Shown piece by piece: positions 1-59,088 of a DNA stretch of 59,088 nucleotides. A model generated the notes under the pieces. The model was not told the DNA's origin and made no database searches. It was given only the letters and a program-made list of their open reading frames with translations. The first letter of the stretch is position 1. Every line of letters starts with the position of its first letter. Source of the DNA: an uncultured Solirubrobacteraceae bacterium (GTDB taxonomy: Bacteria; Actinomycetota; Thermoleophilia; Solirubrobacterales; Solirubrobacteraceae); NCBI GenBank assembly GCA_902806205.1, contig CADCVR010000065.1, positions 1-59,088 on the forward strand, in the 5' to 3' direction. A program made the translations under genes and the position numbers.

Positions 1-601
1 CCTCGGCGAGCGCGGCCTTCAAGGTGGCGGCCGCCTGCGCCGGATCGGGGGCGTCGACGAGTGCGCGGACGACCACGATCCGCCGCGCGCCCGCCTCCAC
101 GACGGCGTGGACGTTCGTGGAGTCGATCCCGCCGATCGCGAACCACGGCCGCCCGCCGGCCTGCGCGGCGGCGTGGGCGACGTCGGCGAGGCCGGCGGCG
201 GCGCGGCCCGGCTTGGTCGGCGTCGCCCAGACCGGCCCGACCGCGACGTAGTCGGCTTCGGGCGGCGCGGCGGCGAGCTGCTCGGGCGCGTGGGTGGAGA
301 GCCCGACGATCGCCCCGCGGCCGACCGTCGCGCGCGCCCGGGCGGCGGCGACGTCGTCCTGGCCGACGTGCACGCCGTCGGCGGCGGCCGCGCGGGCGAG
401 GTCCGGGCGGTCGTTGAGCAGGAAGCCGACGCCGGCAGCGGCGCAGGCCACCCGCATCCACGCCGCTTCGCGCAGGACGTCGGCGTCCGGCGCTTCCTTC
501 ATGCGCAGCTGGACGAGGTCGACGCCGCCGTCGAGCAGCGCCTGCAGGCGCGCGGGCTCCAGCGCGGGCGTCACGAGGTAGAGGCGGGCGTCGCTCAGCA
601 C
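1..601 (-). CDS. thiE: Thiamine phosphate synthase ThiE (3' end outside window)
   Basis: Condenses HMP pyrophosphate with thiazole phosphate to give thiamine monophosphate in the cytosol. Read on the minus strand, the 200 visible codons show the ThiE pattern: DARLYLVTP near the N-terminus, then VQLRMKE (pyrophosphate binding), LLNDR, DGVHVGQ, GLSTH, the [13 protein letters not shown] loop and AIGGI. The C-terminus runs off the left edge. GTG at 601 is used; another in-frame GTG at 607 is possible, and neither has a good ribosome binding site. It diverges from thiO-thiS-thiG, so this is one thiamine locus. Confidence 0.93.
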
Positions 602-780
602 TCCCGACACAGTCTGGCAAGGCTGCCCCACAGCGTTGGGTGTAGGCCCGTCAGGCGAACCGAAGCCCGAACGCTGTCGCGTAGGGCCCGGGCGCCGGCC
701 CCGCGTGCGTCGGTGCCGGCACGGCCGTGTCCGATGCGACGTCGCCGCGCGCGGCGGCGATACCCTCGACCGGGAGCCCT
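602..780. promoter_or_regulatory. Divergent promoter region between thiE and thiO
   Basis: This 179-base region separates the divergent thiamine genes and must hold both promoters. I searched both strands by eye for the TPP riboswitch core (the CTGAGA box and the conserved ACCTGAT segment) and found neither. A GGGAG about 5 bases before GTG 781 is a good ribosome binding site for thiO. Confidence 0.5.
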
Positions 781-1898
781 GTGTCCCTCTCCTACGCAGA
801 TCGTCACGATGTCGCCGTGCTCGGTGGTGGGGCCATCGGCCTTGCGGTGGCCTGGCGCGCGCGGCAGCGCGGGCTCTCCGTCGTGCTGATCGACCACGGG
901 GATCTCGGCCGTGGCGCCTCGCACGTCGCCGCGGGGATGCTCGCACCCGTCTCCGAGGCCGATCCAGGGGAGCGCGCGCTGCTCGAGCTCGGCCTGCGCT
1001 CCGCGCGGGCGTGGAGCGCCTTCGCCGCGGAGCTCGAGGACGCCTCGGGCCGCCCGGTCGGCTACCGGACCACGGGCACGCTCGTGCTGGCGCGCGACCG
1101 GGACGAGGCCGAGGCGCTCGACCGGGAGCTCGCGCTGCGCGAGCGCCTCGGGCTGCGCGTCGAGCGGCTTCTGCCCAGCGCCGCACGCCGCCTGGAGCCC
1201 GCGCTCTCCCCCACCCTGCGCGCCGCCTTCCACGCGCCTGACGACCACTCCGTGGACCCGCGCCGTCTCACCGCGGCACTCGCGGTCGCCGCCGCGCGTG
1301 CCGGGGTCGAGTTCCGCGTCGGCCAGGAGGTCACCGCGGTCGACCCGGGTGAGGGCGTCGAGATCGAGGGGCGCCAGGTCGTCGCGGCCGAGCGCATCGT
1401 GGTCGCGTGCGGCGCGTGGTCGGGCACCATCCCCGGGGTCCCCGCCGTGCCCGTCCGGCCCGTCAAGGGACAGACGCTGCGGCTGCGCTCGGGGCCCGGC
1501 GAGCCACCGCTGCTCGAGCGTCCCGTCCGCTACGAGGGCGGCTACCTCGTGCCGCGCGGGGACGGCTCGGTCATCCTGGGAGCGACCGTGGAGGAGCAGG
1601 GCTTCAACACGGCGCTCACCGCCGGGGGCCTCTATGAGCTCCTGCGCGACGCGAGCGAGCTCGTCCCCGGCGTACTCGAGCTCGAAGTCACCGAGACCCT
1701 CGCCGGCCTGCGCCCGGGCACCCCGGACAACGCGCCGCTGCTCGGCGAGCTCGGCGGCGTGCTCTTCGCCACGGGCCACCATCGCAACGGCGTGCTGCTG
1801 ACGCCCGTCACCGCCGAGCTCGTCGCCGCGCACCTCGCGGGCGACGCGGAGATCGACGCCAGCTTCGCTCCCGGCCGCTTCACCCACAGGGCGGCGGC

Positions 1899-1902
<4 letters not shown>
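781..1902 (+). CDS. thiO: Glycine oxidase ThiO
   Basis: FAD-dependent oxidase that converts glycine to the imine used in making the thiazole ring of thiamine. About 373 residues. The dinucleotide-binding motif GGGAIG lies at residues 15-20, followed by an E/D-rich strand (VVLIDHGDLGRGAS) and, near the C-terminus, the DAO-family segment LAGLRPGTPDNAPLLG and the ATGHHRNGVLLTP flavin-binding loop. GTG 781 is chosen over an upstream in-frame start because of the GGGAG ribosome site and because the upstream codons do not look like protein. Its stop overlaps the start of thiS by 4 bases, implying translational coupling. Confidence 0.92.
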
Positions 1903-2904
<1,002 letters not shown>

Positions 2905-2909
2905 GACCC

Positions 2910-3395
2910 GTGGCGGCGCACGTCGATCACCTGCTCGACTCGTTCGAGGCGGCCTGGACCGCCCGCGACCCGTCGGCGTTCTACGCGATGTGCGCCCCGG
3001 ACGTGCACTACGAGGACCCGTTCTGCGGTGCGCCGCTCGAGGGGCCGGGGGCGATCGGCAAGCACGCGGAGCGGCTCTGGGCGGGCTTTCCCGACGTGCG
3101 CGCGGACCGCTCGGGCGAGCGGCTGACCGACGGGCGCTACGTCGCGGCGCCGGTGAAGCTCGTGGGAACCAACTCGGGTGAGCTCGAGGGGCTGCCGCCG
3201 ACCAGGCGCTTCGTCGTCGTCCAGTTGCTCTTGTACTGCGAGCTCGGCCCGCGGGGCGACGAGCTGTTCCGCGTCCGGGCGTTCTGCGACCGCTACGAGG
3301 CGGCGATGCAGCTCGGCCTGCTCCCCAAGCCCGGGACGCTCGGCGAGAAGGCGCTGCTGGCCCTGCGCGGCTTCGGGCTCACTCCTCGACGGTGA
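2910..3395 (+). CDS. SnoaL-like / NTF2-fold protein
   Basis: About 161 residues, cytosolic. It has the SnoaL-like alpha+beta barrel pattern: an N-terminal helix (DHLLDSFEAAWTARDP), then YEDPFCG, a helix with WAGFPDVRA and later strands ending in FCDRYEAAMQLGLLP. Substrate unknown; SnoaL relatives are polyketide cyclases, epoxide hydrolases or non-enzymatic. GTG 2910 lies 5 bases after the thiG stop, so it may be transcribed with the thiamine genes. Its last codons lie in a 32-bp direct repeat (3370-3401). In that repeat they are antisense to the C-terminal codons of the cupredoxin gene now found 1 kb away at 4417. Confidence 0.75.
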   Translation: MAAHVDHLLDSFEAAWTARDPSAFYAMCAPDVHYEDPFCGAPLEGPGAIGKHAERLWAGFPDVRADRSGERLTDGRYVAAPVKLVGTNSGELEGLPPTRRFVVVQLLLYCELGPRGDELFRVRAFCDRYEAAMQLGLLPKPGTLGEKALLALRGFGLTPRR

Positions 3396-3401
3396 GCGTG
3401 C
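3370..3401. repeat. 32-bp direct repeat, left copy
   Basis: Perfect 32-base match to 4408-4439. This copy contains the end of the SnoaL-like gene. Read on the other strand it also encodes the last codons and stop of the cupredoxin (TLTVEE), so before the insertion the two convergent genes probably overlapped here. Confidence 0.9.
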
Positions 3402-3413
3402 GTTCGTGATGCG

Positions 3414-3431
3414 TTGATGCGGTAGCATCAA
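3414..3431. promoter_or_regulatory. Probable VapB autoregulatory operator
   Basis: Perfect inverted repeat TTGATGC-GGTA-GCATCAA immediately before the antitoxin start at 3436. Two extra TGATGCG half-sites flank it (near 3407 and at 3434-3440). Toxin-antitoxin pairs usually bind such palindromes to repress their own promoter; the assignment is inferred from symmetry and position. Confidence 0.6.
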
Positions 3432-3435
3432 GTTG

Positions 3436-3657
3436 ATGCGAACGACGCTCGAGCTCGACGACGATGTCGTTGCCGCTGCGCGGGAGCTCGCCGCGCTCGA
3501 TCGGCGCTCGCTCGGGTCGGTCATCTCTGAGTTGGCCAGGCGCGGGCTGACGCCGGCCCGGATCGTCGCCGAAGGCGGGATGCCCGTCATCCGGGTTCCT
3601 GAGGGCAGCCCACCGATCACACCGGAGATGGTTCGCCGCGCCCTCGACGAGGACTGA
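3436..3657 (+). CDS. vapB: VapB-type antitoxin
   Basis: About 73 residues. It begins MRTTLELDDDVVAAARELA, the ribbon-helix-helix DNA-binding pattern of VapB-like antitoxins, followed by SLGSVISELARRGL and a proline-rich C-terminal tail (PEGSPPITPEMVRRAL) that would wrap the toxin. ATG 3436 is preferred to the adjacent TTG at 3433. It ends 2 bases before vapC, and a palindromic operator lies just upstream. It lies inside the repeat-bounded insert, where codon use is visibly less GC-biased than in the neighbours. Confidence 0.85.
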   Translation: MRTTLELDDDVVAAARELAALDRRSLGSVISELARRGLTPARIVAEGGMPVIRVPEGSPPITPEMVRRALDED

Positions 3658-3659
3658 GC

Positions 3660-4082
3660 ATGGCGCTGCTGGACGTCAACGCGTTGGTGGCGCTTGCCTG
3701 GGACTCCCATGTCCATCACGCTGTCGTTCGGTCGTGGTTCGCGGCCGCGGCAGAGCGCGCCTGGTCGACGTGCCCGGTCACGGAGAGCGGGTTCGTTCGC
3801 GTCTCGTCGAACCCGAAGGTGATCTGCGCAGCGATCAGCGTTGACGACGCTCGTCTGGTGCTCACGGCGCTGCGTCGGCGCCCCGGGCATCGGTTCCTCA
3901 CCGACGACGTTTCGCTGGCGGACTCCGACGTCCCGGTCGTCGTCGGCCACCGGCAGGTCACCGACGCCCATCTGCTGGTTCTCGCCCGTCGACACGGCAC
4001 TCGCCTGCTGACCTTCGACGGCGGTGCCGCGGCGCTGGCCGGTGACCGTGAAGGTGATGTGGAGCTGCTCTCGGCGCTATGA
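3660..4082 (+). CDS. vapC: PIN-domain ribonuclease toxin VapC
   Basis: 140 residues with the PIN fold: acidic D5 in MALLDVNALVALAW, then the TESGFVRV strand (E), the GHRQVTDAHLL helix (D) and the TFDGG motif (D). These give the four-acid metal site used to cut tRNA or rRNA. The HVHHAVVRSWF and SGFVRVSSNP signatures match the VapC subgroup common in actinobacteria. It follows vapB by 2 bases, so the two are co-transcribed and the toxin is normally held inactive by the antitoxin. More T-ending codons than in neighbouring genes support horizontal origin. Confidence 0.87.
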   Translation: MALLDVNALVALAWDSHVHHAVVRSWFAAAAERAWSTCPVTESGFVRVSSNPKVICAAISVDDARLVLTALRRRPGHRFLTDDVSLADSDVPVVVGHRQVTDAHLLVLARRHGTRLLTFDGGAAALAGDREGDVELLSAL

Positions 4083-4198
4083 GCCGTGCGGGGCTGCGGG
4101 TCACCCCCTCGACCGTGGAAGTCCGGGCACTGTGTCGTCGCAACCCGCCACGACGAGGTCGGCTGGAAGAGGCACCCAGCGGGTGCGACGCTACCGCC

Positions 4199-4388
4199 GT
4201 GAGCGAGACCCTTCCCGTGTTCCCGTATCACCCCGACCCCCGGGCCACGGAACCTGTCGTGCCGTCGGACGAAGCCTGAGCAGGTCGAGGGCTACCTGGA
4301 GTCGCTGGACAAGGACGACCAGCCCACGGCCTACCTCTTCGAGTGCCGCCACTGCGGCACGCATCTTGCCTACTCCGACTTCACCTAG
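4199..4388 (+). pseudogene. CbrC-family (UPF0167) remnant with internal deletion
   Basis: Both ends of a CbrC-type protein are present but the middle is gone. The first frame (GTG 4199) reads VSETLPVFPYHPDPRATEP and stops at 4277-4279. A different frame then reads EQVEGYLESLDKDDQPTAY, continues LFECRHCGTHLAYSDFT and stops at 4386-4388. These match the characteristic start (LPxFxYHPDPxAT) and end (YLFxCxHCGxxLAYSDF) of the family, which is normally about three times longer. The junction near 4270 fuses the two out of frame. It lies inside the 32-bp repeat-bounded insert with vapBC. Confidence 0.75.
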
Positions 4389-4407
4389 CCGGTCGTCTGG
4401 TCAGGTC

Positions 4408-4439
4408 GCTTCGGGCTCACTCCTCGACGGTGAGCGTGC
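4408..4439. repeat. 32-bp direct repeat, right copy
   Basis: Perfect match to 3370-3401. Here it is the functional 3' end of the minus-strand cupredoxin gene. Together the two copies bound about 1.0 kb of foreign-looking DNA. Confidence 0.9.
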
Positions 4440-4788
4440 CCGCCATGCCGGGGTGGATCGTGCAGACGTACTTCACCGTTCCGGGCTTCTCGGCCTTGTA
4501 CTCGTAGGTTCCGTCTTTGCCGAAGGTGTCGGACTGGAACTCGGCGCCCTCCTCGGCGACGACGTTGTGCGGGATGTCCTCGTTGTTCTTCCAGGTGACC
4601 GTGGCGCCGGCCTTCACCGTGGCGTCCTTGGGCTGGAACTGGAGCCCCTTCATGCCGATCTCGACCCCGTTGCCCGCGGCGGACGGCGTGGCGGCGGGCG
4701 GGTCGGCCGCGGTGTCGGAACCGTCGTTGCCGCAGCCTGCGACGGCGAGCGCGGCCGCGGTGAGCGGGGCCAGGAGGAAGCGGCGCAT
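4417..4788 (-). CDS. Cupredoxin-domain lipoprotein (plastocyanin-like)
   Basis: 123 residues. A lipoprotein signal ends in AVAGC (lipidated C19), followed by a low-complexity linker and one cupredoxin domain. The copper ligands are visible: H74 (DIPHN), C109, H112 and M115 (YVCTIHPGM), so a type 1 blue-copper site is expected on the outer face of the membrane. Likely a small electron carrier. It ends GTLTVEE within the right-hand 32-bp repeat. Confidence 0.88.
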   Translation of the reverse strand: MRRFLLAPLTAAALAVAGCGNDGSDTAADPPAATPSAAGNGVEIGMKGLQFQPKDATVKAGATVTWKNNEDIPHNVVAEEGAEFQSDTFGKDGTYEYKAEKPGTVKYVCTIHPGMAGTLTVEE

Positions 4789-4918
4789 CGTCTCAGCCTA
4801 CGCGCTCTCCGCGCGACCCATACGCGGGCTCGGGGGTCTGCCGTCTCTGAAGAAGCTGTTCTCAGAAGGAGCGGTGCGCCGAGGAAACCGTCTCGCGGCA
4901 CCGGAACTCATTCGGCGC

Positions 4919-5587
4919 TCAGGATGTCGCTGGCTCGATGGCGACCAGGACGGGCGCGTGGTCGGAGAGCCGCCCGGCGTCGAGGAGGCGGGCGCCCGCG
5001 CGCGCCCACCCGCGCGCCAGGACGTGATCGACGTCGTAGCCCCCGAGGTGCACGAAGCCCGGCGCCCTCGGCTCGCGGACGTTCATGTCGCCGCCGAGCA
5101 CGAGCCGCGGCCCGTCGTCGCTCCAGCCGCGCAGCTCGCGCGCCGCGGTCTCCGCATCGGCGAGCGCACGCTCCTCGGAGTGCACCTGCGCGTGGAGGTT
5201 CGCCCACCAGGCGCCGTCGACGGTCCGGACCGCGTGGACCACGCGGCGCTCCGGCCACCAGCGCAGGGCGGCACGGCGGTGCTCTGCGATCGTCTGGCCG
5301 CGCACGAGGATCACGTTCGCGCCGCCGCCGTTGGACTTGACGAGGTCGGGAAAGCGCGTGGCGACCGCCTTGCGCAGCGGGAGCACCAGGTTGCGCGAGG
5401 TCAACGCGGTGCGGGCGCTCGCGCCGGTCGCCTGACCGAGCATCGCCGCCCACCACGGCGGCACCTCCTGCAGCAGCGCGACCTCCCAGTTCCAGCCGGC
5501 GAGCCTCGCGGCGAACTCCGCACTCAGGTCGCGTCCCGAGCCGGGGACGCTGCGGCCGTGGAACAGGTTCCAGGTCAGCACGCGCAT
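4919..5587 (-). CDS. Endonuclease/exonuclease/phosphatase family protein
   Basis: 222 residues with the EEP fold motifs in order: MRVLTWNLFHG (metal-binding Asn), LLQEV (catalytic Glu), a central ANLHAQVHS strand, GGDMNV (Asp/Asn) and the C-terminal SDHAPV (Asp-His). No signal peptide or membrane segment is seen. Substrate cannot be assigned; relatives cut DNA, phospholipids or inositol phosphates. ATG 5587 lies 18 bases from the divergent argF start. Confidence 0.85.
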   Translation of the reverse strand: MRVLTWNLFHGRSVPGSGRDLSAEFAARLAGWNWEVALLQEVPPWWAAMLGQATGASARTALTSRNLVLPLRKAVATRFPDLVKSNGGGANVILVRGQTIAEHRRAALRWWPERRVVHAVRTVDGAWWANLHAQVHSEERALADAETAARELRGWSDDGPRLVLGGDMNVREPRAPGFVHLGGYDVDHVLARGWARAGARLLDAGRLSDHAPVLVAIEPATS

Positions 5588-5605
5588 GGCCGTAGTCTTT
5601 CCGAC

Positions 5606-6481
5606 TTGACCCGGCACTTCCTCACGGGCGAGGAGCTCTCCTCCTCCGAGCTGCGGCACCTCCTCGACCGCGCCCTGGAGCTCAAGGCCGCTCCGCGCTC
5701 CTCGCGCGCCCTGGAGCACGCTTGCGTCGCGCTGATCTTCGAGAAGCCCTCGACCCGCACGCGGCTCTCCTTCGAGGCCGGCATCGTCGAGCTCGGCGGC
5801 CATCCGCTCATCCTGCGCCCGGGCGAGATGCAACTCGCGCGCGGCGAGTCGGTCAAGGACACCGCCCGGATCCTGAGCGGTCACGTCCAGGCGGTCGGCG
5901 TGCGCACGGGCCCCGACGCGCTGCTGGAGGAGCTCGCCGCCGAGGGCTCGGTTCCCGTCTTCAACATGCTCACCGCGGGCCACCACCCCTGTCAGGCGCT
6001 GGCCGACCTGCTCACGCTGCGCGAGGCGTTCGGCGCGCTGGAGGGCCTCAGGCTCGCCTACGTCGGCGACGGCAACAACGTCGCGCGCTCCCTGGCGATC
6101 CTGGGAGCGCTGGCGGATGTCGAGGTCGCCGTCGCCTCGCCCGAGGGCTACGAGCTCGAGGCGGTCGTCGGGGCGCAGCTCACCCGCGACCCGGCCGAAG
6201 CGGTGGCCGGCGCCCACGCAATCTACACTGACGTCTGGGTCTCGATGGGCGACGAGGAGACCGCGCAGTAGCGCCGTGCCGCCCTGGCGCCCTACCGGAT
6301 CGACGACGCGCTGCTCGATCAGGGCGCGCCCAAAGCGATCGCGCTCCACTGCCTGCCCGCGCATCCCGGCGAGGAGATCACCGAGGCGGTGCTCTACGGC
6401 CCCCGCCAGCGGATCTGGGATCAGGCGGAGAACCGCCGGCACGCGCAGAAGGCGCTGCTCGAGCTGCTGGTCACGGCGTGA
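5606..6481 (+). pseudogene. argF: Ornithine carbamoyltransferase ArgF interrupted by an in-frame TAG
   Basis: Transfers the carbamoyl group from carbamoyl phosphate to ornithine in arginine synthesis. With the reading frame continued through TAG 6269-6271, the gene is a complete 291-codon OTC. STRTR (residues 49-53), HPCQ (127-130), the GDGNNVARS ornithine-domain loop, the DVWVSMGDE strand and [10 protein letters not shown] are all intact. The amber codon falls at codon 222, between EETAQ and RRAALAPYR, where the family has an ordinary residue. There is no frameshift. Start is TTG 5606. The last 4 bases overlap the following methyltransferase. The cause may be a real nonsense mutation or a base error. 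Confidence 0.85.
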
Positions 6482-7233
6482 GCACGCCGGCGCTGGACTG
6501 GGCCGACGGCGACTACGGGTTGACCGCCGCGGCGCTGCAGCCGGTCGCAGGCGTGCTGCTCGATGCGCTCGCGGTCGCGCCGGGCGAGCGCCTGCTCGAC
6601 GTGGGCTGCGGGACGGGGAACGTCGCGCTGGCCGCGGCCGCCCGCGGCGCGCGGGTCACGGGCGTCGACCCGGCCGCGGGGCTCGTCGCACGCGCCCGCG
6701 AGCGTCCCGGGGCCGACGCGGTCGACTGGGCGGTCATGGGCGGGGAGGAGCTTCCCGTCGCGGCCGGTGCCTTCGACGTCGTCGCCTCGTGCTTCGCCGT
6801 CATCTTCGCCCCTGACGCGGCGCGCGCGGCGGCAGGGTTGCGGCGGGTCACCGCCCCCGGCGGCCGCATCGGGCTGACGGCGTGGCTGCCCGAGGGCGGC
6901 GTCGCCGCGGCGGGTCGCATCGTCATGGGTGCGCTTGCTCCGGGGCGCCGGCCGACGTCCTGGTTCGACCCTGAGGTCGTCGCGGAGCTGTTCGGCGCCC
7001 CGGTCGAGGTGATGCGCCACGGTCTGACGTTCACGGCCGCCTCCGCCGAGGCCTGGCTCGCCGAGCAGGAGCAGCATCACCCCGTGTGGCGGATGGCCCG
7101 GCGCGCACTGCCCGCGGAGGACTGGGCGGCGGCCCGGGCCGAGACGCTCGTGGCGCTCGAGGCCCACAACGACGATCCGGCGGCGTTCCGGACGACGAGC
7201 CCGTACGTCGTGGTCGTTGCCGCCGGCAGATAG
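6478..7233 (+). CDS. Class I SAM-dependent methyltransferase
   Basis: 251 residues. Motif [17 protein letters not shown] binds SAM, followed by the acidic VTGVDPA strand, [15 protein letters not shown] (motif IV) and a [14 protein letters not shown] segment as in UbiE/COQ5-like enzymes. The substrate is unknown; the C-terminal half is helical and variable. The GTG start overlaps the argF stop as GTGA, so translation is coupled to argF and could suffer from the amber codon through polarity. Confidence 0.85.
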
Positions 7234-7285
7234 GCGTTTCGCGAGGCTCGCCCGTGTGACGTGCGTTTCGCGAAGCCCGCCCGTG
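7234..7285. repeat. Imperfect 23-bp direct repeat before the VOC gene
   Basis: GCGTTTCGCGAGGCTCGCCC (7234-7253, continuing to 7256) is repeated at 7263-7285 with two mismatches, 29 bases apart. Each copy contains the palindrome TTCGCGAA or its one-base variant. Possible tandem operator; no regulator is identified. Confidence 0.4.
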
Positions 7286-7299
7286 GAATGCTCTCGACC

Positions 7300-7659
7300 A
7301 TGATCGACGGCCTCGACTTCGTCGGCATCCCGTCCCAGGATGCCGAGCGCGCACGCGCCTTCTACGTCGACACGCTCGGGCTGCGGCCCGACGACCACTC
7401 CCGCTTCGAGATGTGGATCGGCGGAACGTGCTTCGGCATCTGGGAGCCGGCGAAGGTCGGCATGGAGTTCGAGCCGCAGCGCAACGCCCATCCGGCGCTG
7501 CACGTCGACGATGTCGCCGCCGCCCGCGCCGACCTGGAGGCCAAGGGCGTCGAGTTCTTCGGGGAGATCCTCGACACCGGCGTCTGCCACATGGCGTTCT
7601 TTCGCGACCCCGACGGGAACGACCTCATGCTGCACCACCGGTACGCGCCGCGCTCCTGA
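7300..7659 (+). CDS. VOC superfamily (glyoxalase/dioxygenase-like) protein
   Basis: About 119 residues forming two beta-alpha-beta-beta-beta halves: MIDGLDFVGIPSQDAERARA with FYVDTLGLRP in the first, and [20 protein letters not shown] with FFRDPDGNDLMLHHR in the second. Metal-ligand-like His and Glu/Asp positions are present, but the reaction cannot be predicted. ATG 7300 gives the normal fold boundary; the open frame extends 39 bases upstream to a GTG inside the direct repeat. It is separated from the methyltransferase by that repeat. Confidence 0.8.
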   Translation: MIDGLDFVGIPSQDAERARAFYVDTLGLRPDDHSRFEMWIGGTCFGIWEPAKVGMEFEPQRNAHPALHVDDVAAARADLEAKGVEFFGEILDTGVCHMAFFRDPDGNDLMLHHRYAPRS

Positions 7660-7690
7660 CGGTCGCTGGCCGGCCCCGAGACACAGCTAA

Positions 7691-7713
7691 GGCCGGCTCC
7701 TACTACGCCGGCC
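7691..7713. terminator. Hairpin after the VOC gene
   Basis: Perfect inverted repeat GGCCGGC, 9-base loop, GCCGGCC, about 30 bases after the stop. There is no T-tract, so it may be a weak or factor-assisted terminator. Confidence 0.4.
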
Positions 7714-7880
7714 CATCACTGCCCGATCGGAGACCACCATCGCTGACAAGGTCCCAGGACGATTGTGATGCCTGGGCGATGAGAAAATCCCGGCGGCTGA
7801 CGCCACCGAGTTGGGCCTCGTCGGACCACCAGCCTAGCGCCGCCCGGGCTGAGGCGCCGGCCCGGTGCCATCCTGGGGGG

Positions 7881-9263
7881 ATGGACCAGACCGCCCCCGC
7901 CCCCGACGTCGATCCGTCCGCGCGCCCGCCGCGCCCCGAGCGCGGCCAGGAGGTCGAGGTCACCGTCGACCGGCTGGCCTACGGCGGCAACGGCGTCGCC
8001 CGCCACGACGGCTACGTCCTCTTCGTCCCCGGGACGTTTCCGGGCGATCGGATCCGGGCGCAGGTCACCAAGCGCAAGCGTGCCTACGGCGAGGCGCGGC
8101 TGCTCGAGGTGCTCACCCCGAGCGCCGACCGCATCGCGCCCGTCGCCCACCACCCGGGCGTCGCGTGGCAGGTCCTGCCCTACGAGAAGCAACTCGCCAT
8201 CAAGGCCGAGCAGGTGCACGACGCGCTCACCCGGATCGGCCACCTCGAGGGCTTCGTCCAGGAGCCGATCGTCGGGGCCGAGGAGCAGTGGGGGTACCGG
8301 AACAAGCTCGAGTACTCCTTCGGCACTTCGGGAAGCGGTTCGCTCGTCTGCGGCTTCCACGCGCCCGGCTCCTGGGAGGACATCGTCGACGGCGTCTCCG
8401 AGCTCGGCTCCGATCGCCTGGCGCGCGCCCGCGAGGAGGTCCTCGCCTTCTGCCGCGCCCAGGGCCTCGAGGCCTACGACCGCCGCGCGCAGGCCGGCTT
8501 CCTGCGCAACCTCGTCCTGCGCGAGGCGCGGCGCACGGGCGAGACGCAGATCCGGCTCGTGACCTCCCGTGGCGAGCTCGACACCGTCGCCTTCTCGCAG
8601 GCGGTGGAGGCGACGTCGCTCGTCTGGACGCAGATCGACCAGGTCGGCGAGACGACCACGGGCGGCTACTCAGAGCTCGTGGCCGGGCGGGAGACGATCA
8701 CCGAGGAGCTCGGCGGGCTCGAGTTCTCCATCAGCCCCGAGGCGTTCTTCCAGACGAACACCGAGATGGCCGAGCAGCTGTACGCCGTCGCCCACGAGTA
8801 CGCGGGCCTGCAGGGCTGGGAGCGCGTCTACGACCTGTTCTGCGGCATCGGCACGATCGGCCTGACGCTCGCGCGGCGCGCCGGGGAGGTCTGGGGCCTG
8901 GAGATCGTCGAGCCTGCGATCGCCGACGCGATCGCCAACGCGCGCCGCAACGAGGTCGAGAACGCGCGCTTCTTCGCCGGGGACGTACGCCTCGCGCTGC
9001 GCGAGCTCGTCGAGACGGCCGGACGGCCGGACGTGCTCGTCGTCGACCCGCCGCGCGCCGGCCTCTCGCAGAAGGTCGTGCGGCGCGTCATCGAGGCCGG
9101 CCCGAAGCGGATCGTCTACGTGTCGTGCAACCCGACGACCCTCGCACCGAACGCGGCCCAGCTCGCCGAGGCCGGGTACGCGCTGAAGCAGGTCCGGCCG
9201 GTCGACATGTTCCCGCAGACGCCGCACATCGAGTGCGTCGCGCTGCTGGAGCGCGGACCGTGA
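7881..9263 (+). CDS. TrmA/RlmD-type RNA (uracil-5-) methyltransferase without Fe-S cysteines
   Basis: 460 residues: an N-terminal TRAM domain (QEVEVTVDRLAYGGNGVARH), a central domain, then the methyltransferase core with FQTNTEMAEQL, YDLFCGIGTIGL (SAM motif), VVDPPRAGL and VSCNPTT, whose Cys is the catalytic nucleophile. It would make 5-methyluridine in 23S rRNA or tRNA. Odd point: where RlmD-type enzymes have a CxxC-type [4Fe-4S] site before the YexQL helix, this protein reads HHPGVAWQVLPYEKQLAIK with no cysteines. ATG 7881 is closely preceded by a G-run ribosome site. Confidence 0.85.
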   Translation: MDQTAPAPDVDPSARPPRPERGQEVEVTVDRLAYGGNGVARHDGYVLFVPGTFPGDRIRAQVTKRKRAYGEARLLEVLTPSADRIAPVAHHPGVAWQVLPYEKQLAIKAEQVHDALTRIGHLEGFVQEPIVGAEEQWGYRNKLEYSFGTSGSGSLVCGFHAPGSWEDIVDGVSELGSDRLARAREEVLAFCRAQGLEAYDRRAQAGFLRNLVLREARRTGETQIRLVTSRGELDTVAFSQAVEATSLVWTQIDQVGETTTGGYSELVAGRETITEELGGLEFSISPEAFFQTNTEMAEQLYAVAHEYAGLQGWERVYDLFCGIGTIGLTLARRAGEVWGLEIVEPAIADAIANARRNEVENARFFAGDVRLALRELVETAGRPDVLVVDPPRAGLSQKVVRRVIEAGPKRIVYVSCNPTTLAPNAAQLAEAGYALKQVRPVDMFPQTPHIECVALLERGP

Positions 9264-9298
9264 CGGATGTCCTGCCGCGACCCTGACGTGCCGGTCGC

Positions 9299-10267
9299 CT
9301 ACTTCAGCCCGCGCAGCCAGTCGTTCAGCTTGTGCCCGACGTCGTTCAGCGAGTCGCCCGCGTCCTTGAAGAGGTCGCCGAACTTCTCGCCGTAGTGCGA
9401 GGCGGCGTCGCCGGCCTCGGTCCGTGGCGTGAAGGTCTGATCGCGCGTCAGGTAGTCCCCGCCGACGATGCGGTCGTACTCGCCCGAGCGCACCCAGTCC
9501 ATGAGCTCCTTGATCCGCTTGACCGGCAGCGCGTGGGTGACGTTGAGGTCGACGAAGAGGCGGGAGAGCCGCTCGACCCCGGTGCCGCCGTCGGTGTACT
9601 CCTGACCCTGGCGCATGAACGCGTCGACGTTCAGCTCGCGGGCGGGCGTGCCTGCCGCCAGGCCCATCAGCGTGCGGCAGACGGCCATCGGATCACGAGT
9701 GACCAGGGCGGCGGCGCGGTCGCAGGTCAGCTCGCTGGCCCGGAACCACTCGAGCAGCGCCGCGCGCACGGGCATCAGCGGCAGCGGGATCCGCGCGCTC
9801 TGGCCCATCCGCAGGAGGATCACCAGGGCCGTGCGGTAGAGCGAGTGGTCCGAGAGGATGTGCGCGGCCTCGTGCGCGAACACGGCGCGCAGCTCCTCGC
9901 CCTCGAGCAGCCCGAGGGCCGAGGAGCCCAGGACGACGATGGGCTTCGCCGAGCCGATCGCCATCGCGTTGGGCACCGGCATCTGCGTCAGGTACACATC
10001 GGGCGTCGGCTGCATGTCGAGCGTCACGTAGCACGCGCGGTGGAGCGTGTGCACGTGCCCGAGCTGGTCGTCGGACAGTCGCACCGACGCGCCGAGGTAG
10101 GCCTGGCGCAAAGCCCGTTCGTAACCGAGCTCGATGAGCTTGCGGACGGCGACATCGAGGTACGGGACCGCCGCCAGTGCCGCCGACGCCGCGCGGTCCG
10201 CGGGGTGCTCGTAGGACTTCGGCGAGATGTTCGGGAGGCGGTAGCCCTCGGCCGGAAGCGCGTTCAT
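9299..10267 (-). CDS. M48-family zinc metalloprotease
   Basis: 322 residues. The zinc motif HEAAH is at 132-136, and the third-ligand region (ELTCDRAAAL, with a Glu) lies downstream, as in M48 peptidases. Unlike HtpX it has no clear N-terminal transmembrane helices. The N-terminus resembles cytosolic M48 proteins with an LPNISPKSYEHPADRAA lead. The C-terminal 50 residues are amphipathic and charged (FGDLFKDAGDSLNDVGHKLN). Substrates unknown; likely protein quality control. msrA follows 32 bases away on the same strand, which fits a stress-repair pairing. Confidence 0.85.
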   Translation of the reverse strand: MNALPAEGYRLPNISPKSYEHPADRAASAALAAVPYLDVAVRKLIELGYERALRQAYLGASVRLSDDQLGHVHTLHRACYVTLDMQPTPDVYLTQMPVPNAMAIGSAKPIVVLGSSALGLLEGEELRAVFAHEAAHILSDHSLYRTALVILLRMGQSARIPLPLMPVRAALLEWFRASELTCDRAAALVTRDPMAVCRTLMGLAAGTPARELNVDAFMRQGQEYTDGGTGVERLSRLFVDLNVTHALPVKRIKELMDWVRSGEYDRIVGGDYLTRDQTFTPRTEAGDAASHYGEKFGDLFKDAGDSLNDVGHKLNDWLRGLK

Positions 10268-10299
10268 CGGCCGAGGGTACGGGTGCTGCGGGGAGGGTG

Positions 10300-10950
10300 C
10301 TACGCCGCGGTCAACCCGATCGGGCAGGAGACGCCGGTGCCGCTCATCGAGCAGTAACCGTTCGGAACCTTGTGGAGGTACTGCTGGTGGTCCTCTTCGG
10401 CGTAGTAGAACTCGCCCGCCGGCTTGATCTCCGTCGTGATCTCCCCGTGGTGGGCGGCGGTGAGGCGCTCCTGGTACATCATGCGCGACGCCTCGGCGGC
10501 CTCGAGCTGGGCGTCGGAGTGGGTGTAGATCGCCGAGCGGTAGGTCGTGCCCACGTCGTTGCCCTGGCGCATGTGCTGCGTCGGGTCGTGCGCCTCCCAG
10601 AAGACTCGCAGGAGGTCCTCGTAGGAGAGCTGCTGCGGGTCGAAGACGACCAGCACCGTCTCGGCGTGCCCGGTCTTGTTCGTGCAGGTCTCCGCGTAGG
10701 TCGGGTTCGGCGTGTAGCCGCCCGAGTAGCCCACGGCGGTGGTGTAGACGCCCGGGAGCCCCCAGAACGCGCGCTCGGCACCCCAGAAGCAGCCCATCCC
10801 GAACTCGGCGACTTCGAGGCCCGTCGGGAACGGCCCTCGCAGCGGCGTGCCGAGGACGGCGTGGCGGTTGGAGAGGGGAAGCGGGGTCGAACGCCCGGGG
10901 AGGGCGTCCTGCGGCGCGACCATCTCCGTCTTCTTGGTGAACGGGAACAT
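10300..10950 (-). CDS. msrA: Peptide-methionine (S)-S-oxide reductase MsrA
   Basis: 216 residues, the long form. Reduces methionine S-sulfoxide in proteins. The catalytic GCFWG motif is present (Cys54), with the [11 protein letters not shown] substrate loop and GHAETV. Resolving cysteines near the C-terminus are Cys200 and Cys209 ([13 protein letters not shown]). The N-terminal 40 residues match longer actinobacterial MsrA proteins. It lies just upstream of the M48 protease gene on the minus strand and may share its transcript. Confidence 0.95.
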
Positions 10951-11427
10951 GGGGTCCAGGGTAGCTCCACGACCTTACGTTCTCGAGCGGGTCTGTCGGC
11001 GCGTTGGCGGGGTGGGCGCCTGCCTTGCGATCGCTGAACACCGGCAAGCTCATCGCCTCGGGGTGGTCGCCGCCCTCATCGTCCACGGGGTCTTCGCCGC
11101 GGGCGACGCGCTCGATCTCCCGTGGTGGATCGCGTCCGTGACCATCGCTGCCCTGGGGTTGCTCCCCGCCACGGTGCTGCGCTAGAGGGAGACCGGGCGC
11201 TGGACCTACGAACGGCGTCCGTGGACGACGCAGCGCGATCAGCGGACGGTCGAGCTGATCTTCGACGGAACGGCTCGAGCGATCCACGGCGGCGTGTGCT
11301 CCATTCCACCTATGAGGGCGAATCGAGCACACTCCGCTGCGGCCTGGGCCAGAAGAGCCCGCGGCGACGGGCCGGCCGAGTTGATCTGCGGGCGGCCCCC
11401 GCGGCGCTCGGACCGTAGGCTGCGCCC
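10951..11427. other. 477-base intergenic region with a possible membrane-protein remnant and a hairpin
   Basis: No intact gene is seen. On the plus strand, 11059-11185 reads as two hydrophobic stretches (VVAALIVHGVFAAGDALDLP, then an SVTIAALGLLPATVL segment) before a stop. It has no convincing start and may be the tail of a lost membrane protein. A 13-base imperfect inverted repeat (arms 11289-11301 and 11325-11337, one mismatch) lies further right. The promoters of msrA and the quinone reductase must also be here. Confidence 0.4.
11289..11337. repeat. Imperfect inverted repeat in the intergenic region
   Basis: Arms GCGGCGTGTGCTC and GAGCACACTCCGC pair with one mismatch around a 23-base loop. 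It may be a terminator for the remnant to the left or an operator; position alone does not decide. Confidence 0.4.
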
Positions 11428-12372
11428 ATGCGTGCAGCGACGATCCGTGACGGCGAAGTCGGCGTGGAGGACCATCCCGACCCCGTGGCCGGGGCGGGCG
11501 AGGTGCTCGTGCGGATCCGCGCCGCGGGGCTGAACGGCGCCGACATCATGCAGCGCAAGGGGAAGTACCCCGCGCCGCCCGGGTCGCCGGCAGACATCCC
11601 GGGCCTCGAGTTCGCGGGCGAGGTCGTCGACCTCGGCGCGGGGGCGCAGCGCTTCGCGCGCGGCGACCGCGTCATGGCGATCGTCGGCGGCGGCGGCCAG
11701 GCCGAGCTCTGCCAGGTCCATGAGCGCCAGCTCATGCCGGTGCCCGAGGGCCTCGACTGGGCCGCGGCCGGCGGGCTGCCCGAGGTCTTCACCACCGCCC
11801 ACGACGCCCTCTTCACCCAGGGGCTGCTCAAGCCGGGCGAGCGCCTGCTCGTGCACGGCGCGGCCGGCGGCGTCGGCACCGCAGCGGTGCAGCTCGGCGC
11901 ACGCGGGGGCGCGCGGGTGACCGCGACCGTGCGCGATCCCGAGCGCCGGGAGGGCGTCGCCGCGCTCGGCGCCCACGAGGTCGTCGACCCGGAGGGCTTC
12001 GAGGAGCACGGGCCGTTCGACGTCGTGCTCGAGCTCGTCGGCGCGCCGAACCTGCCGGGCAACGTGAAGGCGCTGGCCACCGGTGGGCGCATCATCGTCA
12101 TCGGCGTCGGCGCGGGCGCCAAGGCCGAGCTGAACCTCATCGCGCTGATGGGCAAGCGCGGGACCCTCCGCGCCTCGACGCTGCGGGCCCGGCCGCTGGA
12201 GGAGAAGGCCGCCACGGCGCGCGCGCTGGAAACGCAGGTGCTTCCCGGGTTCGCGGACGGAACGCTGACGGTGCCCGTCGCGGCCACCTTCGCCCTGGAC
12301 GCCGTTCGGGACGCCTACGAGCGCTTCCAGGCGGGCGGCAAGCTCGGCAAAGTCGTGCTCGAGACGGACTGA
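11428..12372 (+). CDS. Zinc-free MDR-type NAD(P)H:quinone oxidoreductase
   Basis: 314 residues. An N-terminal GroES-like domain (AGLNGADIMQRKGKYPAPPG, PGLEFAGEV) is followed by the nucleotide-binding motif LVHGAAGGVGTAAVQL near residue 150. No zinc-ligand cysteine cluster is present. This is the quinone oxidoreductase / zeta-crystallin / TP53I3-like branch of medium-chain dehydrogenases. It probably reduces quinones or alkenals with NADPH. It stands alone. Confidence 0.88.
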   Translation: MRAATIRDGEVGVEDHPDPVAGAGEVLVRIRAAGLNGADIMQRKGKYPAPPGSPADIPGLEFAGEVVDLGAGAQRFARGDRVMAIVGGGGQAELCQVHERQLMPVPEGLDWAAAGGLPEVFTTAHDALFTQGLLKPGERLLVHGAAGGVGTAAVQLGARGGARVTATVRDPERREGVAALGAHEVVDPEGFEEHGPFDVVLELVGAPNLPGNVKALATGGRIIVIGVGAGAKAELNLIALMGKRGTLRASTLRARPLEEKAATARALETQVLPGFADGTLTVPVAATFALDAVRDAYERFQAGGKLGKVVLETD

Positions 12373-12415
12373 TGCCCGAGCCCGCCGGCGCAACCTCTGT
12401 GCCCTCGCACCTTTC

Positions 12416-13643
12416 TCAGGGAAGTACGAGTCGCCGCGCCTTGCGGTCGTGGGGCTCACCGCGCACGGCGCGCTCGACCCGGCCTTCGGTCAGGGCGGCG
12501 TCGCGCGGCCCGGCGTGCAGGTCGGATGCGTGAGCTGCGCGCCCGCGGCGCTTCAGCCCGACGGCTCGGTCGTCCTGACTCGACGCGGGCTTCGGGGATC
12601 TCGTCGTGGCCGCGGTACCCGTCGGCGCCGGCCGCTACCCCGGATCGGCGGCTACGGCGTCGGCCTGACCGCCGCCGGACGCCTGCTCACGCTCGGCCGC
12701 GGTCGCGACGGCCTGCTCGTGGCGGCGCTGACGCCCGCGCGCGCCGCGGATCCCACCTTACGGCGGCGGGGCACCCGCGGCGGTCGGCGCGCGGTTCGCC
12801 TCGGACCTGCTCGTCGATCCGACGGGGCGGACCGACGTGATCGCCCCCGACCGGGTGCTGCGGCTGACCGCGGCCGGCGCTCCCGACCCGGGCTTCGGGA
12901 GCGGCGGCGAGGCGACGTTCCCCCCGATCCCGGGCGGGTTCTCGCCGCAGGCCCTGCCAACCCCCGACGGCGGACTCTTGCTCGCTGCGGTCACGGGGTT
13001 CGACCCGCGCCCGGCGTCGCAGCCGGCGCTGCGTGTCCTGCGGCTCTCGCCGGCGGGGGTGGGCGGCGCCGCGACCGATATCTTCCCGGGCTTCGGCGGC
13101 GGCTACGCGTCGTTCATCCGCAGTACGCGGCTCGGGCTCGGGCTCCACCAGGACGGCTTCATCCCCGGCAGGCTCGTGCAGCGCTCCGACGGCTCCTTCC
13201 TGCTGACCGGCGGCGTGCGCGTCGTCCGCTGCACCGGTGAGGGCGAGGGCTTCTCGACGGGCCCGACCGCGGCAGCGTCGCTGACGCCGGCGCTCGCGCC
13301 CGACCGTGCGTTCGGCGGCCCGCAGGCTCCCGCGCGCCTGCGCCTCACCGTTCCCGCCCAGCGCGCGAGCAGCAGCGCGCGCCTGCGCCGGATCCTCGTG
13401 CGCGTCACCGCTTCCGGGCCCGGGCTGGCGCTGCTGCGCGTCCGCGACGGCCGCCGCCGGGTGCTCGCCCAGTCGCTCGAGCCGGTCTACGCCGCCGGGA
13501 GCACGACGGTGCGCGTCCCGCTGACGACGACCGGCCGCCGGGTGCTGGGGCGCGGGCGCGCCGCGCGGGTCAGCGTCGGTTACGCCTTCCGTGACGTGCT
13601 GACCGGCACGGCGAACGGGGCCCGGATCGCGCGGCTGCGGTAG
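12416..13643 (+). pseudogene. Delta-60 repeat (beta-propeller) protein, N-truncated and frameshifted
   Basis: Fragments of one secreted repeat protein appear in successive frames. LTAHGALDPAFGQGGVA is followed by a PDGSVVLT repeat (12422-12575), then GFGDLVVAAVPVGAGRYPG in another frame, GYGVGLTAAGRLLTLGRGRD in a third, and finally a long open part from about 12770 to the stop at 13643. The repeat core LDPxFGxGG recurs as PDPGFGSGG. No signal peptide survives. At least three frame changes make it non-functional. The C-terminal 100 residues (RLRLTVPAQRAS onward) look like a beta-rich stalk domain. Confidence 0.7.
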
Positions 13644-13723
13644 TGGCGAGCCGTCCTCGGCGGCCGGTTCGGCCGCTCTGGCCGGCGGCCCGGCTGACCC
13701 CGCGCTGTGTAGGGTTGGGCCCT

Positions 13724-14269
13724 ATGGCGCTCACTCCCGGCACGCACAAGGTCGGACCGAACGGGTCCACGCTCAACGTCAACACCTACCGCGACGGCGT
13801 GGCCGCCAAGATCGGCCACGATCTCCTGATCGAGGTCACCAAGTGGGAGGCGACCGTCGACGTGGGTCCCGACGGCGCTCTGAACAGCGTGACGCTGAAC
13901 GCCGACCCGAGCTCACTGGAGGTCCGCAGCGGCCAGGGCGGCGCCAAGCCGCTGAGCGACAAGGATCGCGCCGACATCCGCAAGTCGATCAACGACAAGG
14001 TGCTGGGGTCCGACCCGATCACGTTCCAGTCGAGCGCGGCGACCGTCGACGGCTCCGGCAGCATGCACGTCGAGGGCGAGCTGGCGATCGCAGGCAAGTC
14101 GCGGCCCGCCGCCTTCGACCTGACCGCCGGCGCGGACGGGGCGGTCGCAGGCACGATCGGGCTGACCCAGAGCGACTTCGGCATCAAGCCCTACAAGGGC
14201 ATGATGGGTGCGCTGAAGGTGAAGGACGACGTCGAGGTCGTGCTCGTAGCACAGCTGCCGACCTCCTGA
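13724..14269 (+). CDS. YceI-family protein
   Basis: 181 residues forming the lipocalin-like YceI barrel that binds isoprenoid or other amphiphilic lipids. Motifs: ALTPGTHKVGPNGSTL, the KIGHDLLIEVTKWEATV strand pair, and late QSDFGIKPYKGMMGALKVKDDVEVVL. There is no signal peptide at ATG 13724; longer in-frame upstream codons are arginine/proline-rich and not protein-like. Ligand unknown. Confidence 0.85.
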   Translation: MALTPGTHKVGPNGSTLNVNTYRDGVAAKIGHDLLIEVTKWEATVDVGPDGALNSVTLNADPSSLEVRSGQGGAKPLSDKDRADIRKSINDKVLGSDPITFQSSAATVDGSGSMHVEGELAIAGKSRPAAFDLTAGADGAVAGTIGLTQSDFGIKPYKGMMGALKVKDDVEVVLVAQLPTS

Positions 14270-14293
14270 TCGCCACGTCACGCCCGCGGCGGG

Positions 14294-14773
14294 TCAGTCC
14301 TCGCGCAGCAGCCGCCCGAGCCGGTCGAGGTTCGGGAGCAGCAGCGCGAGCCCCAGCAGCGTGACGGCCGGAAGCTGCCCGTCGCGCGCGACGGAGGCGA
14401 GCAGCACGGCGCCGAGCGCCACCCACGTCACGGGCGCCCGCAGCCCGAAGCGCTGCGCCCACGCACCGTAGGCCGCGGCGAACACGAGCGACGTCAGCTC
14501 GAGGCGGCGGTCGTCGGGAAAGGCGAGCGTCAGCGGATCGCCGGCCTGCGCCGCCGCCGACGGGCCGCCCGTGCCCGCGGCGAGCTCGATCCCCGCGAGC
14601 AGGACGGGGACCGCGAGGACCAGCGCGCCGACGGAGAACACACGCGCGAAGAGGACCCCCACCGCACCCCACACCACGATCTCGGCCGGGGTCGCGCCCA
14701 CCCGGAGCCCCGCGACGTTCAGCGTCGCCGTCAGCAGCCCGCCGCCGAGCAGCGCGAGCAGGGCGGGCAGCAC
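14294..14773 (-). CDS. Small integral membrane protein
   Basis: 159 residues, mostly hydrophobic with about five predicted membrane spans (around residues 2-22, 30-62, 92-104, 112-128 and 135-147). No domain recognised. GTG 14773 lies 3 bases after the stop of the upstream uracil-DNA glycosylase gene, so it is the last gene of the GT4-PHP / glycosylase / membrane protein operon. Function unknown. Confidence 0.7.
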   Translation of the reverse strand: MLPALLALLGGGLLTATLNVAGLRVGATPAEIVVWGAVGVLFARVFSVGALVLAVPVLLAGIELAAGTGGPSAAAQAGDPLTLAFPDDRRLELTSLVFAAAYGAWAQRFGLRAPVTWVALGAVLLASVARDGQLPAVTLLGLALLLPNLDRLGRLLRED

Positions 14774-14776
14774 CCG

Positions 14777-15427
14777 TCAGTACGGCGGCAGCTCGGCGTA
14801 CCAGTCGCCGAGCACGCGGAAGGCGGCCCAGAACGCGCGCTTGGCGGCTTCGTCGTCGAGCGCGTGGTCGATGTCCGGGGTGAAGAGCGCGCCCATCGAC
14901 GGCGTCAGCGTCTGCAGCTCCCCCGCGCGCGGCGCCACCTCGACCGCCAGCGGCACGCCGAGCTCGTTGAGGGCGTGCAGCGCCTCCTCGCCCATCACGA
15001 CGACGATCTTGGGCTGCACGATCGCGAGCTCGAGCGCGACCCGCGCGACGCACGCCGGGTCGGCGAGGGCGGGATCGCTCGTCGGGCACTTCGCGCAGAG
15101 CGTCCCGTAGACGGCGAGAGGATCGATCCCGAGGCGCCTCAGCGACTTCATCACCGCCGTCCCGGCCCGGCCGTAGAACGCGACTCCCTCCTCGATCTCC
15201 GCCAGCGACGGGGCGTGCTTGAGCAGGAAGACGTCGGCCTGGGGGTGGCCCGAGCCGAGCACGGGCATCAGGCCCCCCCGCGGGCAGTGCCCGCAGGCCT
15301 GGATCTCGTGGGTCAGGAGGTTGAGCTCGCGGATGGCCCGCTCGAGGTACTTCTCGCGGATCTCGTCGTCGGTGGCGGGCATCGCGGTGGATTTCGGGCG
15401 CCCGCGCTCGTTCCCCTTCGGCTGCAT
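14777..15427 (-). CDS. Divergent uracil-DNA glycosylase superfamily protein with 4Fe-4S cysteines
   Basis: 216 residues. The cysteine pattern of family 4/5-type UDGs is visible: C45/C48 (CGHCP) and C111/C114 (CAKCP), which would hold an iron-sulfur cluster. The fold elements GSGHPQADVFLLK, GRAGTAVMKSLRRLGID and VVVMGEEAL follow the family order. The usual GExPG catalytic loop reads instead KHAPSLAEIEEG, so activity may differ. The start ATG overlaps the stop of the upstream GT4-PHP gene by one base (ATGA), indicating coupling. Confidence 0.75.
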   Translation of the reverse strand: MQPKGNERGRPKSTAMPATDDEIREKYLERAIRELNLLTHEIQACGHCPRGGLMPVLGSGHPQADVFLLKHAPSLAEIEEGVAFYGRAGTAVMKSLRRLGIDPLAVYGTLCAKCPTSDPALADPACVARVALELAIVQPKIVVVMGEEALHALNELGVPLAVEVAPRAGELQTLTPSMGALFTPDIDHALDDEAAKRAFWAAFRVLGDWYAELPPY

Positions 15428-17328
15428 CAGCCCTTGCGCGTCGCCCGGCGCACCCGGCGGTCGCGCCGCGCTCGGCGCGCGCCCGACGGCGTCGCCTTCG
15501 TCTCGAGGAACTTGAGCGCCTGCACGTAGAGCAGCGAGCTCGGCTTGGTGTGGATCTCGGCGACCCGCAGTGCCTCGAGGAACTCCTCCGGCCCGTCGAA
15601 GTCCGGCATCCGGACCCGGACGGAGCCCAGCCCGGGCGCGACGTGGGAGTCCGATCCGGCCCCCGCGACGATCCGGTACTTCGTGGCGAAGCGCTGCGCC
15701 TCCTCGTTGAAGGAGCCGATCGCCACGCGCGGGTTGTAGACCTCGATCGCGTCGACGTCGTCGATGATCGCCAGGAGGTGCTCGTAGTCCGGGACCGAAT
15801 GCATCCGGTCGAACGGATGGGGAACGTAGACGATCCCGCCCTGGCGCTTGATCTCCGCGACGGTCTCCTGCAGCGACATGCCGCGCGGGATCTTCTGCGT
15901 CAGGAACAGCCCGATGACCTCGCCCTGCGAGGCGGTCTTGATCTCCTCCCCGACGATGACCTTGAGGTTGAACCCTCCGGCCAGGCGCTGCGCCTCCAGC
16001 GCGCCGGAGATCTCGTTGTGGTCGGTGACGGCGATGGCGCCGAGCCCCTGGTCGCGCGCCGTGGCCAGCAGCACCTCCACGGGGGTCACGCAGTCCATCG
16101 AGTGGTCCGTGTGCATGTGCAGATCCACGTCGATGCGGGTGCGGCCGTCGAGCCGCCGGGCGAGCGACGGTGAGCCGGCGGGTTCGTGGCGCCGGCCCGC
16201 CAGCGTGGCGTAGACGGCCTCGAGCTCGTCGGCGACGCGGGCGAAGGCGAGGTGCTCGCGCGCGGCGGCAGCGGCCGCACTCAGGCGGTCACGCAGGCCG
16301 ACGTCGCCGACGAGGCGCTGCAACTGTGCCCCGAGCGTCTCGGGGTCGCGCGCGCCGAAGAGCAGCCCGTGATCGCCCTCGCCCGTGACCTCCTCGTAGA
16401 CGGCCAGCGACGTCGCCAGCGGCACCGCGCCCGCGGCGATCGCGCGGAGCACGAGCCCGGGCGACGGGGCCGCCCCGTCGGAGGCAGCGACGAGCACGTC
16501 GGCTTGGGCGAGCAGCGCGGCCTCCGAGCTGCCGGGCTCGAGGAAGCGGACGCGCTCGCGCAGGTCGGCCCGGAGGGCGGTGGACGAGGACGGGCCGCGG
16601 TCGGACAGCACGCGGACCTCCCACGCCCCGGCCGGGTCGAGGCCGCGGAGGCCGCGCAGGAACGTCCTCAGCGCGCCGCGCTCCTCCTCGTCGACGAAGG
16701 CGATGACCACCGGCCCGCCCGGCGCCCGGGGCGGGCGGGCCGGCGTCGCCGCGTCGGCCCCGGGGGTCACGACCGCGTACTCCCCGGGGAAGTGGCGGCG
16801 CATGAGCTCGGCGGTGACGGCGAAGCTCGCCAGCCGCAGGTCGAGGCGGCCGAAGACGAGGTCGGTGAGCCGGCGCGCGACCTGGGTCGCGACGACGCGC
16901 TCGGTCGGCGCGTGGAACGTCCCGACGTTCAGGGCGCGCGAGTGGCGTAGCGCGGCGCTCGCGACCGACGGCGCGAACGGCTCGTGGACGTGGCACAGGT
17001 CGAAGGCCACGCCGCCGAGCAGCTCCTCGACGGTGCGCGTGACGTCGATCGACGGCGCCGCCCGGCGGCGCGCGCCGATCGGCGCCGGGAGCACCTCGCC
17101 GACCGCGAGCAGCTCCCAGGCGCCGGGCGCGGCGGCGCCGTCCCCGCTCCTGATGCGCGCCCGCGAGCGGCGCACGAGCTCCTCGGAGACCGACGGCGCG
17201 ACGATGGTGACGCCGTGACCGCGGGCGGCGAGGAGCTCCGCGCTCCGGGCGATCTGCCCGTTGACCTCGTGCCCGGACTCCCAGGGGAACGGCGTGACCT
17301 GGGCGATGGCGAAGCGCTCGGCGGGCAC
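15427..17328 (-). CDS. Glycosyltransferase (GT4-like) fused to a PHP-domain phosphoesterase
   Basis: 633 residues. Residues 1 to about 390 resemble a GT-B glycosyltransferase: an N-terminal QVTPFPWESGHEVNGQ loop, CHVHEPFAPSVA, and a late ADVLVAASDG segment with GLVLRAIAAGAVPLAT, the donor-binding region. From about residue 405 a PHP domain follows with its metal motifs DLHMHTDHSMD, AVTDHNE, the VGEEIKT strand, VPHPFDR and AGSDSHV. PHP domains hydrolyse phosphoesters. The pairing suggests a sugar-transfer enzyme with a built-in phosphatase, or a bifunctional polysaccharide/teichuronate-type enzyme. GTG 17328 is the start. First gene of a three-gene operon. Confidence 0.85.
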   Translation of the reverse strand: MPAERFAIAQVTPFPWESGHEVNGQIARSAELLAARGHGVTIVAPSVSEELVRRSRARIRSGDGAAAPGAWELLAVGEVLPAPIGARRRAAPSIDVTRTVEELLGGVAFDLCHVHEPFAPSVASAALRHSRALNVGTFHAPTERVVATQVARRLTDLVFGRLDLRLASFAVTAELMRRHFPGEYAVVTPGADAATPARPPRAPGGPVVIAFVDEEERGALRTFLRGLRGLDPAGAWEVRVLSDRGPSSSTALRADLRERVRFLEPGSSEAALLAQADVLVAASDGAAPSPGLVLRAIAAGAVPLATSLAVYEEVTGEGDHGLLFGARDPETLGAQLQRLVGDVGLRDRLSAAAAAAREHLAFARVADELEAVYATLAGRRHEPAGSPSLARRLDGRTRIDVDLHMHTDHSMDCVTPVEVLLATARDQGLGAIAVTDHNEISGALEAQRLAGGFNLKVIVGEEIKTASQGEVIGLFLTQKIPRGMSLQETVAEIKRQGGIVYVPHPFDRMHSVPDYEHLLAIIDDVDAIEVYNPRVAIGSFNEEAQRFATKYRIVAGAGSDSHVAPGLGSVRVRMPDFDGPEEFLEALRVAEIHTKPSSLLYVQALKFLETKATPSGARRARRDRRVRRATRKG

Positions 17329-17428
17329 CTGGCGATCATCGCACGCGGCCGTGTACTCCCCCGGGGCAGGGGGGCGCTGCTCCCCTCGTACCGCGACAAG
17401 GGGCCGAGGGCCGGGTACGGTGCCGGGG

Positions 17429-18589
17429 ATGGCCTACCTGCAGCGCGCACGGGAGCCGATCAGACCGCACGACGTCGCGCTCGTGCTCGGCCTCGCGGTG
17501 GTGCTCGTCGGCGACACCCTGCTGTTTCCCACCGACGGGCACGGGCTCACCCTTGCCGCCGTGCCGGCCATCGCGCTCATCACCCTGCCGCTGCTCTGGC
17601 GCTCCGTGGCGCCCAAGGTCGTGTGCCAGCTCGTCGTCCTCGGGGTCCTCGCGTGCCTGATCACGCTGAAGCCCACCCACGTCATCTCGCTGCCGCCCAT
17701 GGTGGCGAGCTACTCCGTGGCGCTGCACTCCGACCGCCTGCGCTCCGTCGTGCTCGCGATGGCCACGGTCTCGATTGCGATCTTGTGCGTCATCGCGTTC
17801 TCCGAGGGCGGCCCGGCCGCCACCGACCTCGTGATGAACAGCGCGTTCCTGCTGCTCGCCGTGGCGACGGGAGATGCCGTCCGGGCGCGCCGCGCCTACC
17901 GTGTCGCGGCGGCGAGCCGGGAGGCCGAACGCGAGCGGGAGCGGGTGGCCGAGGCGCAGCGGATGGTCGCCGAGGAGCGCGTGCGCATCGCGCGGGAGGT
18001 CCACGACGTCGTCGCCCACGCCATGGTGGCGATCAACGTGCAGGCCGGGGTGGCCGCCCACGTGCTCGACCGTCGCCCCGAGCAGGCCCGCAGCGCCCTG
18101 CAGCAGATCAAGGCCAGCTCGGGCGCGGCGCTGACCGACCTGCGCGCGACGCTGGGACTGCTGCGCGAGGAGGGCTCCGCGGCGCCCGTGCGCCCCGCGG
18201 AGTCCCTCGCCGGGCTGCCCGAGCTCGCCGGCCCGCTGCGCGCCGCCGGCATCGAGGTCGACGTGACGGTGGACGGCCTTCAGGACGGCGTGCCGTCGCC
18301 CGTCGGCGCGGCCGCCTACCGGATCGTGCAGGAGGCCACGACGAACATCCTCCGCCACGCGGGAGCGCGCCGGGCGACGATCGCCGTCGACGTGGGGCGT
18401 GACTGCGTCGAGCTGCGCGTCGAGGACGACGGCGCCGCGCTCGTGCCCGTGGGCGGCGTGGTCGAGCCGGGCTCGGGCAGCGGATTGCGTGGGATGGCCG
18501 AGCGCGCGGCGACGCTCGGCGGTCGCCTTGAGGCCGGCCGCCTGGACGACGGCGGCTGGCGCGTGCACGCCGTGCTCCCGCTCGCATGA
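17429..18589 (+). CDS. Membrane sensor histidine kinase (NarL-partner type, HisKA_3)
   Basis: 386 residues. Four to five N-terminal membrane spans (about residues 16-150) without a separate sensor domain, a coiled coil (EAERERERVAEAQRMVAEER), then the dimerisation helix REVHDVVAHAM with phospho-acceptor H192, and a C-terminal ATPase domain (EATTNILRHAGA N-box; GSGSGLRGMAERAATLGG G-box). It pairs with the regulator 47 bases downstream and probably senses the membrane state or a small hydrophobic compound. ATG 17429 is chosen because the upstream codons are not protein-like. Confidence 0.9.
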   Translation: MAYLQRAREPIRPHDVALVLGLAVVLVGDTLLFPTDGHGLTLAAVPAIALITLPLLWRSVAPKVVCQLVVLGVLACLITLKPTHVISLPPMVASYSVALHSDRLRSVVLAMATVSIAILCVIAFSEGGPAATDLVMNSAFLLLAVATGDAVRARRAYRVAAASREAERERERVAEAQRMVAEERVRIAREVHDVVAHAMVAINVQAGVAAHVLDRRPEQARSALQQIKASSGAALTDLRATLGLLREEGSAAPVRPAESLAGLPELAGPLRAAGIEVDVTVDGLQDGVPSPVGAAAYRIVQEATTNILRHAGARRATIAVDVGRDCVELRVEDDGAALVPVGGVVEPGSGSGLRGMAERAATLGGRLEAGRLDDGGWRVHAVLPLA

Positions 18590-18635
18590 CCGCGTCCCAG
18601 GGCTGCACCCGTGATCGGGAAGGCCGGCCGTCGCG

Positions 18636-19301
18636 GTGAGCATCCGCGTCCTGCTCGCCGACGACCAGACGATGGTCCGGGCGGGGTTCTCGGCGCTGCT
18701 CGAATCCGAGGACGGGCTCGAGGTCTGCGGCGAGGCCGGCGACGGGGAGCAGGCCGTCGCCCTGGCCCGCGAGCTGCGCCCGGACATCGTGCTGATGGAC
18801 GTGCGGATGCCGCGGATGGACGGGCTCGCGGCGACCGCGGCGATCACCGCCGATCCGGCGCTGGCCGCCACGCGCGTCGTCGTGCTGACCACCTTCGAGC
18901 TCGACGAGTACGTCTTCGGGGCGCTGCGCGCCGGCGCGAGCGGCTTCCTGCTCAAGGACCTCGAGCCGACCGACCTCCTGCACACCGTCCGCGTCGTGGC
19001 GGCCGGTGACGCGCTGCTGGCGCCGCGGATCACGCGCCGGCTGATCGAGGCCTTCGTCGACGTCCCGGAGCGCTCGTCCCCGCCGCCGGCCGCCCTCGAC
19101 GAGCTGACCGCGCGGGAGCGCGAGATCCTTCAGCTCGTCGGGCTCGGGCTGTCCAACCAGGAGATCGCGGCGCGGCTCGTCCTCTCACCGCTGACGGTGA
19201 AGACGCACGTCTCACGCGTGTTCATGAAGCTCGGCGCGCGTGACCGCGCTCAGCTCGTCGTGACCGCCTACGAGAGCGGCCTCGTGGTGGCGGGGCAGTA
19301 G
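18636..19301 (+). CDS. NarL/LuxR-family response regulator
   Basis: 221 residues. The receiver domain has acidic pair D9/D10, phospho-acceptor D55 (VLMDVRMPR), T in VVLTTF and K in FLLKDLE. The C-terminal LuxR-type HTH has ELTAREREILQLVGLGLSNQ and LTVKTHVSRVFMKLG. It is the cognate partner of the upstream kinase and probably controls the adjacent MMPL transporter, whose promoter region carries a palindrome. GTG start. Confidence 0.93.
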   Translation: MSIRVLLADDQTMVRAGFSALLESEDGLEVCGEAGDGEQAVALARELRPDIVLMDVRMPRMDGLAATAAITADPALAATRVVVLTTFELDEYVFGALRAGASGFLLKDLEPTDLLHTVRVVAAGDALLAPRITRRLIEAFVDVPERSSPPPAALDELTAREREILQLVGLGLSNQEIAARLVLSPLTVKTHVSRVFMKLGARDRAQLVVTAYESGLVVAGQ

Positions 19302-19409
19302 GCGCACGCGGGAAGGAGGCATGGCCGGGCGACTACTCCCCGGGGCGTACGTCAGGTTGCTCCCGGCGGCCGATGTGCGCAGAAACCTCTGTGCGATGCT
19401 TTGATCCTC

Positions 19410-19429
19410 GGGTGAGTGACCGCTCACCC
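19410..19429. promoter_or_regulatory. Palindrome before the MMPL gene
   Basis: Perfect inverted repeat GGGTGAG-6-CTCACCC ending 23 bases before ATG 19453, just upstream of a strong GGAGGAG ribosome site. It could be the operator for the adjacent response regulator or for a TetR-type repressor, or an attenuating hairpin. Confidence 0.5.
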
Positions 19430-19452
19430 ACAGAACCTCGGAGGAGATCGCC

Positions 19453-21561
19453 ATGTTGACCGCCCTGTCCGACCGCATCGGGGGACGCCCCCGGCGAAGC
19501 CTGCTCGCCGTCGGGCTGTTCGTCATCGTCGCCGGGGTCCTGGGCGCTCCCGTCGCCGGTGTTCTGGAGGATTCGGGCGGCTTCGCCCCGCCTGACGCAG
19601 GCTCCTCGCGAGCCATCGAGCGCATCAACGACGCGAGCGGCACCCAATCCTCCGCCCGCGTCGTGCTGCTCGTCCGAACCCCCCGGGGGGCCGGCTCCCC
19701 GGCCGCCCGCGCGCGGGTGGCCCAGCTGCGGGCCGAGCTGGCGCGGGAGCCGGGCGTCGTCTCCGTCGCCACCGCGAGGAGCAGCGGCGACCCCGCGTTC
19801 GTCTCCCGCGACGGCCGCTCGACGTTCCTGGCGGTGACGCTCGCCGCCGAAGCGGCGGACGACGAGGTCGCCGAGTCGATGAGGGAGCGCTTCGGCGGCC
19901 AGGACGACGTCGTGCTGGGCGGCGCGCTCATCGCCCAGACGCAGATCGGCGAGCGCATCGGCGCCGACCTCGGGCGCGCGGAGCTGCTGGCCTTCCCGCT
20001 GCTGCTCGTCCTCTCCCTGCTGTTCTTCCGCGGCCGCGCCACGGTGCTGCCGCTCGTGGTGGGCATCACGACCGTCCTCGGCACCTTCCTGGCGCTGCGG
20101 GCGATCAACGAGGCCTACGCCCTGTCGATCTTCGCGCTGAACCTCGTGATCGGCCTCGGGCTCGGGCTGGCCATCGACTACACCCTGTTTCTCGTCTCAC
20201 GCTACCGCGAGGAGCTCGAGCGCCACGGTCCGGGGCCCGCCGCCGTCCGCGCCACCATGCAGACCGCCGGGCGCACCGTGGTCTTCTCGGCCGCGACCGT
20301 CGCGATCGCGCTGATCACCCTGACCGTGTTCCCGCTCGGCTTCGCGAAGTCGATGGGCATCGCCGGCGCGGTGGTCGCGCTCGTCGCGGCCGCGGCCGCG
20401 CTGGTCATCACCCCGGCGCTGTTCGCGCTCTGGGGCGCCAAGCTCGCCGTCCGGCACCGCCGCGAGCGCGCCCCCCAGGAGGGCAGGTGGTACCGGCTCT
20501 CGCACGCGGTCATGCGCCGCCCGGTCTCGGTCGCGGTCGCCACCACGCTCGTGATGGTCGCCGTGTCGCTGCCGTCGCTGCGGGCCGAGTTCACCCCCGT
20601 CGACGCGACGGTCATCCCGTTGAGCGAGAGCTCGCGCACCGTCGCCGACGCCCTGCAGCGCGACTTCCCCGGGCAGAGGACCGCGCCGGTCGTCCTCGCG
20701 CTCGACGCGCCGCGCGGCGACGCCGCGGGCGTGCGTGCCTACGCGTCCGGCCTGAAGGACCTGCCCGGCGTCAAGGCGGTCTCGGAGCGGCCGCTGGACG
20801 CCGCCACCTGGCAGGTCGACCTCGCGGTGACCGGTGAGCCCGACGGGCCCGCGGCCCGGGCGCTCGTCGAGCGGGTGCGCGCCGACGGCGGACCCTTCCC
20901 GGTGCTCGTCGGCGGAGCCGCGGCGGAGTTCGTCGACCAGCAGGCGGCGATCGCCTCGCGGCTCCCGCTCGCGATCGGGGTGGTCGCACTGCTGACCTTC
21001 GGCGTGCTGTGGCTCATGACGGGCTCGGTGATCCTGCCGCTCAAGGCACTCGCGATGAACGTCCTGACGGTGGGCGCGTCCCTGGGCGTGCTCACGCTCA
21101 TCTACCAGGACGGGCGCTTCGAGGGCCTGTTGAACTACACGAGCAACGGCGGCGTCGAGGCGACCGACTTCCTCGTGACCGCGACGATCGTGTTCGCACT
21201 GTCGACGGACTACGGGGTGTTCCTGCTCGGGCGGATCAAGGAGGCACGGGAGGCCGGGCTCGCGGAGCGCGAGGCGGTCGCCGTCGGGCTGGAGCGCACG
21301 GGCGCGGTCGTGACCGCGGCGGCGATCCTGCTGGCGGTGGCGATCGGGGCGTTCTCCACGAGCTCGATCTCCTTCATCCAGCAGATCGGGATCGCGACGG
21401 CCACGGGCGTGCTGCTCGACGCCTTCGTCGTCCGCGCGCTGCTCGTCCCCTCCCTGATGGCGCTGCTGGGCAAGTGGAACTGGTGGTCGCCGATGTGGAT
21501 GCGCTCCGCGCACGACCGGCTGGGGCTCGGCGAGGGTCATCCGGCGGCCGGGACCGCCTGA
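19453..21561 (+). CDS. MMPL-family RND transporter
   Basis: 702 residues in the inner membrane. Two repeats, each an N-terminal helix, an extracytoplasmic domain and a five-helix bundle: TM1 about residues 17-35, bundle 170-340, second TM about 365-385, bundle 510-690. Conserved RND/MMPL motifs include GLGLGLAIDYTLFLVSRYREE in the first bundle and ALSTDYGVFLLGRIKEARE in the second, whose Asp-Tyr pairs relay protons. Likely exports lipids, hydrophobic peptides or drugs. It follows a two-component system and has its own palindromic leader and strong ribosome site. Confidence 0.93.
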   Translation: MLTALSDRIGGRPRRSLLAVGLFVIVAGVLGAPVAGVLEDSGGFAPPDAGSSRAIERINDASGTQSSARVVLLVRTPRGAGSPAARARVAQLRAELAREPGVVSVATARSSGDPAFVSRDGRSTFLAVTLAAEAADDEVAESMRERFGGQDDVVLGGALIAQTQIGERIGADLGRAELLAFPLLLVLSLLFFRGRATVLPLVVGITTVLGTFLALRAINEAYALSIFALNLVIGLGLGLAIDYTLFLVSRYREELERHGPGPAAVRATMQTAGRTVVFSAATVAIALITLTVFPLGFAKSMGIAGAVVALVAAAAALVITPALFALWGAKLAVRHRRERAPQEGRWYRLSHAVMRRPVSVAVATTLVMVAVSLPSLRAEFTPVDATVIPLSESSRTVADALQRDFPGQRTAPVVLALDAPRGDAAGVRAYASGLKDLPGVKAVSERPLDAATWQVDLAVTGEPDGPAARALVERVRADGGPFPVLVGGAAAEFVDQQAAIASRLPLAIGVVALLTFGVLWLMTGSVILPLKALAMNVLTVGASLGVLTLIYQDGRFEGLLNYTSNGGVEATDFLVTATIVFALSTDYGVFLLGRIKEAREAGLAEREAVAVGLERTGAVVTAAAILLAVAIGAFSTSSISFIQQIGIATATGVLLDAFVVRALLVPSLMALLGKWNWWSPMWMRSAHDRLGLGEGHPAAGTA

Positions 21562-21590
21562 GCGGCGGCCCGGCGTTCGGGATCGCGTTG

Positions 21591-22526
21591 CTATTCGATG
21601 GTGAGCTCGTCGATCATGCCCTGGGCGACGTGCGGCTTGCCGCCCTTGCGGTCCTGGATGAAGCAGACGACGGCGTACTTGCCGGCCTTGAACTCGAGCT
21701 CGAGGTTCTGCGCGATGCCCCCGTCGATGACCTGCGTGCCCAGGCCGTTCTCGAAGTCGACGGGCGGCGGCCCCTTGGGCGGCTTGTCGGAGGCGAAGGC
21801 GGCGGTGACGTCGGCGATCGTCTTGCCCTTGTTGATCGGGAAGATGATCGCGTGGTGGAGCTCTTTGCCGGTGTTCTCGAAGCGCACCTGGTTGACGCCG
21901 GCTTTGAGGCCGTCGAACTCGAAGCCGTACTCGTCCTGGCCGTCGTCGGTCGCAGTCAGGGTGGCGGGCTGGTCGGGCAGCTTGGCCTCGGACGGCGGGC
22001 CGGTGACGGTGAACTCGCCCCGAGCGCCGAGATCTGAGTTGCTCTTGCCCTCGCCGTCCCCGCTCTCGGTCTCGTCGTCGGTGATCCCGTACTTGCCCGG
22101 AGCTAACACCTGCGTGACGCTGCCGGTCTGGCCGGGCTTGACGGCCGTGAGGCCGCCGCCGTCCTCGATCCAGGCTGGGATCGGCGCGCCCTCCTTGTCG
22201 ACGGCCTTCTCGAACTCCTCGACGGTGTGATCGTCGAGCAGCCGCACGATCCCCGCCGAGCGAGGGACGCTGTCTGAGTTCTTCAGCGTCAGCGTGACCA
22301 GCCCCGCCTTGACGGAATCCGGGAACGTGAGCTTCTTCTTCGTCTTGCCGTCCGCCGTGGCCTCGATCGCAAAGCTCGCAGGCGCGGCAGGCGCCGCGGA
22401 GGCAGCGGGGGCAGCCGGCTTGGACGCCGGCTCGTCGTCGCCGCAGCCGGCGAGTGCTCCCGCGCCGAGCGCGGCAACGCACGTGATAGCCGTCCGCGCG
22501 AGGCAGAGGGGGGTGGTCGTCCTCAT
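21591..22526 (-). CDS. Lipoprotein with two cupredoxin-like domains
   Basis: 311 residues. A lipoprotein signal ends in GALAGC; an Ala/Pro-rich linker follows, then two beta-sandwich domains. The first (about 50-180) has TFPDSVKAGLVTLTLKN and TQVLAPGKYGI strands but no copper cysteine. The second (about 185-311) has ELHHAIIF, YAVVCFIQD and PHVAQGM, giving His, Cys, His and Met in the order of a type 1 copper site. Predicted outer-face copper or electron-transfer lipoprotein. It converges on the MMPL gene. Confidence 0.8.
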   Translation of the reverse strand: MRTTTPLCLARTAITCVAALGAGALAGCGDDEPASKPAAPAASAAPAAPASFAIEATADGKTKKKLTFPDSVKAGLVTLTLKNSDSVPRSAGIVRLLDDHTVEEFEKAVDKEGAPIPAWIEDGGGLTAVKPGQTGSVTQVLAPGKYGITDDETESGDGEGKSNSDLGARGEFTVTGPPSEAKLPDQPATLTATDDGQDEYGFEFDGLKAGVNQVRFENTGKELHHAIIFPINKGKTIADVTAAFASDKPPKGPPPVDFENGLGTQVIDGGIAQNLELEFKAGKYAVVCFIQDRKGGKPHVAQGMIDELTIE

Positions 22527-22529
22527 CGT

Positions 22530-22690
22530 TGTCCTCGCTCTGTGTGTTGGGGGTCGAAGACGCGGTCCGCGCGGACGAAAGCCAGGTCGCCAGCCCCACC
22601 CCGCCCGCCAGCACCAGCACCGCTGCGGCCGATGCCACCTGCCCTGCCCGTACGCGCCGAAGCGCTGCCTGCTGTTCGCATCTCAGTTCT
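22530..22690 (-). pseudogene. Possible small single-span membrane protein broken just after its start
   Basis: On the minus strand one frame reads EQQAALRRVRAGQVASAAAV, a hydrophobic span (LVLAGGVGLATWL) and an acidic tail (TQSEDNDEDD). This frame has no start codon; the nearby ATG (about 22664) is one frame off, as if a base were lost right after it. It lies directly upstream of the cupredoxin lipoprotein. Weak evidence. Confidence 0.3.
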
Positions 22691-23506
22691 CCTCGTGGTG
22701 GTTGAGGAGTGCAAGCCTCGCCGGTGTCGCTGGCGCCGTCATCACCCGTCGGGATGAAGCTGAGCGGCCTCCTCCTCCCCAGGGATGAGGCCGCGTCGTA
22801 GCCGATGTGGGTCACGGCGTGTGAGAAGCGGTCTGACGGGAGCAGCGGACTCTGACGGCGACGAACTTCCCGCCGTTGCGTAGCCCATGCGCAGCCGGCT
22901 GCTGCCAGCGTTGACGGTCCATTGGACGAGTCGACCATCGGTGCACTCATCGACGTCCTGCTCGCCACCTGGCCGGTTCCGCCGGGCCACAGGAGAACCG
23001 GCGTGGACCCGCACGAGAGGTCCGCGGGCTGCATCCAGGTCAAGCACCTCGTCGAGGCGGGGCTCCTTAGCCCCCTCGCTGATGCTTTCCATGCATCTGG
23101 GCAGTGTGGGGTCGAGAAGCGCAGAGTTTCGCTATCGCGTGGCAGGAGCGCTCTCCCCCGCGCCTGCGCAGAGCGCCCCTCTTCGCGCATAGGGGCAGCG
23201 AGGACGAAAAGTTGTGCTTCCAGCCGAAGGCGACCATCTGAGTCGGCCCGTCGCCGGAGCGCCAGCAAGCACCATGAAGGCGCTTCGCTCGTCCCGTCGG
23301 CACGTCGCCGACACCACTCATGCTTCGACTGTCCGAGAGTCCTCGAGCCAGGCGCCTCTCGAGCCGTCCCGATCTTCACCACAACAGCCGCACAGACTTC
23401 CACCCGCGTGGCGCGCACCTGCCTCGGCGCTCCTTCGACGCCGCGGCGCGCGAGCGGCTCGGCAAGCGTCGGGAACGAAACGGCCCGCCGTGGCGCTTCA
23501 GGGTCA
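22691..23506. other. About 0.8 kb without a recognisable gene; left part of the decayed element
   Basis: Long open frames cross this stretch on both strands but they are arginine/serine-rich shadows with no protein-like pattern. Codon-position structure is absent. It probably contains the left junction of the mobile element that includes the relaxase fragment and the integrase. I looked for a copy of the tRNA-Arg 3' end (CCCCGATTCGAAC) and found none. Confidence 0.45.
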
Positions 23507-24275
23507 GTGCTCTCCATCGGCAAGCTCGCCGCAGGGCCCGGCGCCGGTCGCTACTACGTCGACCAGGTCGCCGACGGCCGCGAGGACTACTACAGCGGCG
23601 AGGGCGAGGCGCCGGGGCGCTGGGTCGGCGCGGGAAGCGCGAAGCTCGGGCTGAGCGGGCGGGTCGGCGAGGACGAGCTGCTGCGGCTGCTGGCCGGTCA
23701 GGATTCCGCGACCGGCCGCGTGCTGGGGCGCGAGCTGAGGTCCGGGACCGTGGCCGGCTTCGACCTCACCTTCCGGTCGCCCAAGAGCGTGAGCATCCTC
23801 TTCGGCGTCGGCGATCCGGCGTTGGCGGCGCAGATCCGCGGCGGGCATGAGGCGGCGGTGAGCGCGGCGCTTGAGTACCTCGAGCGCGAGGCGTGCGTCG
23901 TGCGCCGGGGCAAGGGCGGTGCCGTCGAGCTTCCGGGAAGCAGGGTTCGTCGCGGCGGCGTTTGAGCACCGTGCCTCGCGCGCCGGCGACCCGCTGCTGC
24001 ACACCCACGTCGTCATCGCCAACGCAGCGCTCGGACCCGACGGGCGCTGGACGGCGCTCTACGGCCGACGGGTCTACGCGCACGCCAAAACGGCCGGCTT
24101 CCCCTACCAGGCCGTCCTGCGCGACGAGCTGACCCGTCGCCTCGGACTGGCGTGGGAGCCGGTGCACAACGGAACCGCCGACGTCCGGGGCGTCCCGCGG
24201 ACGTTGATCGAGCACTTCTCGCAACGGCGGTCGGAGATCCTGGAGGTGATGGCCGCTCGCGCGCACGCGCGTTGC
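23507..24275 (+). pseudogene. MobF/TrwC-type relaxase, frameshifted and truncated
   Basis: The first ~250 residues of a conjugative relaxase survive in two frames. GTG 23507 opens VLSIGKLAAGPGAGRYYVDQ, with the catalytic tyrosine pair YY, followed by EDYYSGEGE, the GFDLTFRSPKSVSILFGVGD segment and HEAAVSAALEYLE. At about 23943 one extra base shifts the frame, and the second part continues GFVAAAFEHRASRAGDPLLH-THVVIAN (the metal-binding histidines). Homology ends near 24270, whereas full relaxases run to 1,000 residues or more with a helicase domain. It marks a former conjugative plasmid or integrative element. Confidence 0.8.
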
Positions 24276-24447
24276 CACCGCCGGCGATCGGTCCGAAGCT
24301 GCGGCGCTGCCGACCCAGTGAACGGCGGAAGTGCCGGGCGTGGTCAGGTCGCGGCGCCGAGACGCCGACGCCGAGGGGCCCACAGGGCCGTGATCGTCCG
24401 CCGGGACAGCGAAGCACAGCGGCGACCCGGCTTGCCAACGAGCCTCT

Positions 24448-24639
24448 TCAGGCGGGGACGACGCGCTCGCCGGGAGCGCAGTCAGAGACGATCGCCCCGT
24501 CCGCGTCGATCGCGACAAGCAGCAGACTCTCGCGCGCCTCGGGGCTCGCCGCGGCGAGGCGCTCGAGCGCCGCCTGTCCCGCGTCGGCCTCGTCGAATGA
24601 CGCGACGAGGTTCCCGCTCTCGAGGATCGAGTACGTCAT
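24448..24639 (-). CDS. Small conserved-looking hypothetical protein
   Basis: 63 residues: MTYSILESGNLVASFDEADA at the start, a helix (GQAALERLAAASPEARE), then LLLVAIDADGAIVSDCAPGERV. The compact beta-alpha-beta pattern and a GGAGCAG ribosome site support a real gene. Its ATG overlaps the restored stop of the upstream frameshifted gene (ATGA), giving an integrase / hypothetical / hypothetical order on the minus strand. Function unknown. Confidence 0.6.
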   Translation of the reverse strand: MTYSILESGNLVASFDEADAGQAALERLAAASPEARESLLLVAIDADGAIVSDCAPGERVVPA

Positions 24640-25015
24640 TGCTGCTCCATCGTAACCGCAGTGACCGCGGTGACCAATGCGAGCAGTTGCGATGGAACGC
24701 CCAGATCGACCAGTGACCGGGGCCGCCGGTGTCAGCGACGCAGACCCCGAGCCCGGGTTGCAGTTCGAGCGTGAAGACGTGGGTGCCGAGCCGGTGCGGG
24801 CGGCGACGGGCGAGCGCGCTCAGCCCAGCGTGGTCCTCGAAGCCGGAGACGGCCATGTGCAGCACCGTCGCGCGCAGGTTCTGCGGGTGCGGGGATCGAC
24901 CCGCCTCGTAGTTCGACGACAGGGTCTGCGTCAATGACGAAGCGTCTTCGCCGAAGCACTCACGATGAACGACCAGCCGCTCCTGCAGGACGACGACACG
25001 GAACTCATCCTGCAT
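24636..25015 (-). pseudogene. Hypothetical protein with a single-base frameshift near its 3' end
   Basis: ATG 25015, with an AGGTGG ribosome site, opens MQDEFRVVVLQERLVVHREC and continues with HPQNLRATVLHMAVSGFEDH and GLGVCVADTGGPGHWSIWG. At about 24700 the frame changes. In the next frame it continues VPSQLLALVTAVTAVTMEQQ and stops at 24636-24638, exactly overlapping the next gene's ATG. Restoring one base gives an intact protein of about 126 residues. Without the correction the frame runs on as an arginine-rich tail to 24482. It starts 10 bases after the integrase stop. No family recognised. Confidence 0.6.
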
Positions 25016-25025
25016 AGCGGCCACC

Positions 25026-26423
25026 TCAGCTGGCTGCCGACGAATCGAGGCCGGGCGACAGGTCGACCGCGAACGCCGCGGACAGCTTCGCCGCCGCGTC
25101 GTGGCGCGGCACATGGTGGACGTAGCGCATGGTCGTGGTGATCGACTGGTGGCCCATGAAGGCCTGGACGTCGGTGACCGGGAACGCGCGTACGGCGATC
25201 GTGCCGAAGACGTGGCGCAGGTCGTGGAAGGTCATCGGATTCTCCTTCTCGCGCAGGTGGGCCAGCCCGGCACCCTCCAGGCCGCGGTAGAACGCCTTGC
25301 GCATCCGGACGTCGTCGAGCAGCCCGCCCTCGCGCGTCGGGAAGACGAGCGCCTCGGCGTCGGTCGGCAGCTCGTGCTCCTCGAGATGGCGGCTCACGCG
25401 GTCGAGCACCGTCGCGGCGATCTCGATCAGCGGCACCGACCGGCCCTTGAGCGACTTCGGCGCCTTGAGCTTGGAGCCGGCCGGCGCGGAGGTCGGGGCG
25501 TTGCGCCGGACATGCAGCGTCGCGTTGGCGAAGTCGACATCGCGCCACCGAAGCGCGCGCAGTTCCCCCATCCGCAGGCCGGTGAACGCGGCCACGCGGA
25601 TCACGTCGGCGTAGAGCAGCCGTCGCTCGACCATCGCGCCGAGGTTGAACTGGTCGACGACGAGCTCGGCGCCCTCTGAGCGGCGGTAGTGCGGGACGTC
25701 GTCGGCCGGCACGTCCTCGATTGCTCGGGCGATGGCCTCGACCTGCGACGGCTCGAGGACATCGAAGTCCGGCTCGGGCTGGGGCTGCGGGATGATCTCG
25801 AGCTTCATCGCCGGGCTGTCGGCCAGCCAGCCGAGGTCGACGGCGCGCTTGAGGATCATCCGCAGCACGATCATCCGATGACGGACGGTCCCGCGGTTGA
25901 GCGGCTGCTGACGCCGCGGCGGGATCTCGATGAGCAGGCGCTCCTGGTACTCCTCGAGCTGGCGCAGCGTGATGTCGACCAGCCGCATCTCCGGCGGGAA
26001 GTCCGGCGCCAGCGCGCGCAGGATCGAGCGGTAGCCGCGCAGCGTCGACGGCGAGACCTCACCGCGCTTGCCGCCGACCGAGGCGGCGTGGCGCACGAAG
26101 GCCTCCCCCGCCTCGCCGAACGTCTTGCCGGCCTGCGTCGGACGGCGCAGCTTCTTCTTGCGCTCCTCTTCGAGCAGATCCTCGAGCGCGTCTTGCGCGC
26201 CCTTCGGCGTCAGTGATCCCTCGGGTGCCGAGCCGTCGCGCGCGCGCCACACCACCGCGCCGCGGGAGGTCTTTCGTCCGGAGTCCTTGACCCAGGCGGA
26301 AGCGAGGACCTTACGGTTGCGCCGGCCGTCGCCGGACGTCCAGGCGACGACCCAGACGCGCCCCAACGTCGTCCGTTCCTCGACCGTCAGGTTGCCGGTG
26401 ACCCGGCCGTCGTTCGCGCTCAC
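25026..26423 (-). CDS. Site-specific tyrosine recombinase (phage/ICE integrase)
   Basis: About 465 residues from GTG 26423 (GAGGG ribosome site); a longer in-frame start at 26477 exists. It has an N-terminal arm-binding region, a SAM-like core-binding domain (KTFGEAGEAFVRHAASVGGK; STLRGYRSILRAL) and a catalytic domain with all expected residues: Arg in TGLRMGELRAL, the beta-strand Lys near SKLKAPKSLKGRS, HDLRHVFGT, then GHQ and Tyr in TTTMRYVHH. It reads away from tRNA-Arg (26550-26623), the usual arrangement for an element integrated at a tRNA 3' end. It appears intact although the rest of the element is decayed. Confidence 0.92.
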   Translation of the reverse strand: MSANDGRVTGNLTVEERTTLGRVWVVAWTSGDGRRNRKVLASAWVKDSGRKTSRGAVVWRARDGSAPEGSLTPKGAQDALEDLLEEERKKKLRRPTQAGKTFGEAGEAFVRHAASVGGKRGEVSPSTLRGYRSILRALAPDFPPEMRLVDITLRQLEEYQERLLIEIPPRRQQPLNRGTVRHRMIVLRMILKRAVDLGWLADSPAMKLEIIPQPQPEPDFDVLEPSQVEAIARAIEDVPADDVPHYRRSEGAELVVDQFNLGAMVERRLLYADVIRVAAFTGLRMGELRALRWRDVDFANATLHVRRNAPTSAPAGSKLKAPKSLKGRSVPLIEIAATVLDRVSRHLEEHELPTDAEALVFPTREGGLLDDVRMRKAFYRGLEGAGLAHLREKENPMTFHDLRHVFGTIAVRAFPVTDVQAFMGHQSITTTMRYVHHVPRHDAAAKLSAAFAVDLSPGLDSSAAS

Positions 26424-26441
26424 TTGCCCTCGTTTCCAAGT

Positions 26442-26464
26442 GTCCGCCGGACCATCCGGCGGAC
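26442..26464. terminator. Perfect hairpin between integrase and tRNA-Arg
   Basis: GTCCGCCGGA-CCA-TCCGGCGGAC, 10-bp arms with a 3-base loop. It could terminate the tRNA-Arg transcript running leftward, or form part of the integrase control or attachment region. Confidence 0.55.
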
Positions 26465-26469
26465 CTCTA

Positions 26470-26493
26470 GAACACAAGATCCGAACACAAGAT
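26470..26493. repeat. Tandem 11-base repeats near the integrase
   Basis: GAACACAAGAT occurs at 26470-26480 and 26483-26493, a 13-base period. Short direct repeats between an integrase and its tRNA target are typical of arm-type integrase binding sites; that role is inferred. Confidence 0.4.
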
Positions 26494-26549
26494 GCAAGTG
26501 CCGCTGGCTACAAACGGCGCAAAGGTGCTCATTTGCTGGTCATTTTAAG

Positions 26550-26623
26550 CGCCCCCGCCCCGATTCGAACGGGGGACCTGCGGATTAGAAGGCCGCTGCT
26601 CTATCCAGCTGAGCTACGGGGGC
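26550..26623 (-). tRNA. tRNA-Arg (anticodon TCT)
   Basis: Folds as a 74-base tRNA on the minus strand. Acceptor GCCCCCG pairs with CGGGGGC; the D arm contains AGCTCAGCTGGATAGAGC; the anticodon loop CTTCTAA gives TCT; the T arm is CCCCG-TTCGAAT-CGGGG; the discriminator is G; CCA is not encoded. The last anticodon-stem pair (C-T) is mismatched. Probable integration target of the neighbouring recombinase. Confidence 0.93.
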
Positions 26624-26668
26624 GTGCCGGTGGAGGCTAGAGGCCGGGCCGCGATCCTTCCACCGAAG

Positions 26669-26742
26669 TCGGGGCGGGCGGATTCGAACCGCCGACCTCC
26701 GCGTCCCAAACGCGGCGCTCTACCAGGCTGAGCCACGCCCCG
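26669..26742 (-). tRNA. tRNA-Pro (anticodon TGG)
   Basis: Minus-strand cloverleaf of 74 bases. Acceptor CGGGGCG pairs with CGCCCCG; D arm GGCTCAGCCTGGTAGAGC; anticodon stem CCGCG/CGCGG with loop TTTGGGA; T arm GGCGG-TTCGAAT-CCGCC; discriminator A; no encoded CCA. It lies 45 bases upstream of tRNA-Arg and may share its transcript. Confidence 0.94.
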
Positions 26743-26930
26743 GGCGTGCGGGGCGAACGATAGCGGCGGGGCGTCCAGGCGCGCGTGGACAAGTGTCCAG
26801 AAAGCGTCCAGGGACGGGCGGTCCCGTTCAAGGGCGCAGGTCACCGGCTCGATGACCGCCGTGCCGGAGGACCCCTACCCACCGGCCGCAGTTCTCTCGC
26901 CTCACCCCTTACGACGGGACTCCCCGCCCC

Positions 26931-27602
26931 ATGCGCCTTCCCCTGCCGCTGCTGACCGCTGCCCTCGTGGCCTCCATCGCCACCCCGGGTGCCGCACAGG
27001 CAGCCGCGCCCCTACCGTCCGGCCTGCCGTGCATCGATGTCGTCGTCGCGACGGTCAACTGCCCGACGCCCCCGCCGGGCCCCGCGCCGGCTCCGGCGCC
27101 GGCGCCCGCCCCTGAGCTTGCAGTGAGCTGCCCGGGCCGCGACCTGGTCCCGACCCGCGCGAACGTCAGGACCGTCCGCAAGGCCACGCTGTGCCTGCTC
27201 AACGAGCAGCGCACGAGTCGCGGGCTGCGGAAGCTGAAGAGCGTCGCTCCGCTGCAGGCGGTCGCCGGCGCGTACGCCAAGCGCATGGTCCGCGAGCGCT
27301 TCTTCGAGCACACCTCGCCCGACGGTGGCACGTTCCTGTCCCGCATCAAGCGCACGAGCTACCTGCGCGGAGGGCTCAAGCGCTGGACGGTCGGCGAGAA
27401 CCTCGCCTGGGGCTCGGGCGAGCGGGCCACCCCGGAGAGGATCGTGCAGGCCTGGATGCACTCCCCGCCGCACAAGCGCAACATCGTCAACCGGCGCTTC
27501 CGCGAGCTCGGGCTCGGCGTCGCCCTCGGAGCTCCGCGGGCAAGTGCCGGAAGCGGCGCCGCGGCAACCTACGTCAACGAGTTCGGGATGCGCCGCCGCT
27601 GA
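26931..27602 (+). CDS. Secreted CAP/SCP-domain protein
   Basis: 223 residues. Signal peptide (MRLPLPLLTAALVASIATPG, cleavage likely after AQA), a Pro/Ala linker (PAPAPAPAPAPE), then a CAP domain of the YkwD type: CLLNEQRTSRGL, LQAVAGAYAKRMV, FFEHTSPDG, VGENLAWG, MHSPPHKRNI and the final YVNEFG. The His/Glu set of the CAP cavity is present. Extracellular; bacterial relatives are poorly characterised and may bind lipids or act on the cell wall. Confidence 0.88.
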   Translation: MRLPLPLLTAALVASIATPGAAQAAAPLPSGLPCIDVVVATVNCPTPPPGPAPAPAPAPAPELAVSCPGRDLVPTRANVRTVRKATLCLLNEQRTSRGLRKLKSVAPLQAVAGAYAKRMVRERFFEHTSPDGGTFLSRIKRTSYLRGGLKRWTVGENLAWGSGERATPERIVQAWMHSPPHKRNIVNRRFRELGLGVALGAPRASAGSGAAATYVNEFGMRRR

Positions 27603-27617
27603 TAGCGTCGCCGCGAG

Positions 27618-28871
27618 ATGGCCGACCTCCAGCCCTTCCGCGCCCTCCACTACGACCTCGGGGTCGCCGGGCCGCTGCAGGACCTCATCGCTCCGCCCTA
27701 CGACGTCGTCGACGCCGAGCAGCGCACCGCGCTGCTCGCCCGCTCGCCGTTCAACGTCGTCGGAGTCGACCTGCCGCGGGGTGAGCCCGACCCCTACGAG
27801 CACGCCGCCGGTCTATTGGCCCGGTGGCAGGCCGAGCGCGCGCTCGTGCGCGACCCGGAGCCGGCGCTGTGGGCGCTCGAGCAGCGCTACTCGGGACCGG
27901 ACGGCGAGGCGAAGGTCCGCCGCGGCGTCTTCGCGCGCGTCCCCGTCACGGAGTACGGCCCGGGCGCGATCCGCCCGCACGAGCGCACGCACCCCGGCCC
28001 CAAGGAAGACCGGCTGCGCCTCACGCGCGCGACGAAGACGAACGTCTCGCCCATCTTCTCCCTGCACTCCGGCGACGCCCACGGACCCTTGACCGCCGGC
28101 CTCGACGGCGCCGAGCCGTGGGGCGAGGCGACCGACGAGGAGGGCACGGTCAACCGCCTGTGGCGCATCAGCGACCCCGAGCGCATCGCCGCCGCGCAGG
28201 AAGCCGTCGCCGGCTCAGAGCTGCTGATCGCCGACGGGCATCACCGCTACGAGACCGCCCGGGTCTACGCGGACGAAGTCGGAGGCGAAGGCGAGCACCG
28301 CTGGGTGATGATGCTGCTCGTCTCCCTCGAGGACCCGGGCCTGACGATCTTCGCGACCCATCGCCTGCTCGACGGGCTGAAGGAGACCGCCAAGCAGCAG
28401 GCGCTCCGCGACACGCTGCTCGCCCACTTCGACGTCGAGAGGGTCACCGCCGAGGAGCTCGCGCCGCCGCTCACCGACGGACCGCTGGTCTACGGGTACA
28501 TCGACTCCTTCCACCAGCAGCCCTTCCGCCTGACGCTCAAGGACCCGGCGAGTGCCGACCGTGTGCTCGAGGGCCAGCCCGAGGCCTACCGTCGCCTGGA
28601 TACCGCGGTGCTCGAGGCGCTCGTCCTCAAGGGCCCCGTCGGGATGACCGAGGACGACATCTCTCACCTCGACGGCCTGGGCTACTCGCGCACGGACGGC
28701 GAAGCGCTCGAGCTCGTGCGCTCGGGCGCCTACGACGCGGCGTTCTTCCTGCGTCCGACTCCCGTGGAGCAGGTGCAGGCGATCGCGGCGGCCGGCGTGA
28801 ACATGCCGCCGAAGTCGACGTTCTTCTACCCCAAGGTCCCGACGGGCCTGCTGTTCAACCCACTGGTCTGA
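27618..28871 (+). CDS. DUF1015-family protein (possible serine kinase-like)
   Basis: 417 residues, normal for DUF1015. Signatures: PFRALHYD at the start, LIAPPYDVVDAEQR, GAIRPHERTHPGPKEDRLRL, ATKTNVSPIF and IADGHHRYETA. One characterised family member phosphorylates free serine; whether this one does is unknown. ATG 27618 lies 15 bases after the CAP gene stop. Cytosolic. Confidence 0.85.
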   Translation: MADLQPFRALHYDLGVAGPLQDLIAPPYDVVDAEQRTALLARSPFNVVGVDLPRGEPDPYEHAAGLLARWQAERALVRDPEPALWALEQRYSGPDGEAKVRRGVFARVPVTEYGPGAIRPHERTHPGPKEDRLRLTRATKTNVSPIFSLHSGDAHGPLTAGLDGAEPWGEATDEEGTVNRLWRISDPERIAAAQEAVAGSELLIADGHHRYETARVYADEVGGEGEHRWVMMLLVSLEDPGLTIFATHRLLDGLKETAKQQALRDTLLAHFDVERVTAEELAPPLTDGPLVYGYIDSFHQQPFRLTLKDPASADRVLEGQPEAYRRLDTAVLEALVLKGPVGMTEDDISHLDGLGYSRTDGEALELVRSGAYDAAFFLRPTPVEQVQAIAAAGVNMPPKSTFFYPKVPTGLLFNPLV

Positions 28872-28904
28872 TCCGCTGGACAACCTGCGTACGATGTACC
28901 AGAT

Positions 28905-29309
28905 ATGAAAGCCACCTCGTCGCGCGCCGGGAGCTTCAAACAGGCCGTCAAGGTCCGCGACCACCAGCTGACCGCCGACGAGCCGACGGACCTGGGCGGC
29001 GAGGACGCCGGTCCCAGCCCCGAGGAGCTGCTCGCGGCGTCGCTGGCCTCCTGCACGGCGATCACGATGGAGATGTACGCGCAGCGCAAGGGCTGGGAGA
29101 TCGGCGACGTCGAGGTGGAGTGCACCTACACGCCCTCAGAGCGCGGCCGCCCCACGCGCTTCGCGCTGACGCTGCGCATCCCCTCCGGGCTGCCTGACGA
29201 GATCGTGCAGCGCCTGCAGATCATCGCCGCGAAGTGTCCTGTGCACCGCACGCTCGACGGTGAGGTCATGTTCGAAGAGCGCGTTGAGCGCGTCAGCCTC
29301 GCGAGCTGA
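28905..29309 (+). CDS. OsmC-family peroxiredoxin-like protein
   Basis: 134 residues. The OsmC/Ohr fold is shown by GGEDAGPSPEELLAASLASC, with the first redox Cys (ASCTAIT), and by the second Cys in IAAKCPVHRTLDGEV. The pair would reduce organic hydroperoxides using a thiol donor. The N-terminus carries a substrate strand (SFKQAVKVRDHQLTADEP). The Nudix gene overlaps its 3' end. Confidence 0.9.
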   Translation: MKATSSRAGSFKQAVKVRDHQLTADEPTDLGGEDAGPSPEELLAASLASCTAITMEMYAQRKGWEIGDVEVECTYTPSERGRPTRFALTLRIPSGLPDEIVQRLQIIAAKCPVHRTLDGEVMFEERVERVSLAS

Positions 29310-29898
29310 GGAGCCGCTCGCGCGCGGGGCGGTCGCCGCCGCGCTGTCGGCGGTGCTCCTGACGCCCGAGCACGCCGCCGCACTCGAGGTCCACGGCCGC
29401 GACGACGCCGCCGTCCTGGTGCCGCTGTTCATCCGCGGAGGTGGGTTGCACGTCGTGCTGACGCGCCGCCGCGACGACCTGCGCCGTCACGCCGGCGAGA
29501 TCTCCTTCCCGGGCGGCCGCCGTGACGACGCCGACCGGGACCTGCTCGCCTGCGCGCTGCGCGAAGCCCACGAGGAGATCGGGATTCCCGCGGAGGCGGT
29601 CGAAATCGTCGGCGCGCTGCAGCCCACGCCGACGATCGCGACGAACTACGCGGTCTACCCGTTCGTCGGGCTCGTGGAGCCGGGCTTCGCCTGGGAGCCG
29701 AGCGACTCCGAAGTCGCCGAGGTGCTCGAGCTGTCGCTCGCCGACCTCCGCGCGGGCCACACCCGCAAGCGCATGCTGCGACGGGGCGTGCCGTTCCGCA
29801 CCGACGTCCACGTCGTCGGGGAGGCGCTGGTCTGGGGCGCCACGGCGCGCATGCTCGGCGACCTGCTCGAGCGGATGCCCCCGGAGCTCGGCCGCTGA
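29260..29898 (+). CDS. Nudix hydrolase (CoA pyrophosphatase-like)
   Basis: Up to 212 residues. The Nudix box GGRRDDADRDLLACALREAHEEIG has the required Gly, Arg-Glu and Glu-Glu residues. The FPGG lead and the following TPTIATNYAVYPFVG segment match the NudL/CoAse group that splits CoA and its derivatives. The start is uncertain: GTG 29260 overlaps osmC by 50 bases, and TTG 29284 or GTG 29353 would also fit the family's N-terminus. No ribosome site decides it. Confidence 0.85.
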   Translation: MRSCSKSALSASASRAEEPLARGAVAAALSAVLLTPEHAAALEVHGRDDAAVLVPLFIRGGGLHVVLTRRRDDLRRHAGEISFPGGRRDDADRDLLACALREAHEEIGIPAEAVEIVGALQPTPTIATNYAVYPFVGLVEPGFAWEPSDSEVAEVLELSLADLRAGHTRKRMLRRGVPFRTDVHVVGEALVWGATARMLGDLLERMPPELGR

Positions 29899-30005
29899 GC
29901 GCCGCCGGGTCGGCGAGGGGGCAGATCCGGTCGCAGAGCCACCGCATCCGCCCCCTCCGTCGCCCGCAGCGCCGCTCGCGCGCGGCCGACCCCGCGCCTC
30001 CTCGA

Positions 30006-30848
30006 CTAGGCGCCCTTCTCGACGGGGACGTCGACGAGGTTGCCCCACTCCGTCCACGAGCCGTCGTAGTTCTTGACGTCGTCCTGGCCGAGCAGCTCGT
30101 GCAGCACGAACCACGTGTGCGCGGAGCGCTCGCCGATGCGGCAGTAGGCGATGATCGGGTCGCCGGAGAGCACGCCCTTGCCGCCGTAGAGCGCCTCGAG
30201 ATCCTCGCGGGACTTGAACGTGCCGTCCTCGGTGACCGCCTGGGCCCATGGCACCGAGGCGGCGCCCGGGATGTGGCCGCCGCGCTGGGCGCCCTCCTGC
30301 TCGTAGCCGGCCATCGCGATGAGCTCGCCGGAGAACTCCTGCGGGGAGCGGACGTCGACGAGCTTCTTGCCCGCCTCGAGCGCCGGGAGGATCTCGTCGC
30401 GCTTGGCGCGCAAGCTGTCGTCGCCGGGCTTGGTGGTGAACGTCGCCGGCTCGTAGGAGGGCACCTCGGTCGAGGTGGGGCGGCCCTCGGCCAACCACTT
30501 CTCCCGCGGTCCGTTGACGAGCTTGACAGCGTCGTGTCCGTAGTACTTCAGATACCAGTAGGTGTAGGCCGCGAACCAGTTGTTGCGGTCGCCGTAGAGC
30601 ACGACGGTGTGGTCGTTCGAGATTCCCCGCGAGCCGAACAGCTCCCCGAACGCCTCGGCCGACAGGAAGTCGCGGCGGACCTGGTCCTGCAGGTCGGTCT
30701 GCCAGTCGAAGCCGATCGCGCCCGGGATGTGCGCCTCCGCGTAGAGCGCCGGGTTCTCGTCGACCTCGACGATGCGGATCGACGGGTCGTCGAGATGCTC
30801 CTCGAGCCACTGCGTCTCGACGAGCACGTCCTTCGCGTAATCAGCCAT
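30006..30848 (-). CDS. Two-domain sulfurtransferase (thiosulfate/3-mercaptopyruvate type)
   Basis: 280 residues with two rhodanese domains. The first (about 1-125) is inactive; the second has the active cysteine C236 in YCRIGERS. The CRIGERS loop is typical of actinobacterial CysA/SseA-like thiosulfate sulfurtransferases. Transfers sulfur from thiosulfate to cyanide or thiol acceptors in the cytosol. Strong AGGAGG ribosome site 4-5 bases before ATG 30848. Confidence 0.92.
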   Translation of the reverse strand: MADYAKDVLVETQWLEEHLDDPSIRIVEVDENPALYAEAHIPGAIGFDWQTDLQDQVRRDFLSAEAFGELFGSRGISNDHTVVLYGDRNNWFAAYTYWYLKYYGHDAVKLVNGPREKWLAEGRPTSTEVPSYEPATFTTKPGDDSLRAKRDEILPALEAGKKLVDVRSPQEFSGELIAMAGYEQEGAQRGGHIPGAASVPWAQAVTEDGTFKSREDLEALYGGKGVLSGDPIIAYCRIGERSAHTWFVLHELLGQDDVKNYDGSWTEWGNLVDVPVEKGA

Positions 30849-30905
30849 CCTGCCTCCTGGGGTAAAATCGGGTCGACTTTGAGGTGTTTGTCGCAGTCTA
30901 CGGCG

Positions 30906-31403
30906 TCAGCCGCGCTCGACGCCGAGCAGCGAGGCGACGAGCCCGACGGTCTCCGCGAGCCAGGCCTCGCGCGCGCCCCGCGGGTCGGCCTGGAGCAGAC
31001 GGAACGGGATCTCGTTGCGGCGGTTGGCCTCGTGCACCTCGTGGGCGCCGGCCGACAGGACCGCCGCGGGGATCGTTCCGGAGGCTTCGTAGATCACGCC
31101 CCGCACGGTGGAGTCGGTGACCCGCTCGAGCATCATCGCCAGGCGCGAACCGTGCAGCGCGGCGACGTCGCCACCCGCGGCGGTGCCGAGCAGCCAGAGC
31201 AGCACCGTCACGTTGTCCAGCGCGTAGCGCAGCGTGCCGATCGCGTCGGGCGTGCCGATCCAGCACTCCCCCCCGGCCGCCTCGATCTCCGCACGACGCG
31301 CGTCGGTGCGCGTCACCACCCGAACGGCGTGCCCGTCGGCGGTGAGCACCCGCGTGAGCTCGAGTCCGCGGCAGGACCCCCCGCCGACCACGAGCGCCCT
31401 CAC
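30906..31403 (-). CDS. Short NAD(P)-binding Rossmann-fold protein
   Basis: 165 residues. It begins MRALVVGGGSCRGLELTRVL, a dinucleotide-binding loop, then VRVVTRT and NVTVLLWLLGTAAGG as in atypical short-chain dehydrogenase/epimerase proteins. It is shorter than full epimerases and lacks the YxxxK catalytic pair, so it may act as a binding or regulatory protein. It overlaps the upstream gene's stop by 4 bases. Confidence 0.7.
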   Translation of the reverse strand: MRALVVGGGSCRGLELTRVLTADGHAVRVVTRTDARRAEIEAAGGECWIGTPDAIGTLRYALDNVTVLLWLLGTAAGGDVAALHGSRLAMMLERVTDSTVRGVIYEASGTIPAAVLSAGAHEVHEANRRNEIPFRLLQADPRGAREAWLAETVGLVASLLGVERG

Positions 31404-31801
31404 ATGGGCCCTTCGACCTGGCGCTTGTACTCCTCGAGGCCGAGGGGCGACAAGCCCTTGCTCAGCCGCCGGGCGTTCTTCGCGTCGAGCATCTGCGCGA
31501 GCTCCAGGTCGCCGGCGTCGTCGGCGCCGCGCCGGTGGGCGAGCGCCGTCTCCTGCGCGATCTCCGCGCGCAGGGAGTGCTCGGTCAGCTCGGGCTTGCC
31601 GCGCGCGCGGCGCCGGGCGTTCGCCGCCGCGAGCATCTGGTCGAGGTCGTCGATCTCGCTCTGCACCTCGGGTGCGGCCGAGCGCGCGGGCCCCAAGCGG
31701 GCGTGCTCGGCCCCCGAGCCGGAGGAGAAGCGCCCGAGCAGCAGGAGCGCGATCACCAGGCCGGCCGTCCCGCCGAGGATGATGACCGCGAACGGGTCCA
31801 C
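31400..31801 (-). CDS. Membrane-anchored protein with two internal repeats
   Basis: 133 residues: an N-terminal membrane helix (IILGGTAGLVIALLLLG), then a cytosolic, charged helical region. Two related copies of a 28-residue unit are visible: DQMLAAANARRRARGKPELT onward and AQMLDAKNARRLSKGLSPLG onward, sharing QML-A-NARR--KG-----E. No known family. GTG 31801. Translationally coupled to the Rossmann protein. Confidence 0.65.
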   Translation of the reverse strand: MDPFAVIILGGTAGLVIALLLLGRFSSGSGAEHARLGPARSAAPEVQSEIDDLDQMLAAANARRRARGKPELTEHSLRAEIAQETALAHRRGADDAGDLELAQMLDAKNARRLSKGLSPLGLEEYKRQVEGPM

Positions 31802-31824
31802 CCGCCGAGTCTAAGTGCTTCTGA

Positions 31825-31843
31825 GTGCTGCGAATCCCAGCAC
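31825..31843. promoter_or_regulatory. Inverted repeat in the divergent promoter region
   Basis: GTGCTG-CGAATCC-CAGCAC, perfect 6-bp arms, between the divergent membrane protein and sigma-factor genes. Candidate operator; regulator unknown. Confidence 0.35.
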
Positions 31844-31898
31844 CTAAGGTTGGCCCGATGGATCTCCGCCCCCCGGGCGAGCCGCACCTGACCTGCGG

Positions 31899-31914
31899 CG
31901 CTTCTCACGAAGCG
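31899..31914 (+). promoter_or_regulatory. Leader hairpin before the sigma-factor gene
   Basis: CGCTTC-TCAC-GAAGCG, a tight tetraloop hairpin 25 bases before GTG 31939. It lies within a possible 24-codon leader frame (31858-31932). It could tune translation of the sigma factor. Confidence 0.35.
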
Positions 31915-31938
31915 GGCGCACCCGGCGTCTGACTCCCA

Positions 31939-32400
31939 GTGGTTCCGTTTCAGCGCTTCTTCGAGCAGCACCGCGAGCCCGTCTGGCGCTACCTGGTGGC
32001 GGCCGTCGGTCCACTGCACGCCGACGACGCGTTCCAGGAGACGTTCCTCGCGGCCCTGCGCGCCTACGACCGGCGGCGCGCCGGCACGTCGGCAGGCGCC
32101 TGGGTCATGACGATCGCGCACAACAAGGCGATGGATCACCACCGCGCCGCCGCCCGCCGGGCGGTGCCCGTCGCAGAACTCCCCGAGGTCGTCCAGCACG
32201 ACCACGGTTCCGCGTCGGACGCGGGAGCGTGGGCGCGCGTGCGGGCGCTTCCCCCCAAGCAGCGCGCCGCGCTGACCTTGCGCTACGCCGCCGACCTCAC
32301 CCACGCCGAGGTCGCCCGCGCGCTCGGCTGTTCGGAGGAGGCCGCCCGGCGATCGGCCCACGAAGGCCTCAAGACCCTGCGACTGGAGCTCGCGCCGTGA
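31939..32400 (+). CDS. ECF-type RNA polymerase sigma factor
   Basis: 153 residues, cytosolic. Region 2 (FFEQHREPVWRYLVAAVGPL, DDAFQETFLAALRAY, WVMTIAHNKAMDHHR) and region 4 (LPPKQRAALTLRYAADLTHA and EEAARRSAHEGLKTL, an HTH) are both present. No anti-sigma gene is adjacent. Instead its stop overlaps the start of ogt (GTGA), coupling this sigma factor to DNA alkylation repair. GTG 31939 lacks a strong ribosome site. Confidence 0.85.
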   Translation: MVPFQRFFEQHREPVWRYLVAAVGPLHADDAFQETFLAALRAYDRRRAGTSAGAWVMTIAHNKAMDHHRAAARRAVPVAELPEVVQHDHGSASDAGAWARVRALPPKQRAALTLRYAADLTHAEVARALGCSEEAARRSAHEGLKTLRLELAP

Positions 32401-32990
32401 TCCCGCTCGACGCACCCGCCCCCGACGCCGCGGCGCTCGCCGCGGCGTCCGCGCGCCTCCTCGCCGCCGCCGCGAGCGAGTCCGACGTCGTCTACGCCGA
32501 ACTCGACTCACCCGTCGGGCCGATCGTCGCCGCCGCGACGAGCAAAGGCCTCGCGCGCCTGGCCTACCGCGACTTCAACGGCGGCCTGGACGCGGTCCTG
32601 GAAGCGCTGGCGACGAAGCTCTCGCCGCGGATCGTCGAGGCGCCGGCGCGGCTGGACGCCGTCCGCCGCGCACTCGACGAGTACTTCGCGGGGCGGCGGC
32701 GGGACTTCGACCTCCCCGTGGATCTGTCGCTGACCGCTCCCTTCGGGCGTGCCGTGCTCGAGGCCTGCGCCCGGATCCCGTTCGGTGCGACCTCGAGCTA
32801 CCGTGCCGTCGCCGCCGACGCCGGCCGGCCCAGCGCGTCGCGGGCGGCGGGCAACGCGCTCGGCGCCAACCCGGTCCCGATCATCGTGCCCTGCCACCGC
32901 GTCCTGCGCACGGGCGGAGGGCTCGGCGGCTACACGGGCGGCGTGGCGACCAAGCGCCACCTCCTGACCCTCGAGGGCACGCAGCTCTGA
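32397..32990 (+). CDS. ogt: Methylated-DNA-[protein]-cysteine S-methyltransferase
   Basis: 197 residues. Accepts the alkyl group from O6-alkylguanine onto its own cysteine: C166 in IIVPCHRVL. The helix-turn-helix and arginine finger (FGATSSYRAVAADAGRPSASRAAGNALGANP) are typical. A degenerate N-terminal domain precedes it. The start GTG lies inside the sigma-factor stop, so the two are translated together, suggesting an inducible alkylation response. Confidence 0.93.
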   Translation: MIPLDAPAPDAAALAAASARLLAAAASESDVVYAELDSPVGPIVAAATSKGLARLAYRDFNGGLDAVLEALATKLSPRIVEAPARLDAVRRALDEYFAGRRRDFDLPVDLSLTAPFGRAVLEACARIPFGATSSYRAVAADAGRPSASRAAGNALGANPVPIIVPCHRVLRTGGGLGGYTGGVATKRHLLTLEGTQL

Positions 32991-33053
32991 CGCCGGCCAC
33001 TGCTGGGCCATCCGTCCGGAGCGCGTGTCGGCCCGCAGGATCCGGTGCACTTA

Positions 33054-33070
33054 ACACGAACCAATCGTGT
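33054..33070. promoter_or_regulatory. Inverted repeat upstream of a small ORF
   Basis: ACACGA-ACCAA-TCGTGT, perfect 6-bp arms, 47 bases before ATG 33117. Possible operator or the end of the ogt transcript. Confidence 0.35.
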
Positions 33071-33116
33071 ACGGCGTAACCCGTCACGGCCCAGGACGTT
33101 GACTCAAGAGAGACAA

Positions 33117-33227
33117 ATGGCACCGCACCAGTTCACCTATCCCAAGGTCACCCCGATCGCCCCGTCGGCTCCCCGGCCGCCCTCGGCCGGAGCGGCGTCC
33201 GACGCCCCCGGCACCAAGGACCGCTAG
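33117..33227 (+). CDS. Possible 36-residue proline-rich peptide
   Basis: MAPHQFTYPKVTPIAPSAPR continues with PPSAGAASDAPGTKDR and a stop. A purine-rich AGAGAGAC precedes the ATG, and TTGACT about 20 bases upstream could be a -35 box. No family recognised and no membrane segment. It may be a real small protein or a spurious frame. Confidence 0.4.
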   Translation: MAPHQFTYPKVTPIAPSAPRPPSAGAASDAPGTKDR

Positions 33228-33261
33228 GAGCCCGCCGGGCCCACCGGTCCCGGCCGCCGGG

Positions 33262-33708
33262 TCAGCTCGACGCGTCGCCGGCCCACGCTCGGGGTCCGGG
33301 CCCCACGCGCGCGGCGCGGTCGTCCGGGTTGGCCAGCTTGCAGCGGTCGAGCGAGAGACAGCCGCAGCCGATGCACTCGGTCAGGCCGCTCTTGAGGCGC
33401 TCGAGCTCGGCGATCTGCCGGTCGATCCGCGCGGTCCACGTGCGTGACAGGCGCCCCCAGTCCGCCCGGCTGGGCGCGCGCTGGGGCGGGAGCTCGGCCA
33501 GCTCTCTGCCGATCTCCTCGAGCGTCAGGCCCACGCGCTGGGCGTAGACGATGAACGCGAGGCGACGCAGGACGGGGCGGGGGAAGCGGCGGTGGCCCGA
33601 GCCGGCCCGCTCGGAGGTGATCAGGCCACGTTGCTCGTAGAAGCGCAGCGCCGAGGAGGCGACGCCGCTGCGCCGCGAGACCTCACCGATCGTCATCAGG
33701 GCGGGCAC
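33262..33708 (-). CDS. soxR: Redox-sensing MerR-family regulator SoxR
   Basis: 148 residues. N-terminal MerR winged helix (MTIGEVSRRSGVASSALRFY, GHRRFPRPVLRRL), a dimerisation coiled coil, then the [2Fe-2S] cysteines C112, C115, C117 and C123 in ECIGCGCLSLDRC, the SoxR spacing. Oxidation of the cluster by redox-cycling compounds activates transcription. The divergent gene at 33803 has a matching operator, so it is the likely target. Confidence 0.93.
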   Translation of the reverse strand: MPALMTIGEVSRRSGVASSALRFYEQRGLITSERAGSGHRRFPRPVLRRLAFIVYAQRVGLTLEEIGRELAELPPQRAPSRADWGRLSRTWTARIDRQIAELERLKSGLTECIGCGCLSLDRCKLANPDDRAARVGPGPRAWAGDASS

Positions 33709-33733
33709 CGCGACAACAAAGCACGTTCCGCGC

Positions 33734-33764
33734 TTGACTTCAAGCTAACTTGAACTTGTAGCTT
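33734..33764 (+). promoter_or_regulatory. SoxR-controlled promoter
   Basis: Palindrome TTCAAG-CTAA-CTTGAA (33739-33754) lies between a -35-like TTGACT (33734-33739) and a -10-like TAGCTT (33759-33764). The spacer is 19 bases, the overlong spacing that MerR-family activators correct. It lies between divergent soxR and the DUF5519 gene. Confidence 0.75.
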
Positions 33765-33802
33765 GCGGCTCTCCCCCACCACCCACTCACCGAGGAGCGT
33801 CC

Positions 33803-34153
33803 ATGCTCGAGCACACCACCCCAAGCCGGCAGATCACCGAGCAGGTCTCCCGGTGGCCCGGAGTGACCGCCGGCGTGGGCCGCCGCGGCGAGTTCGCGTT
33901 CAAGGTCGGCGGCCACGCGATGGGTCATCTGCACGGGGACCACGCGGCCCACTTCGGTTTCCCGAAGGACGTCTGGGCTGTCCTGATCGAGCAGGGGCGT
34001 ATCGTCGAGCACCCGGTCTTCCCGGGCAGGGCGGGCCCCGGGGCACGCCCGATCGACGATCAGGCCGACGTCGAGGACGTCATCGCGCTGCTGCGGCTCA
34101 ACTACGACCGCCTGGTGGCGCTGCACGGCGCGCCGACCGAGGCCCCGGCCTGA
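33803..34153 (+). CDS. DUF5519 / luciferase-domain family protein
   Basis: 116 residues, cytosolic. The family pattern is visible: ITEQVSRWPGVTAGVGRRGE, FKVGGHAMGHLHGDHAAHFG, then FPKDVWAVLIEQGRI and a terminal helix (DVEDVIALLRLNYDRL). Biochemical role unknown. Its promoter carries a SoxR box, which suggests a part in the response to redox-active compounds. Confidence 0.75.
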   Translation: MLEHTTPSRQITEQVSRWPGVTAGVGRRGEFAFKVGGHAMGHLHGDHAAHFGFPKDVWAVLIEQGRIVEHPVFPGRAGPGARPIDDQADVEDVIALLRLNYDRLVALHGAPTEAPA

Positions 34154-34205
34154 GCCCGCACCCCCGCCCTCGCGGCAGGGACGCGAGCTACGCCGCCGTG
34201 GCGAG

Positions 34206-35249
34206 CTACGTCGACGGTACGCCCGGTGCCGCGGGCACGTCCGGCGGGACGGGCGCTGCCCACTGCGCCTCGACGAGGTCGCCTGCGGGCATCCCCTCGG
34301 GAGTCGGGACCTCGGGCGTGTCGCGCAGGTACCACTCCGCGTCGAGCGCCGCCTGGCAGCCCGAGCCCGCGGCGGTGACCGCCTGGCGGTAGGTGTGGTC
34401 GACGAGGTCGCCGGCCGCGAAGACGCCGGGCAGGCCCGTCCGCGTGGAGCGGCCCTCCGTCTTGACGTAGCCCTCGTCGTCGACGGGCACCTGGGCTGCG
34501 ACGAGGGCCGACTGCGGCTCGTGGCCGATCGCGATGAACGAGCCCACGTCGGGGATCTGGCGGTCCTCGCCGCCCTCGGCGTGCTTGAGGCGCAGCGTCG
34601 GGAGCTGGCCCTCGACTTCGGCGAACTCCTCGACGACGTACGGCGTGACGAACTCGATGTTCGCCTCCGAGCGCGCGCGGTCGGCCATGATCTTCGAGGC
34701 GCGCAGCTCGGCGCGGCGGTTGACGACGTGCACCTTGGCGCCGAACTTCGCGAGGAAGATCGCCTCCTCCATCGCGGAGTCGCCGCCACCGATGACGGCG
34801 ATGTGCTTGTCCTTGAAGAAGGCGGCGTCGCACGTGGCGCAGTAGGAGACGCCGCGTCCGCCGAGCTCCTCCTCGCCGGGCACGCCGAGCTTCTTGTGCT
34901 CCGCGCCCATCGCGAGGATCACCGTCCGCGTCAGGTACTCGTCGTCGTCGACGAAGACCTTGTGCACTCCGCCCGGCTCGTTCGCGAGCTCGACCCCCGA
35001 GGCGACGTCGGTCACGAAGCGCGTGCCGAAGCGCTCGGCCTGGTCGCGCATGGTCTGCATGAGCTCGGGACCCATGATCCCGTCGCGGAAGCCCGGGTAG
35101 TTCTCGACCTCGGTGGTCTGCTGAAGCAGCCCGCCCCAGAAGAAGCCCTCGATGACCAGGGGGCGCAGGTTCGCGCGCGCGGTGTAGAGCGCGGCGGTGT
35201 AGCCCGCCGGGCCGCTGCCCACGATGATCACGTTCTCGATGTCGGCCAT
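34206..35249 (-). CDS. trxB: Thioredoxin reductase
   Basis: 347 residues. FAD-binding GSGPAGYTAALYTARA, the redox-active CATC (C137/C140) in SYCATCDAAFF, the NADPH-binding GGGDSAMEEA, and the FAD C-terminal segment GVFAAGDLVDHTYRQAVTAAGSG split as usual. A proline-rich 30-residue C-terminal extension is unusual. Reduces thioredoxin with NADPH. No thioredoxin gene is adjacent; soxR lies nearby. It follows the membrane-protein pair at 35.2-37.4 kb on the same strand. Confidence 0.94.
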   Translation of the reverse strand: MADIENVIIVGSGPAGYTAALYTARANLRPLVIEGFFWGGLLQQTTEVENYPGFRDGIMGPELMQTMRDQAERFGTRFVTDVASGVELANEPGGVHKVFVDDDEYLTRTVILAMGAEHKKLGVPGEEELGGRGVSYCATCDAAFFKDKHIAVIGGGDSAMEEAIFLAKFGAKVHVVNRRAELRASKIMADRARSEANIEFVTPYVVEEFAEVEGQLPTLRLKHAEGGEDRQIPDVGSFIAIGHEPQSALVAAQVPVDDEGYVKTEGRSTRTGLPGVFAAGDLVDHTYRQAVTAAGSGCQAALDAEWYLRDTPEVPTPEGMPAGDLVEAQWAAPVPPDVPAAPGVPST

Positions 35250-35251
35250 GC

Positions 35252-36433
35252 CTAGGTCGCACTCCCGGTGGGGGTCTGGGAACTCACTTCATTTTGTATA
35301 GTAGCGCGGGGTGCGGTTCGTTCGGCCGCCCGCTCCTCACGCCAGTGGGCGACGGTCCGGCGCAACTGGAAGTAGGCGACGGCGCCCGGGATGGTGGGCA
35401 GCCCGAAGGCCAGGACGCGGTAGGAGAGCACGGCGACGACCGCGAGGGAGCCCGGGACGCCGAAGCCCACGAGCGCGCCGATCATTCCCCCGTCCACGCC
35501 GCCGACGCCGCCGGGCAGCGGCAGCAGGTTGCCGAGCAGCCCGACGAAGTAGGCCACCACGAGCACCGCGACGGGCGGCGGCTCCCCGAAGGCGTGAAAG
35601 CACGCCCAGAGGATCGCGATGTTGAAGCCCCAGTAGGCCACGGCGCCGAGCAGCGCCGGATCCCGACGACGCACGTGGTCGAGCGCGAGACGGATTCCCT
35701 CCGAGACCGTCGCGGGAACCGTCGCCAGCCGCGCCGCGACGCGGTGCAGGCGCCCCCCGCCGGTCGCCCACCGCGCGAAGCGCCGCTCGATGTCCTCGGG
35801 AACGAAGGTCATCGCGCCCGCCAGCGCGAGCAGGACGACGCCGACGAGCGCGGGAACGACGGTCAGGGCGAACGGCGCCGACCCGGGGAAGACACCCCCG
35901 CGGAGGCCCGAACCGCCGATGATGATGGCGAGCACGTAGACGGCGTAGGTCAGGACCAGGAACGCGATCGTCCGGTCTGCCACGACCCGCGCGGGCATTC
36001 CCGCCCGGCGCAGCGCCCAGGCGGTGAGCGCCAGCCCTCCCGCTCCCCCGGCCGCGAACACTCGTGTGGCCGCGAGCCCGGCCATCGTGATCTGATAGCT
36101 CGCGGCAAAGCCGATGCGCCGCGCCGACGGCTCGCCCGGATGCACGTAGACGCCCTTGAACATCACGACGTACCCACCGAAGGACAGCACGCTGCACAGC
36201 GTCGCGAGCGCGAGCCACCGCGGGTCGCCGTCGCTGATGCGGTCGTAGGTGGAGCGCAGCCCGTCGAGCGTGGGAAGCACGACGACCACGAGCGCGACGA
36301 CGGCGGCCAACACGACCAGGGCGACCACGACCGTCCGCCGCGAGACGTGCAGGTGCGGCGGGGCCTCGTCCTCGTCGTGCTCCTCGTCGTCCCACGGGTG
36401 CGCCTCCTGCACCCCCGGGGCGACGCGGCTCAT
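35252..36433 (-). CDS. LPG synthase transmembrane-region / UPF0104-type membrane protein
   Basis: 393 residues. A charged N-terminus rich in Asp/Glu/His, then about eight membrane spans. The family signature GLLGNLLPLPGGVGGVDGG lies in the second half. Such proteins form the flippase part of MprF and act alone in lipid or glycolipid transfer. Lacks the C-terminal synthase domain. The start overlaps the stop of the upstream PAP2-type gene by 4 bases (ATGA). Confidence 0.85.
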   Translation of the reverse strand: MSRVAPGVQEAHPWDDEEHDEDEAPPHLHVSRRTVVVALVVLAAVVALVVVVLPTLDGLRSTYDRISDGDPRWLALATLCSVLSFGGYVVMFKGVYVHPGEPSARRIGFAASYQITMAGLAATRVFAAGGAGGLALTAWALRRAGMPARVVADRTIAFLVLTYAVYVLAIIIGGSGLRGGVFPGSAPFALTVVPALVGVVLLALAGAMTFVPEDIERRFARWATGGGRLHRVAARLATVPATVSEGIRLALDHVRRRDPALLGAVAYWGFNIAILWACFHAFGEPPPVAVLVVAYFVGLLGNLLPLPGGVGGVDGGMIGALVGFGVPGSLAVVAVLSYRVLAFGLPTIPGAVAYFQLRRTVAHWREERAAERTAPRATIQNEVSSQTPTGSAT

Positions 36434-37353
36434 GCCCGTGCCGCTCGCTCGAGCGCCTGGATACGGCGACCGGCGGCCTGGAAGATCGGGCTCGCCGCGC
36501 CGGCGCCGCGTCGTACGCCCTCGGCCAGCGCGAGGCCCGCGAGGAGGTCCACGACGTAGTGCTCACCGAGGTAGACCAGGGCGAAGCCGAGCGCGGCGGC
36601 GTACGTCCAGCCGATCGCACCCTGCGTTCGACCCTCCTCGGCGAGGAGGCGTGCGGCCATCACGGAGGTGGCGAAGTGCAGGCTGGGCATCGCGGCTAGA
36701 GGGTTCCCTCCGAGCACACCGTACAGGGGTCCCCAGCGCTCCTTCCAGAAGGTTTCGCCGTGCTCGACCATCATGCGCCGCAGCTCGGGCGCCCGGCCGC
36801 GCTCGGCGGCGTACCACGGCGGCGCGGTGGGCAGTGCCCAGTAGCCGATCAGGCCGAGGTCGAAGACGGCGTAGGTCTGCAGCGCAGCGCGCTCGAAGCG
36901 CTCCGGGCGGCGCAGCAGCACGTAGGCGACGGTGCCGTGCGGGATCAAGAACCAGAGCCAATGGCACCAGACGAGCACCTGCTCTGGCCGTCGGAGCCCG
37001 GAGCCCGGCCGGCCGAGCAGCTTCTGCAGCCGTGCTCCGGGGAGCTCACCCAAGCCGAGCGCGCGATCGATCCGCACCGGGTAGTCGATCCGCACGCGGG
37101 CCTCCAGGCGCTTCGGATCGTCGTTGGGCATCTCGTAGTGGGCCAGGTAGGCCCACATCTGCAGCACGCACGTGGCCACATCGCGCCCGCGCGTGCGCGG
37201 GAGCGCCACGCAGAGCGCGACGGGAGCGGACGCGGAGGCGAGGGTGACGACGGGCACGGGGAGCCGGAGGCGCCGGCGCAGGAGCGGCACGGCGGCGCCC
37301 GTGACCACGACGCCCCAGGCGACCGCGCGGACGGTGCGGTTCGATCCGAGCAA
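36430..37353 (-). CDS. PAP2/AUR1-like membrane phosphatase or phospho-lipid transferase
   Basis: 307 residues, polytopic. The phosphatase-type signatures PSLHFATS (in GGNPLAAMPSLHFATS) and GEHYVVDLLAG supply the two catalytic histidines, as in inositolphosphoryl-transferase (AUR1) and PAP2 families. The PTAPPWYAA loop also matches AUR1-like proteins. It probably acts on lipid phosphates or transfers head groups. Coupled to the UPF0104-type gene, suggesting a shared lipid pathway. Confidence 0.82.
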   Translation of the reverse strand: MLGSNRTVRAVAWGVVVTGAAVPLLRRRLRLPVPVVTLASASAPVALCVALPRTRGRDVATCVLQMWAYLAHYEMPNDDPKRLEARVRIDYPVRIDRALGLGELPGARLQKLLGRPGSGLRRPEQVLVWCHWLWFLIPHGTVAYVLLRRPERFERAALQTYAVFDLGLIGYWALPTAPPWYAAERGRAPELRRMMVEHGETFWKERWGPLYGVLGGNPLAAMPSLHFATSVMAARLLAEEGRTQGAIGWTYAAALGFALVYLGEHYVVDLLAGLALAEGVRRGAGAASPIFQAAGRRIQALERAARA

Positions 37354-37433
37354 GGCGCGGGGATCCTACTGCCCGCCCTGGAAGTCGCCGGCGTGGCGCA
37401 GGAGTCACCGCCGGTGGGGTAGAACCCGAGCCC

Positions 37434-39509
37434 GTGGATTCACAGGGAGAGCTCCGCCCCGGCGACGTCTTCGCCGGGCATCGCATCGAGGGGGTGGCCG
37501 GCCGCGGCGGGATGGGCGTCGTCTACCGCGCCACGGCCCAGGACCTGGACCGGGTGGTGGCGCTCAAGCTCGTCGCGCCCGCGCTGACGACCGACCCGAG
37601 CTTCCGGGAGCGCTTCATCCGCGAGACGAAGGTGGCCGCCTCGCTGGACCATCCCAACGTCATCCCGGTCTTCGCCGCGGGCGAGGAGGCCGGCCGCCTG
37701 TACTTCTCGATGCGCTACGTCGAGGGAGACGACCTGCGCACGCTGATCCGCCGCGAGATCCGCCTGGCGCCCGAGCGCGCGGCGGCGATCGTCGCGCAGG
37801 TCGGCTCGGCGCTGGACGCCGCGCACGCGAGCGGGATCGTCCACCGCGACGTCAAGCCGGCCAACGTGCTGATGACCGGCCGAGACCACGCCTACCTCAC
37901 GGACTTCGGGCTGACCAAGCGGCTGCACTCCGCGGCGGCCGACACGCGTCCGGGCGGCTGGGTCGGCACGCTGGGCTACGTCGCGCCCGAGCAGATCCGG
38001 GGGGAGCGCGTCGACGCGCGCGCGGACATCTACGCCCTGGGCTGCATCCTCTTCCACGCGCTCACGGGCGCGACCCCCTACGCGCGCGAGAGCGACGAGG
38101 CGACCCTCTGGGCACACCTCAACGACCCCCCGCCGCCGATCGGCCCGCGCGCGCCCGGAGTGCCCGAGGACTTCGAGGCGGTCATCGCCCGCGCGCTGGC
38201 CAAGGACCCCGCCGACCGCTTCGGTTCTGCGGGCGATCTCGGCCGCGCGGCGCTGGCCGCGGCGGGCCGGGCGCGGGCGGTGAGCTCTGAGCGGGTGGTC
38301 GCGGTCGGTGCCGCGGCGCCCGGCGGGCGTGACGACCCGGAGACCATGGCCTCGCCGGGCGATGGCTCGAGCTCCCCCTCCACGCCGGACGCGGCGGAAG
38401 GCGCCCCGGCGGCACCGGCGAACACTCCGCTTCCACCGACGCGCCTCGCGCTGCGCGGTCTCGGTGCGGTGCGGCGCCGCGGACCGGGGCGGCGCACAGC
38501 GAGCCGTCCCAAGCGCGGCGTCGTGGTCGCCGCGGCCGCCGGGGTGCTGCTGCTGGGCGCGGGAGTCGCCGCGCTCACGTTCACGGCCGACCGGGTCAAC
38601 GACCCCGGGCGCCGCGCCGGAGGCCCCGCCGAGGTCGTGGCGGGGCGCCTGGCGGCGACAGTGGGTGTCGGGCCGCGGCCCAACGCGCTCGTGATCGCCG
38701 GCGGGCGCCTGTGGGTGGCCAGCCAGGGCGAGACCCGCCTGCGCCTCATCGACATCAAGACGAACAAGCCGGTGCCCAGCGCCCCGAAGGTCGGCGTGGG
38801 CGCGGCCGCGCTCGACGCCGGCTTCGGCTCCGTGTGGATCGCCAAGGGCACGACGCAGACCCTCCTGGAGTACGGCGTCAAGCGCGCGCGCCGCATCGGC
38901 GCGCCGATCACCCTGCCGCCGGGCACCGCGGTCTCCGTCGCCACGGGCGCGGGCGGCGTGTGGGTCGGCAGCCGCTCGGGTCGCGAGGCGTTCGAGCCGC
39001 AGACCGTCGCACGGATCGACCCGCGCGCAGCCACGATCGCCGGCTCAGCGCTCATCCAGCCCGACGGCGTGCAGGACATCGCGGTGGGCGACGGCGCCGT
39101 CTGGGTCGTCGGGCGCGAACGCGCGATCGTGACCCGCATCGACGTCTCCACGAACGACGAGGAGCGCCTCGTCGTCGGCGGCGATCCGCAGCGCATCACG
39201 CTCGGGCAGGGCGCGGTCTGGGTCTCCAACAACGACGGCTCGGTGAGCCGCATCAACTTGAAGAGCCTCAACATCAAGCGCATCCCGGTCGGGCGCGAGC
39301 CGCGCGGGATCGCGGTCGGCCGCGGCGCGGTCTGGGTCGCCAACTCCCTCGACGGCACGGCGACGCGCATCGACCCGAAGACCGGCAAGGTCGTCGGCGA
39401 GCCCGTCGAGGTCGGTGGCAACCCGTCGGCGGTCGCGGTGCGCGGGGGCGCCGCGTGGATCTCGCTGCTGGCCGACAACGCGGTGGCGCGGGTGAACTTC
39501 ACGCCGTAG
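37434..39509 (+). CDS. Receptor Ser/Thr protein kinase with a seven-blade propeller sensor
   Basis: 691 residues. Kinase domain about 15-280: glycine loop GRGGMG, catalytic K45, HRDVKPAN (137-144), DFG (157-159) and an APE motif (VAPEQ). A Pro/Ser linker, one membrane helix (about 362-383), then an extracytoplasmic propeller (400-691) with seven repeats of the form V-G-GAVWV-N---V-RID. Topology as in PknB/PknD-type receptor kinases. The ligand of the propeller is unknown. An FHA-domain partner is encoded convergently next door. Confidence 0.92.
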   Translation: MDSQGELRPGDVFAGHRIEGVAGRGGMGVVYRATAQDLDRVVALKLVAPALTTDPSFRERFIRETKVAASLDHPNVIPVFAAGEEAGRLYFSMRYVEGDDLRTLIRREIRLAPERAAAIVAQVGSALDAAHASGIVHRDVKPANVLMTGRDHAYLTDFGLTKRLHSAAADTRPGGWVGTLGYVAPEQIRGERVDARADIYALGCILFHALTGATPYARESDEATLWAHLNDPPPPIGPRAPGVPEDFEAVIARALAKDPADRFGSAGDLGRAALAAAGRARAVSSERVVAVGAAAPGGRDDPETMASPGDGSSSPSTPDAAEGAPAAPANTPLPPTRLALRGLGAVRRRGPGRRTASRPKRGVVVAAAAGVLLLGAGVAALTFTADRVNDPGRRAGGPAEVVAGRLAATVGVGPRPNALVIAGGRLWVASQGETRLRLIDIKTNKPVPSAPKVGVGAAALDAGFGSVWIAKGTTQTLLEYGVKRARRIGAPITLPPGTAVSVATGAGGVWVGSRSGREAFEPQTVARIDPRAATIAGSALIQPDGVQDIAVGDGAVWVVGRERAIVTRIDVSTNDEERLVVGGDPQRITLGQGAVWVSNNDGSVSRINLKSLNIKRIPVGREPRGIAVGRGAVWVANSLDGTATRIDPKTGKVVGEPVEVGGNPSAVAVRGGAAWISLLADNAVARVNFTP

Positions 39510-39514
39510 TCCTC

Positions 39515-40201
39515 CTACAGCTCGCGCACCGTCACCAACCCGGATTGCAAGGTCTCGGCCACGAGCCGCGAGCGCTTCTGGTTCTGCGGCAGGTGCTCGA
39601 TCCTGAAGCGGGCGAAGAGCGAGCGCAGGTGCCCCTTGACGGCGTCGACGCTGAGGTGCAGCTCGTCGGCGATGGCCTGGTTGGGGGCCGGAGTCGCGAA
39701 CTCGTCGACCTTGTAGGGCCGCGCGAGCGCCACGAGCACCGAACGCTGGGTCGGCGTGAGGTCGTGGAGCTGGACCGTCGCGCCGGCGATCTGCGTCGGC
39801 CGCGAGTCCTCGGTCTCCGGGCGGCGATAGGCGATCGTCGTGCGCCCCACCCGCAGCGTGTCGCCGTCGCGCAGGCGCTGGCGACCGGAGATCCGCATGC
39901 TGTTCACGTAGGTGCCGTTGCGGGAGAGCCCGTCGTCGGAGACGGTCCACTCGCCGCCGATGCACTCGAGCTCGGCGTGCAGGCGCGACACCTCCGTGTC
40001 CCAGGGCAGCGCCACGTCGTTCTGGATCCCCCGGCCGATGCTCACCCGGTCCCCGGCCTCCACCGTCAGCTCGATCAGGCGCTGGGCGCCGTCGTCCTCC
40101 CGCAGGACGAGGAAGGGACGCCCACGGCGCTCGACTTCGATGCGATCGCGCAGCTCGGCGGGACTGGCGGCGTGCGCGGCGATGGGAGAGGGGCCGTCCA
40201 C
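39515..40201 (-). CDS. FHA-domain protein with a C-terminal helix-turn-helix
   Basis: About 228 residues from GTG 40201; a longer frame reaches 40270. The FHA domain (about 45-125) has SIGRGIQNDVALP, EVSRLHAELE and LSRNGTYVN, the phosphothreonine-binding residues R, S, H and N. After a linker a LuxR/GerE-like HTH follows (LTPTQRSVLVALARPY, ELHLSVDAVKGHLRSLFARF). This would be a transcription factor that docks onto phosphorylated proteins. It is convergent with the Ser/Thr kinase, its obvious candidate kinase. Confidence 0.85.
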   Translation of the reverse strand: MDGPSPIAAHAASPAELRDRIEVERRGRPFLVLREDDGAQRLIELTVEAGDRVSIGRGIQNDVALPWDTEVSRLHAELECIGGEWTVSDDGLSRNGTYVNSMRISGRQRLRDGDTLRVGRTTIAYRRPETEDSRPTQIAGATVQLHDLTPTQRSVLVALARPYKVDEFATPAPNQAIADELHLSVDAVKGHLRSLFARFRIEHLPQNQKRSRLVAETLQSGLVTVREL

Positions 40202-40279
40202 GCCCCCAGGATGGCAGGGGTTCCGGCGCGCAGCCAGTCGGACCGGCACCCAGGTGGGAGACGCCGACACCTCGGGTGG

Positions 40280-40293
40280 TCACGGGTGACCCC
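40280..40293. promoter_or_regulatory. Perfect palindrome between the FHA and ECF genes
   Basis: GGTCAC-GG-GTGACC in the divergent promoter region. It could be the binding site of the FHA-HTH protein or another regulator. Confidence 0.4.
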
Positions 40294-40372
40294 GGGGGGC
40301 CTGGGCGGGCGCCCCGATCGCTTCGAAGCTTGAACCACACCGCGCCACACCTCGATCGGAGCCCCGACAGCC

Positions 40373-40942
40373 ATGACCGTCCTGAACCACCCCACCGCCC
40401 TGCGCACCCGCACCGACGAGGAGCTCGTCGCCCGCGTCCGCGCCGGGAGCCCGGAGGCCTTCGACGCGATCGTCGGCCGCTACGCCCCGCCCCTCACGGC
40501 GTTCGCGCGCAGTCTGCTGCACGGCGCCCACCACGACGCCGAGGAGGCCGTCCAGGACGCGCTGCTCAAGGCGCTCACCGCCCTGCGCCGCGACGAGCGC
40601 GGAGTCGTCCTGCGGCCCTGGCTCTACGCCATCACGCGGAACGCCTGCCTCGACCGCCTGCGCAAGCCGGTCCGCACGACCGACATGACGCCGCTCGAGC
40701 CGGTCCTGAGCGACCCGACCGCCGACCCGCATCTGGCCGCCGTGCGGCGCGAGGAGCTCGCCGGCGTCGTCGGCAACCTGCGCCTGCTTCCCGTCCGCCA
40801 GCGCACGGCACTGGTCGCCGTCGAGCTCGAGGGCCGCTCCCACGAGCAGGTCGCCGGCGCCCTGGAGGTCTCCGTCGGCGCCTCCAAGGCACTCGTGTGC
40901 CGCGCGCGGCGGGGCCTGACTCAGCTGCGCGACGCCGCGTAG
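40373..40942 (+). CDS. ECF-type RNA polymerase sigma factor
   Basis: 189 residues. Region 2: TDEELVARVRAGSPEAFDAI, then EEAVQDALLKALTAL and WLYAITRNACLDRLRK. Region 4: LLPVRQRTALVAVELEGRSH and VSVGASKALVCRARRGLTQL. No anti-sigma factor is adjacent. It diverges from the FHA-HTH gene with a palindrome between, so this sigma factor, the FHA protein and the Ser/Thr kinase may form one signalling unit. Its 3' end overlaps the convergent peptidase gene by 22 bases. Confidence 0.9.
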   Translation: MTVLNHPTALRTRTDEELVARVRAGSPEAFDAIVGRYAPPLTAFARSLLHGAHHDAEEAVQDALLKALTALRRDERGVVLRPWLYAITRNACLDRLRKPVRTTDMTPLEPVLSDPTADPHLAAVRREELAGVVGNLRLLPVRQRTALVAVELEGRSHEQVAGALEVSVGASKALVCRARRGLTQLRDAA

Positions 40943-41658
40943 GCTCGCGCCTGATCGACCAGGGCGCCGACGACGCGGCTCGTCTCGTCCGCCTCGGGGT
41001 GCCACTGCACCCCGAGCACGAAGCGCTTGCGGGGATCCTCGAGGGCCTCGGGCAGCTCGTCGCGCGCCGCCCTCCCGGTCACCTCGAGCCCCGTGCCGAG
41101 GCGGTCGACGCCCTGGTGGTGATGGGACTTCGTCGGGTGGACGGCCTCCCCCGCCGCCCGCTCGGCCAGGGATCCCCGCACCAGTACGACGTCGTGGTCG
41201 TTGCCCGCGAAGGTCCCGACGCTGCGGCGGTGCTCGTCGTGGTCGACGACGTCGGGCAGGTGCTGCAGCAGTGTGCCGCCGCGCGCCACGTTGAGCACCT
41301 GCATCCCGCGGCAGATGCCGAGCAGCGGGAGGTCGCGCTCGAGCGCCCGGCGGGCCAGCGCGAGCTCGAAGACGTCCCGCTCGGGCACCCAGTCCACGGT
41401 GGTCGGGTGCGGCTGTTGCCCGTAGGTGGCCGGATCGAGGTCGCCGCCTCCGGCCAGGACGAGGCCGTCGAGGAGCTCCAGCAGCCCGTCGGGCTCGTCG
41501 GCGACCCGCGGGTCCGGCGGCAGCAGGAGCGCCAGGCCGCCGGCGCGCTGCACCGCCTGCACGTAGGAGTACGGGCTGAACGCGGCGACCTCGTGCCACA
41601 CCCCGAAGCGGACGGGCTCGAGGCTCGTGCAGACACCGACGACGGGACGGGTGTTCAT
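40921..41658 (-). CDS. Class I glutamine amidotransferase-like gamma-glutamyl hydrolase (peptidase C26, PuuD-like)
   Basis: About 245 residues from ATG 41658. Motifs: DGLVLAGGGDLDPATYG, the nucleophile Cys in LLGICRGMQVLNV, the HHHQGVDRLG loop and the catalytic His/Glu in GVQWHPE. Hydrolyses gamma-glutamyl amides such as gamma-glutamyl-GABA in polyamine breakdown, though no other polyamine genes are adjacent. It is divergent from the enoyl-CoA hydratase gene. Confidence 0.88.
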   Translation of the reverse strand: MNTRPVVGVCTSLEPVRFGVWHEVAAFSPYSYVQAVQRAGGLALLLPPDPRVADEPDGLLELLDGLVLAGGGDLDPATYGQQPHPTTVDWVPERDVFELALARRALERDLPLLGICRGMQVLNVARGGTLLQHLPDVVDHDEHRRSVGTFAGNDHDVVLVRGSLAERAAGEAVHPTKSHHHQGVDRLGTGLEVTGRAARDELPEALEDPRKRFVLGVQWHPEADETSRVVGALVDQARAYAASRS

Positions 41659-41731
41659 CCCGGCCACAGTAGGCGGCGCCTCGTGTTCCCCACGGCGGAG
41701 TCCCGTGTCCATGCGCCCTAGCATCGCGGCC

Positions 41732-42550
41732 ATGAGCACCTATGAGCTGGCCCGCGCCTACGAGACGGTGAACCTCCACCGCGCGGGCGGCGTCGCGAGA
41801 ATCGAGTTGAACCGCCCGATCTCGATGAACGCGTGGAACCGCCAGCTCGGGCTCGACCTGCTCGACGCCGTCGAGGCCACGGCCGCCGACCCGGGAGTGC
41901 GCTGCGTGCTGCTCACGGGCGCCGGCAAGAGCTTCTCCTCGGGGGCCGACCTCAAGGACATGCACCAGCAGGAGCTCACCGCGGACGGGCGGCCGGACGT
42001 CTACAAGGTGCTGACGGAGCGCTATCACCCGATCATCACGGCGCTGCGCACGATGGAGAAGCCCGTCGTGGCCGCGGTCAACGGCCCCGCGGTGGGCATC
42101 GGCCTGTCGCTCGCCCTGGCGGCCGACCTCGTCGTCGCGGCCGAGCGCGCCTACTTCCTGCTCGCCTTCGTCAACATCGGATTGGTTCCCGACGGCGGCT
42201 CCTCGGCCTTCGTCTCGAACCGCATCGGCTTCCCGCGCGCGATGGAGCTCGCGATGCTCGGCGAGCGCCTCCCGGCGACCCGGGCCCTGGAGTGGGGGCT
42301 CGTCAACCGCGTCTGGCCTGACGACGAGTTCGCGCAACGATCAGAGGCGCTGGCCGCCCGCCTGGCCGCCGGGCCGACCCGCTCCTACGCCGGCTCCAAG
42401 CGCCAGCTCAACGCGTGGATGGAGCGCGGGCTGGCGGCCCAGCTCGAGCTGGAGGCCTCCATCCAGCGCGAGGTGGCGCAGTCCGGCGACTTCCTCGAGG
42501 GGGTCTCGGCGTTCGTGCAAAAGCGCCAAGCCGTCTTCGAGGGCAGCTGA
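41732..42550 (+). CDS. Enoyl-CoA hydratase/isomerase family protein
   Basis: 272 residues. Crotonase fold: NRPISMNAWN (CoA-binding), SFSSGADLKDM (oxyanion hole), NGPAVGIGLSLALAADLVVA (second oxyanion strand) and GLVPDGGSSAFVSNRIG. The catalytic glutamate of hydratases is replaced by Asp/Gly here (VPDGGS), as often in isomerase-type members, so the exact reaction is open. Fatty-acid or aromatic degradation is likely. It precedes the cox genes but is not coupled to them. Confidence 0.88.
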   Translation: MSTYELARAYETVNLHRAGGVARIELNRPISMNAWNRQLGLDLLDAVEATAADPGVRCVLLTGAGKSFSSGADLKDMHQQELTADGRPDVYKVLTERYHPIITALRTMEKPVVAAVNGPAVGIGLSLALAADLVVAAERAYFLLAFVNIGLVPDGGSSAFVSNRIGFPRAMELAMLGERLPATRALEWGLVNRVWPDDEFAQRSEALAARLAAGPTRSYAGSKRQLNAWMERGLAAQLELEASIQREVAQSGDFLEGVSAFVQKRQAVFEGS

Positions 42551-42583
42551 AGCGTGCCGCGTTGCGACCGCTGAAGCGCTTCG

Positions 42584-43570
42584 GTGAATAGACTGCGCTC
42601 CGCTTTGGGTCAGACAACCAGGAACCGCTCCCGCCGACTGGCCCCCTGGCTGGCCGCCACGTTCGCCGTCGCCCTCGCGCTCGGGTTGCCGGGCGTCGCC
42701 GCCGCGGACTTCTGGACGCCGGAGAGCGGCGGTTCGCCGCAAGCCGACGCGATCGACAACCTCTACAAGTTCACCCTGGTCCTCGCCGCGGTGATCTTCT
42801 TCGGGGTCGAGGGCGCGCTGTTCTACTCGCTGTACAAGTTCAAGGCCCGCAAGGGCGCCGTCGCAGCGCAGATCCGGGGCAACACCCGCCTGGAGATCGC
42901 CTGGACGATCGGGGCGGCGGTCATCGTCCTGGTCCTCGCCGTGGCGACGTTCATCCAGCTGCCCGCCATCCGCATCCCGGAGAACTCCAACGCGACCGAG
43001 GGCCTCGACCTGGCCTCGAGCGGCGTCGCTCCCGGCGTCCTGGTCGCCTCGGGCCCCCAGCAGCGCCTTCCGCCGAACGGCAAGTCGCTGAACATCAAGG
43101 TCAACGGCCAGCAGTACATCTGGCGCTACACGTATCCCGACGGCGACGACAACACCCTGAACAACCCCTTCTCCTACGAGGAGATGGTGGTTCCCACCGA
43201 GACGACCGTCACCCTCGAGATCCAGGCCCAGGACGTCGCCCACTCGTGGTGGATCCCGAAGCTCGGCGGCAAGTTCGACGCCATCCCGGGCTACACGAAC
43301 TACACCTGGTTCAAGGTCCCCGCCGCGCTGGAGGGCACGTCGTTCCGCGGCCAGTGCGCCGAGCTCTGCGGGCGCAACCACGCGAACATGACCGCGCGCG
43401 TGCGGGCGGTCAGTCCCGCCGACTTCGAGGCGTACATCGCCCAGCGCAGACAGGACACCAAGGCGGCCGACGAGGCCGCCGCCAAGCAGCGCAAGGAGGT
43501 CGAGGCCCCCGCGGCCGAGCAGCCCGACGCCGACAAGACGTCCGGCCCGACCGCCTCGCCCGGGCCGTAA
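42584..43570 (+). CDS. ctaC: Cytochrome c oxidase subunit II (first set)
   Basis: 328 residues. A signal-like N-terminus, two membrane helices (FTLVLAAVIFFGVEGALFYS; EIAWTIGAAVIVLVLAVATF), then a periplasmic-side cupredoxin domain with the CuA ligands: His in DVAHSWW and the CAELCGRNHANM cluster. It takes electrons from cytochrome c or a cupredoxin. No fused cytochrome c domain. The C-terminus is charged and Ala-rich. GTG 42584 follows a GAAGCGCTTC palindrome. First gene of the A1 oxidase set. Confidence 0.93.
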   Translation: MNRLRSALGQTTRNRSRRLAPWLAATFAVALALGLPGVAAADFWTPESGGSPQADAIDNLYKFTLVLAAVIFFGVEGALFYSLYKFKARKGAVAAQIRGNTRLEIAWTIGAAVIVLVLAVATFIQLPAIRIPENSNATEGLDLASSGVAPGVLVASGPQQRLPPNGKSLNIKVNGQQYIWRYTYPDGDDNTLNNPFSYEEMVVPTETTVTLEIQAQDVAHSWWIPKLGGKFDAIPGYTNYTWFKVPAALEGTSFRGQCAELCGRNHANMTARVRAVSPADFEAYIAQRRQDTKAADEAAAKQRKEVEAPAAEQPDADKTSGPTASPGP

Positions 43571-43588
43571 GGACGTAGGGAGACTTCC

Positions 43589-45343
43589 ATGGCTACCACC
43601 GAGACCCCGGCCCCGAGCAGCACCGCCGCCGCCCCGCCCGCCCTTCCCCAGATCGTCGCCCACAAGGTCGAGCGCCCGAACACGGGCTGGACCTCGTGGG
43701 TGACCACGACCGATCACAAGAAGATCGGGATCATGTACCTGGTCCTGACGTTCGTCTTCTTCATCCTCGGGGGTGTCGAGGCGCTGCTCATCCGCCTGCA
43801 ACTCGCCCAGGCCGACAACACGCTGCTGTCGCCGCAGACCTACAACGAGCTGTTCACGATGCACGGGACGACGATGATCTTCCTGTTCGTCGTGCCCATC
43901 TGGGCCGGATTCGGCAACTACTTCGTGCCGTTGATGATCGGGGCGCGGGACATGGCGTTCCCGAAGCTCAACGCGATGTCGTTCTGGATGCTGCTGATGG
44001 GCGGGATCGTCTTCTACGCCTCGATATTCTTCTCCCCGCCGGAGTGCGGCTGGACCTGCTACTCGCCGCTGAGCTCGTCGAACTACCTGCCGACCTCGGG
44101 GGTCGACGCCTGGATCTTCCTGATCCACCTCACCGGCATCTCGTCGTTGATCGGCGCGATCAACTTCTACGCGACGATCGCCAACATGCGCGCCCCCGGC
44201 CTGGGCTGGGGGCGCCTGCCGCTGTTCGTCTGGACGATCCTGACCTACTCGATCCTGCTGATCCTCGCGCTGCCGGTCATCGCGGCCGCCGTCACGCTCC
44301 TCTTGACCGACCGCCACTTCGGCACGCACTTCTACGACCCGTCGTCGGGCGGCTCGCCCCTACTGTGGCAGCACCTCTTCTGGTTCTTCGGGCACCCGGA
44401 GGTCTACATCATGATCCTGCCGGGCTTCGGGGTCGTGTCGGAGGTCCTCCCGGTCTTCGCGCGCAAGCCGATCTTCGGCTACAAGGCGATCGCGGCGGCC
44501 ACGGTGGTCATCGCCTTCCTCGGGCTGCTCGTCTGGGCCCACCACATGTTCGCGACGCCCTCGCCCACGATCGTGCTCGTGTTCTTCATGATGAGCTCGT
44601 TCCTGATCGCCGTCCCGACGGGCGTGAAGATCTTCAACTGGATCGCCACGCTGTGGCGCGGGACGATCGAGTACAAGACCCCGCTGCTGTTCAGCGTCGG
44701 CTTCATCGGGACGTTCCTGATCGGCGGTATCACGGGCGTCTTCCTGGCCATCTTCCCCGTCGACTGGCAGCTCACGGACACGTACTTCGTCGTGGCCCAC
44801 CTGCACTACGTCCTCGTCGGCGGCTCCGTGTTCACGATCTTCGCGGGGCTCTACTACTGGTTTCCGAAGATGACCGGCCGGATGATGTTCGAGGGCCTCG
44901 GAAAGACGTCGTTCTGGCTCATGCTCGTCGGCTTCCACACGACGTTCTTCGTCCAGCACGCGATCGGCCTCGACGGCATGCCGCGGCGCGTCTATGAGTA
45001 CCCCGACGTCGGCAACCTCGAGCTGTACAACCAGATCTCGACCGTCGGCTCGTTCATCCTGGCGACCGGCATCGGGGTGACCGTCTTCAACGTGTACCGG
45101 TCGCTGAAGAAGGGGCCGATCGCCGGTCCCGACCCCTGGAAGGGCAACACGCTGGAGTGGTACACGCAGTCGCCTCCGCCGGCGAACAACTTCGACTCCG
45201 TGCCGCGCATCCGCTCCGTCGAACCGATGAAGGACATCCGTCGCCAGGTCGCCCGCCAGGGTGAGCCGGCCGAGCCGCAGGTGCCCATCGCCTCCGCGTC
45301 GACGGCGCCCGAGCAGGGGCTGCAGCCCTCCTCGGGCGGATAG
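43589..45343 (+). CDS. ctaD: Cytochrome c oxidase subunit I, A1 type
   Basis: 584 residues with 12 or more membrane helices. Heme a ligands: His in FTMHGTTMIF and in VVAHLHYVLVGG; CuB ligands in FGHPEVY and WAHHMF. The proton-channel residues are the A1 kind: Glu in FGHPEVYIMIL (D-channel), the NYFVPLMIGARDMAFP Asp and Lys in PTGVKIFNW (K-channel). Reduces O2 to water and pumps protons. Good GGGAG ribosome site, 18 bases after ctaC. Confidence 0.96.
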   Translation: MATTETPAPSSTAAAPPALPQIVAHKVERPNTGWTSWVTTTDHKKIGIMYLVLTFVFFILGGVEALLIRLQLAQADNTLLSPQTYNELFTMHGTTMIFLFVVPIWAGFGNYFVPLMIGARDMAFPKLNAMSFWMLLMGGIVFYASIFFSPPECGWTCYSPLSSSNYLPTSGVDAWIFLIHLTGISSLIGAINFYATIANMRAPGLGWGRLPLFVWTILTYSILLILALPVIAAAVTLLLTDRHFGTHFYDPSSGGSPLLWQHLFWFFGHPEVYIMILPGFGVVSEVLPVFARKPIFGYKAIAAATVVIAFLGLLVWAHHMFATPSPTIVLVFFMMSSFLIAVPTGVKIFNWIATLWRGTIEYKTPLLFSVGFIGTFLIGGITGVFLAIFPVDWQLTDTYFVVAHLHYVLVGGSVFTIFAGLYYWFPKMTGRMMFEGLGKTSFWLMLVGFHTTFFVQHAIGLDGMPRRVYEYPDVGNLELYNQISTVGSFILATGIGVTVFNVYRSLKKGPIAGPDPWKGNTLEWYTQSPPPANNFDSVPRIRSVEPMKDIRRQVARQGEPAEPQVPIASASTAPEQGLQPSSGG

Positions 45344-45354
45344 GGCCGAAGGTC

Positions 45355-46257
45355 ATGGAGGCCTCCACCGCGAGCGCGACGCTCGCCCCCGGGCGCAGCG
45401 CTGCGCGGCAGCTGTTCGGCGACTACCTCGAGCTCACCAAGCCGAAGGTCCAGTCGCTGCTGCTGCTCACCACCGCGACGACCATGCTGGTCGCCGGCAC
45501 GCCGTCCTTGGAGCTGATCCTCATCACCTGCCTGGGCGGCTACCTCTCCGCGGGCGGGGCCGGCGCGGTCAACCACTTCTACGACCGCGACATCGACCTG
45601 GCGATGGCCCGCACGGCCGACCGTCCCGTGCCGTCGGGCCGCGTCGCGCCGGCCGCGGCGCTGATCTACGGCTGCGTGCTGGCCGCGCTCGGCTTCGGGC
45701 TGCTGTGGTGGCAGGTCAACCTGCTCGCCGCGGGCCTGAGCTTCTCCGGCTTCTTGGGCTACGTCTTCGTCTACACGATCTGGCTCAAGCGCCGCACCCC
45801 GCAGAACATCGTGATCGGTGGTGCCGCGGGGGCCGTGCCGCCGCTCGTCGGCTGGGCGGCGACGACGGGCTCGGTGTCCGGCACCGCTCTCTACCTGTTC
45901 GCGATCGTGTTCTTCTGGACGCCACCGCACTTCTGGGCGCTCTCCATCCTCATGAAGGAGGAGTACGCGAAGGTCGGGGTGCCGATGCTCTCCGTCGTGC
46001 GCGGCGAGGCCGAGACGCGGAAGCAGATCCTGCTCTACACGATCCTGCTCTACGCGGTGACCCAGTTGCCGTTCTGCGCGGGGGGCTTCGGAGCGATCTA
46101 CCTCGTGTCCTCCCTCGTGCTCGGCGGCGGCTTCATCGTCGGCGCCGTCGCGCTCTATCGCCGCGCGGACCGCCAGACCGCCCTGCGCCTGTATCTCTTC
46201 TCCCTGGCCTACCTCGCGGGTCTGTTCGTCGCGATGGTGGCCGACGCCAAGCTCTGA
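45355..46257 (+). CDS. ctaB: Protoheme IX farnesyltransferase (heme O synthase)
   Basis: 300 residues, about nine membrane spans. Adds a farnesyl group to heme b for heme-copper oxidases. Prenyltransferase Asp motifs: NHFYDRDIDLAMARTADRPV and, later, YTIWLKRRTPQN with the FFWTPPHFWALSI loop. It sits 11 bases after ctaD and serves both oxidase sets in this window; no ctaA (heme A synthase) is present here. Confidence 0.95.
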   Translation: MEASTASATLAPGRSAARQLFGDYLELTKPKVQSLLLLTTATTMLVAGTPSLELILITCLGGYLSAGGAGAVNHFYDRDIDLAMARTADRPVPSGRVAPAAALIYGCVLAALGFGLLWWQVNLLAAGLSFSGFLGYVFVYTIWLKRRTPQNIVIGGAAGAVPPLVGWAATTGSVSGTALYLFAIVFFWTPPHFWALSILMKEEYAKVGVPMLSVVRGEAETRKQILLYTILLYAVTQLPFCAGGFGAIYLVSSLVLGGGFIVGAVALYRRADRQTALRLYLFSLAYLAGLFVAMVADAKL

Positions 46258-46279
46258 CACGCCGTAGAATCGAGACTCC

Positions 46280-46393
46280 GTGGACCGAAAACTCGCGCGC
46301 AGAAACATCCGCTCCGGCCTCATCACGGGGGCCGTGTGCTTCTTCATGTTCGGCATGACGTTCGTCGCCGCACTGATCTACGTCTCACCATGA
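46280..46393 (+). CDS. 37-residue single-span peptide of the first cox set
   Basis: VDRKLARRNIRSGLITGAVC continues into a hydrophobic helix (FFMFGMTFVAALIYV) and stops. A basic N-terminus and one span suggest an assembly factor or small subunit with the N-terminus in the cytosol. Its stop overlaps the ATG of the next gene (ATGA), so translation is coupled. It is too short for most gene callers. Confidence 0.65.
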   Translation: MDRKLARRNIRSGLITGAVCFFMFGMTFVAALIYVSP

Positions 46394-46620
46394 GCGTGCC
46401 CGAGAAGGACGTCGCGCCGGCCGGCGAGGAGATCCACCTCCCCGGCGGCTCGCTGCAGCCCCTCGGCCTGGCGGTGGGCTTGACGCTCGCGATCGTCGGC
46501 GTCACGACGTCGATGACCCTCGTCTTCGTCGGTCTGGCACTGAGCGTCGCCATGCTCTACGGCTGGATCCGCGACGCGCGCCGCGAGTACCGCGAGCTGC
46601 CGGCCGAGCACGACCACTGA
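46390..46620 (+). CDS. Small two-span membrane protein, probable cytochrome oxidase subunit IV-like
   Basis: 76 residues: an acidic N-terminus with IHLPGGSLQPL, two hydrophobic helices (LGLAVGLTLAIVGVTTSM and LVFVGLALSVAMLYGWI), and a charged tail (RDARREYRELPAEHDH). Position and layout match the small subunit IV proteins of actinobacterial aa3/caa3 oxidases. Coupled to the preceding 37-residue gene. Confidence 0.65.
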   Translation: MSVPEKDVAPAGEEIHLPGGSLQPLGLAVGLTLAIVGVTTSMTLVFVGLALSVAMLYGWIRDARREYRELPAEHDH

Positions 46621-46732
46621 CGCCCGCAGAAGTATGTGCGTATCCTGACGCTCGGAGTGCCGACGCGCCAAGCTGACGGGTTGTCAGGCGCCAGGGTCAT
46701 CTTGTCCGGCCCGGCGCAGCGTATCTGAGTAC

Positions 46733-47131
46733 ATGCAGCGACCGGCCACCATCCGTCACCGAACCAGCCTCTACGAGGATGCCGTCACGATCGTCGAAGG
46801 AGAGTTCCAGTCCGACCTCTCGCTCGACGACATCGCGCGCCGCGTCGCGTCGTCGCGGCGCCAGTTGCAGCGCGCCTACGCGGAGATCGGGCGTACGACG
46901 TTCCGCGAGCACCTCACCGCCGTCCGCATGGACCGCGCCGCGGACATGCTCGACGGCCGCGGGCCGACCGTGCGCGAGGTCGCGCACCGCGTCGGCTATC
47001 GCCAGCCTGCGCAGTTCGCCAAGGCGTTCCGCCGCCACCACGGCCTCGCCCCGTCGGACTATCGCGCGCGCCGCCGCTTCACGGGCGCGGGCGCGGCCGT
47101 CCCGGCCGACGGGATCGCCCAGGCAGCTTGA
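46733..47131 (+). CDS. AraC-type HTH regulator (DNA-binding domain only)
   Basis: 132 residues. A double HTH as in AraC family proteins: LDDIARRVASSRRQLQRAYA and VREVAHRVGYRQPAQFAKAF, ending FRRHHGLAPSDYR. There is no ligand-binding domain, so it may be controlled by expression level or a partner. It lies between the two oxidase sets and is a candidate regulator of the downstream A2 set. Confidence 0.85.
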   Translation: MQRPATIRHRTSLYEDAVTIVEGEFQSDLSLDDIARRVASSRRQLQRAYAEIGRTTFREHLTAVRMDRAADMLDGRGPTVREVAHRVGYRQPAQFAKAFRRHHGLAPSDYRARRRFTGAGAAVPADGIAQAA

Positions 47132-47272
47132 GCTCCCGACGCCCAGCAGACCCCTCGGGTCGTCCTGCGGACCGGCGCCGGCGGGTGAAAGACAGGTGGT
47201 CAATGGTACGAACGCGCCCGGGTTCACGGGGCGGATTGCACGGCAGCCGCCCCGGAAGCTAGTGTCGGGCCC

Positions 47273-48124
47273 ATGGGGGAGGAGAGGCGAGGCAGCCGCA
47301 ACAGCCGCACGGTGGTCGTCGAGATGTTCGTCATCGGCACCGTCGCCTCGCTGGCGGGGATCGCGCTCGGTTCGGCGATCGAGTGGTTTCCCGCGCAGGC
47401 CTCGTCTCAGGCCGGCCCGATCGACACGCTCTGGGACGTCCTGGTCATCTGCTCCGTGCCGATCTTCGTCGGCGTGGTCATCGTCGTCGTCTACGCCGCA
47501 CTGCTGTTCCGCCAGCGGCCCGGTGAGGAGAACCTCGACGGGCCGCCCATCCACGGCAACACGACGATCGAGATCGTCTGGACGGTCCTCCCGGCCCTGC
47601 TGCTGGTCGTCCTGTGCGTCTACGCCTACGTCGTGCTGCTGGACATCGAGCAGAAGCCGGCGCAGGCCGCGACCCCCGAGATGAAGATCGACGTCTACGG
47701 CGAGCAGTTCGCCTGGACGTTCAAGTACGCCGGAGCGAACGGCAAGCCGTTCACCACGACGCAGCTCTACCTCCCGCAGGACCGCTCGGTGAAGTTCGAC
47801 GTGCACTCCAAGGACGTCATCCACGACTTCTGGGTGCCTGCCTTCCGCATGAAGATCGACGCGGTGCCCGGCATCACGACCGCGTACCGCGTCACGCCGA
47901 CCAAGCTCGGCATCTACCCCGTGGTCTGCGCCGAGCTCTGCGGCCTCGGCCACGCCTACATGCGCCAGACTGCACGCGTGCTGCCCACGGACGCGTTCGA
48001 CACGTGGCTCGAGAAGGAGTCGGCCGAGGACAACCCCCCCGCCGGCGGCAAACCGGTTGCCGGCGGCGCCACGGGCGCCACGGGAGGCGGCGGCTCCGAC
48101 GCCGCCGAGGGCGACGCCGGATGA
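47273..48124 (+). CDS. ctaC: Cytochrome c oxidase subunit II (second set)
   Basis: 283 residues. Two N-terminal membrane helices (FVIGTVASLAGIALGSAIEW and DVLVICSVPIFVGVVIVVVY), a third hydrophobic stretch before the CuA domain, and CuA ligands in VIHDFWVP and CAELCGLGHAYM. The C-terminal tail is a Gly/Ala/Thr repeat (GGATGATGGGGS). Differs from the first ctaC in length and tail, as expected for a separate oxidase rather than a recent duplicate. ATG 47273 lies close to a small overlapping frame at its 3' end. Confidence 0.92.
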   Translation: MGEERRGSRNSRTVVVEMFVIGTVASLAGIALGSAIEWFPAQASSQAGPIDTLWDVLVICSVPIFVGVVIVVVYAALLFRQRPGEENLDGPPIHGNTTIEIVWTVLPALLLVVLCVYAYVVLLDIEQKPAQAATPEMKIDVYGEQFAWTFKYAGANGKPFTTTQLYLPQDRSVKFDVHSKDVIHDFWVPAFRMKIDAVPGITTAYRVTPTKLGIYPVVCAELCGLGHAYMRQTARVLPTDAFDTWLEKESAEDNPPAGGKPVAGGATGATGGGGSDAAEGDAG

Positions 48125-48285
48125 GCGTTCCTGCCGTGCTGATCACGATCACCCGCCCCCGGGCGGGGAGGCGCGCGGTGACGCCCGCTGCGGACCCGCC
48201 CGGTACCTTCAACGACATCTTGAGCCCGGCCGCTCGAAGCCGTCACCGCGTACCTCGTCGACTCAACGAAGAAGTGAGCGCCTGA
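48121..48285 (+). CDS. Possible 54-residue linker ORF between ctaC2 and ctaD2
   Basis: A frame opens with ATG 48121 inside the ctaC2 stop (ATGA) and ends TGA at 48283-48285, overlapping the ctaD2 ATG (TGATG). It reads MSVPAVLITITRPRAGRRAV then an Arg/Pro-rich stretch. Both overlaps would be ideal for coupling, but the sequence has no clear fold and may be chance. Confidence 0.3.
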   Translation: MSVPAVLITITRPRAGRRAVTPAADPPGTFNDILSPAARSRHRVPRRLNEEVSA

Positions 48286-50192
48286 TGCCCGTCACCCTCC
48301 GCCAACCGGGCTGGTCGCGAGCCAGCGCCTCCATGGTGCTCGGCCTCGCGTTCTCCTACGCCCTGTCGATCGGCGCCCGGGCGATCCTGGGCTACGACCC
48401 GCTGCTCGACGGCGAGTCCGTGATGCGGATCGCCCTGATCAGCGTCCCGTTCTTCTTCCTGGTCGGCCTGGGCTGCTTCAGCTACTGGTTCCGCTGGGCT
48501 TCGGGGGCGCCGACGGTGCCCGAGGACCACTCGGGTCACGGCGCCAAGAGCTGGAAGAGCTACTTCTACCCGAACACCGACCACAAGGTCATCGGGATCC
48601 AGTACGTCGTCACGTCGTTCTTCTTCATGTTCGTCGGCGGCCTGCTGGCGATGCTCATCCGGGCCGAGCTCGCGGCACCGGGCCGTCAGTTCGTCGATTC
48701 CAACGCCTACAACGGGCTCTTCAGCGTCCACGCGTCGCTGCTGATCTTCCTGTTCATCATCCCGGTCTTCGCGGGGCTGGCGAACTACGTGCTGCCGCTG
48801 ATGATCGGCGCGCCCGACATGGCCTTCCCGCGGCTGAACGCGCTCTCGTACTGGCTGCTGCCCGTGGCGGGCACGATGATGATGCTGTCGTTCTTCGCGC
48901 CCGGCGGGTCCTTCGCCACCGGCTGGACGGCCTACGCGACGCTGTCGAACACCGCGCCGCTGGGGCAGGAGTTCTTCACCATAGGCGTGCAGTTCGCGGG
49001 AGCCAGCTCGATCGCGACCGCGCTGAACTTCCTGGTGACGATCATCACGATGCGCGCGCCCGGGATGTCGTTCTTCCGGATGCCGCTGCTGGTGTGGGCG
49101 AACTTCTCCACGTCGCTGCTGGTCGTCATCGCGACCCCGTTCGTCGCCGCGTCGCAGTTCTTCGTGCTGCTCGACCGCTCTCTGGGCTTCAACTTCTTCG
49201 ACCATGGCCAGGGCGGAGACGTGCTGATGTACCAGCACGTCTTCTGGTTCTACTCCCACCCCGCGGTCTACATCATGATGCTGCCGGGCTTCGGGATCGT
49301 CTCGGAGATCCTCGCGGTCAAGTCACGCAAGCCGGTCTTCGGCTACCGGATGATGGCCTTCTCCCTGCTGGCGATCGTCGCGCTGGGCTTCACGGTCTGG
49401 GCGCACCACATGTTCGTCAGCGGCATGCAGACATGGATCCGGGTGCCGATGATGGTGACCACCGCGATCATCGCCGTGCCCACCGGGATCAAGATCTTCT
49501 CGTGGCTGGCGACGATGTGGAAGGGCGTGCTGAAGCTCGACACCCCAATGCTCTTCACGATGGGCTTCTTGACGATGTTCGTGCTCGGCGGCATCTCGGG
49601 CGTGATGCTCGCGATGATCCCGCTGACGATCCACGTCAGCGACACCTACTTCATCGTCGCCCACATCCACTACGTGCTCTTCGGCGGCTCCCTGTTCACC
49701 ATCTTCGCGGGCGTGTACTTCTGGTTTCCCAAGATGACGGGGCGGATGTACGACGAGAAGCTCGGCAAGCTGCACTTCTGGTTGACGTTCATCTTCTTCA
49801 ACGCGACGTTCGCGCCCATGCACGTCATCGGTGTCCAGGGGATGCCGCGAAGGGTCGCCGACTACGCCGAGCAGTTCGCCTCGTGGAACCTCGTGATCTC
49901 ACTGGCGGCCTTCGGCACGGGGATCTCGTCGCTGGTGTTCGCCTACAACATGGTCGCCTCCTGGCGGGGCGGCCCGCGGGCGGAGTCGAACCCCTGGCGG
50001 TCGCTGACCCTCGAGTGGCAGGTCAGCTCGCCGCCGCCGATCTTCAACTTCGACGAGATCCCGACCGTGGTGGGTGGGCCCTACGAGTACGGCGTTCCCG
50101 GCGCGGTGCACGGGGTCTTCGGCGGCTCTCCGACCACCGCGGGGCCCGGTCGTCGCGGTCCCGCCACGACCGCCGGCGCTCCGTCGGCCTAG
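48285..50192 (+). CDS. ctaD: Cytochrome c oxidase subunit I, A2 type
   Basis: 635 residues. Two extra N-terminal spans precede the core fold. Heme and copper ligands are conserved: LFSVHASLLIF, WAHHMF and VAHIHYVLFGG. The D-channel glutamate is absent; the helix reads FWFYSHPAVYIMMLPG, the YSHPxVY form that defines A2-type heme-copper oxidases, while the K-channel Lys (PTGIKIFSW) is kept. A different enzyme from the A1 copy at 43.6 kb, not a duplicate. ATG 48285 overlaps the stop of a small upstream frame. Confidence 0.94.
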   Translation: MPVTLRQPGWSRASASMVLGLAFSYALSIGARAILGYDPLLDGESVMRIALISVPFFFLVGLGCFSYWFRWASGAPTVPEDHSGHGAKSWKSYFYPNTDHKVIGIQYVVTSFFFMFVGGLLAMLIRAELAAPGRQFVDSNAYNGLFSVHASLLIFLFIIPVFAGLANYVLPLMIGAPDMAFPRLNALSYWLLPVAGTMMMLSFFAPGGSFATGWTAYATLSNTAPLGQEFFTIGVQFAGASSIATALNFLVTIITMRAPGMSFFRMPLLVWANFSTSLLVVIATPFVAASQFFVLLDRSLGFNFFDHGQGGDVLMYQHVFWFYSHPAVYIMMLPGFGIVSEILAVKSRKPVFGYRMMAFSLLAIVALGFTVWAHHMFVSGMQTWIRVPMMVTTAIIAVPTGIKIFSWLATMWKGVLKLDTPMLFTMGFLTMFVLGGISGVMLAMIPLTIHVSDTYFIVAHIHYVLFGGSLFTIFAGVYFWFPKMTGRMYDEKLGKLHFWLTFIFFNATFAPMHVIGVQGMPRRVADYAEQFASWNLVISLAAFGTGISSLVFAYNMVASWRGGPRAESNPWRSLTLEWQVSSPPPIFNFDEIPTVVGGPYEYGVPGAVHGVFGGSPTTAGPGRRGPATTAGAPSA

Positions 50193-50217
50193 GCCTGAGC
50201 ACTAAGGAGGCTTTCGC

Positions 50218-51057
50218 ATGCGGACGATCCTCGTCATCGCCAACCAGACGATCGGTGGCGCGAACCTGCTTCAGACCATCAAGGACAGGGTGGAGGCCGC
50301 CGACGGCGACGCGCGTGTCGTCATCGCCGTACCCCGCGTCCCGCCGCGCCGCGGGAACATCATCTACGAGGACGCCGTCTTCGAGGCCGCGCAGGTGCGC
50401 ATCGACCTCGCGCGCTCGTTCCTGCGCGAGGCGGGCATCACGGCGATCGGGGAGGTCGGCGACCCGGATCCGTACACCGCGACGATGGACGCCATCGAGG
50501 AGCACCACCCCGACGAGGTGGTGGTCTCCACCTTGCCGGCGACCTCCTCCGGGTGGCTGCGGCGTGACCTGATCGATCGCATCCGCGACGCGTCGGGGCT
50601 TCCGGTCGAGCACGTCGTCGTCGACTTGCAGGCCGAGGGCCTCCCGTTCAAGGTGACCCTGGTGGTCGCCAACCGGACGGCCGCGGGTGACGATCTGCTC
50701 GCCCGCCTCGACGAGATGGCCTCCGAGGGCGACCGGCGCCTGTTCATCGCCTGCGTGCCCCAGGAGGGTGGCGACGGCTCGGCGGCCGCGAGGGCCCGCA
50801 GCCGCCTGGCGCAGATGGTCGACCGGATCCGCTCGCGAGGCCACCTCGCCGCGGGCATCGTCGGCGACCCCGACCCCTACACCGCGGTCATGAACGCCCT
50901 GGAGTTCTTCCGCGTCGACGACATCGTCATCTCGACGCTGCCGGCGACGCGGTCGGGCTGGCTGCGAGCGGACCTCATCAAGCGCGTCGCCGGCGCGACC
51001 GACAAGCCCGTCATCCACTTCGAGGTCGCGTCGGCCGACACGCCGGCGCGGGCCTGA
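50218..51057 (+). CDS. Duplicated universal-stress-protein-like protein inside the cox cluster
   Basis: 279 residues made of two similar halves. Each has an N-terminal strand (ILVIANQTIGGANLL; VTLVVANRTAAGDDLL) and ends with GDPDPYTATMDAI then VVSTLPATSSGWLRRDLI, or GDPDPYTAVMNAL then VISTLPATRSGWLRADLI. The fold order fits Usp/HUP-like domains, but the usual ATP-binding GxxG motif is replaced by STLPATxSGWLRxDLI. A strong AAGGAGG ribosome site shows high translation. Between ctaD2 and ctaE, it may assist or regulate the oxidase; function unknown. Confidence 0.75.
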   Translation: MRTILVIANQTIGGANLLQTIKDRVEAADGDARVVIAVPRVPPRRGNIIYEDAVFEAAQVRIDLARSFLREAGITAIGEVGDPDPYTATMDAIEEHHPDEVVVSTLPATSSGWLRRDLIDRIRDASGLPVEHVVVDLQAEGLPFKVTLVVANRTAAGDDLLARLDEMASEGDRRLFIACVPQEGGDGSAAARARSRLAQMVDRIRSRGHLAAGIVGDPDPYTAVMNALEFFRVDDIVISTLPATRSGWLRADLIKRVAGATDKPVIHFEVASADTPARA

Positions 51058-51070
51058 GGAGCCGTATCTC

Positions 51071-51685
51071 ATGGACGCCGCCGTGCCCCTCGCGGGGGCT
51101 CACGACACCCACCACCACGGCCCGCCCGAGGCGAACCGGAGCTCGCGCGTCGACCCGCAGCTGCTGGGGATGCTGCTGTTCATCATCTCCGAGATCATGG
51201 TCTTCGCGGCCTTCTTCACGGCCTACTTCTTCATCCGCATCGTCGGCGAGAACGAGTGGCCGGCCCGCGGGACCGAACTGCCCGTGCTCGTCGCGGGCGT
51301 CAACACGGCGATCCTCCTCTCGAGCTCGCTGACGCTCCACTGGGCGCAGACGAGCGTCAAGAACGGCAACCGCTTCGGGCTGAAGGCCGGGATGTTCACG
51401 ACGTTCCTGCTCGGCGCGACGTTCCTGCTCGTCCAGGTCAACGAGTACGTCCACATCGGCTTCTCCCCCGCCGACCACGCGCAGGGCTCGGTGTTCTACG
51501 GGCTCACCGGCCTGCACGGCGCCCACGTCTTCATCGGCCTGCTGCTGCTCGGCGTGGTCACGGTGCGCTCATTCCGCGGGCACTTCTCCAAGGAGGAGCA
51601 CCGCGGGCTCGAGATTCCCGGGATCTACTGGCACTTCGTCGACGTCATGTGGATCGTCGTCTACACGACCATCTACATCATCTAG
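51071..51685 (+). CDS. ctaE: Cytochrome c oxidase subunit III
   Basis: 204 residues, five membrane spans: LGMLLFIISEIMVFAAFFTA, a helix with VLVAGVNTAILLSSSLTLHW, FTTFLLGATFLLVQVNEYV, HGAHVFIGLLLLGVVTV and the final FVDVMWIVVYTTIYII. The EYVHIGF and YGLTGLHGAHVF segments are standard. It is the only subunit III in the window, so it either belongs to the A2 set alone or serves both oxidases. It starts 13 bases after the USP-like gene. Confidence 0.94.
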   Translation: MDAAVPLAGAHDTHHHGPPEANRSSRVDPQLLGMLLFIISEIMVFAAFFTAYFFIRIVGENEWPARGTELPVLVAGVNTAILLSSSLTLHWAQTSVKNGNRFGLKAGMFTTFLLGATFLLVQVNEYVHIGFSPADHAQGSVFYGLTGLHGAHVFIGLLLLGVVTVRSFRGHFSKEEHRGLEIPGIYWHFVDVMWIVVYTTIYII

Positions 51686-51799
51686 GTGATGGGCAACCCG
51701 CTGAAGTCCGAGGACGCCGCCTTTCGTCTCCTGCTCGGGGTAGCGGCGGTCGCGGGGGTCGTCATCGCGCTCGTGCTGCTCGGGCGGGCGCTGCTGTAG
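51686..51799 (+). CDS. 37-residue single-span peptide of the second cox set
   Basis: It reads VMGNPLKSEDAAFRLLLGVA, then AVAGVVIALVLLGRALL, one membrane helix with an acidic N-terminus. It begins at GTG 51686 directly after the ctaE stop (an in-frame ATG follows). It has the same length as the small peptide of the first set but no clear sequence similarity. Probable small oxidase subunit or assembly peptide. Confidence 0.6.
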   Translation: MMGNPLKSEDAAFRLLLGVAAVAGVVIALVLLGRALL

Positions 51800-51873
51800 G
51801 ACCACTGAGCAGGCCAGCCCTCACGCCCCGAGCGCCGCGACCTCGACGATCGGACCGCCGCCCTCCGGAGCTT

Positions 51874-51888
51874 TCAGTCTCGGACTGA
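51874..51888. terminator. Hairpin between convergent cox and cytochrome c genes
   Basis: TCAGTC-TCG-GACTGA, perfect 6-bp arms, in the convergent region. No strong T-tract; it probably works with the adjacent hairpin at 51904. Confidence 0.4.
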
Positions 51889-51903
51889 GGTGTCCAGCGC
51901 GAC

Positions 51904-51930
51904 GATCGGGCGTCGTCCGATCATTTCTTG
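51904..51930 (+). terminator. Terminator of the second cox operon
   Basis: GATCGG-7-CCGATC hairpin (51904-51922) followed by the T-rich ATTTCTTG on the plus strand. It overlaps the 3' end of the convergent gene. Confidence 0.55.
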
Positions 51931-52658
51931 ACCGTGAGCGTGCCCTCCATGCCGGCCGGGCGATGGCCGGGCACCGAGCAGTAGTACACGTAGTCGCCGG
52001 GGGTGAACTTCGCGCTGAAGTCCACCGAGCCCTTCGGGATGACCGGGGTCTTTCCCTTGCCGTCGATGACCAGGTCGTGCGGGACCCCGGACTCGTTGGT
52101 CATCACGAGCTTGAGCGTGCCGGCCTCGGCCATCGCGGCCTTGGAGTCGTAGAGCAGCGCGCCTGAGGGGTCGGCCGGGATCGTCAGCGTGTCGCCCTTG
52201 GCGACGATGGGCTTGCCCGCGCCGGCCTCCTTGACGGCGGCCCCGAGCAGGCCTGCGTCCTTGCCCGACTTGCTCACGACGGCGGCGACGTACTCGGAGA
52301 TGTTCTCGGCCTCCTCGCCCTTCGCCAGGTCGGCGGGCATGATCCCGGCGCCCTCCACTCCCGCCATGGACGGGTGGGCGATCTGCTGGCGGACGAGGCC
52401 ACGGACGCCGTCCGTGCCGAGGCCGTCGGCGAGGCTCTGACGAAATGCCTCGTCGAGGTCTGGTCCGGCCAGACCCTTGGTTCCCGCGCGATTGAGAATG
52501 TGGCAGGAGCCGCACTTCTTCACGAAGGCCTGCTTGCCGGCGATCTGGTCGGCTTCGCCCCCCTTGACCGAGCAGGCCGACAGCCCGAGGGGCGCAGCGA
52601 CGATGAGTGCGCCGGCGAGCATGCGGGCGGGGGAGCGGGATCGAGCGCTTCGCTGCAT
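51921..52658 (-). CDS. Cytochrome c-cupredoxin fusion lipoprotein
   Basis: 245 residues. Lipoprotein signal ending LSAC (C29), a class I cytochrome c domain with CGSCH (49-53) and a likely axial Met at 107 (GIMPADL), then a cupredoxin domain with H194 (VPHDLV), C227, H232 and M237 (YYCSVPGHRPAGM). Two redox centres on one lipid anchor could pass electrons directly to the CuA subunit of the neighbouring oxidase. Convergent with that operon. The start ATG lies inside a predicted mRNA hairpin (52655-52695). Confidence 0.88.
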   Translation of the reverse strand: MQRSARSRSPARMLAGALIVAAPLGLSACSVKGGEADQIAGKQAFVKKCGSCHILNRAGTKGLAGPDLDEAFRQSLADGLGTDGVRGLVRQQIAHPSMAGVEGAGIMPADLAKGEEAENISEYVAAVVSKSGKDAGLLGAAVKEAGAGKPIVAKGDTLTIPADPSGALLYDSKAAMAEAGTLKLVMTNESGVPHDLVIDGKGKTPVIPKGSVDFSAKFTPGDYVYYCSVPGHRPAGMEGTLTVKK

Positions 52659-52695
52659 CGTCCGCCGACATTAGCTCAGAACGGCGGAACGATGC
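52655..52695 (-). promoter_or_regulatory. 5' hairpin enclosing the start codon of the cytochrome c-cupredoxin gene
   Basis: In the minus-strand transcript GCAUCGU-U-CCGCC pairs with GGCGG-ACGAUGC, 12 pairs with a one-base bulge and a 16-base loop. The AUG start is within the 3' arm. It could hide the start and act as a translational switch, or be a protein-binding palindrome in the divergent promoter region. Confidence 0.5.
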
Positions 52696-52769
52696 GACGC
52701 TGCCGCGGAGCCGCTCTTCGGCCGCAAATCAGATGGCGCACCGCCGCGCCCCCGCGCTAGGCTGGCCGC

Positions 52770-53048
52770 GTGATCCGCCGTCAGCGCTACCGCCTGCGCA
52801 CGCCCTCCACGGGGCGCGAGGTCCTCGTCGAGGCCGAGCCCGGCAAGATCTACCGCGACCGCGACACCGGCGAGCCCCTCGAAGTCGTCGGCAAGGTCCT
52901 GCCGCTCGCGCCGTCGCCCTCCAAGCTGCCCTGGGCGGTCGAGAACCTCCGCTTCTGCCCCCACTGCGACCAACTCGCGCAGAAGGACCTGAACGACTGC
53001 CCGAACTGCGGGCGCCGAATGGGTCCCCTGTCCGAGCCTGCGCGGTAG
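52770..53048 (+). CDS. Small zinc-ribbon protein
   Basis: 92 residues. An N-terminal basic beta-rich region (MIRRQRYRLRTPSTGREVLV), then a C-terminal zinc ribbon with two CxxC pairs, CPHC and CPNC (RFCPHCDQLAQKDLNDCPNC). May bind nucleic acid or a protein partner; function unknown. It diverges from the cytochrome c-cupredoxin gene. Confidence 0.7.
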   Translation: MIRRQRYRLRTPSTGREVLVEAEPGKIYRDRDTGEPLEVVGKVLPLAPSPSKLPWAVENLRFCPHCDQLAQKDLNDCPNCGRRMGPLSEPAR

Positions 53049-53055
53049 CCCTTCC

Positions 53056-53535
53056 GTGCGCCGCCGCCTGATCCCCCTGCTGACCTGCCTGCTCGTGGCG
53101 GGTGCGGCTGCGGGCTGCGGCAGCACCGAGGTCGCCGGCGACGTCGTCCCGAAGACCACCCCCGAGCTGACGCCCCCGCCCATCGAGCTCGCCGAAGCCC
53201 CCACACCCGCCGCCGCCGACGGAACGGGAGCGACCGGCGCGAGCGGCAGCACGGGCGCCACGGGCACCGGAGGTACTTCGGGCGCCGCCAGCCCCTCGAG
53301 TTCCGGTGGTGCGGCCTCCGGTGGCGGCACGGCGGCGCCGGTCACTCCCGCCCCCGCGGCGCCGGCGACCCCCGCCCCGGCCGCCCCGACGCCAACCACC
53401 GGCGGCGCCGGCGACGGCACCGCCCCGGAGCCCGACGCCAACCCCGGCGGTGGGGCCAAGGCCAACCCGGGCGGGGCCTCGCCCGGCGGCCTCAGCGACT
53501 TCTGCGCGCAGAACCCCGGGGCCTGCGGTCAGTAA
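53056..53535 (+). CDS. Low-complexity lipoprotein
   Basis: 159 residues. Lipoprotein signal (MRRRLIPLLTCLLVAGAAAG, lipidated Cys next), a short ordered segment (STEVAGDVVPKTTPELTPPP), then about 90 residues of Gly/Ala/Ser/Thr/Pro repeats and a short Cys-containing end (SDFCAQNPGACGQ). It is probably a surface stalk or wall-spanning linker. GTG 53056, 7 bases after the zinc-ribbon stop. Confidence 0.7.
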   Translation: MRRRLIPLLTCLLVAGAAAGCGSTEVAGDVVPKTTPELTPPPIELAEAPTPAAADGTGATGASGSTGATGTGGTSGAASPSSSGGAASGGGTAAPVTPAPAAPATPAPAAPTPTTGGAGDGTAPEPDANPGGGAKANPGGASPGGLSDFCAQNPGACGQ

Positions 53536-53597
53536 CCCAGCGGTGGCAGCGACCGCCGGAGACTTGAGGCGCGCGCGGTACCCCGGGCCGCCACCGG

Positions 53598-54320
53598 TCA
53601 ACCCCTGGAGCCCCTCCGGCGGGAGGTGTCGGTTTCGACCCCGCTCGCCGGCTTGGGATCGGTGACGACCGTCGCGGTATAGGTGAGCCGCGCGGTGCGG
53701 TAGAGGCAGAAGAAGCGGGTGATGTTGTTCATGCCGAGCTGCGCCGTCGGCTTGGCGAAGTCGTTGCAGCCCCCCTTGGGCCGGGACGCGCGCCAGGAGA
53801 CGGTGCCGGGCTGGTTGATCGACAGCGCGGGGGCCCACGTCGGCACGGAGATGCCGATGACGTTGCCCTTCTTCACCGGGATCGACTTCTGCAGGGCGAA
53901 CTGCGCGGTCTGGCCGAAGTACGGCTCGAGCGCGACCGGTTCGCCTTGGGCGAGGATGCGCGCGTAGAGCTTGTTGCCGGGGCGCAGGACCGTGAGCTGC
54001 GCGGTCGACTCGCCGCCGAGGTTCTTCTCGAAGAACTCGATCTGCTTCTTGCCGGGGCGCGAGAGCTTGATCGTCCAGGCGACGATGCGCCCGTCCTCCT
54101 TGACGACATGGGTGTCGCGCGCCCCGCCGACCTTCACCTGGTAACCCGTGGTACGCGATATGGCCAGGCAGGGCTTGGCGGGGCAGGCGGGGTCCGGCAT
54201 GGCGTTCTCGCCCTGGACGGTCCCGATCTCGAAGATCGCCGCGACGGCGATCGCCGGCATGGCGATCGTGGTCGCGACCACTGCTGCGATGGCCGCTGGT
54301 GTCTTTCTCATCACCCCCAT
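53598..54320 (-). CDS. Secreted protein of unknown function
   Basis: 240 residues (start ATG 54320 or 54311). Signal peptide (KTPAAIAAVVATTIAMPAIA), then a beta-rich domain with Cys residues in DPACPAKPCLAISRTTGYQV and a late KGGCNDF and RFFCLYRTARLTYTATV pair, suggesting disulfides. Repeated short strands (SRPGKKQIEFFEKNLGG; NKLYARILAQGEPVALEPYF) fit a compact secreted sandwich. I recognise no characterised family. Monocistronic, divergent from the ABC exporter. Confidence 0.65.
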   Translation of the reverse strand: MGVMRKTPAAIAAVVATTIAMPAIAVAAIFEIGTVQGENAMPDPACPAKPCLAISRTTGYQVKVGGARDTHVVKEDGRIVAWTIKLSRPGKKQIEFFEKNLGGESTAQLTVLRPGNKLYARILAQGEPVALEPYFGQTAQFALQKSIPVKKGNVIGISVPTWAPALSINQPGTVSWRASRPKGGCNDFAKPTAQLGMNNITRFFCLYRTARLTYTATVVTDPKPASGVETDTSRRRGSRG

Positions 54321-54387
54321 TCAACACCGTGACGCCGACGAGTTGCGGGGAGGAGGGTGGGCAGATGCCGAATACACTGCCCGCGGC

Positions 54388-55353
54388 ATGGCGACGATCG
54401 ACGTCCGAGGTCTCGAGCGGGAATACAAGAGCGGCCTCAAGGCCGTCCGCGGGATCGATCTCGCGGTGGCTCCCGGCGAGGTCTACGGTTTCCTCGGACC
54501 CAACGGCGCGGGCAAGACGACCACGGTGCGGATGCTCGTGACGCTGCTGCGGCCGACGGGCGGCTCCGCGACCGTCGCAGGCTTCGACGTGTCCACCGAG
54601 CCCGCCCAGGTGCGAAAGCGCATCGGGGTGGCGCTGCAGGAGGCCGCCCTCGACCTCCTGATGACCGGCCGCGAGCTCATGGAGCTCCAGGCGACGCTGC
54701 ACGGGTTGGCCGCGCGCAGCGTGCGCGGCCGGGCCGACGACCTGATCGGTCGCGTCGGGCTCAGCCAGGCCGCCGACCGCCGCGTCGCCACGTACTCGGG
54801 TGGCATGCGCCGCCGCCTGGATCTCGCGATGGCGCTCGTTCACGAGCCGGAGGTGCTCTTCCTCGACGAGCCGACCACGGGCCTGGACCCGACGTCCCGC
54901 GCGACGCTGTGGGACGAGGTGCGCCGGCTGAGAGCCGACGGCACCACGGTCTTCCTCACCACCCAGTACCTCGAGGAGGCCGATCAGCTCGCCGACCGCG
55001 TGGGAATCATCGCCGACGGGCTGATCGTCGCCGAAGGCACGCCGGCCGCGCTGAAGGCCGAGATCGGGCTGCCGCACCTGGACGTCACGTTCATGGAATG
55101 CCCGGACCTCGGGCACGCGCGCGATCTGCTGCTCGCCTTCGGGAAGCTGCGGCCGGCTCCCGACGGCGTGGACGTCTCCGTGGCCGTCGCCGCGGGCGCC
55201 GCGGAGATCGCTCCCGTCGTACGCGTACTCGACGAGGCGGGCTTCACGGTGGCGGCGCTGGAGCTCGTCGAACCGTCGCTCGACGACGTCTTCGCGGAGA
55301 AGACGGGCCGGCACCTCGAAGGCGCCGCCCAGCCCGCTGCGACGCCGGCGTGA
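54388..55353 (+). CDS. ABC-2 type transporter ATP-binding protein (DrrA-like)
   Basis: 321 residues. Walker A GPNGAGKTTT, Q-loop (ALQEAALD), signature TYSGGMRRRLDLAMALV, Walker B EVLFLDEPTTGLDP and H-loop region QYLEEADQLADRV (the usual switch His is a Gln here, as in DrrA-type proteins). The C-terminal DrrA extension (VELVEPSLDDVFAEKTGRH) is present. Drives a drug or natural-product exporter with the two permeases downstream. Confidence 0.92.
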   Translation: MATIDVRGLEREYKSGLKAVRGIDLAVAPGEVYGFLGPNGAGKTTTVRMLVTLLRPTGGSATVAGFDVSTEPAQVRKRIGVALQEAALDLLMTGRELMELQATLHGLAARSVRGRADDLIGRVGLSQAADRRVATYSGGMRRRLDLAMALVHEPEVLFLDEPTTGLDPTSRATLWDEVRRLRADGTTVFLTTQYLEEADQLADRVGIIADGLIVAEGTPAALKAEIGLPHLDVTFMECPDLGHARDLLLAFGKLRPAPDGVDVSVAVAAGAAEIAPVVRVLDEAGFTVAALELVEPSLDDVFAEKTGRHLEGAAQPAATPA

Positions 55354-56117
55354 CCCGCGTCGTCCTCGCGCTCACGCGCCGTTCGCTCCGCGGCAGCCTG
55401 CGGCGTCCGCAGTTCCTCGCGCCGCTCGTGATCTTCCCGATGCTGTTCCTGGCGGTCAACGTCGGCGGCCTCACGGAGACGACGAGCCTCGAGGGCTTCC
55501 CCGCGGTCCGCGGCTTTCTCGACTTCCAGCTCGCGGGCGCGCTGACGCAGTCGCTGCTGATCAGCGGCGTCACGACGGGGATCGCCAGCGCCCTGGAGAT
55601 CGAGGGCGGCTTCTTCGACCGCCTCGTCGCCTCCCCCATCCCCCGCGTGGCGATCGTGCTCGGCCGCCTGGTCGCCACGGGGCTGCTGGCGGGCGTCCAG
55701 GTGCTGTTCTTCCTCGGGCTCGGCCTCCTGTTCGGCGCCGAGATCGTCGGCGGTGTGCCCGGGGTGCTCGTCGTGCTCGCGATCGGGGTCCTCGCCGGAA
55801 TCGGCTTCGGGGCGATCGGCCAGGCGATCGCGCTCCGGGCCCGCAACGCCTCGACGGTCCAGGGGATCTTCCCGCTGGTGCTCGTCGTCCTCTTCGTCTC
55901 CTCCGCCTTCTTTCCCCGGGCACTGCTCTCCGCCCCGGCGGACTCCATCGCGCGCTTCAATCCGCTGAGCTACCTCGCCGACGGGCTGCGCGACCCGATC
56001 ATCTCCACGGTGAGCCTCGCCCCCGTGCTCGAGGGCTTCGCGGCTGCGGCCGGGATCGCCGCCGTCGCCATGGCCTTGAGCGTGCTGGCGCTGCGCGGAC
56101 GGCTGCGAGAAGCATGA
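55350..56117 (+). CDS. ABC-2 type permease (DrrB-like) 1
   Basis: About 255 residues, six membrane spans. Typical ABC-2 segments: FLAPLVIFPMLFLAVNVGG, then EGGFFDRLVASPIPR, the helical SALEIE stretch and the VLFVSSAFFPRALLSAPADS loop with FNPLSYLADGLRD near the end. GTG 55350 overlaps the ATPase stop as GTGA. It pairs with the second permease to form the membrane channel. Confidence 0.88.
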   Translation: MTRVVLALTRRSLRGSLRRPQFLAPLVIFPMLFLAVNVGGLTETTSLEGFPAVRGFLDFQLAGALTQSLLISGVTTGIASALEIEGGFFDRLVASPIPRVAIVLGRLVATGLLAGVQVLFFLGLGLLFGAEIVGGVPGVLVVLAIGVLAGIGFGAIGQAIALRARNASTVQGIFPLVLVVLFVSSAFFPRALLSAPADSIARFNPLSYLADGLRDPIISTVSLAPVLEGFAAAAGIAAVAMALSVLALRGRLREA

Positions 56118-56881
56118 GCCGCATGCAACTCGCGGTCGTCGCCGCCCTCGTGCGTCGCGCGCTCAACGAGATCACGCGCGTCCCGGGTGCCGCGATCCCC
56201 GGGGTCCTCGCGCCGACGATCTTCGTCGTCGGCCTCACGAGCGTCTTCGGGCAGGTTGATCGCCTCGCCGGCTTCGGCGAGGTCGACTTCCGGACGTTCG
56301 TCGTCCCCGTGGGCTTCTTGCAGGCGGCGGGCTTCACGGGCGCCGCGACGGGCGTGAACCTCGCCCGGGACATCGAGCGGGGGTGGTTCGACCGGCTGCT
56401 GCTGTGCCCGGCGCCGCGGCTGACCGTGCTCACCGGCGTCGTCGCCAGCGCGGGACTGCGCTGCCTGCTCCCGGTGGCGTTCCTCTTCGCCGTGGCCCTG
56501 GCGACCGGGGTGCCCTTCCCCGGGGTCGACGGGCTGCTGGTGGCGCTGTTGCTCGTCATGGGGCTGGCGTCCACCCTGGCCTGCTTCGCGGTGACGCTGG
56601 CGCTGCGCTTCCGCACGCAGCAGGCCGCGCCGCTGATGCAGATGGGCGCCTTCGCCGGGGTCCTCTTCACGCCGGCCTACGCCCCCGAGGAGCTGCTCGC
56701 GGGCTGGCTGGAAGCCATCGCGACGGTCAACCCGGTCACCCACGTGCTCGCCGGCGTGCGGCAGGGCTTCGTCGGCGAGGTGACCTGGGGCGACACGTGG
56801 CCCGCCGGGCTGGCCCTCGCGGGCATGGCCGTCGCCTTCGGCGCGTTCGCCGCGCGGGGGCTGCGACGCTACTCGAGCTGA
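56114..56881 (+). CDS. ABC-2 type permease (DrrB-like) 2
   Basis: 255 residues, six spans. Related to permease 1: NEITRVPGAAIPGVLAPTIF, DIERGWFDRLLLCPAPR, then ASTLACFAVTLALRF and FAGVLFTPAYAPEELL, with the late NPVTHVLAGVRQ motif. ATGA overlap with permease 1. The ATPase, permease, permease order gives one heterodimeric exporter. The cargo is unknown. Confidence 0.88.
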   Translation: MSRMQLAVVAALVRRALNEITRVPGAAIPGVLAPTIFVVGLTSVFGQVDRLAGFGEVDFRTFVVPVGFLQAAGFTGAATGVNLARDIERGWFDRLLLCPAPRLTVLTGVVASAGLRCLLPVAFLFAVALATGVPFPGVDGLLVALLLVMGLASTLACFAVTLALRFRTQQAAPLMQMGAFAGVLFTPAYAPEELLAGWLEAIATVNPVTHVLAGVRQGFVGEVTWGDTWPAGLALAGMAVAFGAFAARGLRRYSS

Positions 56882-56894
56882 GCGCCGTCGGGCG

Positions 56895-57719
56895 TCAGGC
56901 CGCCCGCGACGACGGCGCGGTCGGGTGGCGGTCGAGGTGCTCGAGCACGGCGGCCGCCGACGCCGCCTCGGCGTCCGTGGTCATCATGTGGCCGCAGCGC
57001 TCGAGCAGGACCAGCCGTGCGCCGGGGATCGCCGCTGCGAGCTCGCGCGCGCGGACCGGCGGGACGACGGCGTCCTGCGCCCCGTGGAGGATCGTCACGC
57101 CGAGCCCGGCGAGCTCCCCGAGACGCCCGAGCGCGTTGTGACCGGCCACCGCGAGCAGCTGGGCCGCCACCGTCCGCGGGTCCTGCAGCTCGCCGCCGCG
57201 GGTGCGCAGGTCCTCCTCCACGAGCTCGGGACGATCGCGGAGCGTCTCGGCGGCGTACAGGGCGGGTGCGAGCAGCTCCCAGGCGCGTTCCGGGCCGACG
57301 AGCGGCCGCAAGGCGCCCGCGCCGAGCAGCCGCCACGGCGGCGCGCCGCGCAGGCCGACGGCGGTCGTCGAGCCCAGTACCAGCGACGCCACGCGGTCGC
57401 GGTGCTCCAGCGCGAGCCGCTGGGCGACCATGCCGCCCAGCGAGACGCCCATGACGTGCGCGCGCTCGACCCCGGCCGCGTCCATCACACAGAGCACGTC
57501 AGCGACAAGCTCCTCCGAGGTGAAGCGGCCGCGAATCGGATCCGAGCCACCCGTCCCGCGGTTGTCGAGCGTGACCACGCGCACGGTCGGCGGGAGGTTG
57601 CGCAGTAGGCGCCACCAGGCGCGACCCGAGCCGCCGAGGCCCATGATCAGGACCAGGGGCTCGCCGTCGCCCTGCTCCTGCCAGCAGATCGACGTGCCGT
57701 CACAGACGGCTGCGGCCAC
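56895..57719 (-). CDS. Alpha/beta hydrolase
   Basis: 274 residues. Core motifs: IMGLGGSGRAWW (oxyanion region), DNRGTGGSD, nucleophile elbow GVSLGG, catalytic Asp in LHGAQDAVVP and His in CGHMM. Similar to esterases, lactonases (3-oxoadipate enol-lactonase type) or C-C hydrolases; substrate unknown. GTG 57719 lies next to the stop of the upstream enoyl-CoA hydratase gene, so the HIT, hydratase and hydrolase genes form an operon. Confidence 0.88.
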   Translation of the reverse strand: MAAAVCDGTSICWQEQGDGEPLVLIMGLGGSGRAWWRLLRNLPPTVRVVTLDNRGTGGSDPIRGRFTSEELVADVLCVMDAAGVERAHVMGVSLGGMVAQRLALEHRDRVASLVLGSTTAVGLRGAPPWRLLGAGALRPLVGPERAWELLAPALYAAETLRDRPELVEEDLRTRGGELQDPRTVAAQLLAVAGHNALGRLGELAGLGVTILHGAQDAVVPPVRARELAAAIPGARLVLLERCGHMMTTDAEAASAAAVLEHLDRHPTAPSSRAA

Positions 57720-58502
57720 TCAGCGGCCCTCGTACGCCGCCTCACCGGGCCCCACGGCCAGGAAGGACTTCACGGCGTTCTGGAGGTCCTCCGTGGCGAA
57801 GAGCCCGCCGGCGACCTCCGGGACGATCGCGTCGGCCGCGCGGGCGCCGCCGCCGATCTGCGCGCGGACGATCGCCTTGGTCGCCGCGTGGGCCTTCGTC
57901 GGCCCGCCGGCGAGCTTCATCGCGAAACCGTACGCGGCGTCGGCGAACCCCTCGTCGGCGAGAACGCGGTTGACGACGCCCCACCGCTCGAGCGTTCGGG
58001 CGTCGTAGAGCTCACCGGTCATGACGAGCTCCCGGGCGCGGGCCGCGCCGGCCCGCTCGGCGAGGCGCTGGGTGCCGCCCATGGCGGGCGTGAGCCCGAC
58101 GACGGTCTCCACCAGGCCGAACGACGCGGACTCCGCGGCGAGCAGGAGGTCGCACCCGAGGCTCAGCTCGAAGGCGGCCGTCAGGCAGAGCGCGTGGGCG
58201 GCGAAGACCGTCGGGAGCGGAAGCTCCTCCACGCTGTGGATGAGCTCCAGCAGCTCCGTCCAGAGGTCGGCCCCCTGCGCGGCCGTCAGCCCGTCGAACA
58301 GGTGGACGTCGACCCCGCCGGAGACCGCGCGGCCCTCCGCGCGGACCAGGAGGCCGCGCGGCGGGTCGGCCTCCAGCGCGCGGACGTGCCGCCCGAGCGC
58401 GTCGATCAACGACCGGTCGAAGAGGTTCAGCGGCGGGGCGGCCAGGGTCAGCACGGCCAGCGGGCCGTCGTGCTCGAGCCGGACGGGGCCCGACTCGGTC
58501 AC
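57720..58502 (-). CDS. Enoyl-CoA hydratase/isomerase family protein
   Basis: About 260 residues from GTG 58502. Crotonase fold with a short N-terminus: LAVLTLAAPPLNLFDRSL, then AVSGGVDVHLFDG in place of the usual oxyanion loop, AHALCLTAAFELSLGCDLLL and GLTPAMGGTQRLAERAG. The catalytic acid position is altered (TPAMGG), so hydratase activity is not certain. It overlaps the upstream HIT stop by 4 bases and touches the hydrolase downstream. Confidence 0.87.
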   Translation of the reverse strand: MTESGPVRLEHDGPLAVLTLAAPPLNLFDRSLIDALGRHVRALEADPPRGLLVRAEGRAVSGGVDVHLFDGLTAAQGADLWTELLELIHSVEELPLPTVFAAHALCLTAAFELSLGCDLLLAAESASFGLVETVVGLTPAMGGTQRLAERAGAARARELVMTGELYDARTLERWGVVNRVLADEGFADAAYGFAMKLAGGPTKAHAATKAIVRAQIGGGARAADAIVPEVAGGLFATEDLQNAVKSFLAVGPGEAAYEGR

Positions 58503-58942
58503 GCCGGGGCCCGCTCCTCCCCACGAAGGGCGGCGGCGGCGTGCGCGATGCGGTCCGGGTCGCCGGGAGCCGGCTGCCACGGCAGCCTCAGCCCGTCCTT
58601 CTCGGGCTGCCCGGCATAGCGCGGGATGACGTGCATATGGAAGTGAAAGACGCTCTGCCAGGCGTCCGCGCCCGCGGAGTTCAGGAGGTTCACGCCGTCG
58701 GCGCCGAGGCGCTCCACCGCCAGGCCCGCGACCCGCTGGGCCGTCAGGGTGACGGCGGCGAGGTCGTCGGCGTCGATCGAGTGCAGGTCCGTCGCGTGCG
58801 ACCGCGGGACGACGAGCACGTGACCGAGGCTCCCGGGGTTGACGTCCATGAAGGCGATCGTGCGATCGTCTTCGGTGATGCGCGACGACGGGAGCTCACC
58901 CGCGATGATCTTGCAGAAGATGCAGCTGGGATCGGTGACCAC
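58499..58942 (-). CDS. HIT-family nucleotide hydrolase/transferase
   Basis: 147 residues. An N-terminal zinc-type CIFCKIIAGE motif, then SLGHVLVVPRSH and the catalytic triad HFHMHV (His-x-His-x-His). Hydrolyses dinucleotides or AMP-lysine type adducts. GTG 58942. First gene of the minus-strand operon continued by the hydratase and hydrolase genes. The start nearly abuts a divergent lipoprotein gene. Confidence 0.92.
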   Translation of the reverse strand: MVTDPSCIFCKIIAGELPSSRITEDDRTIAFMDVNPGSLGHVLVVPRSHATDLHSIDADDLAAVTLTAQRVAGLAVERLGADGVNLLNSAGADAWQSVFHFHMHVIPRYAGQPEKDGLRLPWQPAPGDPDRIAHAAAALRGEERAPA

Positions 58943-59088
58943 GAGGCGGCAGTCTAGAACGCGACGGCCCGGGGCCGCGGCCGTGTGGTCAGCGGCGTGC
59001 CTCGCGCTCGCGGGCTGCGCCGGCGGCAGCGCCGACGGGCGCGGTCAGGACCCGCCTGAGCGCGCCGTCGCGCCCGGTGCCCCCGGGC
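58935..59088 (+). CDS. Lipoprotein, N-terminal fragment (continues beyond window)
   Basis: Reading from GTG 58935: a basic n-region (TTRRQSRTRR), a hydrophobic stretch and the lipobox LAGC, then a Gly/Ser/Asp/Pro-rich linker up to the right edge. A shorter start at GTG 58983 would lack the basic residues. The first 8 bases overlap the HIT start on the other strand. The mature domain is not in the window. Confidence 0.5.
   Translation, partial: MTTRRQSRTRRPGAAAVWSAACLALAGCAGGSADGRGQDPPERAVAPGAPG

What the first reader, a model, noticed from the sequence alone, without database searches (positions are those of the whole stretch)
3370..4439. VapBC/CbrC insert bounded by perfect 32-bp direct repeats
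The 32-base sequence at 3370-3401 recurs exactly at 4408-4439. It encodes the end of the SnoaL-like gene on one strand and the end of the cupredoxin on the other, so these two convergent genes were probably adjacent and overlapping before about 1 kb arrived. The insert carries vapBC with its own operator and a deleted cbrC copy, with less GC-biased codons. No transposase or integrase is inside. A 32-bp duplication is long for a transposon target; it may mark a recombinase-independent or trans-mobilised defence cassette.
Basis: partly seen in the sequence, partly recalled or inferred. Interest (0 to 1): 0.8.

Follow-up and report, generated by a model that had tools for sequence, protein, structure and literature searches.

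The report
Toxin-antitoxin pair inserted with 32-bp duplication
A self-contained toxin-antitoxin gene pair (vapBC), with a broken gene scrap behind it, landed between two end-to-end genes of an actinobacterium and copied 32 bases of the landing site on arrival, without any transposase or integrase of its own; this is a clean but not unprecedented example of selfish gene pairs moving by themselves.

Summary
The 32-base sequence at 3370-3401 recurs exactly at 4408-4439 and nowhere else in the 3.38-Mb assembly. Relatives carry the empty junction: in the nearest congener (G005) the two flanks, joined over one 32-bp copy, align in one piece (498 of 503 bases, 84%), with 29/32 identity in the repeat and the same overlapping SnoaL/cupredoxin ends. 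So about 1,006 bp was inserted and 32 bp of target duplicated. The insert is a complete vapBC module plus about 325 bp with an internally deleted cbrC. Homology to vapBC modules elsewhere starts 5 bp inside the insert, at a conserved operator. There are no terminal inverted repeats, transposase or integrase. Of 84 homologous vapBC modules, two more sit tightly between 41-44-bp direct repeats, one a duplicated tRNA-Arg 3' half; the rest show none. [quoted passage not shown] Best explanation: capture of foreign DNA at a staggered break, then retention by toxin addiction. Main rival: recombinase-type (att) integration in trans. 'Defence cassette' and a dedicated trans-mobilised family are not shown.

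The parts
2910..3395 (+). SnoaL-like gene downstream of thiG; its last codons and stop lie in the left repeat copy
   Evidence: PF07366 E 1.3e-11; conserved thiG-SnoaL-cupredoxin order in relatives
3370..3401 (.). left copy of the 32-bp direct repeat (duplicated target)
   Evidence: exact repeat; only two places in the genome; single copy in empty site of G005, 29/32
3402..4407 (.). inserted DNA, 1,006 bp, GC 68.5% against 72.2% for the window, single copy in genome, no terminal inverted repeats
3407..3430 (.). conserved vapBC operator/promoter: TGATGC-GT-TGATGC-GGTA-GCATCA; homology to the vapBC relatives begins here; TAGCAT at 3423-3428 lies 7 nt before the vapB ATG (possible leaderless promoter, inferred)
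3436..3657 (+). vapB antitoxin (73 aa)
   Evidence: VapB_antitoxin E 9.1e-5, just under Pfam cut-off, RHH-like; conserved next to vapC in homologs
3660..4082 (+). vapC toxin (140 aa), PIN domain; acidic residues D5, E42, D102, D120 invariant with relatives
   Evidence: PF01850 E 5.5e-10; alignment A2
4199..4390 (+). internally deleted cbrC (UPF0167) remnant: N-terminal ~25 codons, then out of frame C-terminal ~36 codons
   Evidence: PF03691 positions 138-174; full-length homologs for comparison
4408..4439 (.). right copy of the 32-bp direct repeat
4417..4788 (-). cupredoxin (plastocyanin/azurin-like); its last codons and stop lie in the right repeat copy
   Evidence: PF00127 E 1.1e-13

Best explanation
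Shown: a 1,006-bp foreign segment was inserted once into the overlap of two convergent genes, and 32 bp of that overlap was duplicated, leaving both genes whole. Inferred mechanism: an incoming linear DNA fragment carrying vapBC and a damaged cbrC was joined into a chromosome break with offset cuts about 32 nt apart, and filling-in of the overhangs duplicated the target (illegitimate, end-joining-type capture, 'insertion with long target duplication'). The junction is a safe landing site because nothing is interrupted. The module needs nothing from the host site because its operator/promoter lies 5 bp inside the insert and vapB probably starts leaderless. It is then held by addiction: recombination between the two 32-bp copies could restore the empty site exactly, but losing vapBC would free the toxin. 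The insert works as an ordinary VapBC pair: VapB binds the TGATGC operator and the PIN-domain ribonuclease VapC; degradation of VapB releases VapC.
For: Empty site with one copy in the nearest congener and uninterrupted junctions in four more. Both copies are identical and share all three bases that differ from G005, as expected if both derive from the host's own target and not from a foreign attP. Identity stops abruptly on both sides of the repeat. No terminal inverted repeats, transposase or integrase. The insert is a chimera, a vapBC known across actinobacteria joined to a deleted cbrC found next to no vapBC homolog, which looks like a random fragment. Ku is encoded in the genome. Other genes sit in the same junction in other genera: HicB-like in G012, a DHH-type gene in G033, so the junction tolerates insertions. 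Touzain et al. found 10-18% of small variable segments flanked by direct repeats, mostly under 30 bp, and ascribe much of this diversity to illegitimate recombination (PMC2884548).
Against: No LigD was found next to Ku and the genome was not searched for it. A 32-nt stagger is long and no sequence shows end joining directly. The repeat overlaps gene 3' ends, a usual preference of tyrosine integrases, and a vapBC homolog in L155 lies between tRNA-type att repeats. Toxicity, operator binding and addiction were not tested.
Confidence: 0.5

Rival explanations
1. Site-specific integration: the 32-bp copies are attL/attR of a tyrosine-type recombinase acting in trans, and the insert is a mini-element or the remnant of a larger integrative element whose body was lost while the toxin-antitoxin pair was kept.
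For: Length and position at gene 3' ends are typical of att sites. In L155 the homologous vapBC sits between tRNA-Arg(ACG) and a second tRNA-Arg 3' half, 41 bp, with a compensated T-stem change (C-G to G-C), an att signature without an integrase in the 7-kb locus; in L177 a 44-bp repeat (2 mismatches) brackets vapBC. These are far above the null maximum of 14. L155's genome has several integrases elsewhere.
Against: Both copies in the window are identical and carry species-specific bases of a poorly conserved coding overlap; the site is not a tRNA; the partial dyad in the repeat is as good in 16% of random 32-mers; no match to the repeats in viral contigs; no second copy in the genome; 82 of 84 vapBC homologs lack such repeats.
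Confidence: 0.33
2. Transposition of a non-autonomous element with a 32-bp target duplication.
For: Target duplication around a small insert.
Against: No terminal inverted repeats (longest match of the two ends 7 bp); 32 bp is longer than target duplications of ordinary DDE transposons (own knowledge; IS1202-type reaches the high twenties); one copy only.
Confidence: 0.06
3. The occupied state is ancestral and relatives lost the insert by recombination between the repeats.
For: Direct repeats allow precise excision (inference).
Against: Congeners and several other genera all carry the adjoining or overlapping convergent pair, and vapBC homologs elsewhere sit in unrelated contexts.
Confidence: 0.03
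4. Assembly artefact (chimeric join or duplicated read ends) in a draft, probably metagenome-derived assembly.
For: 108-contig assembly; reads not available.
Against: A 32-bp repeat is shorter than a read; the insert occurs nowhere else in the assembly as a source for a false join; both flanks match the empty site exactly at the repeat.
Confidence: 0.04

Closest known systems
Insertion with long target duplication of restriction-modification systems (Nobusato et al. 2000, Furuta et al. 2010; described in PMC1643837 and PMC3874152)
   Same: Selfish, addictive gene pair without its own transposase inserted at a site that is single-copy in relatives, with a long direct duplication of the target
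   Different: Here a type II toxin-antitoxin pair, 32 bp and not of the order of 100 bp, in an actinobacterium; the cargo includes a broken gene
Toxin-antitoxin genomic islets such as ccdO157 in E. coli (PMC2654758)
   Same: A toxin-antitoxin pair that alone forms a small island between conserved genes
   Different: I did not find a report of a long target duplication for these in the papers searched
tRNA-targeted integrative elements and their remnants
   Same: Direct repeats covering gene 3' ends; seen around the vapBC homolog in L155
   Different: No integrase, not a tRNA gene, perfect repeat from a poorly conserved coding overlap
VapBC of the Mycobacterium/Geodermatophilus/Solirubrobacter type (VapC mostly 64-72% identical)
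   Same: Same gene order and PIN residues, and the same operator in the relatives aligned
   Different: None of functional note; only the landing site differs

Membership tests
VapBC type II toxin-antitoxin | PIN-domain toxin with conserved acidic residues | tested here: met
   PF01850 over cut-off; D5, E42, D102, D120 invariant
VapBC type II toxin-antitoxin | small DNA-binding antitoxin gene directly upstream | tested here: met
   73-aa ORF 3436-3657, VapB_antitoxin E 9e-5 though just below Pfam's cut-off, conserved with vapC in homologs
VapBC type II toxin-antitoxin | toxicity neutralised by antitoxin | not testable with these tools
   needs expression
Insertion with long target duplication | empty site with a single copy in relatives | tested here: met
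   G005 and four other congeners
Insertion with long target duplication | direct repeat longer than ordinary transposon duplications, flanking the cargo exactly | tested here: met
   32 bp exact
Insertion with long target duplication | no transposase or integrase and no terminal inverted repeats | tested here: met
   insert ORFs and ends
Tyrosine-recombinase att-flanked element | integrase gene within the element | tested here: not met
   none in the 1,006-bp insert
Tyrosine-recombinase att-flanked element | core-type inverted arms in the repeat | tested here: inconclusive
   partial dyad, equalled by 16% of random 32-mers
Tyrosine-recombinase att-flanked element | circular form or attP elsewhere | tested here: inconclusive
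   no match in viral contigs or elsewhere in the genome; no strains or reads
DDE transposon or MITE | terminal inverted repeats | tested here: not met
   longest end-to-end match 7 bp
Integron cassette | GTTRRRY core and attC | tested here: not met
   insert begins GTTCGTG, which does not fit the core; attC not sought further

The most novel reading that the evidence does not exclude
vapBC modules of this family move as minimal integrase-less cassettes that are repeatedly inserted with 30-50-bp direct repeats at gene 3' ends, using host or resident recombination enzymes in trans, and are fixed by addiction.
Probability: 0.15. Interest if true: 0.65.

Novelty: new member of a known kind. Interest (0 to 1): 0.4.

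Why it matters
How toxin-antitoxin pairs get into chromosomes without a visible vehicle is an open question. This locus is a clean event with both edges, the empty site and the duplicated target preserved, and there are two further bracketed homologs, so the mode of entry (end-joining capture or recombinase in trans) can be tested directly. It extends to a toxin-antitoxin pair a pattern described for restriction-modification systems.

Tried and rejected
Other copies of the insert or repeat in the genome: none. Long direct repeats near other PIN genes in 427 kb of the genome: only gene duplications, an IS-linked 164-bp repeat and an unexplained 49-bp pair, none like this. Donor of the cbrC scrap: the genome's own CbrC on contig 43 is a different subfamily, only 4 of 399 class genomes have CbrC, matches are about 63-72% at DNA level, and plasmids gave weak hits only. 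attP in viral contigs: none for the three repeats. vapBC in viral contigs: none. Dyad in the repeat: not significant. First genome-contig scan with the cupredoxin found nothing. Empty site for L177 could not be searched. The exact 19-bp repeat in L154 was dismissed as a coding repeat far from the module.

Full report
Observation. The window carries an exact 32-bp direct repeat at 3370-3401 and 4408-4439. Searching the whole assembly at up to 3 mismatches gives these two places only. The SnoaL-like gene (2910-3395) ends in the left copy, the cupredoxin (4417-4788, minus) in the right copy. Between them lie vapB (3436-3657), vapC (3660-4082) and a tail with a cbrC remnant. Third-position GC is 0.82 and 0.81 in vapB and vapC and 0.82 in the tail, against 0.92-0.95 in thiG, SnoaL and the cupredoxin.

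Empty site. SnoaL follows thiG in most relatives, and in many the cupredoxin is next, convergent. In the nearest congener, G005 (SnoaL 82% identical), the sequence ...GGCTTCGGGCTCAGCCCTCGACGGTGAGGGTGCCC... holds one copy, 29 of 32 bases alike, with the two gene ends overlapping as they would have in the window before insertion. The two flanks of the window joined over one copy align to G005 as a single piece, 498 of 503 bases at 84%; four further congeners also align across the junction in one piece, whereas the window's own genome gives two pieces. Insertion with a 32-bp duplication is therefore shown, as far as assembled sequence can show it. The junction is not empty everywhere: G033 has a gene reading as a DHH-type phosphoesterase there (named by eye from its sequence) and G012 a HicB-like antitoxin gene (PF15919), neither with flanking repeats. 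It seems a tolerant landing place.

The insert. A search of 399 class genomes shows vapBC homologs (68-76% DNA identity) in 21 others; most alignments begin at base 3-8 of the insert and end near the vapC stop. The common start is the operator TGATGC-N2-TGATGC-N4-GCATCA, conserved in the six relatives aligned, while upstream sequence is unrelated. TAGCAT lies 7 nt before the vapB start codon with similar spacing in relatives, which suggests a leaderless promoter (inference). VapC keeps D5, E42, D102 and D120. VapC relatives also occur in Mycobacterium, Geodermatophilus and Gaiella. The tail holds the first ~25 codons and the last ~36 codons of a CbrC (UPF0167) protein with the middle gone and the frames out of step. 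CbrC is rare in the class (4 of 399 genomes) and is not next to any of the vapBC homologs examined. The ends of the insert share no inverted repeat (longest match 7 bp).

Are other vapBC modules bracketed? In 84 distinct homologous modules with flanks, the best flanking direct repeat was at the level of unrelated pairs (null maximum 14 in 250 pairs) in nearly all, with one weak case of 16 and two clear exceptions. L177 (Gemmatimonadota MAG): 44 bp, 2 mismatches, 820 bp apart. L155 (Thermoleophilaceae MAG): 41 bp, 3 mismatches, 816 bp apart, where the left copy is the 3' part of an intact tRNA-Arg(ACG) and the right copy a tRNA-Arg 3' half whose T-stem carries a compensated pair change, so it probably comes from another tRNA gene: a classic att-type duplication, without an integrase in the 7-kb locus. 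In 979 kb of sequence only 11 such repeat pairs occur at 600-1,400 bp spacing, and three of them bracket vapBC. My rough estimate from the eight others is about 0.2 expected by chance around 84 modules, so two is suggestive, not strong. The sample was gathered by vapBC homology, so it says nothing about other gene pairs.

Mechanism. The perfect identity of both copies, including three bases that differ from the sister species in a poorly conserved coding overlap, with abrupt loss of similarity outside, fits duplication of the host's own target better than import of a foreign attP. The chimeric, partly broken cargo fits capture of a random fragment. Ku is encoded, though LigD was not sought genome-wide. 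Against this stand the location at gene ends and the att-type L155 case, so recombinase integration keeps about a third of the weight. The function of the cargo is taken as that of VapBC in general; nothing here bears on phage defence.

Known background. Restriction-modification systems, which are addictive gene pairs, insert with long target duplications (Nobusato 2000, as described in PMC1643837 and PMC3874152). Toxin-antitoxin pairs forming islets on their own are known (ccdO157; PMC2654758). Small variable segments flanked by direct repeats are common in well-sampled species, with most repeats under 30 bp (PMC2884548). The searches of the held papers found no vapBC case with a long target duplication, but subscription papers are missing from that library. 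In Sulfolobus islandicus vapBC pairs are mostly flanked by degenerate IS copies (PMC3718332), a different situation.

Verdict. A real, recent-looking insertion of a toxin-antitoxin module with a long target duplication; a clean new member of a described kind, with the entry mechanism still open between end-joining capture and recombination in trans.

Noticed in passing
L155:2403-3291: vapBC between tRNA-Arg(ACG) and a second tRNA-Arg 3' half with compensated T-stem change; IS3-type transposase-like fragment just beyond
   Followed up: partly
L177:3620-4483: vapBC bracketed by a 44-bp direct repeat with 2 mismatches, left copy in the 3' part of an open frame
   Followed up: partly
L014 (G012), between SnoaL and cupredoxin: HicB-like antitoxin gene in the same junction, no flanking repeat
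   Followed up: partly
L030 (G033), between SnoaL and cupredoxin: gene reading as a DHH-type phosphoesterase in the same junction, no flanking repeat
   Followed up: partly
L119:6947-7108 and 8392-8553 (own genome, contig 87): 164-bp direct repeat, 91%, around a MarR-like and a cupin-like gene, next to an IstB-like remnant
   Followed up: no
L120:18841-18889 and 19326-19374 (own genome, contig 21): 49-bp direct repeat, 92%, 485 bp apart, unexplained
   Followed up: no
own genome, contig 43:25990-26505 (L065): full-length CbrC of another subfamily, absent from the 60 relatives searched; a transposase-like gene lies nearby
   Followed up: partly
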